Source: Psychrobacter sp. GP33 (GTDB taxonomy: Bacteria; Pseudomonadota; Gammaproteobacteria; Pseudomonadales; Moraxellaceae). Taken from it: 64,000 bases of DNA. Where the stretch lies: assembly GCF_014119005.1 (NCBI RefSeq), contig NZ_JACGYX010000004.1, forward strand, positions 62,001-126,000. The letters are read 5' to 3'. The stretch's first letter is position 1; the number at the start of each line of letters is the position of its first letter. Position numbers and translations under genes: made by a program. The notes below the pieces were generated by a model. The model was not told the origin of the DNA and did no database searches. It saw only the letters and a program-made list of their open reading frames with translations. Positions 1 to 64,000 of the stretch are shown piece after piece.

Positions 1-336
1 GACAACATTATCAATACTAATGTCATATTTATAATCTGTAGATTGGCTCCAACTTCTTTGAATAAGTTTTAAATAGGCATCTTTATCTAAACTTGTTGAT
101 TTACCTTTACGCGACATTGAAATGAGCGCATCATCTGACACCAACTGCGCCACTCTATTGACGTTTTTACTATTGGCAGCTGATTTCATAGCAGCAGCAT
201 AATCATTTACCAATCCTTCGGTCATCACTGCTGCATTTGCGCTAACAGCAGCGGTACTGGCAACTGCCATTAAGCCGCTGATACTAACGCTTTTTATTAA
301 TAATGCCAGCAGCCCTTTTTTCCAAATACGTTTCAT
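1..336 (-). CDS. Secreted NTF2/SnoaL-like protein, 3' end outside window
   Basis: An open frame starts with ATG at 336 and runs off the left edge, so about 112 N-terminal residues are visible. It opens with a basic n-region (MKRIWKKG), a hydrophobic core and an Ala-rich segment ending around ANA, a typical Sec signal peptide. The mature part (TEGLVNDYAAAMKS, then NVNRVAQLVSDDALISM) resembles the start of NTF2-like/DUF4440 proteins: a helix followed by 'the protein is exposed to a pool of x over region y' style cone-fold segments. The fold call is inference from a short fragment. It is divergent in role from the neighbouring CorC-like gene and separated from it by a gene-free spacer. Expected location: periplasm. 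Confidence 0.6.
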   Translation of the reverse strand, partial: MKRIWKKGLLALLIKSVSISGLMAVASTAAVSANAAVMTEGLVNDYAAAMKSAANSKNVNRVAQLVSDDALISMSRKGKSTSLDKDAYLKLIQRSWSQSTDYKYDISIDNVV

Positions 337-705
337 GATATTCCTTAGCAATAAGTGCGCAATCTATCAGTCATAATTGACTGTGGACTGTCTTTATTTA
401 TATACCAGCACCTGCCCTATAAGGTTAGCATTCAATTCTCACACCTATGTAACGTCATGTGCAATTATTGATAGTATAAATAGCTGAATGCCTGTTGAAC
501 CGAAACTGGGCAAATTACTTATTAAGTTAAATGCGCGCCAAATACTGGCTTTGCAATAGTTACTTGAAATAGTTGCAAAATATAGGCTGTCTCGTCTACG
601 GTAATGATGACATTATAAGAGCATATCAACCTGTAAAATGATAATAAATCAGGTTAGTAAGTATTCATGATTTAAAATTAAGAGCTTTAAATATAAAGCT
701 TCACG
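337..705. other. Gene-free spacer, 369 bp
   Basis: AT-rich spacer between two minus-strand genes. It should hold the promoter of the secreted NTF2-like gene and the 3' end of the CorC-like transcript. I see no convincing hairpin terminator, tRNA or small ORF with a ribosome-binding site. Confidence 0.5.
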
Positions 706-1986
706 TTAAATTTTCGTAGCTGCCACTTCATCATCTCCCTCTTGCTCATCGTCACTTAGCTTCATTCCCAAACGCTCAACACGTCTGTCCATCATCTGCC
801 GCGCCAGCGCTTGCATATCTTCAACGCGGTCTATTTCATCGACAATCTCAAGCCCCAGCAAAGTTTCTAAGACATCCTCTAACGTCACTAGCCCTTTCAC
901 TTCGCCATATTCACCAACGGTGATAGCGATATGAATGCGATTTTTCAGCATCAACTCCAGCAAATCAAACAGCTTCATTTTAGAAAAAACAAAGGTAATC
1001 TCACGTTGAAACTGGGTCAATGGCTTGTGCATCGCATGATTAACCTTAGCTAACAACATATCAGTTTTTAATACAAAACCGGTGATATGATCAATGTCAC
1101 CATCATAAACAGGCAATCGCGAAAAGGTTAATTTTGGACGATCAGCCAGTACTTCAGCGATGGTTTTATTTTCATCAAACGCTAACATAACCGAACGTGG
1201 CGTCATAATATCCTCAACCTTGATGGCACCAAACGCCAATAAGTTACGGATAATACGCGCCTCTAATGGATCGATATGTCCTGCTGCTTCACCAATACTA
1301 GCCAGTGCTGAAAACTCACGGCGACTAAACACATCAGTTTTTTTACCGCGTACTAATAATTTAGTTAAACGCTCTGAGAGCCAAATAAGCGGATATAAAA
1401 CGATAATAATACCGCGAACAAAGTAAGCCACCAGTCCGCTAAGCTGTCGCCAATATACGGTTCCTAATGTTTTTGGAATAATCTCTGAAAAAGTCAGAAT
1501 AGCCAACGTCATTAGGGCTGAAAACAGTCCAAACCATGCACTTCCGAAGACAATCGTTGCCTGAGCACCTGCGCCGATAGAGCCTAATGTATTAGCCATC
1601 GTATTTAACGTTAAAATAGCCGCTAATGACTGATCGACTTTATCCTGTTTTAAACGCTTAAGCATTTGTGCTTTTTTAGGATTACTTTCTTTGACATCAG
1701 CAATATATGAGGGCGTCATACTTAATAGTACGGACTCTGCCATTGAGCATACAAAAGACAATCCAATCGCAATACTAACAAAAGTAATCAGTAAAACCAC
1801 ATTGGCAGTGGTTGGCTGCGTAACCATGTCCTCAGCAAATGCTGGATAAGGCAAAAGGGCAAGTGCGAATAAAGGTAGCGCCGTTATAGAGTCACGCTGC
1901 CGGTAATGACGTGTCGATGTCGGGGGAGGTTTAGCAGATGCTGTTTGACGGCAAGCGCGAGGACGACACAAACGAGGAACAGACAT
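706..1986 (-). CDS. CNNM/CorC-family membrane protein (DUF21 plus CBS pair)
   Basis: Inner-membrane protein of the CNNM/CorC (formerly HlyC) family, linked in other bacteria to Mg2+ or Co2+ efflux and metal tolerance. After the N-terminus there is a DUF21 region with about four membrane segments, including the family-typical SMAESVLLSMTPSY stretch, then a paired CBS module opening with VEDIMTPRSVML and including LVTLEDVLETLLG. It ends soon after the second CBS, so the C-terminal CorC_HlyC domain is absent. The start is uncertain: the frame is open to a TTG at 2019; ATG 1986 would include a signal-peptide-like segment (ITALPLFALALLPYPAFA), while ATG 1827 would drop it. None has a good Shine-Dalgarno. 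I chose 1986 to keep the putative signal peptide. Confidence 0.85.
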   Translation of the reverse strand: MSVPRLCRPRACRQTASAKPPPTSTRHYRQRDSITALPLFALALLPYPAFAEDMVTQPTTANVVLLITFVSIAIGLSFVCSMAESVLLSMTPSYIADVKESNPKKAQMLKRLKQDKVDQSLAAILTLNTMANTLGSIGAGAQATIVFGSAWFGLFSALMTLAILTFSEIIPKTLGTVYWRQLSGLVAYFVRGIIIVLYPLIWLSERLTKLLVRGKKTDVFSRREFSALASIGEAAGHIDPLEARIIRNLLAFGAIKVEDIMTPRSVMLAFDENKTIAEVLADRPKLTFSRLPVYDGDIDHITGFVLKTDMLLAKVNHAMHKPLTQFQREITFVFSKMKLFDLLELMLKNRIHIAITVGEYGEVKGLVTLEDVLETLLGLEIVDEIDRVEDMQALARQMMDRRVERLGMKLSDDEQEGDDEVAATKI

Positions 1987-2303
1987 AAAAGTGGTGGACA
2001 AGGTAGGTAACCTAAACAAAGAAAAGAATAAAAGAAGACAAACATTGGCTTCTTATGGCTATAACAATAGCCATTTGATAGTAGCATTGATAAGCATATT
2101 TAACAATAAGTCACGATAATCGGTAATAGTATTATTGCATTGCAATCCTGTCTCAAGCCTTAAGCCATTACTTTAATCATGTCATAATAAGAATCGTTAA
2201 GGCGGAAAAATACCCATGAGCTATGATTAACAGTTACCAAGTCTGGGAATTTTTGTTACTATGCGTCTAATTTTATTATTACTTACTATTCATTGAGAGA
2301 GAT

Positions 2304-2582
2304 ATGGAACAATTAGGTCAATTCTTATTACCCGTTGCGTTTTTTGCTATTTTTTACTTTTTGGTGATTCGTCCGCAGTCTAAGCGTACCAAAGAGCATC
2401 GTGCTATGGTTAATGCCTTGACAGTCGGTAGCGAAGTGATTTTTGCAGGTGGATTAATGGGTCGCATTAAAAAAATCGAAGGCGACTATGCGGTAGTTAG
2501 CTTAAATAATAATACCGATATCAAGGTGCAGCGAGCTTCAGTTATCTCTGTATTACCAGCTGGTACTATCGAAGGCGTATAG
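2304..2582 (+). CDS. yajC: Sec translocon accessory subunit YajC
   Basis: Small inner-membrane subunit of the SecDF-YajC complex that assists SecYEG-dependent export. The 92-residue product has one N-terminal membrane helix (about residues 5-22) followed by the family motif FLVIRPQSKRTKEHR and a compact cytoplasmic domain with VGSEVIFAGGLMGRI. Length is normal. ATG 2304 is preceded by a purine-rich GAGAGAGAT. It is followed by secD and secF in the same direction, the usual order, but a 341-bp gap separates it from the true secD start, wider than in most gammaproteobacteria. No tgt gene lies immediately upstream in the window. Confidence 0.95.
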   Translation: MEQLGQFLLPVAFFAIFYFLVIRPQSKRTKEHRAMVNALTVGSEVIFAGGLMGRIKKIEGDYAVVSLNNNTDIKVQRASVISVLPAGTIEGV

Positions 2583-2923
2583 CTTGACGTAGTTTTTTGG
2601 TAACTGATTTTTTTATTCACATATTAATAGTTATCCTAAAGATATGGTATGAGTGGCCGTTAATAATTTACGGTCATTCGCCCCTATAGGCTAGTGGGAT
2701 TCTATTGATAGTGTGCTCTACTTTTTTAAAGTATTTTTTAAATTGCGCTTTAAACGGCTTTTAAAATTACAGTAGCTTTACTTATAGCGATACGCTTTAT
2801 TATCGTCACGCATAGATGAAATAATAGATAATAATTATGGCGAATTTAGTCGTCCTTCTACTACTTAATATCTACTTTTCTAATCCTGTGACGCCAGTAT
2901 CTTATCAACCTAAAGAAGTGATT
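2583..2923. other. Long spacer between yajC and secD, 341 bp
   Basis: AT-rich spacer in what is usually a tight operon. A hairpin with a TGGCCGT/ACGGTCA stem (G-U wobble) lies at about 2654-2676; it is not followed by a T-tract and so does not look like a classical terminator. An in-frame ATG at 2837 would extend SecD by 29 residues, but this extension has no counterpart in SecD proteins I know. Confidence 0.45.
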
Positions 2924-4801
2924 ATGCAATATCCTGCTTGGAAATACTTCGTCATCATCATCGTGCTTATCATAGCCGGTCTGTACGCTGCGCCCAATCT
3001 CTATCCAGATGAACCAGCGGTACAGATTACCAGTTCTGCTGCAGGCACACAGCTGTCAGAGGGCATCTTGACCCAGTCACAAAGTCTGCTTAAAGAGGCA
3101 GGCTTAAGCTATCATGATGGTACTTTTGAGGGTAACAGTGCCCTTGTTCGTCTCGATAATCCTGAAACACAGCTCAAAGCTCAAGAAGTACTACGTCAGA
3201 ATTTAGGTGATGACTATGTGGTGGCATTGAACCTTGCGCAGACAACACCACAATGGTTGCGCGATATCGGTGCTAAGCCGATGAAGCTGGGACTGGATTT
3301 ACGCGGTGGGGTGCGGTTCGTACTTGAAGTAGATATGAATAAGGTGCTTGAGCAGCGGCTCACCAGTGCCAGCCGTGACGTACGTCGTGACTTGCGTGCT
3401 GAGCGTATCGCTATTAAAGGTATCAAGACAGAAGCGCAAGGTATTGTGCTGCATTTCGCCAATACTGATATTCGTAATCGGGCGCAAAATATTTTACAAA
3501 GTACAATGGGCACCACCTTTAACTTGCAATCATCAATTGATGAGCAAGGTGCGGCGCTGATCATGGCGTATAACGATGCTACGTTAGAAGAAATCAACAG
3601 TTATGCGGTTAGCCAAAACTTAACCACCTTACGTAATCGTATCAGTGAGCTTGGCGTTGCCGAAGCCTTGGTGCAGTCACAAGGTGCCAATCGCATTGTC
3701 GTTGAGCTACCGGGCGTACAAGATACCGCTGAAGCCAAGCGTGTACTGGGTCGTACCGCTAACCTTGAATTCCGTATGGTGGCAAAAGACAGCGAAACGT
3801 ATATGGGTGGCATTCCACCAGCTGGCACCGAAGCATTCCCCTTTAAGACGCTTGATGGTCAACCCGTATTGCTAGAGCGTCAAGCTATCGTCACCGGTGA
3901 TAAAGTCACCAACGCTCAGACCAGCCTTGATGAAAGCGGACGTCCTGAAGTGAATATTACTTTGGACAGTGCCGGTGGTAAGCTCATGCAAAACGCCACG
4001 CGTACCGCAGTCGGCGAGCAAATGGCAGTACTCTTCATTGAGAATAAGCAAAAAATTACTTATGAGCCAGACCCAGCGAATGGCGAGACGGTTGAAGTTC
4101 GTACGCCTTATGCTGAAACCAAAGTCATTAACCGCGCCAATATTCAGGCGGTGCTTGGCTCATCATTCCGTATTACCGGTCTTGATAGCAATGCTGAAGC
4201 GGCTGAGCTGGCGTTATTATTACGCTCAGGGGCGCTAGCTGCACCGATGTATTTTGTTGAAGAGCGCACCATTGGTCCATCACTTGGTCAAGAAAACATT
4301 GATAAAGGCTTGTTTTCTACCCAAGTGGGCTATTTATTAGTCTTTGCCTTCATGATTATTTTCTATCGCCTATTTGGTTTGATGGCAAATATTGCCCTTG
4401 CCATTAACGTGGTGATTATTATGGCAATCATGTCTATTTTAGGCTCTTCACTGACGCTGCCTGGTATCGCTGGTATCGTATTGACCATTGGTATGGCGGT
4501 CGATGCTAACGTGTTGATATTTGAGCGGATACGCGAGGAGCTGGCGAACGGGGTACGACCCAAATCCGCTATCGGTGCAGGCTTTGATCGCGCCTTCAGT
4601 AGTGTATTCGATGCCAATATCACCACCTTGCTGGTTGCATTTATTTTGTTTGCTATCGGCACCGGTCCAATCAAAGGCTTTGCGATTACTTTAGCGATTG
4701 GTATTATCAGCTCACTATTTACCGCACTGTTGGTCACAAGAGCTCTAATACAAATCGCTTATGGTAAGCGTAAATCTATTAAACGTTTGAGCATCGGCTA
4801 G
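2924..4801 (+). CDS. secD: Protein translocase subunit SecD
   Basis: Proton-motive-force-driven export factor of the SecDF complex; it pulls translocating polypeptides into the periplasm. I place the start at ATG 2924 (MQYPAWKYF), matching the usual SecD N-terminus, rather than the upstream ATG at 2837; this gives 625 residues, a normal length. TM1 spans roughly residues 7-25 (VIIIVLIIAGLYA). The periplasmic P1 domain contains the conserved LGLDLRGGVRFVLEVD. The C-terminal five-helix bundle includes LTLPGIAGIVLTIGMAVDAN followed by VLIFERIREEL, the proton-channel region with its conserved Asp. secF follows after 9 bp, so the two are co-transcribed and probably translationally coupled. Confidence 0.96.
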   Translation: MQYPAWKYFVIIIVLIIAGLYAAPNLYPDEPAVQITSSAAGTQLSEGILTQSQSLLKEAGLSYHDGTFEGNSALVRLDNPETQLKAQEVLRQNLGDDYVVALNLAQTTPQWLRDIGAKPMKLGLDLRGGVRFVLEVDMNKVLEQRLTSASRDVRRDLRAERIAIKGIKTEAQGIVLHFANTDIRNRAQNILQSTMGTTFNLQSSIDEQGAALIMAYNDATLEEINSYAVSQNLTTLRNRISELGVAEALVQSQGANRIVVELPGVQDTAEAKRVLGRTANLEFRMVAKDSETYMGGIPPAGTEAFPFKTLDGQPVLLERQAIVTGDKVTNAQTSLDESGRPEVNITLDSAGGKLMQNATRTAVGEQMAVLFIENKQKITYEPDPANGETVEVRTPYAETKVINRANIQAVLGSSFRITGLDSNAEAAELALLLRSGALAAPMYFVEERTIGPSLGQENIDKGLFSTQVGYLLVFAFMIIFYRLFGLMANIALAINVVIIMAIMSILGSSLTLPGIAGIVLTIGMAVDANVLIFERIREELANGVRPKSAIGAGFDRAFSSVFDANITTLLVAFILFAIGTGPIKGFAITLAIGIISSLFTALLVTRALIQIAYGKRKSIKRLSIG

Positions 4802-4810
4802 GAGAAAAAT

Positions 4811-6088
4811 ATGGCGATTGAACAGAATATTCCCCCAGAAAATCAGAATACGCCGACGTCTAGTAGTTCAGGTGGTGGCTCAGACGGCAATCCAAATAAC
4901 CCAAACGATAAGTCACGTCGCCGCCGTAATAAGCCGCGCCGTGATGGTAAAGGTAGCAATAATAAAAGCAATAGCCCAGCGACACTAAGCGCAGGTAAAT
5001 CAGAAAAGCGCCGTGCTGGTAAAGACAACCAAGTATTAGTAACGCAAGATATCAATACTGATATCAATCACCAAGATACGTTAGATAATGCAGCGGATGC
5101 AGCAGCCGCACACGCTGAAGGCGGTATTAAATCTATTGGTGATCAGCGTATCATCCCGTTTATGAAGATAGAAAAGCCGATGGCGTTGTTATCTATTTTC
5201 TTAGTCATTGGTAGTATTATTGCGATTGCGGTGAATGGTCTCAACTTTGGTCTTGATTTTACCGGCGGCGTGTCAGCAGATGTTCGTTATGAGCAGCCTG
5301 CTGAACAGGTAGAAGTCGTAAAAGCCCTTGCTGACAACGGTTTTGATGATGCGGTTGTACAATATTTAGGTACACGTCAAGAGCTTTTAATACGTCTACC
5401 ACCACAGTCGGACAATATCGATGGTCTTAATACCTCGCTTGGGCAAGCACTAGATTTACCTAATAATAAAGCTGACATAAGCAACGTTAATATTATTGGT
5501 AGTCAAGTTGGTAACGAGGTTTATTTAAACTCGGTGATGGCGTTGGGCTTAGCCTTACTATCGATGCTCGGCTATGTGGCGCTGCGCTTTCAGTTTAAAC
5601 TAGCACTTGGTGCAGTCATATCATTATTCCATGATGCTATCGTGACCATTGGTGTATTTGCGTTATTTGGCTTTCCATTTGACTTAACCGTTTTAGCAGC
5701 GATTTTGGCACTGATTGGTTACTCATTGAACGATACCATTGTGGTATATGACCGTATTCGTGAAAACTTCCGCCGGGTACGCGGTATTAGTCCAAGGCAA
5801 ACTATTGATTTATCATTGACTGAAACTTTGCGCCGTACGATTATGACCATCTCTACCGTTTTGCTTGTGGTGTTAGCCATGATGCTACTTGGCGGTGATG
5901 GCTTGTACTGGTTCTCAGTAGCGCTATTTATCGGTTTGCTTGCGGGTACGTATTCTTCAACCTATATTGCCAGCTCAATTCCATTGGCAATGGGTCTATC
6001 ACGCGATGACTTTATCGTAAAAGTAAAACCTGAGTTTGAAGAAGAAATTGTGACCTTTAATGATCCAAAAATGTTTGAACAAGACTAA
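4811..6088 (+). CDS. secF: Protein translocase subunit SecF with N-terminal extension
   Basis: Partner of SecD in the export complex. The core begins near residue 112: TM1 at about 124-141, then the conserved FGLDFTGG (146-153), the periplasmic domain, and five further helices with SLFHDAIVTIGVFALFGFPFDL and YSLNDTIVVYDRIREN. The first 112 residues are an unusual hydrophilic extension: Ser/Gly/Asn/Pro-rich, then a strongly basic KSRRRRNKPRRDGKG patch, then an Ala/Asp-rich segment. Total length is 425 residues against roughly 310-320 for typical SecF. ATG 4811 has a clear AGGAG six bases upstream, so the extension looks genuinely translated. It would sit in the cytoplasm. Its function is unknown. 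Confidence 0.95.
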   Translation: MAIEQNIPPENQNTPTSSSSGGGSDGNPNNPNDKSRRRRNKPRRDGKGSNNKSNSPATLSAGKSEKRRAGKDNQVLVTQDINTDINHQDTLDNAADAAAAHAEGGIKSIGDQRIIPFMKIEKPMALLSIFLVIGSIIAIAVNGLNFGLDFTGGVSADVRYEQPAEQVEVVKALADNGFDDAVVQYLGTRQELLIRLPPQSDNIDGLNTSLGQALDLPNNKADISNVNIIGSQVGNEVYLNSVMALGLALLSMLGYVALRFQFKLALGAVISLFHDAIVTIGVFALFGFPFDLTVLAAILALIGYSLNDTIVVYDRIRENFRRVRGISPRQTIDLSLTETLRRTIMTISTVLLVVLAMMLLGGDGLYWFSVALFIGLLAGTYSSTYIASSIPLAMGLSRDDFIVKVKPEFEEEIVTFNDPKMFEQD

Positions 6089-6141
6089 TAAGCGGATGCA
6101 ATATATATATTTATATCCACTGATTTCTTATAAATAAGCAT

Positions 6142-6170
6142 AAAAGCACCTAATTATCTAGGTGCTTTTA
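6142..6170 (+). terminator. Rho-independent terminator after secF
   Basis: Perfect stem AAAAGCACCTA / TAGGTGCTTTT with a short loop, ending in a T-rich run, 54 bp beyond the secF stop. It ends the yajC-secD-secF transcription unit. Confidence 0.85.
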
Positions 6171-6350
6171 TCTTTACATCATCTACTAATATCTTTAAAT
6201 ATAGCGGTAGCAATACTATACACTTTCAAAGTAATCTTTAAAGCAAATACCTTATATACAATAACTATATAGCCCTTTAGTGCTGCCATATTACTGCCTA
6301 CTTTCGATAAAGTATTTACCTCTTCGCATTCTTGTATAAGTGATTTTGTC

Positions 6351-7751
6351 ATGTCCTCTATACCACCGGCTAACGCTCTGCCGCCTATCGATACCCGTTA
6401 CGCTCGCATCATTGCCATTGCTGTGCCAGTCTTACTTGCTAATTTAGCCATGCCGCTACAAAGCCTGATTGATACCGCGATTATAGGTCATATGAATGAT
6501 GCCGCTAAGCTTGCGGGCATGGGACTTGCTATTCAATTGCTGTCTTTACTACTTGTCAGCTTTAACTTTTTACAATATGCATCTTCAGGATTATCGGCTC
6601 AAGCACTAGGGCAACTTGGCAGTAGCAAAGATGCGCCAGTTACCAGTGAATTGGCAGCATTACTTCTCTCCATCTTGCAGCGGGCATTGTTACTCGCCTT
6701 TATCATCGGTACGATATTATTGCTTGCAAAACCCTGGTTACTCAATTTTGGCTTGCATGCTTTGTCTGCTAATCCGGCAAGTGGCGCTGCTGCAAAAAGT
6801 TACTTAGACGTACGCTTTTGGGGTGTCATTGCGGAGCTTATGAACTTTGCATTTATTGGCTGGTTTGCTGGGCAAGGTAAGACCCGTTACATGCTGTATC
6901 AGCAAGGTTTTATTGCAGTGATGAATATTATCTTAACTCTATTTTTTGTATTTGGCATGGATATGGGCATCGAGGGTGTGGCGCTTGGCACTATGATTGC
7001 ATTTTGGTCGGGAATATTATTAGCACTGTGGTTAAGTAAGCAGCATCTAAATATAACTTGGTCAGCACTATTTCGTGCAGATCCGCAGTATTTTACCAAA
7101 TATAGATTACTTAGGCTGTTTTCATTAAATAAAGACATCTTTATTCGTACGCTGATACTGACGTTAAGCTTTGCTTGGGTGACGCGTCTATCCGCGCAAA
7201 GTGGCGATTTGGTATTAGCAGCCAACGCTATTTTATTACAAGTATTGAGCATTTCAGCCTTTGCGCTCGACGGTGTGGCGGTATCAGCCGAGGCATTAAG
7301 TGGACAGGCAGCAGGACGACGAGATTGGCGACGCTTTAGCATTATTATAAAGCGTACAGGAATAGTCAGCTATGGGCTAGCGCTCCTGTTAAGCATTATG
7401 TGGTGGTTTGCCATGCCGCATTATTTGCAAATGATGACCAATATTGAGCCCGTATTTGAGCTTGCAGCAGCGTATCAGTCCTTTGCGATTTTATTACCAC
7501 TGATTGGGGTCGGTGCTTATTGGCTTGATGGGATATTTTTTGGTTTGACGGCAGGACGAGCTATTCGTAATGCTGCATTAACGTGGGCAGTGATATTCTT
7601 TCCGCTCAGCTGGATGCTATATCGACAGTGGGATATGACTGGGATTTGGCTCAGCGTTTGGAGTATTTTAATATTGCGTATGCTGGTATTGGCTGGGTTC
7701 TTATATCATGCACGCTGCAAAGGCGGTTATGCAAGCTTGCAGCCCCATTAA
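6351..7751 (+). CDS. MATE family efflux transporter (DinF-like)
   Basis: Inner-membrane multidrug and toxic compound extrusion carrier, expected to use Na+ or H+ to export small organic compounds. The 466-residue protein has about twelve hydrophobic segments in two MatE repeats; the first repeat opens with IAVPVLLANLAMPLQSLIDTA, which matches the family motif around the conserved LID, and includes MNFAFIGWFAGQGKTR. The second repeat includes FALDGVAVSAEALSGQAAG, a signature seen in the DinF branch. The ATG at 6351 has no strong ribosome-binding site. It precedes azlC by 64 bp in the same direction and may be co-transcribed. The substrate cannot be told from sequence. Confidence 0.9.
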   Translation: MSSIPPANALPPIDTRYARIIAIAVPVLLANLAMPLQSLIDTAIIGHMNDAAKLAGMGLAIQLLSLLLVSFNFLQYASSGLSAQALGQLGSSKDAPVTSELAALLLSILQRALLLAFIIGTILLLAKPWLLNFGLHALSANPASGAAAKSYLDVRFWGVIAELMNFAFIGWFAGQGKTRYMLYQQGFIAVMNIILTLFFVFGMDMGIEGVALGTMIAFWSGILLALWLSKQHLNITWSALFRADPQYFTKYRLLRLFSLNKDIFIRTLILTLSFAWVTRLSAQSGDLVLAANAILLQVLSISAFALDGVAVSAEALSGQAAGRRDWRRFSIIIKRTGIVSYGLALLLSIMWWFAMPHYLQMMTNIEPVFELAAAYQSFAILLPLIGVGAYWLDGIFFGLTAGRAIRNAALTWAVIFFPLSWMLYRQWDMTGIWLSVWSILILRMLVLAGFLYHARCKGGYASLQPH

Positions 7752-7815
7752 ATTATTAATTTCTAGATAATTATGACCCTCTATTATTAATATCGATAAC
7801 AATTTAGGATAGCCT

Positions 7816-8535
7816 GTGATTTCTTATTCTAAGCAAGCCTCTTCATCTACTCAGTGGGCAGTAGGGTTTAAAAAAAGCTTACCAGTTGCCATGGGTTATC
7901 TGCCCGCTGGTATCGCTTTTGGCGTACTTGCGCAAGTCGCAGGTGTGCCGATTTGGGCAACGATTATGCTCAGCATAGTACTTTATGCTGGGGCGGCGCA
8001 ATATGCCTGCCTACCAATGTTAAGTGCAGGACTGCCAATTGGTAGTGTTGCTACCAACATTGCTGCTATTAATTTGCGCCATGTTTTTTATGGTGTACCA
8101 TTATTGAACCATCTACCCACGCATAAACTTGCTAAAACTTATTGTTTATTTGCGCTCACTGACGAGACATTTTCAGTGATGACCAGCTTGCCAGCAGAAT
8201 CAAGGCAGGCACTTATGCTACCTATTAGTTTATTTAATCAAAGCTGGTGGGTACTGGCAACGGCAATTGGAGTAATGATAGGGAGCACACTTAATGATTT
8301 AGTGCCCCATTTAGACTTTGCATTGGTGTGTTTATTTGCCATATTGGCGTATGAGCAGTTGCAAACCATTAAGCGCTATTTTCCGATTGGTATTGCTATC
8401 ATTGCTTTAGTCCTTGCTGCGCTATTTACCAGTCAGTGGCTACTACTGGTGGCAATCGCTATTTGTATGCTTCTTATCCTAGGGCGCGCTTTTATGGTAA
8501 AAGATAAGCCAATGGGAGGCAGTCATGGGCAGTAG
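7816..8535 (+). CDS. azlC: AzlC family branched-chain amino acid exporter, large subunit
   Basis: Integral membrane subunit of a two-component amino-acid exporter (AzlCD/YgaZH type, known to export branched-chain amino acids). The 239 residues contain the family features GYLPAGIAFGVLAQ near the N-terminus and IVLYAGAAQYACLPML and NIAAINLRHVFYG after the second helix. GTG at 7816 is chosen because AGGA lies six bases upstream. The 3' end overlaps azlD by 11 bp, which supports translational coupling and a shared complex. Substrate specificity is inferred from the family. Confidence 0.9.
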   Translation: MISYSKQASSSTQWAVGFKKSLPVAMGYLPAGIAFGVLAQVAGVPIWATIMLSIVLYAGAAQYACLPMLSAGLPIGSVATNIAAINLRHVFYGVPLLNHLPTHKLAKTYCLFALTDETFSVMTSLPAESRQALMLPISLFNQSWWVLATAIGVMIGSTLNDLVPHLDFALVCLFAILAYEQLQTIKRYFPIGIAIIALVLAALFTSQWLLLVAIAICMLLILGRAFMVKDKPMGGSHGQ

Positions 8536-8881
8536 TTATTTGATTTTGGCAACCTTGGCAATGGCAGCGGTCACATTTATAACCCGTGCCATTCCTGCAC
8601 TGATACCACAAAAAATGCTCGACAAACCGTGGTTGCATCGCCTTAACGAAAGCCTACCTTTATCAGTATTGGTATTATTGATTCTTACCAGCCTTGCCTA
8701 TCAGGAACTGTCATTCACTACACATTTATCTGATGCCGCGCTGCATTTACTACTGGCCCAAATTGGGGCGTTGGCACTGGTTTTACTGGTATATCATATC
8801 AGTCGTCAGCTGCTTATCAGTATGATTGTTGGCATTGCTGCTATTAACGGCTTGCTGTGGATATTTGAAAATTTTTTATAA
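8525..8881 (+). CDS. azlD: AzlD family branched-chain amino acid exporter, small subunit
   Basis: Small membrane partner of AzlC. The 118-residue protein has about four hydrophobic segments and the AzlD-typical start LATLAMAAVTFITRAIPALI. The ATG at 8525 lies within the end of azlC and has GGGAGG just upstream. It is the last gene of the plus-strand run and is followed by a bidirectional terminator facing purF. Confidence 0.9.
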   Translation: MGSSYLILATLAMAAVTFITRAIPALIPQKMLDKPWLHRLNESLPLSVLVLLILTSLAYQELSFTTHLSDAALHLLLAQIGALALVLLVYHISRQLLISMIVGIAAINGLLWIFENFL

Positions 8882-8944
8882 GTAATTAAAATAGCTACCA
8901 ATAATTTGATGTTGATAAATTAGGACTAATAAACTAAAAACTAT

Positions 8945-8981
8945 AAAAAGGCTAAATCCTATAGAGGGTTTAGCCTTTTTT
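8945..8981. terminator. Bidirectional terminator between azlD and purF
   Basis: Stem AAAAGGCTAAA / TTTAGCCTTTTT with a 12-base loop; A-run on one side and T-run on the other so it can stop both the azlCD transcript and the convergent purF transcript. Confidence 0.85.
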
Positions 8982-9014
8982 AAAATCAAGAATGCTTATT
9001 GATACATTAAAGTC

Positions 9015-10541
9015 CTAGAACTCTTCAACACCCATCATATCGACTGGGGTATCAGCAATCACTTCCACACCATTTTTGGCTGACTCACTACGCTGTTCTT
9101 GTAAATGCTCAAGATAGGCTTCGTTGATTTGTCCAGTAATATAACAGCCATTAAATACGGCACAATCAAAGCCTTCGACCTTACTGTGCTTGGTGTCTTT
9201 TACTGCTTCAATTAAGTCATCCAAGTCTTGAAAAATCAGGCGATCAGCACCGATAATCTTGCGCACTTCTTCTACACTGTGACCCGATGCGATCAGCTCG
9301 CTGCGTACCGGCATATCAATCCCATAAACATTGGGATATTTTACCGGTGGTGCTGCACTAGCAAAAAATACATTTTTTGCACCAGCATCACGTGCCATTT
9401 GGATGATTTCATAGCATGTAGTACCACGAACAATAGAATCATCGACCAGCAATACATTTTTGCCTTTAAACTCTAGCGGGACTGGGCTTAATTTTTGACG
9501 TACCGACTTTTTGCGTTGCTGCTGACCCGGCATAATAAAGGTACGCCCGATATAGCGGTTCTTCATAAAGCCTTCACGGTACTTGATATTCATTTTGAGC
9601 GCCAGCTCCATCGCTGACGTACGCGAGGTATCAGGAATCGGAATCACCACATCAATATCATGGTCCTCGCCCCATTCACGCAAGATTTTTTGTCCCAGCT
9701 TCTCACCCATGCGCAGGCGGGATTTATAAACTGAGATATTATCCATAATTGAATCAGGACGAGCAAAATAAACATACTCAAAAATACACGGCGTATATTC
9801 TTTTGGCTCAACGCATTGTTTGCTATGTAATTGATGATTCAAGTCAATAAAAATAGCTTCCCCTGGTCGTACATCACGAATAATCGTAAATCCTGAACCG
9901 GTAAGCGCTACCGACTCCGATGCTACCATATATTCAGTGCCGCCATTGTCCGCTAAGCGTTGACCAAATATTAATGGACGAATACCATTTGGATCACGGA
10001 ACGCGAGCAAGCCATGTCCGGTAATGAGTGCTACTACGCCATACGCGCCTTCAATGCGACCATAAACTGCAGTTACTGCTTCAAAAATATCGGCAGGCTT
10101 CGGATGAGTCTTATCTAGATTCTGCATTTCATGAGCAAGTACATTCAGCAGGACTTCAGAGTCTGAATCGGTATTTAAATGGCGACGGTCTTCCTCATAA
10201 AGCTCTTTTGCCAAGCTCTCAGCATTGGTCAAATTGCCATTGTGCGCAAGCGTAATCCCATACGGTGAGTTAACATAAAAGGGTTGCGCTTCTGCACTGC
10301 TCGATGTGCCAGCAGTTGGGTAGCGGACATGACCAATACCAAACTTACCCACTAGCTTGAGCATATGACTGTTCAAAAAGACATCACGTACCATGCCGTT
10401 TTCTTTACGCAAATATAAGCGACCATCTTGCAACGTCACAATACCCGCAGCGTCCTGCCCACGGTGCTGTAACATGGTTAAGGCATCATAAAGAATTTGA
10501 TTGACTGGCTCATGAGCTGCAACCCCGACGACTCCACACAT
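9015..10541 (-). CDS. purF: Amidophosphoribosyltransferase
   Basis: First committed enzyme of purine synthesis: PRPP + glutamine + water gives phosphoribosylamine, glutamate and pyrophosphate. The N-terminus MCGVVGVA supplies the N-terminal nucleophile Cys2 (after Met removal) of the class II glutaminase domain, roughly residues 2-230, with HRGQDAAGI. The phosphoribosyltransferase domain carries the PRPP loop [10 protein letters not shown] at 366-375. Length 508 is normal. ATG 10541 is preceded by AGGA. The gene lies downstream of cvpA, the classic cvpA-purF pair, separated by 151 bp. No propeptide is present, as in the E. coli-type enzyme. Confidence 0.97.
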
Positions 10542-10692
10542 AGTTATGTCCTATTTTAGATCACACATTAGTAACACGATGACGGTATTAGACGACTAAA
10601 ATAGGCCGACCTTACCGCTAAACTGATGGTACTGCTTGCTAATATTTATGAATAAGTAGCTTACTTAATACTGGCTTTCGCGTTTAACAGGT

Positions 10693-11196
10693 TTAAATTG
10701 ACGGCTGATTAACCTGATCCCATGCCACGCCCAACATATCGGCTGCCAAAGTTTTTGCCATGGGCGCATAAGGCAACAATTCAGGCGCTAATATTGACGA
10801 CTGCCACTGAGGTAATTGCATTAATAATGGCGCACTGACGCTGAGCAATACCAACACGACCAGCACATTCTTTGCAGCGCCCAGCACACCGCCTGCCATC
10901 TTATCGAGCACCCCAAGCCGTAACGTTTTTAGCACCCCTGAAAATACAAAGGCAACCAAATGCATAATGGCTAAAATAACAATAACCACTAATAAAAAAG
11001 CCGCTGCCATTTGTAATACTGGGTTTTCTACCATACCGGACAATTGCGGCGCGATAACACCTGCCAGCCGCGTTGCCGCAATCAAAGCAATAAACCAGCC
11101 GACCAAGCCGACTGCAGTTTTAATCAAGCCCACTTGAAAACCGCGCCATAAGCCAATTAAGACAACCACGGCAATGATAATATCCAAACCACTCAT
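10693..11196 (-). CDS. cvpA: CvpA family inner-membrane protein
   Basis: Four-helix inner-membrane protein of the CvpA family, named for colicin V production in E. coli and later linked to envelope stress and bile tolerance in enterics. The 167-residue product starts MSGLDIIIAVVVLIGLWRGFQVGLIK, with the conserved RGFQ/KG pattern after TM1, and has further helices up to about residue 135. It precedes purF as in many gammaproteobacteria; the link between the two is conserved but its meaning is unclear. pyrD lies 93 bp upstream in the same direction. Confidence 0.93.
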   Translation of the reverse strand: MSGLDIIIAVVVLIGLWRGFQVGLIKTAVGLVGWFIALIAATRLAGVIAPQLSGMVENPVLQMAAAFLLVVIVILAIMHLVAFVFSGVLKTLRLGVLDKMAGGVLGAAKNVLVVLVLLSVSAPLLMQLPQWQSSILAPELLPYAPMAKTLAADMLGVAWDQVNQPSI

Positions 11197-11289
11197 ACCT
11201 TTCGCCTTGCTCTATAATTTACCTAAATGTTTATGACTATATTTGGTGTTAGTAAACGCTATTATCAACCTTTAGATAAAATACAGCAT

Positions 11290-12324
11290 TTAGCCTTCCA
11301 TCGCGTCATAATAGCCGCCAATGGCTTGGATACACGATTGCACTAACCCCGGACCTTGATAAATAAGCCCCGTATACAATTGCACCAAATCTGCACCGGC
11401 TTTGATTTTTTTAACTGCCTTCTCACCGCTATCAATCCCACCAACCCCAATTAAAGCCACTTGATCACCCAGTTGATCTGAGAACTGCTGCAGTATTTGA
11501 GTGCTAATATGGCTGACCGGACGACCTGATAAACCGCCTGTTTGGTCACCATCGGTCAAGTCTTCAACACCAACGCGACTTAACGTGGTATTGGTAGCAA
11601 TCAGTCCATCGATTTCAAAATCGAGTAGCTGCTGCGAGATATAATCCACTTGTGCTGGCTCTAAATCAGGCGCAACTTTAAGCACCAATGGCACATAAAA
11701 ACCGTACTCCGTTGCCAATTGGTCATGACGATTTTTGATGGTATCTAATAAATAAGTAAGCGCCTCACCACTTTGTAAGTCACGCAAATTTGAGGTATTG
11801 GGCGAAGAAATATTAATGGTAATGTAGGACGCATGCGGATAAACACGCTCCAAACAATAGACGTAATCGTCAGCGGCATTTTCAACCGGCGTACTGGCAT
11901 TTTTACCAATATTAATACCGATATTTCCTTTATATTTACTGCGCTTAACATTGTCAATCAGATACTCAACGCCCTGATTGTTAAAGCCCATACGATTAAT
12001 AATGGCATCGGCTTGTTTAATTCTAAACAAACGCGGCTTATCATTGCCTACTTGCGGTTTTGGGGTAACCGTACCCACTTCAATAAAGCCAAAGCCCAAT
12101 TCGGCAAGCGCATCAATATAATCGCCATTTTTATCTAGACCTGCCGCCAGCCCAACCGGGTTAGCAAACTGCAAACCCATACAGTCTATAGGCTGCATAT
12201 GCTGACCATATACCAAGCCTAATGCGCGTGCTTTGTGCGCTTTTGCCAATAAAGACAAGGTCATGTCGTGGGCGTGCTCAGGGTCCATCTTAAATAAAAA
12301 CGGTCGAAGTAAGGCGTAGGACAT
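11290..12324 (-). CDS. pyrD: Dihydroorotate dehydrogenase (quinone), class 2
   Basis: Oxidises dihydroorotate to orotate in pyrimidine synthesis, passing electrons through FMN to the quinone pool; a peripheral inner-membrane enzyme. The class 2 N-terminal helical membrane-association segment is present ([21 protein letters not shown]), followed by [41 protein letters not shown], the [13 protein letters not shown] loop with the catalytic-base serine, and GGLSGRPV. Length 344 is normal. Its position ahead of cvpA-purF places pyrimidine and purine steps together, though a shared transcript is only inferred. Confidence 0.97.
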
Positions 12325-12498
12325 AATGACGATGAACCCTGAATAAGAAATAGGTGAATGAAAAATGAGTCAAATGAAGCGCAGCGATTATATCAGCTTA
12401 ACGGAAAGAAGAGCAAAGTTTCATAAAAGTCTGTGGTTAGGCAAACAAAACCTTAGATAATTATTTTGATATTGTATTTAATAATAAAATAGATGAGA

Positions 12499-12900
12499 TT
12501 AAGGCACAGAGCGACTGTCAGTCAGCGCAATCCAGCCGCGCACAATACGATACAGATGCCAAATAAAGGTAAACGCGATAATCATTAGCCCAAGACCGGT
12601 CAATAAAATTGAGACAAGTGCCAAGTTACCGCTATCTGATAGTACACTGAAACCAATACCTCCGAATGCGATGACCAGCAATAGCCCGCCAACAGCAAAA
12701 AAGACAATGCTGTACCAAAAGGTCTTAATCTGCCAATCAAAATGCGTGGCAAGCCAAGTGCCATCCGCTGCATGGCGTCTGGTATAGTTCATCACAATAG
12801 GCACAATCCAAAGCAGCCCTGCTGTAAAATAGCTCAATACATAAAGTAAATAAGTCACATGATTATAAGTTACTAACGAGCGTTTTTTGTCATCAATCAT
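12499..12900 (-). CDS. Small four-helix membrane protein, DUF4870-like
   Basis: 133-residue inner-membrane protein of unknown function. Hydrophobic segments lie near residues 14-37, 60-85 and 92-118. The stretch TWLATHFDWQIKTFWYSIVF, with charged residues followed by W-x-x-K/R-T-F-W, resembles small DUF4870-type membrane proteins of Neisseria and Acinetobacter. ATG 12900 has AAGGC upstream. It stands alone between gspM and pyrD, with 160-170 bp spacers on either side. The family call is from recalled similarity and is moderate. Confidence 0.65.
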   Translation of the reverse strand: MIDDKKRSLVTYNHVTYLLYVLSYFTAGLLWIVPIVMNYTRRHAADGTWLATHFDWQIKTFWYSIVFFAVGGLLLVIAFGGIGFSVLSDSGNLALVSILLTGLGLMIIAFTFIWHLYRIVRGWIALTDSRSVP

Positions 12901-13062
12901 CTGACTGCCTTATTACTTAAAATGTGTTGGATATGTTTTTATATTGATATTGATATTGCATTATGATACTGCCGACTATTATTATCATTGTGGCGTTGCG
13001 TGCGGTTTTCAAGAACGCTTGGAACTAAGCCCTAGAATCTAAGCACTAGAAACCAGACAACA

Positions 13063-13608
13063 CTAGGTGCTAAATGTGGCTTGTACTTGCAACTGCTTAG
13101 TAATGGCATCTTGCAGAATAGATAATTGGGTCAATTGCCAGCCTTGTTGTTCAAGCTGGGCTAGTGTGGTACTAACCACCGCTTGGCTAGGATGACTAAA
13201 GCTTAACTGTACCGTATCACCCGTTGCCACCACTTGTGCATCATTAATACCGGCACCGTTTAGAGCGGTACTGATACGACTTGCCGGCGGTATAGCAGTC
13301 TCATTTTGGTCAACATCACTACCAGCACGGGTATCAATATTACCTGCTTGCGCCCGCAACCAAAAATAATCAGCCACTTGTGTCTGATAGTTTTCCTTAC
13401 TTTTTTTAGCCGCTTGCTGCAAGCTATAGCCACCGTAGCCACCAATAAACAACAGTAAAAACAGCGTTAGCGCCGCCAACGCCATCTGGTCGCGTGCAGA
13501 CAATAACTGCCAGCGTGTCCATACCATATCATGGTACTTCGTGATACGCGCAGATAATGCACTGCCTGCTGGAGCGCTCCGTTTAACACGGCGCTGTAAT
13601 ATATTCAT
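13063..13608 (-). CDS. gspM: Type II secretion system protein M
   Basis: Inner-membrane platform component of the type II secretion system that pairs with GspL. The 181-residue protein has a short cytoplasmic basic N-terminus, one membrane segment at about residues 43-62 (MALAALTLFLLLFIGGYGGY) and a periplasmic ferredoxin-like domain (from about 100) with the AQVVATGDTVQLSF and LAQLEQQGWQLTQLSI strand-helix pattern of GspM/EpsM. ATG 13608 has AAGGT upstream and lies 27 bp after gspL, so the two form an operon. No other gsp genes are in the window. Confidence 0.88.
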   Translation of the reverse strand: MNILQRRVKRSAPAGSALSARITKYHDMVWTRWQLLSARDQMALAALTLFLLLFIGGYGGYSLQQAAKKSKENYQTQVADYFWLRAQAGNIDTRAGSDVDQNETAIPPASRISTALNGAGINDAQVVATGDTVQLSFSHPSQAVVSTTLAQLEQQGWQLTQLSILQDAITKQLQVQATFST

Positions 13609-13635
13609 GCCCTAACCTTATTTGAATGCCGTTAA

Positions 13636-14931
13636 TTAAGTTTCCGCCTCAGCTGTAGCCGTTTTCGAAACTGCTGAGCTGTCAGGCTGTATGTTGACGG
13701 TAATTTGACCGCTAAATTGTCCTTGCTCATTACTATTTACTTGCTGCAAATTAGCAGCTAACCCTTGCGCGGTCAGTGTATTGGCAAACTCATCGAGGCT
13801 TTGACGATTAGGTGCAATTAGGGTAAAACTCAAGGCGTTTGGCGCTATGACCAACGCTTGCGCTTGTAAGGAGGATTGCTTAATAAGAGGGGCGATACGC
13901 GACAAGATAGCCGTATGCGATGCGGGTTCTTGATTCTCATTCATTAGTTTTGGTTGCAACTGTGCTTGCAATTTGGTACGCGTGCTGAGCGCTTCGTTTG
14001 GAAACCAGGATTGATACTGAGTAGTAATTTCTGCTTGGGTGGCAGTTGCGACATCATTATAGCGATACCACTGCACCCCATCGGTTGCCATCTGTAACAC
14101 CAATGCTGAAAACGCAACCATCATGGCTACTCGCAGATAAGGCGACAGCTGGGAGCTGGATGCTTTTGTAAAAAAGTTAAGGGCATGGCGTTCAGGGTTA
14201 TCAATGGGCGCAGGCACAAGTGGCAATATACTCATTAATAACTGGCGCTCAGACAATAGTGCTACCGTTTCTACTGATATTGCGCTTGCTAACGCCATAT
14301 TAGCTTGCACTGTTAACTCATCATCTAAAGTAGCCGTTAATGCCTCAAGCACTGTATTAGCTGACAGGTCAAGCATAGGTAAAACGCAAACTTCACTTAA
14401 CTGCGGCAAATGCTCAAAAATCAATGGTAAATAACTAACAGCCAACCCTTGATGAGCGGACTGACGCAACAAAGTAGTATAGGCATCTTGATACAGCACC
14501 ACCTGCTGCTCTGCTGCCTCTTCTGGGATAGGTAACAGAAAAAAATCAGGCAATAAGGCATGAATACTTAACCCTACTAGCTGCGCACTTTGCTGCCATG
14601 ATTCAATATCGCTTTCTGGAAGCGCATATAAATAATTGCTATTGGCATAACCAAGCTGACGTATGGCTAATTGCTCAACGGGCGCAAGCGAAACCTCTTC
14701 AAACAAATACTGTTTACCAACGGTACCCAGCTGCTTGAGCTGTGCACTACTTAGTGGCGTCTCTACTTGCAATACATACTGTGATGGAAAATATAAACAT
14801 AGCGATTTTTGTCCATGAATACTATAAATATCGTGCAGCTGTTGCCAGCTATCAACCGCATGCCACTTTTTTGTAGCGCTATGCCACACTGCCAGCGGAC
14901 TGTGCTGTGCTCTTAACCATACATGTAACAC
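13636..14931 (-). CDS. gspL: Type II secretion system protein L
   Basis: Inner-membrane protein that links the GspE ATPase to the pseudopilus assembly platform. The 431-residue product has an N-terminal actin-like cytoplasmic domain (about 1-240), one membrane segment near 258-276 (LRVAMMVAFSALVLQMA) and a periplasmic ferredoxin-like domain with LTAQGLAANLQQVNSNEQGQ. The start is GTG 14931, supported by an AAGG about ten bases upstream. It is followed by gspM. In Acinetobacter T2SS genes are known to be scattered over the chromosome, and an isolated L-M pair here fits that. Confidence 0.88.
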   Translation of the reverse strand: MLHVWLRAQHSPLAVWHSATKKWHAVDSWQQLHDIYSIHGQKSLCLYFPSQYVLQVETPLSSAQLKQLGTVGKQYLFEEVSLAPVEQLAIRQLGYANSNYLYALPESDIESWQQSAQLVGLSIHALLPDFFLLPIPEEAAEQQVVLYQDAYTTLLRQSAHQGLAVSYLPLIFEHLPQLSEVCVLPMLDLSANTVLEALTATLDDELTVQANMALASAISVETVALLSERQLLMSILPLVPAPIDNPERHALNFFTKASSSQLSPYLRVAMMVAFSALVLQMATDGVQWYRYNDVATATQAEITTQYQSWFPNEALSTRTKLQAQLQPKLMNENQEPASHTAILSRIAPLIKQSSLQAQALVIAPNALSFTLIAPNRQSLDEFANTLTAQGLAANLQQVNSNEQGQFSGQITVNIQPDSSAVSKTATAEAET

Positions 14932-15017
14932 TAAGCGTGACCTTATTTTTTAAACCACTTACTACCAACAATTTGACAATTTGCTAATAAAACAAGAAGA
15001 AAATTAGCAGTATTATA

Positions 15018-15476
15018 TTAGTACGGCTGTTGAGGAACAAATCGGTCAATCTCGCGCGCCATCCCTGCCATAATAAACTCCATTTCAAAAACACGCGCTT
15101 CCGCTAGAGCATATGACTCTGGAGTATCGCCTGTTAATAAGCTGGCAAGATAAGCGATAATAGACATATGACACACAACTATTACGCATTCAGCTTCAAT
15201 AGTCGCGAGTTCTGCAAGCGCAGTGCGTGCGTCATCTGAAGGAGTAATATTATTCTGTACCTTGACGGGAACATTATGAGTCTGTAATTGAAGCTGTGCC
15301 AATGTTTGCTGTGCGCGAACGTAGGGACTCACTATAAAAATATCCGGAGTATAAGAAGTGCTGATATAGGCTGCTGTTTGCGCTGCTTGTTGTTGTCCAA
15401 AGTCAGTCAATTCACGCGCGCTGTCTGGGCGCGTTTCATCTTCTGCTTGTCCGTGGCGCATTAAGATAATTTTCAT
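15018..15476 (-). CDS. sixA: Phosphohistidine phosphatase SixA
   Basis: Small histidine-phosphatase-superfamily enzyme; SixA removes phosphate from histidine phosphotransfer domains or PTS proteins in E. coli. The 152-residue protein begins MKIILMRHGQAED with the catalytic RHG motif, has VSPYVRAQQT with a conserved arginine, and VVCHMSIIAYLA where the second catalytic histidine (H-M instead of the usual H-x-P) is found. It lies between gpsA and gspL, all minus strand. The role in this organism is inferred. Confidence 0.9.
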   Translation of the reverse strand: MKIILMRHGQAEDETRPDSARELTDFGQQQAAQTAAYISTSYTPDIFIVSPYVRAQQTLAQLQLQTHNVPVKVQNNITPSDDARTALAELATIEAECVIVVCHMSIIAYLASLLTGDTPESYALAEARVFEMEFIMAGMAREIDRFVPQQPY

Positions 15477-15625
15477 AACTTTTCTAATTTTCCTGACTAT
15501 TTATCTTTTTAGATAACTTGTTAATGATGATTAGCCATTACTCAGATGACGTTTTGCCATTGTTATTATCGTCATAGCTAATGCTATTATCTAAATCCAA
15601 AGACGTTTGCCTTGTAGAACGTGGA

Positions 15626-16966
15626 TCAGAGATCAGACTTTTCATTATACACTTTGTCATTTTTATCGTTGTCTATCTTAGTGGTATCGGCTGGAAAATC
15701 TTTAGTAGCCGCCTGTATCTGAGCGGTTAGGGATGCGTTACTGTGGTCATGCGCCATCACAAACTCCACATCACTCCGGAAGCCAGCTTCCATTAACTGT
15801 AGCGCCACGCCCAATGCCGCTTTGTCTTCATAAATAACCGCATAAAGTGCATGGGTAATCGGCATATAAATGCCTTCTTTGGTTGCCTTTTCATGCACTT
15901 GCTGAATGGTATTGACCCCTTCTGCCGTTTGACCCAGCTTTTTAACCGCAGCATCAATATTCATGCCGCGCCCAAGCATATTACCAATGCGATAGTTGCG
16001 ACTCAGCTCAGAGCTGCATGTGGCATATAAATCACCAACCCCTGACAAGCCTAAAAACGTCAATGGATTAGCACCAGCCTCTACACCAAAGCGGCTCATT
16101 TCGGCTAAGGCACGGGTTAACAGCATTGCTTTGGTATTTTCGCCAACCTCGTAAGCGGCTGCCATTCCCATTGCAATAGCATATATATTTTTTAGAGCGC
16201 CACCAAGCTCAACGCCGCGAACATCATCACTAGCAAAGACCCGAAAAAATGCACTGTGTAGCGCCGCTTGCACGGCATGGCGCAGAGGCTCTGACTCGCT
16301 GGCAATTACGGTAGCTGACGGCATATTTTTCATGATTTCGATGGCAAGATTGGGTCCTGACATTACCCCAAAATTCACCTCTGGTAGCTCATCTTTAATG
16401 ATATCGCTCATTAACGCAAAGGTATCTTTTTCCATGCCTTTGGTCAAAGACACCAGCGACTGCCCTGTCATAAAAGGGGCGATATTCTTTAACGTTTCCC
16501 GAAACGCTAGGCTCGGAACAGCAAGAAAAATAATGTCTTTGTCTTTAACTGTCGATTCTAGATCATGGCTGTATTTTAGGCGCTCATCAAGCTTATAGCC
16601 AGGTAGATATTTTTTATTCATCCGCAACTTTGCCATCGACTTCACCGTACGTTTATCACGTACCCAAATCGTGGTATCGCAGCCATTACGCGCGGCTAAA
16701 TTTGCCATTGCAGTGCCAAAGCTGCCACCACCCAAAAACGCTAAACGTAACTTGCCAGAATTTTTGGAAATTTTTTCCATATTATTAGCAACATCTGCTT
16801 CAACCGTGCTTGGATCAAGCTTTTTTCTCCCTAGTCCTGTTTTGGTCGCACGTTCAATGATACCAGCAAGCAGTCCACCCGGCTTGTCATGACGGTCATC
16901 TATACTCGCTACTGGTTTATTCGCAACAATTTTAGGAGATTTATTATTTTTAATAGGGCTTGTCAT
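15626..16966 (-). CDS. gpsA: Glycerol-3-phosphate dehydrogenase [NAD(P)+] with N-terminal extension
   Basis: Makes sn-glycerol 3-phosphate from dihydroxyacetone phosphate for phospholipid synthesis; cytoplasmic. The Rossmann motif LAFLGGGSFGTAMANLA begins roughly 75 residues after the chosen start, whereas GpsA normally starts almost directly with it. Other family motifs are SLTKGMEKD, VMSGPNLAIEI (PSGPN type) and GVELGGALKNIYAIAMGMA with the catalytic lysine. The extension is basic and low-complexity. The frame also has a GTG start at 16996 adding ten residues; I prefer ATG 16966 because GGA lies about eight bases upstream. The C-terminal 60 residues beyond the usual end are also charged and probably disordered. 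Confidence 0.93.
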   Translation of the reverse strand: MTSPIKNNKSPKIVANKPVASIDDRHDKPGGLLAGIIERATKTGLGRKKLDPSTVEADVANNMEKISKNSGKLRLAFLGGGSFGTAMANLAARNGCDTTIWVRDKRTVKSMAKLRMNKKYLPGYKLDERLKYSHDLESTVKDKDIIFLAVPSLAFRETLKNIAPFMTGQSLVSLTKGMEKDTFALMSDIIKDELPEVNFGVMSGPNLAIEIMKNMPSATVIASESEPLRHAVQAALHSAFFRVFASDDVRGVELGGALKNIYAIAMGMAAAYEVGENTKAMLLTRALAEMSRFGVEAGANPLTFLGLSGVGDLYATCSSELSRNYRIGNMLGRGMNIDAAVKKLGQTAEGVNTIQQVHEKATKEGIYMPITHALYAVIYEDKAALGVALQLMEAGFRSDVEFVMAHDHSNASLTAQIQAATKDFPADTTKIDNDKNDKVYNEKSDL

Positions 16967-17108
16967 ATCTTTTATCCATGTTAATGCACTTTTCACTATC
17001 CCTGCAGCTTATACATTTACAGTTGGTAGGTATAGTGCAATTATATTGCTGATACCTGCCAAGCCTGTTGCACAACCATGATTTAAAAAACTACCACTCA
17101 AAGAGGAA

Positions 17109-17768
17109 TTATGATTCAAACTTTATCAGTGATTCAATATCTAAGGGTTTGCGCGTCGGTGTATGACGCAAACTTGTTCCAGTATAGATAAAGGCCGTGA
17201 CATAATCCTCTGTGCCTACACCAAAATATGCTTTCACAGCAGGTTCGTTACATAAAAATCCGGTACGCCAAACGGTACTAAAGCCTTGTGCTTTCAAAGC
17301 TAAAATAAGATTTTGTACTGCAGAACCCGCACTGAGCATTTGTTCAAATTTCGGTACTTTTTTATGTTCCTTCATTTGAGTGACAACAGTGATAATAACA
17401 GGTGCTCGCAGAGGCATAGCGGCAGTTTTTGCGCGCTCTTTATCAGATAAACTCTCACCAGCAGCGATAGCTTGCGCTTCAGCCGCAGCCACCAATGCGT
17501 TACCAAGAGCGTGACGAGCATCACCTTCCGTCACAATAAAGCGCCATGGCTGTAATTTTTTATGATCAGGGGCGGTTGCCGCACAATGAATGGCAGCTTT
17601 AATCTGCACATGTGTAGGTGCAGGCTCATTCAAATTGCCAATACTACGCCTTGAGTTTATCCAGTTAATCAGCTGCTCATCGGTTACTGTGGCATCTGCT
17701 AATGCCGTATTTGCAGCACCCTTTGCCTCTGATATAGAGATATCTTTATTCTTCTTAGCATCACTCAT
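17109..17768 (-). CDS. Nitroreductase family protein (YdjA-like)
   Basis: FMN-dependent NAD(P)H oxidoreductase of the nitroreductase fold. Family features are INSRRSIGNLNEPAPTHVQIKAAIHCAATAPDHKKLQPWRFIV, in which the RRS and QPWRF positions contact FMN, and SAGSAVQNLILALKAQGFSTVWRTG. This pattern is closest to the small E. coli YdjA type, which may handle various electrophiles; the true substrate is unknown. Length 219. ATG 17768 has AAGGA seven bases upstream. It follows zapE in the same direction (90 bp). Confidence 0.88.
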   Translation of the reverse strand: MSDAKKNKDISISEAKGAANTALADATVTDEQLINWINSRRSIGNLNEPAPTHVQIKAAIHCAATAPDHKKLQPWRFIVTEGDARHALGNALVAAAEAQAIAAGESLSDKERAKTAAMPLRAPVIITVVTQMKEHKKVPKFEQMLSAGSAVQNLILALKAQGFSTVWRTGFLCNEPAVKAYFGVGTEDYVTAFIYTGTSLRHTPTRKPLDIESLIKFES

Positions 17769-17858
17769 TGTTTATCCTTAGTTGTTATTATCATTATTAA
17801 AATATTTTTAAATTGTCTATCTTTTAAATTATCGTATAAAACACTTTTAACAATAAAA

Positions 17859-18974
17859 TTATGCCGCATCATCAAGGCGGTGTTTCATTTTAAGATAATC
17901 CTCTGACTGCATTTCTAGCAATCGCGACCGTGTTCGCTCAATCTCAAATGCTAATTTCTCACCTTGATATAACTCAAGAATAGATTGTTCAGCGCGAATC
18001 AGTAACTTTACGCGTCGGTCATAAAACTCATCAACCATATAAATAAAGCGCCGGGTTGGGTCACGTAAATCATCATTTAAGGCAGGCACGGCATTGACCA
18101 AGACCGTACTATAACGGTTGGCAATCTCTATAAAGTCCGCAGCTGAACGTGGCTGCATACATAAATGACGGAAGTCACAAAATAAGATGGTTTCAGTTCG
18201 AGCATTGATGATAACTTCACGCCCATTAATAACAATAGGCTCTTTACTGATTTTAATATTGTTAGAAAGACTGGCAAAACGATTCGCTAGCCAATGATGA
18301 TTGCTCTTAGTCATGGGTGATTTATAAAGTTCCGCTTGTTGTAATACGCGTAACCGATAATCAATACCTGAGTCAATATTCATCACGGTGGTATGCTTTT
18401 CTACTTCAGCAATGGCAGGTAATAAACGATCACGATGCAAACCATCCTTATACAATCCTGATGGTGCAATATTAGACGTTGCCACCAAAGTAATGCCTCG
18501 ATCAAACAACATGGTAAATAAATCACCTAAAATCATCGCATCAGAGACATTCGAGACAAAAAACTCATCAAAACAAATCACCACCGCTTCGGCATAAATA
18601 ATATCTGCCACTTTTTCTAGCGGATTACACTCGCCATGAATCAGATTCAACTCATGATGGACACGTTGCATAAAGTGATGAAAGTGCTGACGCATTTTAC
18701 GATCAATGGTCAGTGAATCATAAAACAAATCCATCATCCATGTTTTGCCACGCCCAACCCCGCCCCACATATATAAACCTTTTGGCGCAACAGGCTTTGC
18801 TTTTAGAAAGCTAAAAAAACCTTTTTTGCGCTGCGTACTGACATTGAGCTGATAATAGAGCTCATCAAGGTAACACATGGCCTGATACTGCTGCTCATCT
18901 CTAGTAAAGTCATCATTATTGATGGATTGCTCGTAGCGCTGCAATGGAGATAATCTCATAAGACTGCTCGTCAT
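17859..18974 (-). CDS. zapE: Cell division protein ZapE (AFG1-like ATPase)
   Basis: AFG1-family P-loop ATPase; in E. coli ZapE associates with the Z-ring under stress. Walker A is GGVGRGKTW at residues 71-79, Walker B is ICFDEFFVSN, and the C-terminal IYMVDEFYDRRVKLLIRAE is the family signature. Length 371 matches. The start at ATG 18974 is not well supported by a ribosome-binding site; ATG 18959 (MRLSPLQRYEQ) is also possible. Confidence 0.92.
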   Translation of the reverse strand: MTSSLMRLSPLQRYEQSINNDDFTRDEQQYQAMCYLDELYYQLNVSTQRKKGFFSFLKAKPVAPKGLYMWGGVGRGKTWMMDLFYDSLTIDRKMRQHFHHFMQRVHHELNLIHGECNPLEKVADIIYAEAVVICFDEFFVSNVSDAMILGDLFTMLFDRGITLVATSNIAPSGLYKDGLHRDRLLPAIAEVEKHTTVMNIDSGIDYRLRVLQQAELYKSPMTKSNHHWLANRFASLSNNIKISKEPIVINGREVIINARTETILFCDFRHLCMQPRSAADFIEIANRYSTVLVNAVPALNDDLRDPTRRFIYMVDEFYDRRVKLLIRAEQSILELYQGEKLAFEIERTRSRLLEMQSEDYLKMKHRLDDAA

Positions 18975-19212
18975 TCGACAAAATAAATAGTGAAATTATG
19001 TGTTGAAACCGTCAGTTGATCCTAGCTTATGTCTTTTACACTGAGACAGTAACAACTGAGATGTCAGAGTAGCTTATTAACACTACTCCCTAGGTTAGCA
19101 CGGCTTAAGGGGTAACAATAATCAATTAAATTTATCGAAATATAGTAAAATCAATCGCTTTATTTTAAGCACTCATCACTTCATTTTGAGTAACAATATT
19201 ATCAATACATCA

Positions 19213-19881
19213 TTACGTATCGACATTAAAACTTTGCTGCTGCAGTAGCTTTTTTAATTCTGTTAAGCGACCATGAAAAAAGTGTCCGGCACCTTCAATA
19301 ATACTGACTCTAATACCTAAGCGATCGGCAAAGGCTTGCATATTCTCAGGCTCTATCACCTCATCTGCATCACCGTAAATCTCAAAGGTTTTTGCAATGG
19401 GCAAACTTAAATCACTACCGTCATTCTTTTCTATAGAAGGGGAAATTAAGGCAACGTTGACAATTTCAAAGTCGCTTAGATCCCAAACATGGGCTGACGT
19501 CAGAACTTGCTCGGCCACGCGCGCAGTCACATAACCACCAAATGAGAAACCACCAAGCCACAACTTTCGAGCATTGGTTTGACTTGCCAGCCATTGTAAT
19601 ACGGTCATCGCATCCAGTACTTCACCGTTAGCATAATCATGCTCGCCAGTCGATTGCCCTACCCCACGAAAGTTAAACCTTACCACATGCATACCACTAT
19701 CACGAGCAAAGCGGTACATAGTAGTCACCACTTTATTGTTCATCGTACCATCAAACAGCGGGTTAGGATGGCATAATAAAGCGACGGTATCAGTATTTGG
19801 ATCATTAGGATTGTCTTGCTGCCATAGCGCATCAACTTCAAGGACACCGGCAGGAGCAGGAATTAAGGGCATAATAGTCAT
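19213..19881 (-). CDS. Alpha/beta hydrolase (COG2945-type)
   Basis: Cytoplasmic alpha/beta hydrolase of the small group that begins with a LEVDALW strand and CHPNPLFDGTMNNKVVTTMYR. The nucleophile elbow is GGFSFGGYV with Ser113; Asp in EIYGDADEVIEPENMQAF and His in GAGHFFHGRL complete the triad. RFNFRGVGQSTGEHDYANGE is diagnostic. Length 222. The physiological substrate of these proteins is not known. It stands alone, with spacers over 230 bp on both sides. Confidence 0.88.
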   Translation of the reverse strand: MTIMPLIPAPAGVLEVDALWQQDNPNDPNTDTVALLCHPNPLFDGTMNNKVVTTMYRFARDSGMHVVRFNFRGVGQSTGEHDYANGEVLDAMTVLQWLASQTNARKLWLGGFSFGGYVTARVAEQVLTSAHVWDLSDFEIVNVALISPSIEKNDGSDLSLPIAKTFEIYGDADEVIEPENMQAFADRLGIRVSIIEGAGHFFHGRLTELKKLLQQQSFNVDT

Positions 19882-20237
19882 TATTCATTAAAAAAAAGAT
19901 AATCTAATTATCCTAGATATGAGTTATATTTCAAGTCATTTGCTGTGTATCTGCTCGGTTTGTTTTATTTGATGGGCAATAAGGTTATAAAAAAGAGAAA
20001 TACCGAATAAATAATGCTTTATAGATGATCAATGGCATATCAATAAGATACTAATAGTGCTTAAGCAAAAATTAGTTTAGCAGGATACGTATGAGGAATG
20101 GATATCACGAAACATGGTGGCAACACCCTACACATTAACCATCTAGACGGTAAGGTTATAAATAGGTTAAATTCATATTTTGTATTTCTCGATTTTTGCC
20201 TTATTTTTTTCTACTGATTTATTTATAGGATTCACTT
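19882..20237. other. Gene-free spacer, 356 bp
   Basis: AT-rich divergent spacer between the hydrolase (minus) and the small lipoprotein (plus), so it should hold both promoters. The word TAAGGTTATAAA occurs twice, near 19981 and 20151. No RNA gene or ORF with a ribosome-binding site seen. Confidence 0.45.
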
Positions 20238-20597
20238 ATGACCACTTTTAGCAATACTGTCACTGTATCTGCCACATTAGCCGCTGCACTGATATTAAGC
20301 GCTTGTCAATCGACCTCTACCACTTCACCTGTGATTCAACGGGCCAACTCTACTTATGAAACCACTGGCGTAAGCTCTACTAAAATAAAGGCTCAGCAAA
20401 ATGCTTTAGACAGTGCCAAAAAAACCTGCGGCTCTCGTCAAGTGATTGTGGTGAATGACACAACCAAATATAACGGTATTTTAGGCGAACGTACCGGTCG
20501 AGTGATTGGACAAATCGGTGGCATCTTCGGCAAAACCCCAACAGATACCGCACGTAATGATGATTATGAATATATGATTAATTTCCGTTGCCAGTAA
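20238..20597 (+). CDS. Small lipoprotein, unknown function
   Basis: 119-residue lipoprotein: signal peptide with the lipobox ILSAC and the lipidated Cys at residue 23, then a Ser/Thr-rich linker. The mature part contains SSTKIKAQQNALDSAKKTCGSRQVIVVNDTTKYNGILGERTG and ends with Cys at 118, so a disulfide between the two cysteines of the folded part (in KKTCGSR and NFRCQ) is plausible. ATG 20238 has AGGA upstream. I do not recognise a specific family. It is monocistronic, followed by a strong terminator. Confidence 0.75.
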   Translation: MTTFSNTVTVSATLAAALILSACQSTSTTSPVIQRANSTYETTGVSSTKIKAQQNALDSAKKTCGSRQVIVVNDTTKYNGILGERTGRVIGQIGGIFGKTPTDTARNDDYEYMINFRCQ

Positions 20598-20653
20598 TCG
20601 GTTTTGATACATATTTAAAGTTTTTACAAATCGAAAACCTGCTTTTAATAAGT

Positions 20654-20715
20654 AAAAAAGCCAATAAATATACGATTTAGATATTTTTCTTATCGTATGC
20701 TTATTGGCTTTTTTA
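20654..20715 (+). terminator. Terminator after the small lipoprotein
   Basis: Long stem with AAAAAAGCCAATAA pairing to TTATTGGCTTTTTT and inner ATACGAT / ATCGTAT, T-run at the 3' end, 56 bp past the stop. Confidence 0.8.
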
Positions 20716-20836
20716 TTGTAAATAGTTTTTTGTTGTGAATAATAGGAACAAGTTGTTCATTAAGCTGATTTTACGCTAAGCTACCCTTCTTATCGCTCTC
20801 TTTTTTCCACGCTAGCTATTCTTTTGGTCTATTATT

Positions 20837-22420
20837 ATGCGCAAACCTAATCTCGCCAATATCGCTCATGTGAATGCTAAAAAATCAGGAACGAATAAAG
20901 GGACGGATAAAGTACTGGTGCCTGCCAAAGATTTGGCGACTCTTGAAGCTGAGCTTGCTGAAATCGAAGACAGTTTGGCAGAAAACCTTGAAGATACGGT
21001 GTTGCGCTTGAGCGACTATTTAGCCGCTGTTGATATGGTTATCAAACAGACCTTTGATCACAGAGTATGGGTAAAGGCTGAAATTCGCAATCTCTCAAGT
21101 AAAGGCGGGCATTATTACTTTGAGTTGGCGGAAAAAGACGATGACGGTAAGGTTGTTGCAAGCTGCCGTGGTAATTTATGGCGCTTTAAAGCCACGCGTG
21201 TCTTAGCAAAATTTGAGCGCGCAACCGGCATGGCGCTCGATCGCGACTTAACGGTTTTGCTAAAAGTATCCGCAGGCTTTCATGCGCAATATGGTTTTTC
21301 GCTGACTATCGAAGATATCGACCCCAGTTATACCTTGGGTGATTTAGCGCGGCAATACGCTGAAATGGTCGATCGATTAACTGGTGAGGGTTTGATTCAC
21401 CTTAATCAGCAATTACCTAGTCCGTTTGATATTGAGCACGTGCTGGTCATTGCCCCTGAAAGGGCAGCAGGCTTGGGCGATTTTCAAGCGGATGCCGATA
21501 GGCTGGCACAAACCGGAGCCTGTCATTTTCATTATCATCATGCGACTTTTCAAGGCAATCATGCGCCCATGGAGATACGCCAAGCCATTGTGAGCGCACA
21601 GCAACATTTTTATGCAACTTATCAGCGTTTGCCTAATTTATTAGTGATTATTCGTGGTGGCGGCGCTGTTGGGGATTTGGCGTATCTTAATGATTATGAG
21701 CTAGCGGCTTTGGTGGCAGAGCAGCCAGTACCTGTATGGGTCGGCATTGGGCATGAACGCGATAAAGTGATTTTGGATGAAGTGGCGCATACCAGCTTTG
21801 ATACCCCATCGAAAGTAATCGCGGCTATCAGCGCCCATTTGGCACAATTAGTCGCGCAAGTGTCAAATTATCAGAGCCAAATACAGCAAACTGCTAACTA
21901 TCAATTGCAAGCCGCTGAACAACAAACGACGCGACAACTGAATCGAATACAGTCGCAGACAATTGGACGCTTGACAGCGCTACAAAAAGACAGTGATTTT
22001 GCATGGCGCAGTATTGAGCAAAGTGCCCAGCGCCAAATCAGTCAAGCCGCACGATTGGCAAAAGAGTCTCTTGAACAAACACAATCAGTCGCTTATCAAC
22101 AGATTAATAGCGCGCGCAATAACAGCCAAGACTATCAACACAGCATTATAAAAAGCGCCCAACAACAAGTAATGCAAGCACAGCGAGATACCCAGTATTT
22201 ACGCGATGTTATCGTTTTGCATCAGCCCGCGCGCGTACTCAAACAAGGTTATGCATTCATTAGAGATGGAAAAACCAACCAAAGGCTAACTAGTAGTGAG
22301 CAGCTTTCTCCTGACCAAACCATCAAAATTATATTAAAAGATGGTCAAGCAACCGCTCATATTAACTATGTTGAAAATGATAATATCGCAACCGTAACTA
22401 CCGATCATTCACCAAATTAA
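20837..22420 (+). CDS. xseA: Exodeoxyribonuclease VII large subunit
   Basis: Catalytic subunit of ExoVII, which degrades single-stranded DNA to oligonucleotides. After a ~55-residue hydrophilic lead come an OB-fold (VWVKAEIRNLSSKGGHYYFEL), the catalytic region with VIIRGGGAVGDLAYLNDYELA, PVWVGIGHERDKVILDEVAHTSFDTPSKV, a long coiled-coil rich in Gln (about residues 335-450), and the C-terminal VLKQGYAFIRDGK segment. Length 527 is slightly above the usual ~450-460 because of the N-terminal lead. The start at ATG 20837 lacks a clear ribosome-binding site. xseB follows 74 bp downstream; the subunits act together. Confidence 0.95.
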   Translation: MRKPNLANIAHVNAKKSGTNKGTDKVLVPAKDLATLEAELAEIEDSLAENLEDTVLRLSDYLAAVDMVIKQTFDHRVWVKAEIRNLSSKGGHYYFELAEKDDDGKVVASCRGNLWRFKATRVLAKFERATGMALDRDLTVLLKVSAGFHAQYGFSLTIEDIDPSYTLGDLARQYAEMVDRLTGEGLIHLNQQLPSPFDIEHVLVIAPERAAGLGDFQADADRLAQTGACHFHYHHATFQGNHAPMEIRQAIVSAQQHFYATYQRLPNLLVIIRGGGAVGDLAYLNDYELAALVAEQPVPVWVGIGHERDKVILDEVAHTSFDTPSKVIAAISAHLAQLVAQVSNYQSQIQQTANYQLQAAEQQTTRQLNRIQSQTIGRLTALQKDSDFAWRSIEQSAQRQISQAARLAKESLEQTQSVAYQQINSARNNSQDYQHSIIKSAQQQVMQAQRDTQYLRDVIVLHQPARVLKQGYAFIRDGKTNQRLTSSEQLSPDQTIKIILKDGQATAHINYVENDNIATVTTDHSPN

Positions 22421-22494
22421 ACGCCCATTACTACCTGATTATTATTATGCTAAACCTTTCCTTTTAATAACACTTCAAAATATTAGGATATATT

Positions 22495-22749
22495 ATGACT
22501 ATTTCTACCACTGCCCCTGCTCGAAAACGTAAAAAAGCCGCCCCAAAAAATTTTAAGGCAGCTTACGATATTTTAAAAACCAATGCTGCTGAACTACAGC
22601 AGCAAGATGAGCCAGATATTGATAATTTAATGACCACAGTTGAAGAGTCTATCGCCGCCTATCGCGTATGCGAAACCCGCATTAATGCCATTCAACAGGC
22701 GCTAGACGCTGCCTTTGCCGATAAAGAATCCACTAACAGCAACCTTTAA
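22495..22749 (+). CDS. xseB: Exodeoxyribonuclease VII small subunit
   Basis: 84-residue small subunit of ExoVII; binds the coiled coil of XseA. Features: basic N-terminus (ARKRKKAAPKNF), then an acidic helix-helix region (FKAAYDILKTNAAELQQQDEPDIDNLMTTVEES) typical of XseB. ATG 22495 has AGGA nine bases upstream. It converges on pncB with only 10 bp between stop codons, so no separate terminator fits. Confidence 0.9.
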   Translation: MTISTTAPARKRKKAAPKNFKAAYDILKTNAAELQQQDEPDIDNLMTTVEESIAAYRVCETRINAIQQALDAAFADKESTNSNL

Positions 22750-22759
22750 GAAAAACTTA

Positions 22760-24007
22760 CTATTCCGGCGCATCTACTTCAAATACTTGACGTAAGTAAG
22801 CCAAATATGTGTCATTGTTAATCATGGTTTTGCCGGGGCTATCAGACAATTTAGCTACCGGTTGCCCATTACATTCTACCAATTTTAAGACAATATTTAA
22901 TGGCGTTAAGCCCATATCGTTAGTCAAATTCGTACCAATGCCAAAGCTGGTTTTGATACGGTCATTAAAATACTGATGCAACGCCCACGCTTTTTGCAAA
23001 TCCAAACCATCACTAAAGGTAAGCAATTTAGTTTTGGGGTCTATTTTCAGTTTTCGATAATGCGCAACGGCTTTATCACCCCAAATATAAGGGTCGCCAC
23101 TGTCATGACGCAATCCATCAAATAACTTGGCAAAATATAAATCAAAATCGCGTAAAAACGCATCCATGCCCACCACATCGGTCAATGCAATACCCAAGTC
23201 ACCGCGATACTCATGTACCCAAGATTCTAACGCCGCTTTTTGTGAATCACGCAAACGCACATCTAACGCCTGAAATGCCTGCATAAACTCATGTGCCATG
23301 GTGCCAATGGGCGTCATATTGAGTTTTTTCGCTAAGTATACGTTGGATGTGCCACCCACTATTTTTGGTACTGCTTTATGTAGCGTTTCTACCACATGCG
23401 CCTGCCATGCTTTGCTAAATCGTCTGCGTGTGCCAAAATCAGCGACGATAAATGGCGGCTTATCAACTATCTGCTGCTGAGAAGCTTGTTGCTCAGCATA
23501 ATCGTGTAATAAGGCTACCTTTTCGTCAAGTCTTCGCTGACCTTCTGCAATGACAGAGGAGTTTGATAAGGCATTAAAATACAACTCATTAACGATAGCT
23601 AGGACAAATACTTCAAAGAACATCGCCTGAATCATCGGTCCTTCAATGTCGATAAACAACCGACCTTTCTTGTCCGCACTCACGGTAATAAAGCGACGTT
23701 TTAGCTTAAACAACTCAAGATAATCGACAAAATCTGAACGCATAAAACGTAAACTACGCAAGTAATCGAGTTCATCTTGCAAGAAGCGCAATTCACATAA
23801 GCTATCTAATTGTGCCTCAAGCGCTTCTTTAATATCTGCCAACGGGTAAGCGGCGTCTTGATTATTACGGCAGCGAAACCGATAAACGCCATGTGTCTGC
23901 GGAAACTGATGGAGCATCGCTTGTAACATGGTGAATTTATACAAATCGTTATCAAGTAATGATGTGATAATGGGGGCAACGCTAGTAGGAATATGGGTAA
24001 CGGTCAT
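22760..24007 (-). CDS. pncB: Nicotinate phosphoribosyltransferase
   Basis: NAD salvage enzyme: nicotinate + PRPP (+ATP) gives nicotinate mononucleotide. The 415-residue protein starts with [19 protein letters not shown], then [12 protein letters not shown] (with catalytic/binding residues), [27 protein letters not shown], which carries the conserved His near the active site, and GLRHDSGDP and TNLTNDMG near the phosphate site. It matches the E. coli-type PncB. ATG 24007. Minus strand, convergent with xseB. Confidence 0.96.
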
Positions 24008-24358
24008 GTTACAGCCTTAAACGCGAAAATAAAAAGTGAGCATCATTCAATCCGTAAAGTTGCGCTGTAAGTCAATCTTGAGTAGCACATATTTATGACG
24101 GAGCAATGATAGTAGTCGATAAATAGAGGTTTGAGTATAACGAAGTTTATTATTTTTTGCAGAATTGACCGATATTAACAGCAAAACTACTACGTTTTTA
24201 GCATCGCTTTAATACCAATTTATCGCTTAATTTCAAGAATTGAACCACGAAAAAGACGCTAAAAATTAATTCTAGCGCCTTTTTTACCGTTAAGTAAGAG
24301 TGAATACGTTAAATCATTTAGTGGAAAAATAAGCTAATGTATTCATAATAACAGGGAC
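24008..24358. other. Spacer with msrAB terminator and pncB promoter region, 351 bp
   Basis: AT-rich spacer between two minus-strand genes. It contains the terminator of the upstream msr gene (24250-24285); the remaining 240 bp must include the pncB promoter but I cannot point to a confident -35/-10. Confidence 0.5.
24250..24285 (-). terminator. Terminator after msrAB
   Basis: On the minus strand the stem GGCGCTA / TAGCGTC (one G-U pair) is followed by TTTTT, 74 bp beyond the msrAB stop. Confidence 0.75.
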
Positions 24359-26149
24359 TTATTTAACCAGCTTGACTAATGGCGCATAGCCGGATTGTGG
24401 CATCGCACTGACAGGGATAAACTGTAAAGCCCCGCCATTGATACAGTAGCGCAAACCGCCGCGATCCTTAGGACCATCCGGGAATACATGACCCAAGTGC
24501 GAATCGGCAACCCGTGAACGAATCTCAGTGCGCACCATATTAAATGCCATATCTTTATGCTGGGTAATCACTTGCATGTCAATCGGTTTGGTAAAGCTTG
24601 GCCAACCGCAGCCTGAGGCGTATTTATCCGTTGATAAAAATAACGGCTCACCACTTGCCACATCGACATAAATACCGGGCGCAAATAACTCATCATATTC
24701 GTGACTAAAGGCGCGTTCTGTGCCAGCATCTTGAGTAATATTATACTGCTCTTTGGTCAAAGTGTTTTTGAGCGCATTTTTATCAAAACCAGCGTAACGC
24801 TTAGCGGATAAAGTTTCAGCAACCGTGGTCACCGGTGCAAGTTTCGTCTTTGCAACACCCTCAGGTTTGTCATCAGCCAGACTTAAATCAACATGACAAT
24901 AACCGTTTGGATTCTTAGCTAAATAATCTTGATGATACATCTCAGCCAAGTAAAAATTATCTAATGACTTATTTTCAACCACGACTTTCTGTTGGTATTT
25001 GCTTTGGACTTCTTTCACGGCAGCATCAATAACGGCTTTATCTTTACTATCCGTATAATAAACGCCAGAGCGGTATTGCACGCCACGATCGTTGCCTTGT
25101 TTATTAAGGCTGGTTGGGTCAATCACGCGGAAGTAGTATTTTAAAATAGTGTTCAAATCAGTCTTATCAGCATCATAAGTTACTTTGACGGCTTCTGCAT
25201 GTCCAGAGCCAGCAATAACCTGCTCATAGCTTGGATTTGGCTTATTAGCCGCACCATTCGCATAGCCGGATACTGCATCGATAACGCCATCGACCCGTTC
25301 CATATAGGCTTCAACGCCCCAGAAACAGCCACCTGCTAAGTAAATCGTACGAGTATTAATCGGCTTACCTTGGGCGTTATAATATACCTCGCCCTTTTTG
25401 TTGATAGATTCAATTTTGCTATTATTTGCTAAAGGCGTTGCATCAGGTTTGGCACTTCCCGCTTTGAGTTCAGCGAAATCGTTACCAGCATTCTCCGCCA
25501 ACGCATAGGCTTGCTGTTCGGTCATATTGCCTTTGACTAGATGTACCAAGTTACCTTTTTTATCGAGGATTGCCCAACTTGGATACACTTGCACGCCAAG
25601 CTTATTGATTAGCTCGCCTGATACGTCAACCAATACCGGTAACTTTGGATAGTCAGACTGCACTCCTGCATACCATTTTTCAAACTCACCTGTGGCTTTC
25701 TCATTCAGATGCCCCGGACTTGCGACAGTAACGACATTTAAGCCTGCAAATTTAGGATCAGTACGCCAGCTTTCAGTTTCCTCCAATGTACCTAAGCACA
25801 GCGGACACCAGCTCGCCCAAAATTTTACTAGCGTTGGCTTATTAGGGTCAATAACAGCTGCCCCATTTTTACCCAGCCCTTTGGTTAACTGCGGTAAGGC
25901 TTGCATTTGCTTGAGCATATCGGATGGCAGCATGTCACGTGAGCTTGTCACGCCACTATTTTGGTTGGCTTTCTGACTGCCCGATTTGGCGTTATTTTCT
26001 GCACTACTCATTTGCCCGCAGGCTAACAATAGCCCGGCACTTAACACACTGGTGACCCCAACTGCGCTGATGTTTTTTAACCAACGCGATGGTTGACGCT
26101 GTGATTCTGGCGTTGAGTCATTGTCATTTTGAGAATTTTTATATGACAT
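24359..26149 (-). CDS. msrAB: Thioredoxin-MsrA-MsrB fusion lipoprotein
   Basis: Periplasmic methionine sulfoxide repair enzyme with three domains in one chain, like Neisseria PilB (MsrAB). N-terminal signal region with lipobox LLLACG (Cys44), so probably membrane-anchored by lipid. The thioredoxin-like domain has C115-P-L-C118 ([14 protein letters not shown]). MsrA starts at about 268 with GGCFWGVEA (Cys275) and reduces S-sulfoxides. MsrB (about 450-580) has SGCGWPSF and the catalytic YCINGGAL (Cys569) and reduces R-sulfoxides; it lacks the zinc CxxC seen in many MsrB. The thioredoxin domain would take electrons from an inner-membrane DsbD/CcdA-type protein; none is nearby. Length 596 exceeds Neisseria's about 520. 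ATG 26149 has AAGGA seven bases upstream. Confidence 0.95.
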
Positions 26150-26675
26150 GATATATCCTTGTTACGAAGCCTTACGACTATTTATGAGGTAGCAGCTATT
26201 ATTTCTCTGAAATTTTTTATACGCATGAAAAAGGATTAAATATAATGAGATTATTTTAGAAAAATACACCTTATCTCATACAATATAAATAATAAATAGA
26301 AGCGAAAATTTAGATGAGTAATTTGGTTATATGTAAATGATACGAGGGTTGGATAATAATTACAATTAGATAATTTTAATAGTATACATTTATAATTTAG
26401 TTTAAATTAACAGTAAAATACAAGCAGATACATTTATTTTACAGCCGCGTAAGACTGTAGATAAAAATAGTGGCTTATACATTTTAAATAACAAGCTAAT
26501 TGAATTTTCGCTTGGGAATTGTCTAACGAAAACAGACTCTTTAGAAAGAAGATGTAAAAATGGAGAATAACTTTTAAAATATTTAAGACGTTATAATTAC
26601 TTAGGCTATTTGATACTTATTACTATATTTTGATTGGTTTTATAGACTATTTTTTAAGAAATCATGGTTTGATAT
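26150..26675. other. Gene-free AT-rich spacer, 526 bp
   Basis: Very AT-rich spacer between the ABC ATPase gene and msrAB, both minus strand. No ORF with a ribosome-binding site, tRNA or clear hairpin terminator. It should include the msrAB promoter and the 3' end of the transporter transcript. Confidence 0.5.
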
Positions 26676-27569
26676 TTACTTTCTTGATTGCATAAATTGC
26701 GCAACATAATCATCAACTGGATTATTTCGTAATTCGCTGGGCGTACCCGTCTGTACCAAACGTCCACCATTTAAAATGCTAATACGTTGACCCACTTTGA
26801 CCGCTTCATCAATATCATGAGTAATAAATACAATCGTTTTATTCAACCGTGCTTGCAGTTCTAACAGTTGGTCTTGCAATTGCGCACGAATTAAAGGATC
26901 AAGGGCAGAAAAGGCTTCATCCATCAGCAAAATAGGATTATCAGTGGCTAATGCACGTGCCAGCCCGACACGCTGCTGCATACCACCAGATAATTCATCA
27001 GGATAGCTATTTTCTAAATTTGGCAGACCCACTTCATTAAGCCAGTGCCGTGCAATATCATGGCGCTCTTTTATGCTCATTTTACGCACACGCAGACCGT
27101 ATGCAACATTTTGCAGCACGGTCATATGTGGCGTTAAGCCAAAATGCTGAAAGACCATACTGACGTTTTGTTGCCGATACTGCTGTAGTCCTTTATCATC
27201 GAGCTCTAAAATATTAATAATAGTTGAAGGTGTAGACTGAGAAGCGCGGGCTACTATAGGGTCATCTTCTATAATATTGGTTTGAGCGTTGATGGCAGTA
27301 TCGACCCAAATTTTGCCACTAGTCGGGTCAATAAGGCGATTAATATGACGTATTAGTGTGGATTTTCCTGAACCTGACAGCCCCATAATACAATGTAACT
27401 CGCCCGCTTTAATAGCTAGATTAATATCATAGAGTCCTACCGAATAGCCTGTTTGCTCTTTTACCGCAATACTATTCATGCCTTCAGCTAATAATGATAG
27501 CGCAGACTGTGCTTGCGCATTGGTCGCATTATAAATCTTACTAATATTTTCTAGCCGAATATGATTCAT
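26676..27569 (-). CDS. Glycine betaine/proline-type ABC transporter ATPase (ProV/OpuA-like, no CBS)
   Basis: ATPase powering uptake of a compatible solute such as glycine betaine. Walker A is GLSGSGKST at 63-71, the signature is LSGGMQQR, and Walker B is ILLMDEAFSALDP. The N-terminal lead (LSLLAEGMNSIAVKEQTG before LYDINLAIKAGE) is the ProV/OpuAA pattern. Two differences from E. coli ProV: the C-terminal tandem CBS domains are missing (297 versus about 400 residues), and a polar insert of about 25 residues (around 100-125, with IIEDDPIVARASQSTPSTI) splits the region before the Q-loop. It lies 64 bp downstream of the permease fusion in the same direction. Confidence 0.9.
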   Translation of the reverse strand: MNHIRLENISKIYNATNAQAQSALSLLAEGMNSIAVKEQTGYSVGLYDINLAIKAGELHCIMGLSGSGKSTLIRHINRLIDPTSGKIWVDTAINAQTNIIEDDPIVARASQSTPSTIINILELDDKGLQQYRQQNVSMVFQHFGLTPHMTVLQNVAYGLRVRKMSIKERHDIARHWLNEVGLPNLENSYPDELSGGMQQRVGLARALATDNPILLMDEAFSALDPLIRAQLQDQLLELQARLNKTIVFITHDIDEAVKVGQRISILNGGRLVQTGTPSELRNNPVDDYVAQFMQSRK

Positions 27570-27633
27570 TATTATTCTCGTTTTTTATGCACTGTTTCAT
27601 TTATATATGCGTTAAGGTCTATTCAAACTTCAT

Positions 27634-29595
27634 TTAACCAACATGGCGTTTACCATCTGCTATGGTTTTTTGGCGAGCGCGGCGACCTTGACCAAATGCT
27701 TGGGTAATGCGGTCAATGATAATCGCTACAATGACAATCGCTGCGCCTGCTTGTAACCCTTGACCAATATTAAGCGTTTGAATAGACTGCAATACGTCCT
27801 CTCCAAGACCCGGCGCACCAATCATAGACGCGAGCACCACCATTGCCAGCGACATCATCACTGCCTGATTGATACCTGCCATAATACTGGGTAATGCTTG
27901 CGGCAGTTTAATCCAAATTAATAATTGCCAATGAGTGCTACCAAATGAGCGTCCTGCTTCCACCATTTCATGATTAACTTGAGTAATGCCCAATGTGGTT
28001 AAGCGAATCAATGGTGGCAAGGCATAAATAACGGTGGCAAATAAGGCTGGCACTTTACCAATACCGAATAGCATCAGTACCGGTATTAAATACACAAAGC
28101 TTGGCATGGTCTGCATCACATCAAGTATGGGCGTAATAATTTTGCGTAGCAGTTTACTCCCTGACATGGCAATACCAATAGGAATACCAATAACTACTGT
28201 CACCAATACTGAAACAATTAATAACGCTAACGTATCAATTAATGCGCCCCACAACCCAAAAGCACCAATTAAAAATAATCCTACGCCGCATGCCAGCGCA
28301 AACCATATCTTACGCACGCCAAACCATGCCAATATTGTCACCAGCGCAATGATTAACCACGGTGGAATAATCGTTAATAAGCGCTCAAGAGGCAATAATA
28401 AGTAGGTTAAAGCTAGATGGCTAATACTACGAAAGACATCGCCATAATTTTTAACGAGACTGGCAAGAGACTTGTTGAGCGGTGTTTCAAGCGACCACGA
28501 AGGAAAGCTCGATGATAATCCTAATATAGTATCAGTTCGTGATTTTGATACTGAGGTATTTAACGAAGAAGAAGAATTAGTATTATCTGCGCTATCCGCT
28601 TTTAAGTTAATTCCTAAAGCAGTCGCAAGATTATTGGCTGCGGTATCAGATATCCATGCTTGCCAGACTGTTGGGTTGTCACGTAGAAATTCTAATGCCT
28701 GTTCATCGCCACTACGCTTACTTTCACTCATTGCCAAAATAGCACCATTGAGCTCATCAGGTGTAAACTGCACTTTCTTGAAAAACTCAGAGACTTCTGG
28801 ATTGGTGGTTATAAATGGCGTTGATACCGCAATACCTAATGGTGAAACAGGAAAGCCCGAAACACAATCAGCGTTGCCATCAGCTCTTAGCAAGTCTTGC
28901 CAGCACGCATCATCATGAGTAGGAAATTCTAACGGTGCAAAGTCGTATTTAGCAATTAAACCCGTCGGCTGCCAGTAGTAAAATAATAATGGTTTGCGCT
29001 GCTCAAATGCCGAGGCAATCTCAGCATCGAGAGCTGCGCCTGTACCGGGATGAACGTTGTTAAAGGTATTAACAAGACCGGTATTTTTGAGCAAACGCGT
29101 GTTAAACACCTCACACGCCCACCCAGAGGGACAATTCATAAAACGTGATTTTTTTGGATCTTCAGGATCTTTAAATAGATGCGCGTATTTTGGTAAATCT
29201 TGATAGCGACGTAACCCTGGATTATCTTGTATAACGTATTTAGGGACATACCAGCCTTGCGTCGCGCCACCTTTGAGCGTATCACCAATAACTGCCACTT
29301 TATTGTCCTTGATGGCTTGCTCCATAATAGGCGAACGCCCTACCCACTGCTCGCCAATGACTTGAATATCGTTTTGTGATAGCGCGGTTTCAAGCGCTGG
29401 ACCTGCGCCTGGCACTTCTTCAATCTGACAATCATAGCCATTTTCAGCAATGTACTTGAGCACACCAGTGGTAAATTGACCACTCTCCCACGTTAATGCG
29501 CCAAATTTAATCGGAGTATCACACGCCGCCGCTGCGGATACTGGCAGCAACCACGAACTCAATAGCAGTAAACTTAACGCAATCCATTGGCGCAT
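27634..29595 (-). CDS. Betaine-type ABC transporter: binding protein fused to permease
   Basis: One 653-residue chain combining substrate capture and membrane passage for an osmolyte ABC system. Residues 1-23 are a signal peptide (LSLLLLSSWLLPVSAAA). A ProX/OpuAC-type binding domain follows to about 325, with aromatic positions in GEQWVGRS, GGATQGWYVPKYV and FYYWQPTGLIAKYDF likely to bind the quaternary amine. A Ser/Thr-rich linker (about 335-370) leads to membrane helices and a BPD_transp_1 permease (about 455-640) with the EAA loop EAGRSFGSTHWQLLIWIKLPQALP. The order binding domain-then-permease with a signal peptide differs from OpuABC of Lactococcus, where the binding domain is C-terminal to the permease. 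Substrate inferred from family. AGGA precedes ATG 29595. Confidence 0.9.
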   Translation of the reverse strand: MRQWIALSLLLLSSWLLPVSAAAACDTPIKFGALTWESGQFTTGVLKYIAENGYDCQIEEVPGAGPALETALSQNDIQVIGEQWVGRSPIMEQAIKDNKVAVIGDTLKGGATQGWYVPKYVIQDNPGLRRYQDLPKYAHLFKDPEDPKKSRFMNCPSGWACEVFNTRLLKNTGLVNTFNNVHPGTGAALDAEIASAFEQRKPLLFYYWQPTGLIAKYDFAPLEFPTHDDACWQDLLRADGNADCVSGFPVSPLGIAVSTPFITTNPEVSEFFKKVQFTPDELNGAILAMSESKRSGDEQALEFLRDNPTVWQAWISDTAANNLATALGINLKADSADNTNSSSSLNTSVSKSRTDTILGLSSSFPSWSLETPLNKSLASLVKNYGDVFRSISHLALTYLLLPLERLLTIIPPWLIIALVTILAWFGVRKIWFALACGVGLFLIGAFGLWGALIDTLALLIVSVLVTVVIGIPIGIAMSGSKLLRKIITPILDVMQTMPSFVYLIPVLMLFGIGKVPALFATVIYALPPLIRLTTLGITQVNHEMVEAGRSFGSTHWQLLIWIKLPQALPSIMAGINQAVMMSLAMVVLASMIGAPGLGEDVLQSIQTLNIGQGLQAGAAIVIVAIIIDRITQAFGQGRRARQKTIADGKRHVG

Positions 29596-29740
29596 GACAT
29601 ATCCTATTTATCGTTATTTTTAATAAAAAACAGTAACAATAATGTGAAATAAAACGGCAAATACACAATCATCTTAACTATCGTTTAACCTTACTAAGAA
29701 ATATAGTAATTTATAGTTCTAATAACAAAAGTTTACTCAT

Positions 29741-29773
29741 AAAAAATAGCGCCTATTATCATAAGCGCTATTT
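29741..29773 (-). terminator. Terminator after the aldehyde dehydrogenase
   Basis: Minus-strand stem AAATAGCGC / GCGCTATTT with a 12-base loop then a T-run; 58 bp past the dehydrogenase stop. Confidence 0.75.
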
Positions 29774-29831
29774 GAATAAGCTGTTTAGATGAAAAGTGAT
29801 ACCTAGCTAATCTGCTATTTTAATAGTTCAA

Positions 29832-31313
29832 TTATTTTAATAATAATGCCATGCCCTTTTTAAATAAGTCACCATAAGGTGGTAGTAGTAAATTCATACC
29901 ATTCAGCTTAGATTGCACAAACACAGGTTTAAGATGACTTAAACGCTCAAAGCCAGCTTTGCCGTGATACGCACCCATGCCTGAATGCCCAACCCCACCA
30001 AAGGGTAAATCATGCTGCGCTACGTGAACGATGACTTCATTGATACAGACGCCACCCGATACTGTCCGCGCCAGCACTTGTTCTATCTGCTGTTCATTAT
30101 TACCAAACACATATAATGCCAACGGACGCGGACGCTCATTGACAAAATCAATGGCATCATCAACTGTCTCATAATGAATCAGCGGTAAAATCGGGGCAAA
30201 AATTTCATTCTGCATGAGTTTGCTATCGGCATCAGGCTCAGTAACAATCACCGGAGTGAGCAATCGTGTCTCAGCATTAGCAACAATATCAGTCAGCGGA
30301 TGAATACTGTCTGCTGGCAACTCCTGTAGATAACCTTGCACGCGCTCAAATTGCTGATCATTAATGATATGGCTATAGTCTGGATTGTTGGCAATATTAG
30401 GATAATGCTGTTGTAGCCATGCTTTCGCTAGACTAATAAAGCGCACATGAGAATGACGTGGAATAAGGACGTAATCCGGCGCAATACAAGTTTGTCCAGC
30501 GTTCAAGGTTTTACCCATCATAATTCGATTGACCGCACTTTCTAAATGGGCGTCCTCTAACACAATTACTGGCGACTTGCCACCCAGCTCAAGGGTCACA
30601 GGCGTTAAGTTGGGCGCCGCTGCTGCCATTACTTTTTTACCAACCTCAGTTGAGCCGGTATATAACAGATGATCAAATGGCAGCTTGCTAAAGGCTTCTG
30701 CCATATCCACCTCACCAATCACCACACAGACCATATCGGCTGAAAAATAATGAGCGATGGCTTTAGCAAAGGCGTGCGCAAATTGCGGTGCTGCCTCGCT
30801 CATCTTAATCATCACCCGATTGCCTGCGGTTAACGCATCAATCATCGGTCCTATTGCCAAATATAATGGATAGTTCCACGGTACCATAATGCCCACCACA
30901 CCTAAGGGCTGCGGCTGAATTTCATTATGAGCAGGTAAATAAAGCGCGGAGATAGACGCACGGCGGGTTTTCATCCACGCTTTACCATGCTTTTTGGCAT
31001 GAGTAATACCGGTAAAGCTCGGGAATAATTCGGCAAACTGCGTCTCTGACACACTGCGGTGCCCAAAGTCCTCACTAATGGCTTTTGCTAACGCGTCTTG
31101 ATTGTCACTCAGCATTGCCTCTAAATTATCCAATTGGGTCTCACGCACTTTCCAATCCAATATAGGTTTGCTACGGCTTAGCGTTTGCAGACGAGAGAAC
31201 TGCGCTTGCAGTTGCGCCTTATCGGTCACTATCGTTATTGCCATATCAGTAACATTCATCGCTGCTGTTGCATTATGGTTGCGTTGCTGGTTGTCGTGTT
31301 GTTGATTATCCAT
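29832..31313 (-). CDS. Coniferyl-aldehyde-dehydrogenase-like aldehyde dehydrogenase
   Basis: NAD(P)+-dependent aldehyde dehydrogenase of 493 residues. Motifs are PWNYPLYLAIGPMIDALTAGN (cofactor site), TPVTLELGGKSPVIV with the general-base Glu, and NAGQTCIAPDYVLIP with the catalytic Cys. The AGQTCIAPDYVL form and C-terminal ending match the CalB/coniferyl aldehyde dehydrogenase branch, which acts on aromatic or aliphatic aldehydes; the real substrate is uncertain. The first ~25 residues are Gln/Asn-rich with internal ATGs and may be partly untranslated. It stands alone with its own terminator. Confidence 0.88.
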   Translation of the reverse strand: MDNQQHDNQQRNHNATAAMNVTDMAITIVTDKAQLQAQFSRLQTLSRSKPILDWKVRETQLDNLEAMLSDNQDALAKAISEDFGHRSVSETQFAELFPSFTGITHAKKHGKAWMKTRRASISALYLPAHNEIQPQPLGVVGIMVPWNYPLYLAIGPMIDALTAGNRVMIKMSEAAPQFAHAFAKAIAHYFSADMVCVVIGEVDMAEAFSKLPFDHLLYTGSTEVGKKVMAAAAPNLTPVTLELGGKSPVIVLEDAHLESAVNRIMMGKTLNAGQTCIAPDYVLIPRHSHVRFISLAKAWLQQHYPNIANNPDYSHIINDQQFERVQGYLQELPADSIHPLTDIVANAETRLLTPVIVTEPDADSKLMQNEIFAPILPLIHYETVDDAIDFVNERPRPLALYVFGNNEQQIEQVLARTVSGGVCINEVIVHVAQHDLPFGGVGHSGMGAYHGKAGFERLSHLKPVFVQSKLNGMNLLLPPYGDLFKKGMALLLK

Positions 31314-31699
31314 CTACTGGCTACCTATCATGAGTCATATTATTTTTAGTATCAGGGTTCGTTATCATGCTGTACTAGATTCGATTAGAACTATATCTAT
31401 GCTTTGTCTGTCAATGTAGCCTATTGATTCCTAAAAGAAAAGCGCGTTTAATATACCAATCGGTGTGTAAAACGTTAAGTAAGTGACAAAATAGACAGTA
31501 CTGTCAAAAATTTTAGCCATTTTTTTGGGCACGTTAACCCTATAATGCTTCTGAATGCTGCTATTAAAAGCTGCTACACTTATTCATTGTCAGCTTTTTT
31601 TCATCATGAAACTTTAAGTTTAATGATTTTAAATCGCCTGCGCCATCATCTTTCTATTTCTATATCCTACTTTCTACACAATAAGAAGACACCTTCCTC
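31314..31699. other. Divergent promoter spacer, 386 bp
   Basis: Spacer between the aldehyde dehydrogenase (minus) and lipB (plus). A TATAAT at about 31541-31546 is a candidate lipB -10; the -35 is not clear. No RNA gene or ORF seen. Confidence 0.4.
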
Positions 31700-32518
31700 A
31701 TGACACTCCATAGTAATGATACGCTGATAAGCGACACCCTTCTAAGCAAATCGCTAATAGCTGCCGATTATAATCCAACTCATGATGCCATGCTACAGCG
31801 AACTCTTGAGCGCATTGCCCTTAAAAAAGAGCAAGAACTGCGCACGCCTGACGAGCTGTGGATTGTCGATCATAACGATGTATATACGCTTGGGCAAGCA
31901 GGTAAAGAAGAGCATATCTTACGTCATACCAATACGCCGATTATAAAGACCGATCGCGGTGGACAAGTCACTTGGCATGGACATGGGCAACTGGTTATTT
32001 ACTGGCTGTTTGACTTGCATAGCTTGGGCTGGAGTGTGCGCCATCTGGTTTCTCATGCTGAACAAGCAATCGAAGATGTGGTTAATGACTGCTTAAAAAA
32101 TCATCCGTTAGCTATTACAACGAATATTAGCGCTCATGCGCGTCGTGATGCGCCCGGTGTTTATTTATATGCCAATCACGCTGGCAATATTGCTAATGAC
32201 GATATTGATAAAAGCAATAATAAGCCGACTAATAACGCCATCATGATTGGTAAAATTGCTTCATTAGGTTTTAAGATTAAGCACGGCTTTAGCTATCATG
32301 GCATCGCGCTTAATGTCGATTGTGATTTAGCTGCCTTTAATGCCATCAACCCGTGTGGCTATGCCGGTATGCAAATGCTACGCTTGTCCGATTTTACAGC
32401 GATGACTGCCAAGCTTACTGATGCCTTAAATTATGAGCAAGTGACGCAAAAACTCATTGATAATATCGCCCAACGTCATGCTGGATTAATTGAATTACGT
32501 GCCATTGCACCAAAATAA
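31700..32518 (+). CDS. lipB: Octanoyltransferase LipB
   Basis: Transfers octanoate from acyl carrier protein to lipoyl domains of 2-oxo acid dehydrogenases. Motifs: DRGGQVTWHGHGQLVIYW, MIGKIASLGFKIKHGFSYHGIALNV with the catalytic Lys, and FNAINPCGYAGMQM with the catalytic Cys. Between them is a non-family Asn/Asp-rich insert (NHAGNIANDDIDKSNNKPTNN), so length 272 is above the usual ~215-220. No lipA is next to it in the window. Confidence 0.93.
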   Translation: MTLHSNDTLISDTLLSKSLIAADYNPTHDAMLQRTLERIALKKEQELRTPDELWIVDHNDVYTLGQAGKEEHILRHTNTPIIKTDRGGQVTWHGHGQLVIYWLFDLHSLGWSVRHLVSHAEQAIEDVVNDCLKNHPLAITTNISAHARRDAPGVYLYANHAGNIANDDIDKSNNKPTNNAIMIGKIASLGFKIKHGFSYHGIALNVDCDLAAFNAINPCGYAGMQMLRLSDFTAMTAKLTDALNYEQVTQKLIDNIAQRHAGLIELRAIAPK

Positions 32519-32650
32519 TAGCCGTATTTTGAGTTGAAATTTAACTGCAACCTGACTGAAACTTAAATTGTCACGTACAATCGTTTGTCTAATTGTGCAT
32601 AATATCGTGCGCGCTTAGACTTAAGCAGAGCAAGAAAAAAATATTCAAAC

Positions 32651-32660
32651 TTGCTATACT
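32651..32660 (+). promoter_or_regulatory. Extended -10 promoter, candidate for ppa
   Basis: TTGCTATACT contains TGn-TATACT, an extended -10 form, about 110 bp upstream of ppa. The same ten bases occur at 33422 and 46265 on the same strand. No -35 match at 17-bp spacing. Confidence 0.45.
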
Positions 32661-32774
32661 CGCAAGCAGCACAAATTGAGTGCAGCGTCGACTCGCGATA
32701 TGAGCGTTGCTGCGCCAAAACTACCCTTTTATTTTTAACCCAGTAGCGATAACAAAAGCAATCAGGAGCACTTT

Positions 32775-33305
32775 ATGGCAGATTTTAATAAAATTCTAGA
32801 CGCAGGCGATGTTGATGGCGGCATTATTAACGTGGTTGTTGAAATCCCAACCGGTAGCAGCCATAAGATCGAATGGAATCGCGACTTAGCCGTATTTGAG
32901 CTTGACCGTATTGACCCACAGATTTTTGCCAAACCTTGCAACTATGGTTTTATTCCACAAACGCTTGACGAAGATGGCGACGAATTAGACGCACTTATTA
33001 TCACTGAATATCCTTTGACTACTGGCATCTTCTTAAAAGCCAAAGTAATTGGCGTGATGAAGTTTGTTGATGATGGTGAAGTTGATGACAAAATCGTTGT
33101 GGTACCAGCCGATGACCGTAACAACGGTAATGCTTATAACAGCTTAGAAGACTTGCCAAAACAGCTTATCAACCAATTACAGTTCCACTTTAGCCACTAT
33201 AAAGACTTGAAAAAAGCAGGCACAACTGTGGTTGAATCATGGGGCGATGTTGCAGAAGCCAAAGAAGTGATCAAAGAATCTATCCAACGCTGGAAAGATA
33301 AATAG
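32775..33305 (+). CDS. ppa: Inorganic pyrophosphatase
   Basis: Hydrolyses pyrophosphate to phosphate, pulling biosynthetic reactions forward; soluble cytoplasmic family I enzyme. The 176-residue product shows the family pattern VVEIPTGSSHKIEW, then CNYGFIPQTLDEDGDELDALI with the metal-binding aspartates, and VVPADDRN. ATG 32775 has AGGAG seven bases upstream. A terminator follows. Confidence 0.97.
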   Translation: MADFNKILDAGDVDGGIINVVVEIPTGSSHKIEWNRDLAVFELDRIDPQIFAKPCNYGFIPQTLDEDGDELDALIITEYPLTTGIFLKAKVIGVMKFVDDGEVDDKIVVVPADDRNNGNAYNSLEDLPKQLINQLQFHFSHYKDLKKAGTTVVESWGDVAEAKEVIKESIQRWKDK

Positions 33306-33344
33306 GTTTTAGTATTTTTAGTAATACCTAATTTTGCAGTATAT

Positions 33345-33377
33345 ATGCCGCAGTCATGATGATTGCGGTATTTTTTT
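33345..33377 (+). terminator. Terminator after ppa
   Basis: Stem ATGCCGCA / TGCGGTAT (one G-U pair) followed by seven T, 40 bp past the ppa stop. Confidence 0.8.
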
Positions 33378-33421
33378 GGCTGAGATTTATGACTATCTCT
33401 CTACAGATTACTGAGACAAAG

Positions 33422-33431
33422 TTGCTATACT
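33422..33431 (+). promoter_or_regulatory. Extended -10 promoter, candidate for the next gene
   Basis: TTGCTATACT preceded by GACAAAG; about 120 bp upstream of the ATG at 33550. Flanks resemble the copy at 46265 (GACAAAA before it, AA after it). Confidence 0.45.
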
Positions 33432-33549
33432 AACTTTTATTCTCGTGGTTATATCCCTATTATTGCGCTTATTACTATCAAACTATCCACCAAACTAACC
33501 CTCAAAAGACAAGCCCTTCTAAACATAAAAATTGTCATCAAGGACTGCC

Positions 33550-34014
33550 ATGTTTAACTCTGATCCCAGCTCAAAACCTATTAAGGTAAAACTGCCAAAA
33601 ACGGTCATTATGATGGTCGAAAAAGGCAATATTGTCATGGCAATCAAAACCCTAGTGGCAGAAGAAAGTATCAGTATGGATGCCGCCAAAGAACGTATCG
33701 ACGCTTATGAGACCGAATTTAAGGCTAAGCAGCAACAAAAACTCAATGCCATTGCCAATAAACAAGGAATTCCCACAGAAGCGCTAACTTTTGATGGAGA
33801 ACAGGCTCGCGAAGAGATACCAGTCCTAATCAAAGACCGTGTAAAATCAACCCCAGACCAACAAAGTTTTAAAACATTACAACGTGGACTTGACAGTAAG
33901 CTTAATGAATTGGGCTATAACAAACCGCTCGTTCCTTATTGGTTGAAGCGGATTTTCGTTATTATTATTATCATGGCAGGACTGTTTTGGATATTGCGGC
34001 GGGTATTTGGTTAG
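33550..34014 (+). CDS. Hypothetical protein with a C-terminal membrane anchor
   Basis: 154-residue protein. I chose ATG 33550 because AAGGA lies five bases upstream; the frame is open to a TTG at 33532. The soluble part is charged and mostly helical, with a coiled-coil-like segment (AKERIDAYETEFKAKQQQKLNAIAN). A single membrane segment sits at the very C-terminus (about 133-150: IFVIIIIMAGLFWIL), followed by RRVFG, so it is probably a tail-anchored protein facing the cytoplasm. I recognise no family. It is 80 bp upstream of the DUF1622 gene in the same direction. Confidence 0.7.
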   Translation: MFNSDPSSKPIKVKLPKTVIMMVEKGNIVMAIKTLVAEESISMDAAKERIDAYETEFKAKQQQKLNAIANKQGIPTEALTFDGEQAREEIPVLIKDRVKSTPDQQSFKTLQRGLDSKLNELGYNKPLVPYWLKRIFVIIIIMAGLFWILRRVFG

Positions 34015-34094
34015 GCAGTCATCCAGCTTACCTAATCAATATTAATGTTAACCGGCTATCTAAATAGTGAGCTCGCTAACTAAGGATAAGTATT

Positions 34095-34508
34095 TTGATA
34101 GAACAATTAGCGCATTATATTGATATCATTGCCAAAACTATTGAGTTTATTGGTGTGATCATTATGGTGGCAGGGTTGCTGTTTGCCGTCTACTTAGCTG
34201 TTAGATCCATTCATAATTTTACTCATAACACTTATCTTGAAATTAGACAAGCCGTTGGTAAGTCGATCCTATTAGGTCTTGAGGTACTGATTGCCGCCGA
34301 TATTATGGCTACTGTGGTTACAACCCCTACCTTGCGTGACGTACTGATATTAGGTTTCATTGTCTTGATTCGCACTTTTTTAAGTCTGTCCTTACAAGTA
34401 GAGTTAGAAGGTCGCTTTCCTTGGCAAAATAAAAATACCACGCTTGAAAATACCGTCTCTAAAAATATGATGTCTGACAAAATAATGTCCGAGAAAACAT
34501 TACCATAG
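34095..34508 (+). CDS. DUF1622 family membrane protein
   Basis: 137-residue inner-membrane protein with three hydrophobic segments (about 16-38, 58-75, 86-103). The sequence LEIRQAVGKSILLGLEVLIAADIMATV and ILGFIVLIRTFLSLSLQVELEGR are typical of DUF1622, a family of unknown function. The start is TTG 34095, with AAGGATAAG upstream; no ATG precedes the conserved region. The C-terminal tail (after RFPWQ) is polar and Met-rich. Confidence 0.8.
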   Translation: MIEQLAHYIDIIAKTIEFIGVIIMVAGLLFAVYLAVRSIHNFTHNTYLEIRQAVGKSILLGLEVLIAADIMATVVTTPTLRDVLILGFIVLIRTFLSLSLQVELEGRFPWQNKNTTLENTVSKNMMSDKIMSEKTLP

Positions 34509-34590
34509 AAAACACTACCTAAGAAAAAGTACCCGCAACCTCTAATAACTCTTTTTAATATATCAACTATTTTGTAAATCTCACAGGATT

Positions 34591-35478
34591 CTAATGAAGC
34601 TCTCCAGGGATAATTCTAGCAAAGGCACGTTGGGCTAGGTTTGGTTTAGAGTCAGTAGTCTGCGCAGCCGTTGAGCTTGGGAAAATACGATAGCCTATGG
34701 ACTGGACACTGACGTTAAACGCTGGTACTAAGGCGTAACTTGCCGATGCAAATTTCCCCATATTACTGGCAATGCTGTTTGGCTGTTTGACAATGGCTTT
34801 TGCTACCATTAATGCTGCTTCATCTGGCATAAGCGCTGGCATATAACGGTACAGCTTGGTTGGGGCAATCATCGGCGTACGCACTAAAGGCATAAAGATA
34901 TTGGTTACAGTAATATTATCGCCTTTTACTTCGGCCGCCAAACAGCGACTAAACGCATCCAATGCTGATTTTGATGCCACATAAGCGGCAAAACGCGGAC
35001 TATTTGCTAGTACACCAATAGATGAGATATTAATAATTTGTCCGGATTTCCTAGCAATCATGGTCGGTAGAAAGCCAAGAATGATTTTGACTGCACCAAA
35101 ATAATTAATATCCATGGTGCGCTCAAAATCATGAAAGCGATTGACAGATTCATGAACTGAGCGTCGAATTGAACGACCGGCGTTATTGACCAAAACGTCA
35201 ATATGATCAAAATCAGCAATGATTTGCGCGGTGATTTTTTCAATATTATCCATATCGGTGAGGTCACAAGGATAGTAGCTTGCCTTACCGCCTTTTGCCT
35301 CAATAATTTCCTTCACCAGTTTTAATTTTTCTTCCGTACGGGCTAACAAGATGACGTGCGCCCCACAGTCACTAAGCAAGTATGCAGTACGCTCGCCGAT
35401 GCCACTTGATGCTCCTGTAATCAGGATATTCTTGCCGTTAACCACTTTAGTAATTGCTGCTTTTGAAGGATTAGCCAT
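34591..35478 (-). CDS. Short-chain dehydrogenase/reductase
   Basis: NAD(P)-dependent oxidoreductase of the SDR family, 295 residues. Motifs: ITGASSGIGERTAYLL (nucleotide-binding TGxxxGIG), LVNNAGRSIRRSV (NNAG), ISSIG and the YVASKSALDAF catalytic YxxxK. The NNAGRSIRRSVHESVNRFHDFERTMDINYFGA region resembles proteins annotated as acyl-CoA-reductase-like or DltE-like SDRs, so a lipid-linked substrate is possible but not shown. ATG 35478 has AAGG upstream. It converges on the DUF1622 gene. Confidence 0.85.
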   Translation of the reverse strand: MANPSKAAITKVVNGKNILITGASSGIGERTAYLLSDCGAHVILLARTEEKLKLVKEIIEAKGGKASYYPCDLTDMDNIEKITAQIIADFDHIDVLVNNAGRSIRRSVHESVNRFHDFERTMDINYFGAVKIILGFLPTMIARKSGQIINISSIGVLANSPRFAAYVASKSALDAFSRCLAAEVKGDNITVTNIFMPLVRTPMIAPTKLYRYMPALMPDEAALMVAKAIVKQPNSIASNMGKFASASYALVPAFNVSVQSIGYRIFPSSTAAQTTDSKPNLAQRAFARIIPGELH

Positions 35479-35649
35479 AAAACGCCCTTATTAATTATTA
35501 TCCGTCCATTAAATCTAGCACAATTGTTCGATATTTTTCTCAGTTCAATATAACAAAAATGAAGAGTCAGTACTTAGCTAAATGGCGGATAATCATCAAA
35601 GCGTTGCTATATGAGTGCTATTAGTGGATTAGAGGTTTGTTAATACGCG

Positions 35650-36612
35650 TTATTCATGGGCGGTTAAAAACGTCTCCACCACCCGAAACTGACCAGCGGT
35701 ACTTTCTTCACCATACATGGCTTGGCGAAAGGCGTTAGAGTTGGGAATTCCTGTGGTATACCAAGCGATATGCTTGCGGGCAATTCGGCAGCCAGAATAC
35801 TCTCCATAAAATTCGTATAATTCTTGGAGATGGGTAAGCACGATGGCTTTAATTTCGCGAACGGTTGGCGCAGGCAACGTTTCACCAGTCTGCAAAAAGT
35901 GTCTGATATCGCGAAATAACCACGGCTGCCCTTGTGCTGCGCGTCCTATCATCACAGCATCACAACCCGTCATTTCGTAGACACGTTGGGCTTTTTGCGC
36001 GCTATCTATATCACCATTAGCAATCACAGGAATATTAATGCTTTCTTTAACCTCACGAATTAAGTCGTACCGAGCATCGCCAGTATACATATCCTCACGA
36101 GTGCGACCATGAATAGCAATGGCAGCAATGCCGGCTTGCTCAGCTCGGCGCGCCACCCGTAAAATATTTTCGCGTCCATTTTCATAACCCAGCCGCGTTT
36201 TAAGTGTCACTGGCGCATCTACGGCATTAACCGCCGCATCAAGCAGCCGCGCAACCAAATCCTCATCTTGTAGTAACGCTGAACCTGCCAGCTTACGGCA
36301 GACCTTTTTCACTGGACAGCCCATATTGATGTCAATAATTTGTGCGCCATTGTCAATCTGGTAGCGGGCAGCTTGCGCTAATTTATCTGGCTCAGCGCCT
36401 GCTATTTGTGCAGAAATAGGCGCAATTTCATTATCAAAATTCGCCCGATACAAGGATTTTTTGCGTGCATATAGAGCGGTATCAGCAATTATCATCTCGC
36501 TGACGGCGTGACCTGCGCCAAAAGATTTACACAATCTGCGAAAGGGATTATCCGTCACCCCTGCCATAGGCGCAACAATAAGACGGTTTTCAATCGTCAA
36601 ACCGCCAATCAT
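35650..36612 (-). CDS. dusB: tRNA-dihydrouridine synthase B
   Basis: FMN enzyme that reduces specific uridines in tRNA to dihydrouridine. Core motifs: NRLIVAPMAGVTDNPFRRLC, IDINMGCPVKKVCRKLAGSALL with the catalytic Cys of NMGCP, and ANGDIDSAQKAQ. The frame is open to ATG 36693 (347 residues). I prefer ATG 36612 (MIGGLTIENR), which gives 320 residues, the usual DusB length, and matches the E. coli N-terminus; neither start has a good ribosome-binding site. In E. coli dusB precedes fis; no fis is here. The upstream ATG abuts the betT-type gene's terminator. Confidence 0.9.
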   Translation of the reverse strand: MIGGLTIENRLIVAPMAGVTDNPFRRLCKSFGAGHAVSEMIIADTALYARKKSLYRANFDNEIAPISAQIAGAEPDKLAQAARYQIDNGAQIIDINMGCPVKKVCRKLAGSALLQDEDLVARLLDAAVNAVDAPVTLKTRLGYENGRENILRVARRAEQAGIAAIAIHGRTREDMYTGDARYDLIREVKESINIPVIANGDIDSAQKAQRVYEMTGCDAVMIGRAAQGQPWLFRDIRHFLQTGETLPAPTVREIKAIVLTHLQELYEFYGEYSGCRIARKHIAWYTTGIPNSNAFRQAMYGEESTAGQFRVVETFLTAHE

Positions 36613-36693
36613 TAACGGCTGTAATAATGGGTGGTCATTATCTGACAGAGGTTTAGATTCAATAGAGTCATGTAAAAAAAGAGTAGTAGGCAT

Positions 36694-36730
36694 AAAAAAA
36701 CGGCTTGATTTATCATAAAAACAAGCCGTT
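36694..36730 (-). terminator. Terminator of the BCCT transporter gene, touching dusB
   Basis: Minus-strand stem AACGGCTTG / CAAGCCGTT, 14-base loop, then seven T ending directly at the possible dusB ATG at 36693. Confidence 0.85.
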
Positions 36731-36782
36731 ATTCTAAGCGTTCACACATATATTGCAAGTCATTAACTTCGACTAAAAAGAT

Positions 36783-36817
36783 AATAAGCTTATTAATTAA
36801 ATCATTAATAAGCTTAT
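36783..36817. repeat. Perfect 15-bp inverted repeat
   Basis: AATAAGCTTATTAAT and its exact reverse complement ATTAATAAGCTTATT, separated by 5 bases (TAAATC overlap region), just after the transporter stop. AT-rich; each arm is itself nearly palindromic around AAGCTT. It may add to termination. Confidence 0.7.
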
Positions 36818-36826
36818 TACGATTAA

Positions 36827-38875
36827 TTATTTATCAAATACACTTCCTTGCTCAAGGGTGATATCGTCATCATGCTCTTGCATTCGCCATGGCAAAATAT
36901 TTGGTGAGATATTAACAAAGTATAAATATTTCTCAAACTGGTCAATAATATCATTAATAATCGCTTCTGAATGGTAGCCATACAAATCATAAGTTTGACC
37001 ACCACGGCGCAGATAAACTTCAGCACGATGATCATGCTGTTGCGGCAATGTATCAGCACCCTCTTCAGTATAATAATCGGGAGCATCATATTCAGATAAA
37101 CGCACTTCATACCAAAACTCAACATCATTACCGCGTTGCAATTCGAGCACCACGCGATTATTAATCTCATCATAATTTACATCAGTGGTCCAACCGGTTT
37201 CAGCGAATTTCTCGGACACTTCAATCATCGAGGTCATCACTACCTCTTTGATATAATTGAGCACTTGATCACGCGTTGGCTGATTGGTGATATAGTCGAT
37301 GCGGTCGCGCCATGCGGATGGCTTGAGCAGATGTGGTGGCAAATGATTGTCTTTATATAAACTTTTATTACGGTGCCCTTCAATTCGTAGCGCTCGCCAC
37401 ATGCCAAACATCGAAATCAGCATAATAATCGCAAAAGGCAATGCGCTAACAATGGCTGCCGTTTGCAATGCCGTTAAACCACCTGCTAATAATAATGCTG
37501 CTGCCACTGCACCTTCTGTCACCACCCAAAACGTACGCTGCCACCACGGGGTATCACTGCGACCACCCGCTGCCAGCGAATCAATCACTAACGAGCCCGA
37601 GTCTGATGAAGTGACAAAAAAGGTAATGATTAATAATACCGTCAATGACGATACAAACTCAGTAAAAGGTAGGTTTTCTAATAACTTAAACAACGCGATC
37701 GCTTGATTATTCTGCACTTCATCGATTAATGACGTATAACCATCCACCATAATCATGTGCAGCGCCGTATCACCAAACACTGAGAACCAAAAGAAGGTAA
37801 AGAGAGTTGGTACCAACATCACACCCAATACAAACTCACGAATGGTACGACCACGGCTAATTTTTGCAATAAATAGACCTACAAAAGGTGCCCACGCAAT
37901 CGTCCAGGCAAAAATAAACAGCGTCCAATTACCAATCCAATCGCTATTTTCATAAGCCTGTAAACTAAAGGTACGCTCAACAATATTACCTAAATAACTG
38001 CCAGTATTTTCCATAAAGGCATTTAAAATAAATATAGTCGGACCCACGATAAATACGAACAGCATGAGCCCAGTTGCTAATACCATATTCAATATAGACA
38101 ACCGCTTTACGCCTTTATCCATACCCGCCAGCACCGACATCAGTGCCGCTGCAGTGACTACAATAATAGCGATAACCTGAACCGTAGTACTTATAGGAAT
38201 TAAGTCAGGTAACAGATAATGAAGACCGGCATTAATTTGCGATACCGACAATCCTAAACTGGTCGCAATACCAAACATCGTACCCACAATCGCAAACACA
38301 TCCACCGTATGCCCAATTGGACCGTAAATTTTATCGCCAATTAACGGATACAGCGTTGAGCGCATAGATAGCGGCAAACCATGACGAAATGAGAAATAGG
38401 CGAGTGAAACACCAACGACCGCATAAATCGCCCAAATATGAAAACCCCAATGGAAATAAGCAATCTGCATCGCCTCTTTTGCCGCCTCAATCGTCTGCGG
38501 ACTGGACAGTGGCGGACTGGCAAAATGAATCACCGGCTCTGCCACTCCATAAAATAATAAGGCAATGCCATATCCGGCTGAAAACAGCATCGCGAACCAT
38601 TCTAGGAACTTGTATTCTGCCTCACCATGATCGGGTCCCAGCTTAATACTGCCATAAGAAGAAAACGCTAATACGATGATAAACATCAAAAATATTGATA
38701 CCACCAGCATATAGAACCAACCAAAGGTCTCCGTGGTAAAGTTCAATACACTACTAAATAGCTCGCCAGCCGATTCAGGATTCATCGCGGTACCGATCAC
38801 TAATAACAACATAATCACGGCAGCGGGTATAAATACCGGCAATAAAATAGTAGAACGAGGTAACTTACTTTTCAT
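36827..38875 (-). CDS. BCCT family transporter (BetT-like)
   Basis: Inner-membrane uptake carrier for betaine, choline or carnitine. The 682-residue protein has twelve membrane segments, the family motif around WGFHIWAIYAVVGVSLAYFSFRHGLP, and GNWTLFIFAWTIAWAPFVGLFIAKISRGR. After the last helix (near 480) there is a cytoplasmic domain of about 190 residues with LLKPSAWRDRIDYITNQPTRDQVLNYIKEVV, as in the proton-coupled choline carriers BetT/BetU, where it senses osmolarity. No betAB or betI lies next to it. ATG 38875. It pairs functionally with the ABC osmolyte system at 26676-29595. Confidence 0.9.
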   Translation of the reverse strand: MKSKLPRSTILLPVFIPAAVIMLLLVIGTAMNPESAGELFSSVLNFTTETFGWFYMLVVSIFLMFIIVLAFSSYGSIKLGPDHGEAEYKFLEWFAMLFSAGYGIALLFYGVAEPVIHFASPPLSSPQTIEAAKEAMQIAYFHWGFHIWAIYAVVGVSLAYFSFRHGLPLSMRSTLYPLIGDKIYGPIGHTVDVFAIVGTMFGIATSLGLSVSQINAGLHYLLPDLIPISTTVQVIAIIVVTAAALMSVLAGMDKGVKRLSILNMVLATGLMLFVFIVGPTIFILNAFMENTGSYLGNIVERTFSLQAYENSDWIGNWTLFIFAWTIAWAPFVGLFIAKISRGRTIREFVLGVMLVPTLFTFFWFSVFGDTALHMIMVDGYTSLIDEVQNNQAIALFKLLENLPFTEFVSSLTVLLIITFFVTSSDSGSLVIDSLAAGGRSDTPWWQRTFWVVTEGAVAAALLLAGGLTALQTAAIVSALPFAIIMLISMFGMWRALRIEGHRNKSLYKDNHLPPHLLKPSAWRDRIDYITNQPTRDQVLNYIKEVVMTSMIEVSEKFAETGWTTDVNYDEINNRVVLELQRGNDVEFWYEVRLSEYDAPDYYTEEGADTLPQQHDHRAEVYLRRGGQTYDLYGYHSEAIINDIIDQFEKYLYFVNISPNILPWRMQEHDDDITLEQGSVFDK

Positions 38876-39244
38876 AAATACGGTCTCTTAAAAGTCTCAA
38901 AAAGGCGGTTGTCCTTAAAGCGATCCCTGATAAGAGACCTCCTCAAAAAAGTCGGCGTGTCTTTCTGACAGCCAAAGAACTTAATCCCCGTAATAGGGGA
39001 AACCAAAGAACAAAACAAACAACGAACGCCGCTTGTCTAAATAAAGGTTGTTTTTATCACAACGACGCTATAAACCCCAGAAACACGACTATTTCGTAAC
39101 ATTATTTTAAACTTCGTTACACGACTATTACCAAGCAACAAAAAAGGCAGCTTGTCAGCTGCTCTTTTATAATGATGAAAAAAACTTAGATTATGTTGCT
39201 AAACGCTTTTAAAACCAGTGAAACTCATCATCATCAAAAATAAG
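38876..39244. other. Gene-free spacer upstream of the BCCT gene, 369 bp
   Basis: Contains a small hairpin TCCCC GTAATA GGGGA (about 38985-39000), the direct repeat ACACGACTATT near 39085 and 39119, and the HIT-gene terminator at 39140. The rest should hold the transporter promoter (minus strand). No ORF or RNA gene recognised. Confidence 0.45.
39140..39169 (-). terminator. Terminator after the HIT gene
   Basis: Minus-strand stem AGCAGCT / AGCTGC with a short loop, then TTTTTT; 76 bp past the HIT stop. Confidence 0.65.
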
Positions 39245-39691
39245 TTATGCGTTAATGACAGCAGCCAGTTGTTTAGCCGTAGCCGCAAGCTTGTCATGAT
39301 CAACCTCAGACGCTGCATGACGACCAAGCTCATGAACACTGGCGGGAATCAGATGTAAATGGTAATGAAATACGGTCTGTCCCGCCTGCGCCCCATTAAA
39401 TTGCATTTGGATAATACCTTCTCGAGCGAAAACTTGACGTTGCGCTTGCATGATTTTTTTAGCGGTCATTAATACGGCAGCGGCATATTCTGGCTCTAAA
39501 TCACCCAAATCGACCGCTTTTTGCTTGGGTATCACCAGTACATGACCTTCTGCTTGCGGCATAATATCCATAAAGGCGAGGGTTTTATCATCTTCATAAA
39601 CTTTGTGATACGGAATATCACCGTTTAACATTTTGGCAAAGATATTATTATCATCGTAGATTGTTTGCTGAACATCATTTGTTTGCGTCAT
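39245..39691 (-). CDS. HIT family nucleotide hydrolase (HinT-like)
   Basis: Histidine-triad protein of 148 residues, likely a purine nucleoside phosphoramidase or dinucleoside hydrolase. The triad is HYHLHLIP with His109, His111 and His113. The N-terminal IFAKMLNGDIPYHKVYEDD and LAFMDIMPQAEGHVLVIPKQ match the family. ATG 39691 has AAGGA upstream. Monocistronic, divergent from the gene at 39896. Confidence 0.92.
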   Translation of the reverse strand: MTQTNDVQQTIYDDNNIFAKMLNGDIPYHKVYEDDKTLAFMDIMPQAEGHVLVIPKQKAVDLGDLEPEYAAAVLMTAKKIMQAQRQVFAREGIIQMQFNGAQAGQTVFHYHLHLIPASVHELGRHAASEVDHDKLAATAKQLAAVINA

Positions 39692-39895
39692 AATTTTTCC
39701 TTTCCTATTTACGGGTTAGTCGTACTAATTTCTATCTCTGCAATATAGTGAATGAAATATGGCGATGGCACAAGCTACGGTTACCATAGTCATTTATTAA
39801 TAATATATAAGATTGATGAGTCAAACGCGCTAATTTATTGGCGAGCAACCTCTATTAAATGGTATATTAAGGCCCTACTTTCCTAACTTACGTTT

Positions 39896-40651
39896 ATGGA
39901 TTTGACCGCCTTGCCAACTCAAGTATCAGATGACAGTAACCTCAATCATTCGCTATCGGCTTCCTCATCGAGTCACGAGGTACAAGAACCAATTCTTGAT
40001 AATAGCCCTAGCAAAACTGTTGACCCTAACGCTATTATCTTGACGCAAGCGTTGACAGATAGTGCTATTAGCTGGCGTATTCATAATTGTAAAATCAGTG
40101 AAAAGGTCGTGACGCAAGACATGCCGTTGCCGTTTTTATACCATTATGATAGCTTAGATGACAGTGCTAAACAGGCACATCCGTTAACGCCAGCCCTACT
40201 TGCACAATTTAACACGCCGATGACAGCCAATGCTGCCGCAGAAGTTATCGGTATCACAAGTGATTTACTCATGTCACCTTGGCATGTAAAGATTGTCGGC
40301 TCATTAGTTGTCTTTAGCGAAGCGCTACAATTGGCGGTACGGCTGCATTGGACAAATACAGGCAAACGTACGCAGCAGATTTATACTAAAAGCGCAAAAG
40401 AAGCCCTAACTGCCGCCTTGAAAGACTGGCAGTTTTTTGGGCGTATTGATGTGCTGTATAAAAACGACAAACAGATACTAATTAGTATTGATGAGCAAGC
40501 ACAAGCCGATGAGCAAATACTCACTATCAACGCCAGCGCTGACTATCAAAAGTTGTCAGCCACTCACGCATTAATAGTGATTGCAAAACTTGAGGCAGAT
40601 AAAGCTCAACTGCCATGGTTTGATACTGCCATTTTAGAACGCCTTGAGTAG
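39896..40651 (+). CDS. Hypothetical protein, 251 residues
   Basis: I do not recognise this protein. The first ~45 residues are Ser/Asp-rich and probably disordered (SLSASSSSHEVQE). From about residue 50 it looks folded, alternating strands and helices, with NAIILTQALTDSAISWRIHN, SDLLMSPWHVKIVGSLVVFSEALQLAVRLHW and a possible last domain from KEALTAALKDWQFFGRIDVLY. No signal peptide or membrane segment is seen, so it is probably cytoplasmic. ATG 39896 has no ribosome-binding site. It lies 240 bp upstream of ilvD in the same direction, and divergent from the HIT gene. Confidence 0.65.
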   Translation: MDLTALPTQVSDDSNLNHSLSASSSSHEVQEPILDNSPSKTVDPNAIILTQALTDSAISWRIHNCKISEKVVTQDMPLPFLYHYDSLDDSAKQAHPLTPALLAQFNTPMTANAAAEVIGITSDLLMSPWHVKIVGSLVVFSEALQLAVRLHWTNTGKRTQQIYTKSAKEALTAALKDWQFFGRIDVLYKNDKQILISIDEQAQADEQILTINASADYQKLSATHALIVIAKLEADKAQLPWFDTAILERLE

Positions 40652-40785
40652 TTTTTTAACTTTAATATTTTATTATGCTTAGCTAATTATTTTTAGTTAT
40701 TCATATCTAATGGTATGGTAGCTACTTAGTATTATTCACTGGTAGTTACCCAACATAAAAAGCACACTATTACTCATAAAAACAC

Positions 40786-40824
40786 ATTATCACGTCTCAT
40801 TATCGCGGCTTATTATCGCTGCTC
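40786..40824 (+). repeat. Three tandem 13-bp repeats upstream of ilvD
   Basis: ATTATCACGTCTC, ATTATCGCGGCTT and ATTATCGCTGCTC lie head to tail, followed by a partial ATTATT; about 65 bp before the ilvD ATG. Confidence 0.7.
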
Positions 40825-40890
40825 ATTATTAAAACCATATTGAGAAGGTGAACCCGTTCATATATCTCGCTTACTCGTAAGGAATATCAC

Positions 40891-42801
40891 ATGGATTATA
40901 ATTCAAAAACCTCTACCGGCGGTCGTAATATGGCAGGTGCACGTGCCCTTTGGCGTGCGACTGGCATGACTGATGGCGATTTTGGTAAACCAATTATTGC
41001 CATTGCTAACTCATTTACCCAGTTTGTACCGGGTCATGTGCATTTAAAAGACTTGGGACAATTAGTCGCACGTGAGATTGAAAAAGCGGGTGGCGTGGCA
41101 AAAGAATTTAATACTATTGCCGTCGATGACGGTATCGCTATGGGTCACAGCGGTATGCTGTACTCATTACCAAGCCGTGATTTGATTGCCGATTCCGTTG
41201 AATATATGGTTAATGCGCATTGTGCAGATGCCTTGGTGTGTATTTCTAACTGCGATAAAATCACTCCGGGTATGTTGATGGCCGCTATGCGCCTTAATAT
41301 TCCAGTGGTCTTTATTTCAGGTGGCCCAATGGAAGCGGGCAAAATTATCGCCAGTACCGTGGCACACAGTCATAATAATGACGGCGGAAGTGATGCGCAA
41401 GGTGTTGACAGTAAAGGCAATGCCATTCGTAAGCTTGATTTAGTCGATGCGATGATGGACGCCGCCGACGACAGTATTAGCGATGAAGATGTCGCAGCGA
41501 TTGAAGCCTCAGCGTGCCCAACTTGTGGGTCGTGCTCTGGTATGTTCACTGCCAATTCGATGAACTGCTTGACCGAAGCCTTAGGATTGGCATTACCGGG
41601 TAATGGCTCGCTATTGGCAACACATTCGCTACGTCGTGAGCTATTTTTAGAAGCGGGTCGCACTATCGTTTCACTTGCCAAACGTCGCTATGAGCAAGAT
41701 GATGATTCAGTGCTACCGCGCTCCATCGCTACCAAAGCGGCGTTTGAAAACGCGATGACTTTAGATATCGCGATGGGCGGTTCAACCAATACTATTTTAC
41801 ATTTGCTTGCTGCTGCTAATGAAGCTGAAGTCGACTTTAAGATGCACGATATTGACCGTCTAAGTCGCGGTGTGCCTTGCCTTGCTAAAGTTGCCCCTGC
41901 TTCGCAAAAATATCATATGGAAGATGTGCATCGTGCTGGTGGCGTATTTGCGCTGTTAGCCGAGCTAGATCGTGCAGGGTTGCTCCATACTGATCTGCCA
42001 ACGATTCATAGCGCGACAATGAAAGAAGCGATTGATAAATGGGATATTATGAATCCTGACAATCTTGAAGCGCGGGCACGCTATATCGCAGCACCAGGCG
42101 GTATTCGTACCACTGAGGCTTTCTCACAATCGAAAGAATGGTCAAATCTTGATGTAAACCGTGAATCAGGTTGTATTCGTAGTGCGCAGCATGCGTATTC
42201 AACCGATGGCGGTCTTGCGGTACTGTATGGTAATATTGCGGAGCGTGGCTGCGTAGTCAAGACAGCGGGCGTTGATGATAGCATTTTAGTATTCACTGGA
42301 CGCGCGCGTATTTTTGAATCACAAGATGATGCTGTTGCTGCTGTGCTTGATGATAATATCGTCGCTGGTGACGTGGTTATCATTCGCTATGAAGGTCCAA
42401 AAGGTGGACCGGGTATGCAAGAAATGCTTTATCCAACGACTTATCTAAAATCAAAAGGTTTAGGTAAAGAATGTGCGCTACTCACTGATGGTCGTTTTTC
42501 TGGCGGCACGTCTGGCCTATCGATTGGTCATGCCAGCCCAGAAGCTGCTGAAGGTGGTGCCATCGCTCTAGTACAAGAGGGCGATACCATTCATATCGAT
42601 ATCCCAAATCGTACCATTAACATGATTGTGGGCGATGCTGAATTAGCTGCACGCCGAGAAGATATGGAAAGTCGTGGCAGCAAAGCATGGAAACCAGTCA
42701 GTCGTGAGCGTCATGTGTCCCCTGCTCTACGCGCCTATGCGGCAATGACCACTAGCGCTGATACAGGCGCGGTACGTGATGTGAGTCAAGTTGAACGTTA
42801 A
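40891..42801 (+). CDS. ilvD: Dihydroxy-acid dehydratase
   Basis: Fe-S enzyme of branched-chain amino acid synthesis: converts 2,3-dihydroxy acids to 2-oxo acids for valine, isoleucine and leucine. The 636 residues include Fe-S cysteine regions [17 protein letters not shown] and [20 protein letters not shown], and the C-terminal [17 protein letters not shown] motif. ATG 40891 has AAGGA eight bases upstream. It is a single gene with its own terminator; no other ilv genes are in the window. Confidence 0.97.
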
Positions 42802-42845
42802 GATTCCATAACCTTGATTAAAAAGCATTATTATTAAAAATATCT

Positions 42846-42873
42846 AAAGCCTGCCTCATGCAGGCTTTTTTTT
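42846..42873 (+). terminator. Terminator after ilvD
   Basis: Perfect stem AAAGCCTGC / GCAGGCTTT with a 5-base loop and an eight-T run; 45 bp past the stop. Confidence 0.9.
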
Positions 42874-42997
42874 CACCAAAAAACAACGTAGCTGCCGTTT
42901 TGATAACGTTTATTTTCTGAAATTAAAAGCTGATGGCGTCATGATAAGCACGATAAGCTAACGTGATTGATGCGCTTATTTTTAATTTAACCTAACG

Positions 42998-44263
42998 ATG
43001 TGCGCAAACCTTATGCTTGAAAATTACAATTTATTCTTATTAATTTGCGGTATTGCGTTTTTATTTGGCGCGCTATTTCCACTAATGTTTAAACGCCTGC
43101 CCATCTCTCTGCCCATGCTCCAAGTCAGCTTTGGTATGATTATGGGCTATTGGTGGACGACTCTGTCTTTTTTAGACCCGATCAATAATGGTTTTATCAT
43201 TGAAAAACTAACCGAAATTGTCGTTTTGGTATCTTTAGTAGGCGCTGGGATTAAGATTGACACGCCACTTACTTGGCAATTATGGCGACCGACCGCGCGC
43301 TTGCTGCTTATTACAATGCCAATTGGCATCTTTGCTATGGCGTTTTTAGGTTATTATGCGTTCGGATTAACTATGGGCGCAGCGCTATTATTAGGCGCGG
43401 TACTAGCACCCACTGACCCGGTGCTTGCTTCTAGTATTCAGGTCGGTCCGCCTAATACCGGCAGTGAAGATGCGCCTCGTTTTACCTTAACCTCAGAAGC
43501 CGGACTTAATGATGGTCTGGCATTTCCTTTTGTATATTTAGCTATTAAAATTGCAGAAGCCTATAGTGAAGGTCAGCAATTCAATGGAAAAATGTTATGG
43601 ACATGGTTTACTGATGATGTGCTATGGAAGATTGGTGCAGGCTTAGCGGTTGGGATAATCGTCGGTAAAGTGTTAGCCAAGCTGATATTTTCAAAACGTA
43701 CACGTGGAACGGCTATTTCTCAAGGTTATGTAGTCATTGCATTGACATTACTGGCTTATGGATTGGCTGAATACGTACACAGTTATGGTTTTATTGCTGT
43801 TTTTGTTGCCGCCTTCGCATTCAGACGCTCCGAATGTGAGCATACTTATCATCACAAACTGCACGATTTTGCTGAACAATCGGAAGGATTGCTCATGTCT
43901 TTGGTACTGGTAACTTTTGGAATGTTTATCGGACAAGGGTTACAATCAGGAATTGAGCTGACATGGCGTGTTTATATTATCAGCTTTATATTCTTAGTTT
44001 TTATCCGTCCAATTGGCGGTATTATTGCCTTATCAGGGTTGAATATGCCGCGTACAGAAAAATATACCATATCGGCACTGGGTATTCGCGGTATTGGTAC
44101 GCTTTATTATCTATCCTATGCGCTTAATCAAGGTTTTTTTGGTGAAGAGGATGCCATTAAATTATGGATTGTCTGTTCTATAGTAATTTTAATCTCCATT
44201 TTTATGCATGGTTTAAGTGCACCGAAGTTACTGCAAATGACCCCGAATAAAGCACATAAATGA
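42998..44263 (+). CDS. Cation/proton antiporter, CPA1 (NhaP-like)
   Basis: Inner-membrane Na+ or K+/H+ exchanger of 421 residues, with about twelve hydrophobic segments. The conserved ion-binding region LLGAVLAPTDPVLASSIQVGPP and EAGLNDGLAFPFVYLAIKI (ND pair) define the CPA1/NhaP type. GIRGIGTLYYLSYAL near the C-terminus is also characteristic. It lacks the long C-terminal cytoplasmic TrkA-C tail of some NhaP proteins. The start at ATG 42998 or 43013 is uncertain. It may support salt tolerance together with the osmolyte transporters. Confidence 0.9.
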   Translation: MCANLMLENYNLFLLICGIAFLFGALFPLMFKRLPISLPMLQVSFGMIMGYWWTTLSFLDPINNGFIIEKLTEIVVLVSLVGAGIKIDTPLTWQLWRPTARLLLITMPIGIFAMAFLGYYAFGLTMGAALLLGAVLAPTDPVLASSIQVGPPNTGSEDAPRFTLTSEAGLNDGLAFPFVYLAIKIAEAYSEGQQFNGKMLWTWFTDDVLWKIGAGLAVGIIVGKVLAKLIFSKRTRGTAISQGYVVIALTLLAYGLAEYVHSYGFIAVFVAAFAFRRSECEHTYHHKLHDFAEQSEGLLMSLVLVTFGMFIGQGLQSGIELTWRVYIISFIFLVFIRPIGGIIALSGLNMPRTEKYTISALGIRGIGTLYYLSYALNQGFFGEEDAIKLWIVCSIVILISIFMHGLSAPKLLQMTPNKAHK

Positions 44264-44291
44264 AAGCGGTAATGATATATTTTCTGACATT

Positions 44292-44331
44292 AAAAAACCT
44301 ACGATTTATGTTTATATCGTAGGTTTTTTAA
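44292..44331. terminator. Bidirectional terminator between antiporter and nlpD-like gene
   Basis: Stem AAAAAACCTACGAT / ATCGTAGGTTTTTT around a 9-base loop; serves both convergent genes. Confidence 0.85.
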
Positions 44332-44379
44332 TACCAGTTACAGGAATAGAAGCAGAAGAGGAATAAAACACAGTTTAAA

Positions 44380-45147
44380 TTAACGACTTAATACAGAGCG
44401 CGGATCGATAGGATTACCGTTCAGACGCACTTGGAACTCAAGCCCGACTTGATTTGTCTGTCCGCTATTACCCATGCTGGCAATACGCTGACCGCGTTGT
44501 ACTGAATCTCCCTCTTTAACCAATAGCTCGCTATTATGGGCATAAGCAGTAATGTAATTGTCACTATGACGAATCATAACCAGATTCCCATACTCTTCTA
44601 ACCCGTTACCGGCATACATCACATTACCACCTTGACTTGCAAGAACAGGGTCACCTATGTTTCCTGAGAATAACATCCCTAAAGAGCCTGTTGACTCATC
44701 AAAGTTACGGACGACTTGGTTGCGACTTGGGTATTCATACCCTAAATTTGCATTTGTTGCTACGTCATAAACAGGATTGGCTGATGGGGTATTGATGCCA
44801 GTAGCTATAGGCTGGTTGTTATTACTGCCGACATTAGCACTGCTATTTCTGTAGTTATTTTCATTGCCTTGCCACAATTTAAGATACTGACCGCTGTAAA
44901 TAGTGTACTGACTATCAAGCCCGTTCAGCGAGCCAATTTGGCGATAGTTGAGACGGTAACGAGAGGCAATTTGACTGACGGTATCGCCACGCGTGACCAC
45001 ATGGTAGTTTGGCACCCCTTGAGCATTGGTAATTATCTTGGGACCTGACGCCTGCTGATAGCTGGGCTTTGTGGCACAGCCTGTCATTACAAGTGCTCCA
45101 ATTAGCGCAGCTGTGACAAACGGTGCTTTAAAAATGAGTTTTTTCAT
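44380..45147 (-). CDS. nlpD: LysM/degenerate-M23 lipoprotein (NlpD-like amidase activator)
   Basis: Outer-membrane lipoprotein that probably activates an amidase (AmiC type) during cell separation. Lipobox VMTGC gives Cys24. LysM at about 50-91 (HVVTRGDTVSQIASRYRLNYRQIG...) binds peptidoglycan. A LytM/M23 domain fills 160-255 (GNVMYAGNGLEEYGNLVMIRHSDNYITAYAHNSELLVKEGDSV), but the catalytic zinc ligands look lost: the usual H-x-H and the first His-Asp pair are replaced (YAHN, LEFQVR). This fits the EnvC/NlpD type that activates amidases rather than cutting. It lies directly downstream of surE, as nlpD does in enterics, though pcm and rpoS are absent. Confidence 0.9.
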   Translation of the reverse strand: MKKLIFKAPFVTAALIGALVMTGCATKPSYQQASGPKIITNAQGVPNYHVVTRGDTVSQIASRYRLNYRQIGSLNGLDSQYTIYSGQYLKLWQGNENNYRNSSANVGSNNNQPIATGINTPSANPVYDVATNANLGYEYPSRNQVVRNFDESTGSLGMLFSGNIGDPVLASQGGNVMYAGNGLEEYGNLVMIRHSDNYITAYAHNSELLVKEGDSVQRGQRIASMGNSGQTNQVGLEFQVRLNGNPIDPRSVLSR

Positions 45148-45292
45148 ACAAGTATTCCTATACTTTACTTTATATTATTTATAAGCAGACTTGAGCGATT
45201 ACAATATTTAAATAAAAAAATCTGAATGACAGTAGGTGTCAAAATAAATAGACTGGGTTCTACTAGTCTATAAAATTTAACAGCATTTTATA

Positions 45293-46204
45293 CTATGAGA
45301 CTAAGGCAGATAACCGATTTAATGTATGTGTTGGCGTATGATGCACTCTTACAGGCGATATACTGATATAACCTGCTGCGACAGCGTAAACATCAGTATC
45401 GTTTAATACATCTATATCATTCAATACGTCAGCATTATTCAATACGTCAGCATTATTCAATACGTCAGCATTATTCAACGTACCAATATCATGCGTCTCA
45501 ACTGTAATCGCATTAATAGGCTGAACACCTTTTTGCTTAGAAGATAGCTCACCTTTGCGTAAGCTCAGCCAATACGCATCACGTCCCCTTGGATCCGTAA
45601 CGGGATGTACCGGACGAGCGATATGACTGTGACCTAGACGAGTGATTTTGCGCCCTTTAATCTCTGTTATACAATTTACATCAGGGATGTTAACGTTTAA
45701 CACATGATAGGGCAAACCCTTAATCTCTGCTAGTAAAGGCGTCTCATCTAAGAGTTTGACGATTTCGGCTGCTGCTATGTGATACTTCACCATCTCATCT
45801 TGTACATTACTCTTAATCCCGCCACCAACCAGTGACGTTGCTATCGCTGGAATACCGAACAACTGAGCAGTTAATGCTGCGCCGAACGTTCCTGAAAATA
45901 ATACGTCTTGACCTAAGTTTGCGCCAGAATTGATACCAGTAATCACACAATCAAACTTAATGTCACGATATAACTGATTCAGTGCTAAATAAACACAATC
46001 TGCCGGAGAACCAGTTACCGCTATAAATCCCGAGGCTAGTTCCTGTGTATATAATGGCTGAGAAATATTCAATGCACTGGCAGAGCCACTTTGTTCAGTG
46101 GCAGGGGCAACCACTTTTACCACACCTAATGCTGACAATGCCTCATATAAAGCTAATAACCCTGGTGCATGAACACCATCATCATTACTTATCAAAATAT
46201 TCAT
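45293..46204 (-). CDS. surE: 5'/3'-nucleotidase SurE with C-terminal repeat insert
   Basis: Metal-dependent nucleotide phosphatase that also hydrolyses short polyphosphate; stress-associated. N-terminal ILISNDDGVHAPG gives the metal-binding Asp8-Asp9, and CVITGINSGANLGQDVLFSGT is the conserved second motif. At about residues 248-280 there is an insert made of hexapeptide repeats NNADVL x3, then NDIDVL, NDTDVY, encoded by 18-bp tandem DNA units (45384-45479). Total length is 303 versus about 250 for usual SurE. After the repeat the family end YAVAAGYISISPV is intact, so the array is in frame and tolerated. nlpD follows 145 bp downstream. Confidence 0.94.
   Translation of the reverse strand: MNILISNDDGVHAPGLLALYEALSALGVVKVVAPATEQSGSASALNISQPLYTQELASGFIAVTGSPADCVYLALNQLYRDIKFDCVITGINSGANLGQDVLFSGTFGAALTAQLFGIPAIATSLVGGGIKSNVQDEMVKYHIAAAEIVKLLDETPLLAEIKGLPYHVLNVNIPDVNCITEIKGRKITRLGHSHIARPVHPVTDPRGRDAYWLSLRKGELSSKQKGVQPINAITVETHDIGTLNNADVLNNADVLNNADVLNDIDVLNDTDVYAVAAGYISISPVRVHHTPTHTLNRLSALVS
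45384..45479. repeat. 18-bp tandem repeat array inside surE
   Basis: Three identical 18-bp units at 45420-45437, 45438-45455 and 45456-45473 (TTCAATACGTCAGCATTA), flanked by diverged copies on the 45384-45419 side. Multiples of three keep the surE frame open. Confidence 0.92.
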
Positions 46205-46849
46205 AACTGCTCACTATATTTATAGACGACCATCTATCCACTTAACTGCTTTGTTAGGACAAAATTGCTATACTAAGGATAATTATAATTTTAAAAACAA
46301 TATTAATATTAACCAACTTTTGTTGTAATTTTTTTTATCATTATGATAATTTGTTACCGTGATGGTCAGTATATTATTAATACCTTCCAAAATTGAAGTC
46401 ATAGCAAAGTTCAAAAAACGACAATAAATACTTTTATTATAGGCAGTCAGAGTATAACTGAATAGTAAACCGTCATAAACCCAGTTATAAAATCATTGAT
46501 ACTGTTGACATAATATTTGAACGAAACTTTCAATTCAAAGCCATGTATCTTAGAGTTATAACCAAATAAATGAGAATTTTTAGTGCAAAACGGCTCTAAT
46601 AGTAACGAATCGAAACGATAGTTTTCGGTAAATGATCTCATTAGCTCAGGGACAAACGTTACAAAATACTACATGATATATCCCTATCTTAATGTTGATG
46701 TAACTTGTTTATCAATGCTGCGCATATGTTGCTATATCACACTCTCAGCTCACAATACCCCTACACATAAGATGATATTTTATGTGACTTTTGTTTTTTT
46801 TCCTATTACCATAACACCATTCAATCATGCAAAGCGAGTGTCACACCGA
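46205..46849. other. Long AT-rich spacer, 645 bp
   Basis: Divergent region between surE (minus) and the small secreted protein (plus, ATG 46850). It holds an extended -10 motif at 46265-46274 on the plus strand, 575 bp before the next plus gene, too far for a usual leader. A frame from 46447 to 46641 (minus) has no ribosome-binding site or recognisable family. No RNA gene recognised. The region could hide a small RNA or a remnant gene. Confidence 0.5.
46265..46274 (+). promoter_or_regulatory. Extended -10 motif without a near downstream gene
   Basis: TTGCTATACT, identical to motifs at 32651 and 33422, preceded by GACAAAA. Nothing recognisable is encoded in the next 500 bp. Confidence 0.4.
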
Positions 46850-47284
46850 ATGAAAAAGCAATCGATGTTATCTATAGTTTCTATGGCGTCAAAAACAGTA
46901 TCAAAAGTTGGGGTTGCTGGATTAATTACTTCGGTTGCCATGCTGTCTCAAACCACTAATGCGGCAAATAATGCAGGAACCACTATTCCACTTGATATGT
47001 CAGGCATGAATATTACCAAACATGAAATTGCCGTGATGCAAGTGTTATCAGAGATATGCCCACCGATGTTAAAAGGCAATCAAAAACAGCGATTTTATAA
47101 ATCTTATAATACACAGTTGCATGAACTGATGCCTACATTAGATGATCCGAAGGCAGCAATTCAATATTTATCTACTCAGCAGGATTACCGTCAGATTCTG
47201 CAAGGAATGCGTAGCTGGACAATGAGCTTTTCTAAGCAAGACAACAAAGAATTATGTGAAGATATGGCGAATGCCCAATTTTAA
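46850..47284 (+). CDS. Small secreted protein, unknown
   Basis: I start at ATG 46850 (MKKQSMLSIV) rather than the open frame's earlier ATG at 46673, because only the later start gives a signal peptide: basic n-region, hydrophobic core around VAGLITSVAML and an Ala-rich end (TTNAANNAG). The 144-residue precursor leaves about 110 residues, helical, with Cys in SEICPPML and KELCEDM that could form a disulfide. I recognise no family. It converges on the sensor kinase, with a shared terminator between. Confidence 0.65.
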   Translation: MKKQSMLSIVSMASKTVSKVGVAGLITSVAMLSQTTNAANNAGTTIPLDMSGMNITKHEIAVMQVLSEICPPMLKGNQKQRFYKSYNTQLHELMPTLDDPKAAIQYLSTQQDYRQILQGMRSWTMSFSKQDNKELCEDMANAQF

Positions 47285-47377
47285 TCTCTATTTGAAGAAA
47301 CCTATTATTGTTTCATCATTTTAATTAGCTTTATAGTTTTTATGAATCACATAATAAAATATAAGTCATAAAATAAT

Positions 47378-47410
47378 AAAAAGACACTCACAGATAGGAG
47401 TGTCTTTTTA
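47378..47410. terminator. Bidirectional terminator between secreted protein and sensor kinase
   Basis: Stem AAAAAGACACTC / GAGTGTCTTTTT with an 8-base loop. Confidence 0.85.
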
Positions 47411-47479
47411 TCATCTAAAGATAAAATAATAAAGTACATCTCTTTAAAACCTGCTATCAATTATAGTGATGACATTCTA

Positions 47480-49438
47480 TTAAGCATACGCTAACCATTG
47501 CTTAAGCAAATTATAAAACTCTTTACTATCGCGGGTTGTACTGTGAAGAAAATCTACTCCCACTGCTTTCAAGCCATGTTCGAAACTACTTAAATTAGGA
47601 GTGTTTTGCTCTGGATACCAATAAACCAACAATGCTCGATGTGTACTTTCTTGCTCGCGAATATAACGCGCCAATTGAGCTGCTTTTTCCGGTGAAACTT
47701 CCTCTGCAATCATGATCATATCTACAGTTGTCATCGTTAGCTGCTCTATGACTGATAGACCGTACTGATGACAAGTTACTGAAGCGCCTAACCGCTGCAA
47801 CTCTTCAACAATGAAACCGGTTTGTTCGTGATAGTAATAAGCAAAATTAAGCCCTGTGAAAGAAAAATGACGCTGATTTTGATAGGCGTTACGCAGAGGT
47901 ATTGTTACTGTGAATTCACTACCAATATCAAGCTTACTACTTACTTCAATAGACGCCCCAATTAGCTGCGCTATTTGATTCACAACGGTCAGCCCCACAC
48001 CAAGCCCACTGTACTCACGCGTATGGCTGGAATCTACTTGAAAAAATGCAGTAAAAAGGTCATCGATATACTTATCGTCAATACCGACACCAGTATCAGT
48101 GACCTTGATTTGCCAGCGAATACTTTGATGAAAGTAGTTCAACTGCGATTCGACAATCACTTGGCCTGATAAGGTAAATTTAATTGCATTTTCTATCAAA
48201 GTTGAAATAATTTGCTTGATTTTATCAATGTCACCTTGGAGCATATAATCAATGTGCTTAACTCTACTGGTTAACTCTAGACCTTTTTGCTTCGCTGTGG
48301 GCTCAAATTCAGACAGTAAATCAGCCAATAATTGCAAAGGATTAAAGTCGCTGAGACTAATACTTACCTGACCTTTTTCTATTTTATTTAACTGAATAAT
48401 TTGTTCAAGTGTGTTGTCTAAATGCTCACTACCTTGTCGAATAATGGCTAATATATCTTTTTGTTCTTCATTTAATGTTCGCGGATTTAACAACTGGATT
48501 CCACCTGAGATAGCATTCAGCGACGTTTTTAACTCATGAGTGATCATGCTTTGAAAATTGGCGCGCTGCATACTAAGAGAGACGTCTTTGTTATGTAACT
48601 GCACTTCAAAAGCAGCAATTGCATCCAATTTTTTCTCAGTTATTTTTAACCGGTTGAATAAAGTGATAATTGCTAATCTGATACGGCTTAATTCCTGAAA
48701 ATCAAAATTCTGCTGAACGCTAGGTAACTCTCTTAGTTCTGGACTGCCAACAACGATATCGCAAACCTTTGCCAATTCAGTAATATCTTTGGTTGACCAG
48801 TTAAGCTTACGCATAATAAATATCATGCAACTTACAGTAAATGCAACTGTTGCTAGCCATAACCAAATATTTTTAAGAACCCATTCTAAACGTAATTTAT
48901 TTAAGTCTAAGGTAATATTAATATAACCGATGACAGCATTAGATTCTAACGAGTTATCTGTATTTGTATTCACCTTCCTATTATTAGAAGATAAAACCTT
49001 CGATAACTGCTGCTCATTTTCATTGAAAATTGAGCGCTTATTTATATCATTTATATGGCTATTAGTTACTGCACTGTTAAAGCTAATAGTGTTAATAAAT
49101 AAGCTGATATACCAATCATTTTTATTCGCCTCAATTTCAGGCTGCTTAAGAGCAACTGCCGGATGATCACTAGGGTAAAATACAATGCTTTGAATACTGG
49201 AATCTTCTTCTAATATCATTCCTATATTTCTGGCAGCTAAATTAGCTCCATCAACTGTGGATGCAATGTCTGAGAGAACATCTGCTAGTTGCTGGATATG
49301 TAAGCGCTTTTGTTGGTAATGATGGACAAAGCCATAAATAAAAGACAGCAAAAAAGCAGTCAGAATAGCTACCGCTATGACTTGGAATGCAGAAAGCCTG
49401 ACGAGATTAGGAATACTTCTAACGTGATGTGTAGACAT
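47480..49438 (-). CDS. Orphan membrane sensor histidine kinase with receiver-like tail
   Basis: Two-component sensor kinase. ATG 49438 is chosen (an in-frame TTG lies 9 bp upstream). Numbering from it: TM1 about 17-37, periplasmic sensor about 40-190, TM2 about 191-210, HAMP-like linker, HisKA H-box FQSMITHELKTSLNAISG with His301, N-box STLIENAIKF with Asn417, G1 DTGVGI near 448, and GLGVGLTVVNQ. The H-box lacks the usual Pro after Thr (KTSLN instead of K/RTPLN). The last ~120 residues look like a receiver fold (GLNFAYYYHEQTGFIVEELQRLGAS), but the strand that should carry the phosphoacceptor Asp reads VDMIMIAEEVS, without it. No response regulator is adjacent. Partner and signal unknown. Confidence 0.85.
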   Translation of the reverse strand: MSTHHVRSIPNLVRLSAFQVIAVAILTAFLLSFIYGFVHHYQQKRLHIQQLADVLSDIASTVDGANLAARNIGMILEEDSSIQSIVFYPSDHPAVALKQPEIEANKNDWYISLFINTISFNSAVTNSHINDINKRSIFNENEQQLSKVLSSNNRKVNTNTDNSLESNAVIGYINITLDLNKLRLEWVLKNIWLWLATVAFTVSCMIFIMRKLNWSTKDITELAKVCDIVVGSPELRELPSVQQNFDFQELSRIRLAIITLFNRLKITEKKLDAIAAFEVQLHNKDVSLSMQRANFQSMITHELKTSLNAISGGIQLLNPRTLNEEQKDILAIIRQGSEHLDNTLEQIIQLNKIEKGQVSISLSDFNPLQLLADLLSEFEPTAKQKGLELTSRVKHIDYMLQGDIDKIKQIISTLIENAIKFTLSGQVIVESQLNYFHQSIRWQIKVTDTGVGIDDKYIDDLFTAFFQVDSSHTREYSGLGVGLTVVNQIAQLIGASIEVSSKLDIGSEFTVTIPLRNAYQNQRHFSFTGLNFAYYYHEQTGFIVEELQRLGASVTCHQYGLSVIEQLTMTTVDMIMIAEEVSPEKAAQLARYIREQESTHRALLVYWYPEQNTPNLSSFEHGLKAVGVDFLHSTTRDSKEFYNLLKQWLAYA

Positions 49439-49610
49439 GAGATTCAATAGTCTTAAAACAGTTACGTTTAGCGGCAGGAATAAGAGTCGTCATTACATTT
49501 ATGTAGTAAAAGCTTATAATGATGACAAAAGTTGCCATCATTATACTTAAGATTAAAGTTCGCCAATAGACTTGGAATAAGACGGCATACCGCCAAATAA
49601 GTATGTCTTA

Positions 49611-51041
49611 TTACCGTTTTTTATCAGGACGCTTATCCTTAGTAGTAAATTTCTGCGCACGATTACGTTCACGCTGACGTAGCTGCTGCTCTTTTGCTTT
49701 GGTTGGGGTATCACTTTTGTTAGCGTAAGGGTTCTCATTCAGTTTAAAGACCACGTTTAGTGGCGTGCCTTCTAACTTAAATACCTGACGGAATTGATTT
49801 TCAAGATAGCGCTGATAACTCTTAGGTAACGAGCCTGTCTGATTGCCATGAATCACAATAACGGGTGGATTGTGTCCACCGATATGCGCATAACGCAACT
49901 TAATTCGGCGACCTCCTACCGTTGGCGGCGGGCTTGCAGCAACCGCATCTTGCAAGATTTGGGTCAAGCGATTGGTTGATACTTCAAACATAGAAGACTG
50001 ATAAGCACGTAGGATTGACGGATATAAGTTACCCACATTCGTACCGTGTAGAGCGGATATCTGATGCACTTTTACATAGGGAATAAAGTTAAAACGACGA
50101 TCCATTTCTATTTTAATATAGTTCTTTTGATCAGCAGTTAGACCATCCCACTTATTAATTGCCACCACTAAGGCGCGACCTGCATCAAGTGCATAGCCAA
50201 TCATATGCAAATCTTGATCGACGATACCTTCTTGCGCATCAATAACAATGACGGTTACATTTGAATCTTCAATCGCTTGCAAAGTCTTGATGACCGAGAA
50301 TTTTTCAACCTTATCATCAATCTTGCCGCGGCGACGGACACCGGCAGTATCAATTAAGACATAGTCTTTACCATCACGCTCATAGGGGATATAAATACTG
50401 TCGCGTGTGGTTCCTGGCATATCGAATACGACAACGCGGTCTTCACCTAATAGGCGGTTAACGAGCGTAGATTTACCAACATTCGGACGACCAATAATAG
50501 CAAGCTTTAAGCCTCTCGGCTCTATGATATTTTCTTGATCAGGCATATCAGCCGTTAAAATCTCAAGCAGATTACCAACACCGCGACCATGGCTTGCCGC
50601 CATTGGATACGGTTCACCCAAACCTAACGCATAAAATTCAGCAGGCGCTGAATCATGAGCGCCATCTACTTTATTAGCAACGACGTATACTGGCTTGCCA
50701 AGCGTGTGTAAAAATTTACCAATCTCGGCATCCGCACCAACCATGCCAGCCCGCGCATCCACTACAAAAACAATGATGTCAGCTTCATGAATGGCAGTAT
50801 ACGACTGCTCAGACATATAGTCATCAATCGCGCCTTTGCCGTCGTCCGCTTCGCCGATACCACCAGTATCTACCACAATAAATGACTTGCCTTCATATTC
50901 GGCATCGCCATATTGGCGATCACGGGTCAGACCTGACAGGTCAGCAACCAATGCTAGGCGACTTTTGGTGAATTGATTGAATAAAGTGGATTTACCGACG
51001 TTTGGGCGACCAATTAAGGCGACCACAGGCTTGATACTCAT
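49611..51041 (-). CDS. der: Ribosome biogenesis GTPase Der
   Basis: Essential double-GTPase acting in 50S ribosome assembly. Two G domains each open with GRPNVGKST (N-terminal and about residue 180); other motifs are [17 protein letters not shown] and NKWDG. A KH-like domain follows, ending with a basic tail ([24 protein letters not shown]). Length 476 fits. It ends the pilF-rodZ-ispG-hisS-yfgM-bamB-der run; in E. coli it also follows bamB. Confidence 0.97.
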
Positions 51042-51350
51042 GCGTTACTCTCAGTGACGGACCATAATGACAGCAAATAGGCTGCACTTGACCGCAAACT
51101 TAAATGAATGATAAAAATAATAAAATAGCGATAAATAATAATAAAACAATTAATTGTGTTTCGGCTTAACATCTGCTTATTGCCGCCAATGTCATACACA
51201 GATAACCATTAAGGCGCATAGATTACGCGAAACCAGTAGTCTAAACAAGCAATTTGCATAATGCACTAAACGCTGACTGAGCAGCGTTCAATAAAGTTAA
51301 AAAATAAGCATAGCGGGTACCCAAATACTCAATAATTAGTATCGAGACAT
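51042..51350. other. Spacer between bamB and der, 309 bp
   Basis: AT-rich. Contains a perfect short hairpin AACGCTG / CAGCGTT (51269-51288), followed on the minus strand by only three T, so at best a weak terminator for bamB. The der promoter should lie here. Confidence 0.4.
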
Positions 51351-52544
51351 TTATTGGGCAACTTGCCAAATAGCCACTTGCCCTGACGTACTTTGAGTTA
51401 GTAGACGATTCCCTTCTACTTGTAACGTCGTCAACGTACCTTTGGTTTGTACTCGGCTCACTATAGTGCCCGTTGCAGGATCAAATAAATGCACGACACC
51501 GTCAAGATCACCCACAGCAATATAGTTACCAATCATAACAGGATTAGTCAACTTACGATAAGCAAGCGCCTCATTTTCCCACAATTTTTCACCAGTACGG
51601 CGATCATAAGCAACGATTTTGCCATCTAAGCTTGTTGCAATCACTTGCCTATTGTTAACTGCTAATGATTTCAGGCTAGCAAGCTCATTAACAAACATCA
51701 CTTGTCGTGATGCCAAGTCTATTGCTATTAGCTGACCGCTATAGCTAATGGCAAATAATTGATTATTATCAACAATCGGTTTGCCATCCACATCACTCAT
51801 ACGCTCGATTTCACTGCTGCCCATGCCCACACCAATACGGCGTGACCATTGCGGTAAGCCATTATCTGCGGTAATAGCATGCAAGCGACCGTCAGCTGTG
51901 GCAAGTAATGCAGTTTTGTCATCTAATAGCGTCGGTGCAGCGGTACCGCGCACACTAATTGCGGGCACTTGTGTGGCAAACTGCCAAACGGATTGACCAG
52001 TTTGCAATGATAATCCATGTAAGGACCCATCAGTTGCTGATAAAATAACTCGATTGTTGGTAATAAGAGCAGGAGTTAAGACCGAACCTGATAATTGTTG
52101 CTCCCAACGTTCAGCGCCAGTCATACTATCAAATGCCAGCACTTGCCCATCACGCGTAGTTACAACCGCAGTCTGACTAAAAGCATCTACAGTCACGCCA
52201 CCTGTGATTGGTTTTCCAATATTAACCGACCATAATCGTTTGCCATTGTTATCAAAACCGATTACATCACCAGCTCGTGACGCAACGACCATCTGATCAT
52301 TGTCATAACCAATTTGTAAGCTTAACGGGTCTTTTTTATTGGCATTTTTACTACCGATATTGGTATCAAATACCGGTTGAAGCACACTAATCGGCTGCGC
52401 TATTTGTATCAATTTAACTGGATCATTAACGACAGGTTTGATACCGCGGTTACAACCAACGACTGCGGTGGTCATCAGCGCTAATACTGCCACGTGCATG
52501 ACAGTCGCTTTTATCGTTTTACGAGAGCGCATAGATAGGGTCAT
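51351..52544 (-). CDS. bamB: Outer-membrane protein assembly factor BamB
   Basis: Lipoprotein of the BAM complex that inserts beta-barrel proteins. Lipobox AVVGC gives Cys31. The rest is an eight-bladed PQQ-type beta-propeller with repeats such as GQVLAFDSMTGAERWEQQL, GSLHGLSLQTGQSVWQFAT and GKIVAYDRRTGEKLWENEA. Length 397 is normal. In the conserved order it sits between yfgM and der. Confidence 0.95.
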   Translation of the reverse strand: MTLSMRSRKTIKATVMHVAVLALMTTAVVGCNRGIKPVVNDPVKLIQIAQPISVLQPVFDTNIGSKNANKKDPLSLQIGYDNDQMVVASRAGDVIGFDNNGKRLWSVNIGKPITGGVTVDAFSQTAVVTTRDGQVLAFDSMTGAERWEQQLSGSVLTPALITNNRVILSATDGSLHGLSLQTGQSVWQFATQVPAISVRGTAAPTLLDDKTALLATADGRLHAITADNGLPQWSRRIGVGMGSSEIERMSDVDGKPIVDNNQLFAISYSGQLIAIDLASRQVMFVNELASLKSLAVNNRQVIATSLDGKIVAYDRRTGEKLWENEALAYRKLTNPVMIGNYIAVGDLDGVVHLFDPATGTIVSRVQTKGTLTTLQVEGNRLLTQSTSGQVAIWQVAQ

Positions 52545-52675
52545 GATAGATTCTCACTACAAATAAATTAATAATCAATAAAAGCAAAGAACATTATAAA
52601 ATAAGAATAACATTAATATAAATAAACATTTTAAAAGCTTTAATATCTAAAAACATGAGTATGAGAAGGCAATAG

Positions 52676-52700
52676 CGATATAAGTATAAGTATAAGTATT
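52676..52700. repeat. Short hexamer tandem repeat
   Basis: Four copies, some partial, of ATAAGT (ATATAAGTATAAGTATAAGT) in the spacer between yfgM and bamB. Simple sequence; no function evident. Confidence 0.6.
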
Positions 52701-52766
52701 TAGCTTTGCTGTATCTGTCTTACGCTCACTTTATTCGTTTACAAAATAACAAGTTCATTTATAAAG

Positions 52767-53576
52767 TTACTGAGCTATTTTTTCAGTGACATTAGCGGAA
52801 TCAACTTCTGCAGCATTCGCAATACTTAATGACGTTTCAGGGGCAGTTGACGCTTGAATAAGCGCTGCTTGGTCAGTCATTGGTTCAGGAACAATACCGA
52901 GACTTTCCATTTTTAATGCTAATACTGCTCGCGTCTCATGGCGGGTGCGCAATAATTCCCATGCATTGTTATAGGCTTTAATGGCGGCTTCTTTATCGCC
53001 CTTGGTAACATAGATATCACCCAATAATTCTTGTTGGCTGGGTTCAAACGAGCTTGGCATCTCGTTATTGGCTTCAGCTAATGCTGCCGTAGTGTCGCCA
53101 GAGGCTAGCAATACTTTAGCGTAGCGCAAACGGGTAATCGCCTGTAAACCTGCATCTCCTAAATCAATGGTTAACGCTTGTTTCAAAGTTGTCGCAGCAC
53201 CCTTGAAATCATCACTATCGACTTGCCCACGCGCTTTAATCATGAGGGCTTGCCACGCATAAACCGAATCACCATGGCTCTTCACTAGCGTGTCAATATT
53301 TTTATTAAGCTCTACGCGACTTGCTGCCAAAGCAGCTTGCGCATCCGCTTCCAAATCAGGATTTTGCGCCGCCAAGCTGACTTCTGCATTTAATCTTTGA
53401 ATATCTGCGTAGTGGTCAGCAGCAACGGTATCGACACGTGCATGATTACTTTGCCAATATGTCCACCCAAAATAGCCAGCCAATGCCAATAAAATAGCGG
53501 TAATAATATAGCTACCATATTGCTTAAGTGCCTGCATTGAGTTGTCTGCGTTGGGCGAATTCGGGGTCAGAGCCAT
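52767..53576 (-). CDS. yfgM: YfgM family tetratricopeptide inner-membrane protein
   Basis: Single-pass inner-membrane protein with a periplasmic TPR domain; E. coli YfgM joins the PpiD chaperone at the SecYEG translocon. Membrane segment about residues 22-40 (SYIITAILLALAGYFGWTYW). TPR-like helices run from 50 to 220, with GDIYVTKGDKEAAIKAYNNA as a clear repeat. Length 269. The tail after 220 is Ala/Ser/Glu-rich. It lies between hisS and bamB as in E. coli. Confidence 0.92.
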   Translation of the reverse strand: MALTPNSPNADNSMQALKQYGSYIITAILLALAGYFGWTYWQSNHARVDTVAADHYADIQRLNAEVSLAAQNPDLEADAQAALAASRVELNKNIDTLVKSHGDSVYAWQALMIKARGQVDSDDFKGAATTLKQALTIDLGDAGLQAITRLRYAKVLLASGDTTAALAEANNEMPSSFEPSQQELLGDIYVTKGDKEAAIKAYNNAWELLRTRHETRAVLALKMESLGIVPEPMTDQAALIQASTAPETSLSIANAAEVDSANVTEKIAQ

Positions 53577-53681
53577 GTTTATTTACCTGATAAGAACGAG
53601 TGACTTAAATATGGAAGTGCTTAAATATAAGGCAGAATTAATAATGAGTACAAGTATCATTAAACAACTACTATTAACTAT

Positions 53682-54980
53682 TTAACGTGAAAAATTAGCA
53701 AGCTGTGATAACCAATCTTGAGCAACCGTTGTCTGCTCACCTGTCTGCATATTTTTAATACTAATGGTCTGATCTTCCAGTTCTTGCTGCGCTAAAATAA
53801 CAGTCAATGCAGCACCTGACTTATCCGCCTTTTTCATCTGCGCTTTTAAGCTGGTAGCACTTGCCATTTTAATACGCAAATCTGGACGCGCGTAACGCAA
53901 ATTCTGCGCATAGCGAATACCAGCACTATAAACTTCTGGATGGGTCACCACAAACACGTCACAAGCGGGCGTGTCAGCAAACGGTGCAACGGCTTCAATT
54001 AACAGCAGCAAGCGCTCAAGACCCATGGCAAAACCAACCGCAGGTTCAGACTTAACTGGTTTATTATCCGACGCGCCATCACGATTATCCATCGATTTTA
54101 GCTGTCCAAGTAAGCCATCATAACGACCACCGGCACATACGGTTGCTTGACTGCCAAGCTTATCCGTCACCCATTCAAAAACCGTTTTATTATAATAATC
54201 AAGTCCACGTACCAGATGCGGATTGATCTCGTACGTAATACCCAGCTCATCTAGATACGTTTGCACTTGAGCAAAATGCTGCTGGCTTTCTTCACCTAGA
54301 AAGTCAGCAAGCTTTGGTGCATCTGCCAATAAAGCTTGTGTAGACGCCTCTTTACTGTCCAAAATACGTAATGGATTGGTCGTCAAACGGCGCTTACTGT
54401 CTTCATCTAACTGTTCTTGCTTGTCTGTTAAATAGGCAACCAAAGCATCACGATATGCATGACGCTCATCACTCTCTCCCAAGCTATTAAGCTGCAAGCG
54501 CATCTCATCTTTTAGACCCAGCTCTTGCCACATCAGATGGGTCATGGCGATGAGTTCAGCATCCGCATCGGGTAAAGCACTACCAAAGCTCTCAACACCC
54601 AGCTGATGAAACTGGCGATAGCGTCCTTTTTGCGGACGTTCATAGCGAAACATCGGACCGATATACCATAATTTCGGGGTATCGCCACGTAATAAATTAT
54701 GTTCAATAACAGCGCGTACTGCCCCTGCTGTGCCTTCAGGACGAAGGGTTAACGGCGTTGGCGGCTCTGATTTATCAGCAAAGCTATACATCTCTTTTTC
54801 AACAATATCGGTCGCCCCGCCGATCGCCCGTGCAAACAAATCAGTTTGCTCAACAATCGGTAGACGAATATGCTCATAGCCATATCTGCCCAGCACATTT
54901 TTCAAAATCGACTCTAAATGTAGCCACTTTGCCGATTGGTCTGGTAAAATATCGTTGAAGCCCTTAATTGCTTTAATCAT
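53682..54980 (-). CDS. hisS: Histidine-tRNA ligase
   Basis: Class II aminoacyl-tRNA synthetase that charges tRNA-His. The 432-residue protein starts [16 protein letters not shown], with motif 2 [23 protein letters not shown], the histidine loop [14 protein letters not shown] and motif 3 [18 protein letters not shown]. The C-terminal anticodon-binding domain starts about 340. ATG 54980. Confidence 0.97.
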
Positions 54981-55131
54981 GGCGCTGTCATATCCTTAAA
55001 ATTTTTAACGGTTAATGCTATTATTATGTTTATTTTTAATATCAATACTTAAAGGTAAGCAAGCTAAAGTCACCTGTATATAGCGTTTAATAAAAACCAT
55101 ATATCAATAATATATCAATAGAAATTAATCC

Positions 55132-56247
55132 CTATCTTACTCGAATAATCTCATTTTCACGTGACTTCGCTAACGTATCTGCGTGAGCGCGCACCATACT
55201 TTCTATCTCATCAACTAAGTTATTGGTGTCGATTAAATGACTTTTTTCACCCATGCGGTAAACCAGTGACTTGCGTGCAGCACCAACAATACCGATATCC
55301 GCCTCTTTAGCTTCTCCAGGTCCATTAACCTTGCAACCAATGACTGACAGGTTCATCGGTTCACGGATGTCTTCTAGGCGCGACTCTAGCGCTGTCATCA
55401 CTCTAATCACGTCGAACTCTTGGCGTGAACAGCTTGGGCAAGCGATAAAGTTTACCCCATTTGAGCGGATATTCAGTGATTTTAGGATATCAAATCCGAT
55501 TTTAATTTCTTCTTCAGGTTCTGCTGCTAATGAGATACGAATAGTATCGCCAATACCATCGAGCAATAAGCCACCCAGCGCAATCGCGGATTTGACAGCA
55601 CCAGTACGATACACACCCGCTTCGGTCACGCCCAAATGCAGTGGATTGTCAATTTGCGCAGAGATTAAGCGATAGGCATCTAAGGTTAAAAATACATTAC
55701 TGGCTTTAACCGATATTTTATATTGGTCAAAGTTCAAACGCTCTAATATATCAATGTGTCGCATTGCTGACTCTAGCATCGCCGCGCCAGTTGGCTCACT
55801 GTATTTACGTTGAATTTCTTTTTCTAGCGAGCCTGCATTGACACCAATACGAATAGGAATATTATGATGCTTAGCACATGCCACTACTTCTCGTACTTTA
55901 GCATCACTACCGATATTACCAGGATTGATACGCAAGCAATCTGCACCTGCTTCAGCAACGGCAAGCGCAATTTTATGATCAAAATGAACATCGGCTACCA
56001 GCGGCACACTGACCAGTTTTCGGATTTCACCAAAGGCTTTTACCGTATCCATCGTCGGTGTTGAGACACGCATAAAGTCTGCGCCTGCCTCGACACAGCG
56101 CTCAATTTGGGCGACAGTCGCTGCTACATCGCAGGTATCCGTATTGGTCATACTCTGCACGCTAATCGGTGCATCACCACCTATCGCGACATCACCAACA
56201 TAGATTTTTTTGGTAAGGCGACGGTTAATGGGTGCTGATGTTGACAT
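55132..56247 (-). CDS. ispG: 4-hydroxy-3-methylbut-2-enyl-diphosphate synthase
   Basis: Fe-S enzyme of the MEP isoprenoid pathway, making HMBPP from MEcPP. The 371-residue protein has the TIM barrel start [15 protein letters not shown] and the C-terminal Fe-S cysteines in [12 protein letters not shown] and [24 protein letters not shown] precedes ATG 56247. Order rodZ-ispG-hisS is the E. coli order. Confidence 0.97.
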
Positions 56248-56361
56248 ATATAAATCCTTCGATCAGAGCAAAACAAATAAAATCGGTTACTTAGTTATTT
56301 CGATTACTTACTCGTTAATGGTATAACAATATTTTTAAGTAAAAGTACAAACTTCTATAAA

Positions 56362-57246
56362 TTAAAGCGTCAGCTCAAACCTGACTTGCTTTTCAGCGCC
56401 AACTTCACTTCCAGTCGCATAATCAAGCAATGACACTGGCTCTTGATTAAGTAACAAGCTGACGTTATCGATATTATCAATATCAACCTTAAATGGCGGC
56501 GTACCAATAAGCTTATAGTTGCCACGCGTTTGGCTGCCCGTTATTAAGTTGCTTCCTGTCGCATCGGTAATATTAACCGTCGTAGTATCGGTCAGTATAA
56601 TCTCTAATGCTGTACTGCCCACAGTATTGCCAACTATCGGATCAGATGTGCTTAGCCCATTAGCATCCATACTCACGGCTGCCCCTTGTTCTTGCGCTTG
56701 TGCAGTCAAATCCTCAGCCAGTGGACGCACTGCTTCTGGCTCTTGGCGAGCATTACTTACCATACGCGATAAAAAAATTACCAAAATAACCAAAGCAGCA
56801 ACCGCGATAATTAATAATGGATTCAAGCGCACGCGATTATCACTATTAGGCGGCAGGGTACCCATAGTTTGTAAAGGGGTGGCAACCTTGGCAACTGATT
56901 GCTGCATAAGTGCTTTAGGATAAGCAGCATCAAAAAGTTTTGCCACTTGTGCTGAATCCAAGCCCAAAAATTTTGCATAATTAATTGCAAAACCACGCGC
57001 AAATGCTACTTGTGGCAACGCATCAAACTGCTCTTCTTCTAATGCTTGCAAATGACGCTGCAAAATAAAAAGCTCAGCGGATATATCCTCTAACCGAAGC
57101 TGCTGATTCAAGCGTGCCTGCTGTAACATTGCACCAAATGAAGGTTGCACCTCGTTTTGAGACTCATCTTTTTTAGCAGTATTCTCCTGACCCACTATGC
57201 GCTTCGCCTTATTTTTAGACTTATTGGTTGCTGGTAAATCACTCAT
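56362..57246 (-). CDS. rodZ: Cytoskeletal protein RodZ
   Basis: Membrane protein that links MreB to the elongation machinery and sets rod shape. Cytoplasmic HTH/Cro-like domain about 37-105 (FGAMLQQARLNQQLRLEDISAELFILQRHLQALEEE), membrane segment about 145-163 (LLIIAVAALVILVIFL) and a periplasmic DUF4115 C-terminal domain with VSLLLNQEPVSLLDYATG. I use ATG 57246 (294 residues); its ATG overlaps the pilF stop (ATGA), which indicates translational coupling. The frame's TTG at 57252 is less likely. Confidence 0.92.
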   Translation of the reverse strand: MSDLPATNKSKNKAKRIVGQENTAKKDESQNEVQPSFGAMLQQARLNQQLRLEDISAELFILQRHLQALEEEQFDALPQVAFARGFAINYAKFLGLDSAQVAKLFDAAYPKALMQQSVAKVATPLQTMGTLPPNSDNRVRLNPLLIIAVAALVILVIFLSRMVSNARQEPEAVRPLAEDLTAQAQEQGAAVSMDANGLSTSDPIVGNTVGSTALEIILTDTTTVNITDATGSNLITGSQTRGNYKLIGTPPFKVDIDNIDNVSLLLNQEPVSLLDYATGSEVGAEKQVRFELTL

Positions 57247-58142
57247 TGCCAAGTAGCCTTTGGATTATTCAGCCACACTTTAAGCTGTTTTGCTTCTGCG
57301 CTTAAGGGGTAAGCCGATAGCAACTGCTGCGCTAACTGCTGACGCGTGGTGATGTCTTTTTGAGCAGCGGCAAGTTTAATACCTTGTAATAACAAGCGCG
57401 GACTTATCCCCTGACCTTGCACCAATACCAATGTTTCTTCATAAAGCATTTTTGCTTGGGTAATGCGCTGCTGTTCAAGCAATAAATCCACCAACTCAAT
57501 ATGAGCAATAATACTATTACGATTGCCTTCTAATGCCCGTAAAAAAGCTTTTGCAGCGGCTGGGCGGTCATTTAATTGCAAATACGTACGACCAAGATTT
57601 TCCAGTGCCCCAATACGACCATCATAACCCAGTGCAGCACCAGCAATCTCAAACTGTGCTGCTGCTTCGCTATAGCGTTTCATCTGCGATAAATACACGC
57701 CATAATTATTACGCGCCTGCTCAAAATCTTTATCCAAAGCAATGGCTTTTTTAAAATACTGATCGGCTTTTTCTAGATTTATTGGGCTACCTTCTTGCTG
57801 CAACAGCACGCCCATCATATCATAGGCGGGCGCATATCGGCTATCCGCTGCAAAAGCTTTTTCAAGTTGCTGCTGTGCAGCATCAAGTTCATTTTTACGA
57901 ATATATTGCGCGGCAAGTGAGGTGCGAACGCGTGCTACTTCCTGCTTGTCAACCTGTCGCTTGCCCTTTGACTGCGCCGTGGTCTGATAACCGGCACTGC
58001 CTAATAAGTCATTGGCTGGAACCGTCTGACACCCCGTTAATAGCATTGTCATTAATGCCATCAACGTTACAATACTTTTGCTATTAGGCAAAAATTGCCC
58101 CCCGCGTAGAACAGAAAATGTAGAGCTCATAATAGCCGCCAT
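57243..58142 (-). CDS. pilF: Type IV pilus biogenesis TPR lipoprotein PilF (PilW)
   Basis: Outer-membrane-targeted lipoprotein pilotin that helps PilQ secretin assembly. Lipobox LLTGC gives the acylated Cys near residue 38 (34 if ATG 58130 is used). Six or so TPR repeats follow, with YAPAYDMMGVLLQQEGSPINLEKADQYF and LDKDFEQARNNYGVYLSQMKRYSEA. Length 299 is close to the family. It is the 5' gene of the pilF-rodZ-ispG-hisS-yfgM-bamB-der block, as in Pseudomonas. Confidence 0.92.
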   Translation of the reverse strand: MAAIMSSTFSVLRGGQFLPNSKSIVTLMALMTMLLTGCQTVPANDLLGSAGYQTTAQSKGKRQVDKQEVARVRTSLAAQYIRKNELDAAQQQLEKAFAADSRYAPAYDMMGVLLQQEGSPINLEKADQYFKKAIALDKDFEQARNNYGVYLSQMKRYSEAAAQFEIAGAALGYDGRIGALENLGRTYLQLNDRPAAAKAFLRALEGNRNSIIAHIELVDLLLEQQRITQAKMLYEETLVLVQGQGISPRLLLQGIKLAAAQKDITTRQQLAQQLLSAYPLSAEAKQLKVWLNNPKATWQ

Positions 58143-58334
58143 CTTAACACTGTGAGTCCATATTAGTACGTATCAGCACGTATAAAGGGTTTCAATGAGC
58201 CCACAGTTTAATAGATTTCGCAGCCATAAGTAAAATTTAGTTACCTTTGCTACATATCTATTACCATTACGACAGTTGAAGCCGAGATAAACGGTTCAAA
58301 CTCCCATATTTGTCCCTATTTATCTTATGTTTAT

Positions 58335-59624
58335 TTATTTTTCCGCAGCTTCACGATTTTTAATACTTTGTTGCCAAGCGGCTGAGCGGCGCGTTCTATC
58401 AGCCACCTGCCCAACCAATTGACCACACGCCGCATCAATATCATCGCCACGCGTTTGACGAATGGTACAAACAAATCCAGCTTCACTTAAGATATTGCTA
58501 AAAGCATGAATGCGGTTGTTACTGGATTTATCATAGCCGGCATGCGGGAAAGGATTAAATGGGATAAGGTTGATTTTGCTTGGTAGACCTTCTAGTAAAG
58601 CGACCATTTGATGAGCATGCTCATCCTTATCATTGACCCCATCAAGCATCACATATTCAATGGTCACATGCTTTTTATGGCGCGGATTAACGTCATGGAC
58701 ATAATTTTTAGCTGCCGCAATCAGCTCATGTAAGGGGTATTTCTTATTAATAGGCACCAGCTCATTCCGCAATTCATCATTGGGCGCATGCAGCGATATC
58801 GCCAATGCCACGTCAATTTCTTTTGCCAAGTCATACATTTTAGGAACAACACCGGAGGTTGATAAGGTCACGCGACGTTTTGACAGCCCATATGCATGGT
58901 CGCTCAGCATCAGCTCCATCGCACTAACAACAGGGCGATAATTCAACAGCGGCTCACCCATGCCCATCATCACCACATTGGTGACATTATTTTCCCATAC
59001 GCTGTGATCCGTATGCTCTAGACTGTCCTCAGCATCCGTCATATATGAGGCATTGGCTACCCACAACTGCCCTAAAATCTCAGCGGCGGTCAAATCGCGC
59101 TCAAAGCCCTGTTTGCCGGTACTACAAAAGCTACAGTCTAAAGCGCAGCCCACTTGCGAAGAGATACATAAGGTTTTGCGACCATTGACCTTACCATCAT
59201 CAGCAGGGATTAACACAGTCTCAACCAATGAGCCACCGGTGACTTCAAATATCCATTTACGCGTGCCATCATCGCTATATTGACGATGAATGACTTTTGG
59301 CGGAATGACACAAGCATGAGTGGACAATTTGTCACGTAGACCCTTGCTTAAATTGGTCATTTCTTCAAAATCAGTCACGCCTTGCTGATAAATCCATTTG
59401 ATAACTTGTGTGGCTCGAAATGGCTTTTCGCCAATACTTTTGAAATAATCACCAAGCTGAGCTGGCGTCATGCCCAACAAATTGGTTTTCGCCTGCGCCT
59501 CATCTACCAGCTGAATGGGATTGTGGCGGCGTACTGGTTTAGGCATTGGCTGAGGCGCTGATTCAGATATTGAATTAGAAGAAGGCGCAGTGGGCGTGGC
59601 AGAAGTTGGAGCTACAGTTGACAT
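58335..59624 (-). CDS. rlmN: Dual-specificity RNA methyltransferase RlmN
   Basis: Radical SAM enzyme that methylates A2503 of 23S rRNA and A37 of some tRNAs. The cluster motif is C160-x3-C164-x2-C167 in [14 protein letters not shown]; other motifs are [10 protein letters not shown] and the C-terminal [18 protein letters not shown] with the second catalytic Cys. The N-terminus has a Ser/Pro-rich extension of about 35 residues before [15 protein letters not shown]. Length 429. It is 190 bp upstream of pilF, the order seen in Pseudomonas. Confidence 0.96.
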
Positions 59625-60123
59625 AATCGGTTACCTATTGGTCTTACTGGTTTGCATCACATAAAAGATGCACTAAAATAAAAATTAGCAATTCTTTATC
59701 AGCGTACTGACGATAATAGTATTCGCGTTAAGCGCTTTTATCGTACCAAGCATACTAACGTAAAACACTTTGAGACAAACGGTATGCTAATAAAGGATTG
59801 ATAACGTTGAAAATGCTAACAAGCTTATCAGTATTTCATATTAATAATAATAGGTTACTGATAAAAATAGGGTGACGTGAAGCATTTATCATGAGGCAGA
59901 GAGCTGATATTTTCAATGACTGACAGCTGATTAAAGTATTTTTTATTAAACAAACATTATAAATAATAATCGAATAACAAGAAGATAAACGGCTTATACC
60001 CTAGTGGATATAAGCCGTTTAGCGACACGCTGGATAAATATTTCATAGGATTGATAGTGAACGATCAATCATTTTTAACACGACTATTTACATTTATCAT
60101 GCGTGTTCTTAGTGTAAATGCGA
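59625..60123. other. Gene-free spacer between rlmN and ndk, 499 bp
   Basis: AT-rich. Holds the ndk terminator hairpin (59987-60020) and, below it, the presumed rlmN promoter region. No RNA gene or ORF with a ribosome-binding site. Confidence 0.5.
59987..60020 (-). terminator. Hairpin after ndk, probable terminator
   Basis: Perfect 12-bp stem AAACGGCTTATA / TATAAGCCGTTT with a 10-base loop, 104 bp past the ndk stop. The T-run on the minus strand is short and interrupted (TTTATCTTCTT). Confidence 0.65.
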
Positions 60124-60555
60124 TTAGCGCGTACGAGCACAAACTTCGTCATCACTGAAGAAGTAGCTGATTTCACGTTGCGCTGATTCTGCTGAATCTG
60201 AACCGTGAACTGCATTTTCATCGATGCTGCTGGCGAAATCGGCACGAATAGTACCTTCAGCGGCTTCTTTAGGGTTGGTTGCGCCCATGATATCGCGATG
60301 CTTAGCGATAGCATTTTCGCCTTCTAACACAGATACCAATACTGGACCTGAAGTCATGAATGATACTAGATCATTATAAAATGGACGCTCAGCATGTTCA
60401 GCGTAAAAACCGCCAGCTTTTTCGTCATCAAGTTGTTGCATTTTAGCGGCAACGATTTTTAGACCGGCTTGTTCAAAACGGTCATAAATAGCACCGATAT
60501 GGTTGCCACCAACGGCGTCAGGTTTGATGATAGATAGCGTGCGTTCGATAGCCAT
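60124..60555 (-). CDS. ndk: Nucleoside-diphosphate kinase
   Basis: Balances NTP and dNTP pools by phosphate transfer from ATP. The 143-residue chain has the active-site [13 protein letters not shown] with the phosphorylated His117, and [18 protein letters not shown] at the N-terminus. ATG 60555 has a strong AGGAGC upstream. ndk-rlmN is the conserved order in gammaproteobacteria. Confidence 0.97.
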
Positions 60556-60744
60556 GAGAAGCTCCTAATGAGGTAACAGTGAAAAGGGTAAGTTTATATT
60601 ATAATTGACCACAGTACTTGGCAAAATAGCACTTACTAAAATAGTTTCTAGCCTACCAAATATGTGATTGTTGTCTATTATAATGATTAAGGCTATAAAT
60701 GATAGGGGCAATTACGCTAACTGCTCAGAAAAGGAAGGTTTAAA

Positions 60745-60789
60745 AAGCTTTGAAATTACCATCTTTTGAAATGGATAATTTTAAAGCTT
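60745..60789 (-). terminator. AT-rich hairpin after the LprI-like gene
   Basis: Long imperfect stem AAGCTTTGAAATTA / TAATTTTAAAGCTT, followed on the minus strand by CTTTTTAAA; 62 bp past the LprI-like stop. Probable terminator. Confidence 0.5.
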
Positions 60790-60850
60790 AGCTATATAAA
60801 GGCAATATCAGTCATATCTCAATGGCTTTTTCATGCTTACGATTGAGTAA

Positions 60851-61267
60851 TTACTCTCCTAGACGGCTGTCGCGGCAGCTGCCAGCGCTACATTCACGTA
60901 TTCGATCATTTAAGAAATTAACGCGACTGGTAGTCGTACGAGTAGCACAGTTCATATTTACAAAGAAACCTTCGTCATTATGATAGCTACAACGCTCATC
61001 GCGGTCACGTATCCAAGCCAATTGCCCACGTTTAAGTTTAGATTTTTGTGTACTATTTAAGACTTTATTTAGCTTAGTATAAGAGTTATTCAGCTCTTTA
61101 TCGGCTTCCAAATATACCTTGGTTAAACAGTACAATCCGTCAAAGTCATTGATCGGTTTATCACAATTCTGTGCGCCCCAAGAGAGCATAGGAAACATAA
61201 AAGCTGCTGACGCCAAAATCGTTAGAGACGTTTTACTAATAGTACGATTAACGCTGTTCATTTTCAT
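60851..61267 (-). CDS. Secreted LprI-like (DUF1311) protein
   Basis: Periplasmic protein of 138 residues with a signal peptide (about 1-31, ending FPMLSWGA). The mature domain matches DUF1311/LprI-type sequences: CDKPINDFDGLYC, ADKELNNSYTKLNKVLNSTQKSKLKRGQLAWIRDRDERC and MNCATRTTTSRVNFL. Members include the mycobacterial lysozyme inhibitor LprI, but most have no known role, so inhibition of lysozyme is not claimed. Six cysteines suggest three disulfides. GAGGGA precedes ATG 61267. It stands alone between ndk and purA. Confidence 0.8.
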   Translation of the reverse strand: MKMNSVNRTISKTSLTILASAAFMFPMLSWGAQNCDKPINDFDGLYCLTKVYLEADKELNNSYTKLNKVLNSTQKSKLKRGQLAWIRDRDERCSYHNDEGFFVNMNCATRTTTSRVNFLNDRIRECSAGSCRDSRLGE

Positions 61268-61401
61268 AATAGATCCCTCTTGTTATTTAACGGTTAGCAA
61301 AATCCTTTTTACTATATTATTTTTACAATGTTACCTCTTCAATTGTTAAATGCTATTGAATAAAAATAGTAATTTCACTACACCTTATTGCTATAAGCCT
61401 A

Positions 61402-61418
61402 CCCCTTTTTAAAAGGGG
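61402..61418. repeat. GC-clamped palindrome
   Basis: CCCCTTTT T AAAAGGGG, perfect, upstream of the LprI-like gene. Could be an operator site or structural RNA element. Confidence 0.7.
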
Positions 61419-61447
61419 TTATACTAACTTTATGTAATTAAGAAGTA

Positions 61448-61479
61448 GCATTTTTTTATGATTGTTTAAAAAAATGCTG
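61448..61479. repeat. Perfect 11-bp inverted repeat
   Basis: AGCATTTTTTT / AAAAAAATGCT with a 10-base loop, next to the purA terminator. Confidence 0.75.
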
Positions 61480-61481
61480 TA

Positions 61482-61516
61482 AAAAAACCTCCATTGCATT
61501 TAAACAATAGAGGTTA
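61482..61516 (-). terminator. Terminator after purA
   Basis: Minus-strand stem AACCTCTATTG / CAATGGAGGTT (one G-U pair) and a T-run; 40 bp past the purA stop. Confidence 0.8.
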
Positions 61517-61555
61517 TTATTAAGTATCTTTTTTGCCACTTAACTTTATTACTAG

Positions 61556-62854
<1,299 letters not shown>

Positions 62855-62965
62855 TTACAATGATGTATTGAGGTGTGTACGATAACGATTTTAACAATAA
62901 CCCTAGTGGGCTGTAACGTAAAAATTTCTTGAAAATATTCATTTAAAACTTATGCAGTTAACTTA

Positions 62966-64000
62966 TCAAACGGCTAATAACTGCCATTGACTGTCAATTA
63001 AACTTAAACGATGAGTGCTGTTTTTAGGACAATCTTGCGCATCTAACGGCATGGTTACGCGATACCCTTGCTCACGCAGACTGACCAACTGTTGCTCTAG
63101 CGCATTTAACTGGGTCTCATCAGCATTATTCAAAGCAGCATAATCAACGATAACCACCGTTGGCGCCTCAAGTTGCGTATGTGCCAATAAACGACTGACA
63201 TCCATACTAAAACCGGTTGCTGCACGTGGCTGCTGGGTATGACTTTGTAAGCCATCAAAACGTCCACCGCGTACCAAAGGCTGCGTTTCACTATTTATAT
63301 AACCATTAAAAACAATACCGGTATGATAGTGATACCCTGACAATTCCGTGATATCAATACTCACTTGACACTGCCAATGATCTTGCAAATGGTGAGTCAA
63401 GCGCTGCAACTCATCGATTGCTTCTGCAATTTGCGTATCCTGCTGCGCGGTATCTGATAACTTAGATAACAGATGCGTTATATCATGCCCGAAACGCGCT
63501 AAGGCATAAAAGTCATCACCCATCGGCAGAGACTGACAAACGCGCTTTAGCTCTGGCAAGTTTTTGTTGGCATAAAGATGCATCAAGTGCTCAGTGTCAC
63601 TATCAAGCATTTGCGCCAATACCGCTAAGCGTTTAAATATCGCCACGTGTCCTAAATCAACGTGTAGAGCAGCATCCATGTTCAAGCTATTAATTAAGGT
63701 AAAGAGTATATCAATCAGCTCAATATCCGCCGTCAATGATGCACAACCAAAAATCTCTGCACCCAGCTGTAGTGGAATACGCGAGCCAAACAATCCTGAT
63801 GGCAAGGTATGAACCACGTGCCCAGCATAACAATAGCGCGCGATACCCTCGCCTCCTTGATGCGCATCGATGCGTAAAATCTGCGGCGTAATATCTGCAC
63901 GCACACCCATCAAGCGACCAGAAAGCTGATCAATAATCTTAAAAGTTTGACGTTTTAGATCCTCTGATGCCTCGCTCAATAACGATTCGGTAAACTCGAT
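62966..64000 (-). CDS. hisZ: ATP phosphoribosyltransferase regulatory subunit, N-terminus outside window
   Basis: HisRS-like subunit that activates the short HisG enzyme in histidine synthesis. The frame stays open to the right edge: before LSEASEDLKRQTF the codons read IEFTESL, which fits HisZ, so the start lies beyond 64000 and the TTG at 63979 is not the start. Motifs are QTFKIIDQLSGRLMGVRADITPQILRIDAH, VDLGHVAIFKRL and VRGGRFDGL. About 345 residues are visible. It lacks the anticodon-binding domain of true HisRS (hisS is at 53682). Confidence 0.94.
   Translation of the reverse strand: MEFTESLLSEASEDLKRQTFKIIDQLSGRLMGVRADITPQILRIDAHQGGEGIARYCYAGHVVHTLPSGLFGSRIPLQLGAEIFGCASLTADIELIDILFTLINSLNMDAALHVDLGHVAIFKRLAVLAQMLDSDTEHLMHLYANKNLPELKRVCQSLPMGDDFYALARFGHDITHLLSKLSDTAQQDTQIAEAIDELQRLTHHLQDHWQCQVSIDITELSGYHYHTGIVFNGYINSETQPLVRGGRFDGLQSHTQQPRAATGFSMDVSRLLAHTQLEAPTVVIVDYAALNNADETQLNALEQQLVSLREQGYRVTMPLDAQDCPKNSTHRLSLIDSQWQLLAV

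Follow-up and report, generated by a model that had tools for sequence, protein, structure and literature searches.

The surE gene in the analysed window, a stretch of 64,000 nucleotides from Psychrobacter sp. GP33, contains an array of five in-frame 18-bp units at positions 45,389-45,478 on the minus strand, and this array was very likely built by slippage or tandem duplication of the segment encoding the TD motif and tolerated in a flexible spacer. The array, its reading frame and the graded divergence of its units were observed directly, and relatives were likewise seen to carry different tandem units in this spacer and to vary in its length. The findings are best read as recurrent slippage tolerated in a genus-specific variable loop of an often dispensable enzyme.

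The 18-bp array and the gene that carries it

The gene (45,293-46,204, minus strand) encodes a 303-residue protein and is a bona fide surE, for the 5'/3'-nucleotidase SurE, as the sequence-only reading had named it. The protein matches PF01975 with 166 bits (cut-off 22.1) and TIGR00087 with 186.5 bits (cut-off 135.1), while the narrower PRK00346-type NCBIfam models match it below their own cut-offs. Its top PDB sequence match is 3ty2 (E = 1.3e-42). When its AlphaFold2 model (mean pLDDT 81.6, pTM 0.79) was searched with Foldseek, the best 50 of the 72 matches at E ≤ 0.001 were all SurE entries (best E = 9.2e-27); the matches 1ilv ('TM107') and 4zg5 are SurE by name in the PDB sequence matches. 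In an alignment of 43 SurE proteins, consisting of the window protein and 42 from other bacteria out of 78 distinct ones, D8, D9, S39 and N92 are invariant columns, and S39 is a residue that we take to belong to the metal/phosphate site. The DD pair and the Asn are described as residues of this site in the accessible parts of two papers (PMC8475336, PMC3567009). Because the catalytic residues are intact, the enzyme is expected to be active, a prediction from sequence and model.

Both TRF and a comparison of the units revealed three identical 18-bp units, TTGAATAATGCTGACGTA, at 45,425-45,478 on the minus strand, each encoding LNNADV and located, in the coding register, at 45,461-45,478, 45,443-45,460 and 45,425-45,442. 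They are followed on the same strand by a diverged fourth unit (LNDIDV, 45,407-45,424), which differs from the exact unit at 5/18 positions, and by a fifth (LNDTDV, 45,389-45,406), which differs at 6/18 and includes the TD conserved across SurE proteins. The 18-mers adjoining the array on both sides have at least 11/18 differences from the exact unit and are therefore not units. The sequence-only reading had located the array at 45,384-45,479, right to within 5 bases, and its three exact in-frame units are present as described; it had put diverged units on both flanks, but both stand on the C-terminal side of the exact ones. It had also spoken of inserted acidic hexapeptides. The spacer that holds the array is indeed negative, with a net charge of -7 when its first five residues are left out, among the lowest two of 80, but the acidity is mild, with one Asp in each LNNADV. 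The insertion probably amounts to four units (24 residues) rather than all five, because the last one contains the conserved TD.

No other tandem repeat in the window comes close to it in strength: TRF reports 45,419-45,478 with a period of 18, 3.3 copies, 100% matches and a score of 120, and the runner-up among its 29 rows scores 62. At lag 18 the sequence repeats exactly over 42 bases, whereas the longest such run at any lag from 4 to 60 was 13 when the window was resampled 40 times under a first-order Markov model. With adjacent, near-identical units, a period that is a multiple of three and a regularity beyond chance, the array is an in-frame coding tandem repeat. The exact unit occurs three times in the whole genome, each time within the surE array, and no copy was found elsewhere in this genome at up to 2 mismatches. 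A dispersed repeat was rejected, as 3 genomic places match at 3 mismatches versus 2 for the reversed control pattern. No match to two joined units was found in viral contigs, and no plasmid or viral relatives were found that could serve for a comparison of strains. The array folds as RNA with a z-score of -1.13, and 31 of 200 shuffles fold as well or better; given this weak score we claim no RNA element. Elsewhere in the window, a 13-bp imperfect tandem repeat, CATTATCGCGGCT, at 40,785-40,829 (3.5 copies, TRF score 62) precedes the start of a long plus-strand ORF (40,891-42,801), presumably ilvD, by about 60 bp.

The spacer and its gene among relatives

The array lies inside a spacer of 57 residues (213-269; 45,398-45,568, minus strand) between YW (211-212) and TD (270-271). 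We measured the length of this spacer by sequence motif across species, with one genome per species; genus lengths other than 24 and 26 were re-checked row by row, and lengths outside the genus combine two motif searches. In 79 of 80 SurE loci from other bacteria the spacer has 13 residues, the remaining one, L090 from Acinetobacter, having 19; these loci are the best 80 of 322 SurE matches and are biased to close ones. Among 20 loci sampled from the family's other genera, it has 13 residues in 12, 17 in one, 19 in four and 35 in three. A further 20 Acinetobacter loci gave 19 residues in 18, 18 in one and 20 in one, so that 22 of 24 Acinetobacter genes have 19 when the four at 19 among the other-genera loci are included. 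In the 80 intact surE genes of the genus of the window, by comparison, the spacer ranges from 17 to 62 residues (mean 31.9, SD 10.3), a genus-wide variability that the sequence-only reading had not noticed.

Spacer lengthening also occurs elsewhere in the family, but its extent is uniform within each genus represented by more than one locus: the genus g11 has a 35-residue spacer at 3/3 loci (L181-L183), and L187, from the genus g14, has 17 residues. SurE is present in 12 of the 16 family genera; genomes G110-G113, G125 and G126, the genomes listed for g7-g10, gave no SurE match, and 30 further genomes without a match lie outside that list. No paper on the spacer was found among the matches listed in literature searches for SurE in Psychrobacter, in Moraxellaceae or with the tetramerization loop, those with Psychrobacter or Moraxellaceae being noisy owing to the common word 'sure', nor was one on the SurE spacer found among those listed for in-frame tandem repeats in Psychrobacter.

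A lag score was computed on the spacer plus six codons and compared with 300 codon shuffles per gene. Tandem structure at p < 0.01 was found in 6/80 genus spacers, namely that of the window, a 12-bp LSSE-type repeat in L041, L042 and L010, a 9-bp DNN-type repeat in L011 and a 30-bp repeat in L009; a 21-bp repeat in L067 stands at p = 0.01. Lag scores of at least 10 occurred in 6/80 spacers (9,096 bp), in 0/80 cores (49,881 bp) and in 0/40 spacers of other genera. A tree of surE computed with the spacer left out requires at least 32 length changes in the spacer, itself 96 bp long on average, versus at least 10 in the core, which averages 624 bp, and at least five changes in the presence of a tandem repeat in the spacer. 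The sister tips L041 and L055 (support 100/98, branches 0.013 and 0.017) differ by exactly one 12-bp unit, either gained or lost. This difference and the other tandem units in relatives' spacers support the slipped-strand origin that had been proposed from the exact copies. Several points weigh against slippage: 74/80 genus spacers do not reach p < 0.01 for tandem structure, a single clade accounts for three of the six that do, at a laxer lag score of 9 the counts are 7/80 spacers versus 4/80 cores, and the difference in unit number that was seen concerns the 12-bp array and not the 18-bp array of the window. Because of the 74, slippage is seen in a minority of spacers and we infer it for the rest.

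The gene itself was matched in 88 of the 105 genus genomes, and the loci of all 88 were examined: 80 have intact spacers, one (L071) runs off the end of its contig, and the other seven (L031, L083-L088) are broken genes. The break in L031 comes down to a single base in a short run of C, in a genome that is 86% complete, and may be an error. In the broken copy L083 (G103) just 3 residues separate YW from TD, and no other spacer shorter than 13 was seen. The decayed surE of G072 (L084/L211), which matches residues 116-301 only and has an in-frame stop, has 18 bp duplicated exactly and in tandem where the spacer begins after YW. For 16 of the 17 genomes without a match (all but G040), we examined the neighbourhood using two synteny markers, a LysM + M23 peptidase gene, ActS/NlpD-like by its profile matches (44,380-45,147, minus strand), and a 203-residue ORF on the other side of surE (46,673-47,284, plus strand). 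A tblastn search (E 0.01) did not find surE between both flanking genes in 14 genomes, where the flanks lie 266-893 bp apart in all but L201 (1,589 bp), compared with 1,526 bp in the window; in L203 and L210 the contig ends before the second flanking gene. The LysM/M23 neighbour was matched in 105/105 genomes, weakly in G040 (E = 1.8e-4), and it persists where surE is absent between conserved neighbours (14 species) or left as remnants in others. In total, 24/105 assemblies contain no intact surE (17 without a match and 7 broken), a genome count and not the number of separate losses on a tree, and one that includes G040, G063 and G087, which lack the neighbourhood check, and L031 with its possible error.

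Build-up of the array and constraint on the spacer

The fifth unit is probably the founder, a conserved sequence copied upstream, because it holds a near-invariant Thr-Asp motif: in the 43 aligned SurE proteins D271 is invariant and T270 is present in at least 90%. The simplest order would be that the conserved segment was duplicated upstream, that older copies diverged and that the three most recent have not yet done so. At the TD site the best-scoring relative, L002, reads LSNDTDIQAV and carries no array, and its spacer of 37 residues is near the 33 that remain when four units are subtracted from the window spacer. Replication slippage, or an equivalent tandem duplication, would then have copied the 18-bp segment encoding the start of the TD motif, adding about four hexapeptides. 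If the spacer belongs to the tetramerization loop and is flexible, in-frame length changes there may cost little and slippage products would persist for that reason; with its catalytic residues intact, SurE would stay active.

The position of the spacer in known structures is consistent with such tolerance. Since W212 and T270/D271 align with chain positions 199 and 213/214 in Salmonella 2v4n (first Met = position 2), the spacer corresponds to about Salmonella residues 199-211. As far as the accessible part of PMC3567009 describes, residues 179-210 of Salmonella SurE form the tetramerization loop, and residues 200-208 are ordered in all wild-type subunits, whereas in two mutants the A subunit shows them wholly or partly disordered. 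The expansion would therefore lie at the end of the loop, at a place already seen becoming flexible. In the window model, residues 217-244 have a pLDDT below 50, which is partly expected because the other alignment rows lack the insert, and block means over 241-270 are 50, 56 and 70, with short helices. The array residues (243-272) thus show short helices rather than clear disorder, a point against a flexible loop.

Constraint on the spacer was estimated from 181 pairs of equal-length genes with a core synonymous difference of 0.02-0.45, other pairs being dropped. The dN/dS was 0.50 in the spacer, 0.097 in the core and 0.157 after the spacer, values that are rough because the pairs are not independent by descent and the spacer alignments allowed no gaps. 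They show relaxed constraint on the spacer and not positive selection. The same data bear on the idea that the spacer is a functional, selected element that acts through its length or charge on the balance of dimer and tetramer or on an interaction of SurE, with slippage supplying adaptive variation in length. The dN/dS is 0.50 and not 1, no spacer among the 80 intact genus genes is shorter than 17 residues although 13 is the usual length outside the genus, and the spacer falls at the end of the Salmonella loop as described in part of PMC3567009; however, the core has a ratio only one fifth as high, the spacer ratio stays below 1, the spacer sequence is not conserved across the genus, and intact surE was not found in 24 of the 105 genomes. 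We therefore regard this idea as unlikely. That the loop is a length-variable tuning element in this genus, its slippage-set length adjusting assembly or allostery from species to species, seems to us similarly improbable; if true, it would provide a natural length series in an otherwise nearly fixed-length loop.

We give very little credence to a strain-level variable repeat that is still active as a tuning or phase-variation locus. Three identical units would fit a recent duplication, and sister species differ by one unit of another array, but the 18-bp period, a multiple of three, lies inside the CDS and keeps the frame, and on/off switching is thus not expected, which sets the array apart from a phase-variable contingency locus; SurE family enzymes are moreover classed as intracellular in the accessible part of a review (PMC8475336). 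An assembly artefact is extremely improbable even in a 29-contig draft genome, as two units differ from the exact one at 5-6/18 positions, no stop interrupts the frame across the array, and similar spacers and repeats occur in relatives.

Comparison with known systems

With tolerated slippage as the preferred reading, the mechanism is not new; it is ordinary slippage in an unusually tolerant loop. Its interest lies in being a clean case of a near-fixed-length loop of a conserved enzyme becoming length-variable within one genus, with slippage intermediates visible in the genus and surE lost in some species, and the natural series of 17 to 62 residues could be used for testing the role of the SurE tetramerization loop.

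The window protein shares with the SurE family (PF01975, TIGR00087) scores over the cut-offs, the invariant catalytic residues, the fold and the TD...GYISxSP C-terminal motif; it differs in its 57-residue spacer with the 18-bp array, compared with 13 residues, in line with a genus-wide range of 17-62. In-frame coding repeats are best known from surface proteins. Like other in-frame coding minisatellites, the array has exact adjacent units, a preserved frame and a low-complexity product, whereas it sits in an intracellular nucleotidase and not in a surface protein. Compared with the Salmonella SurE loop (2v4n, 4g9o; PMC3567009, from the part accessible), the window spacer occupies the equivalent of about residues 199-211, mostly the end of the 179-210 loop, and differs from it in having about 44 extra residues.
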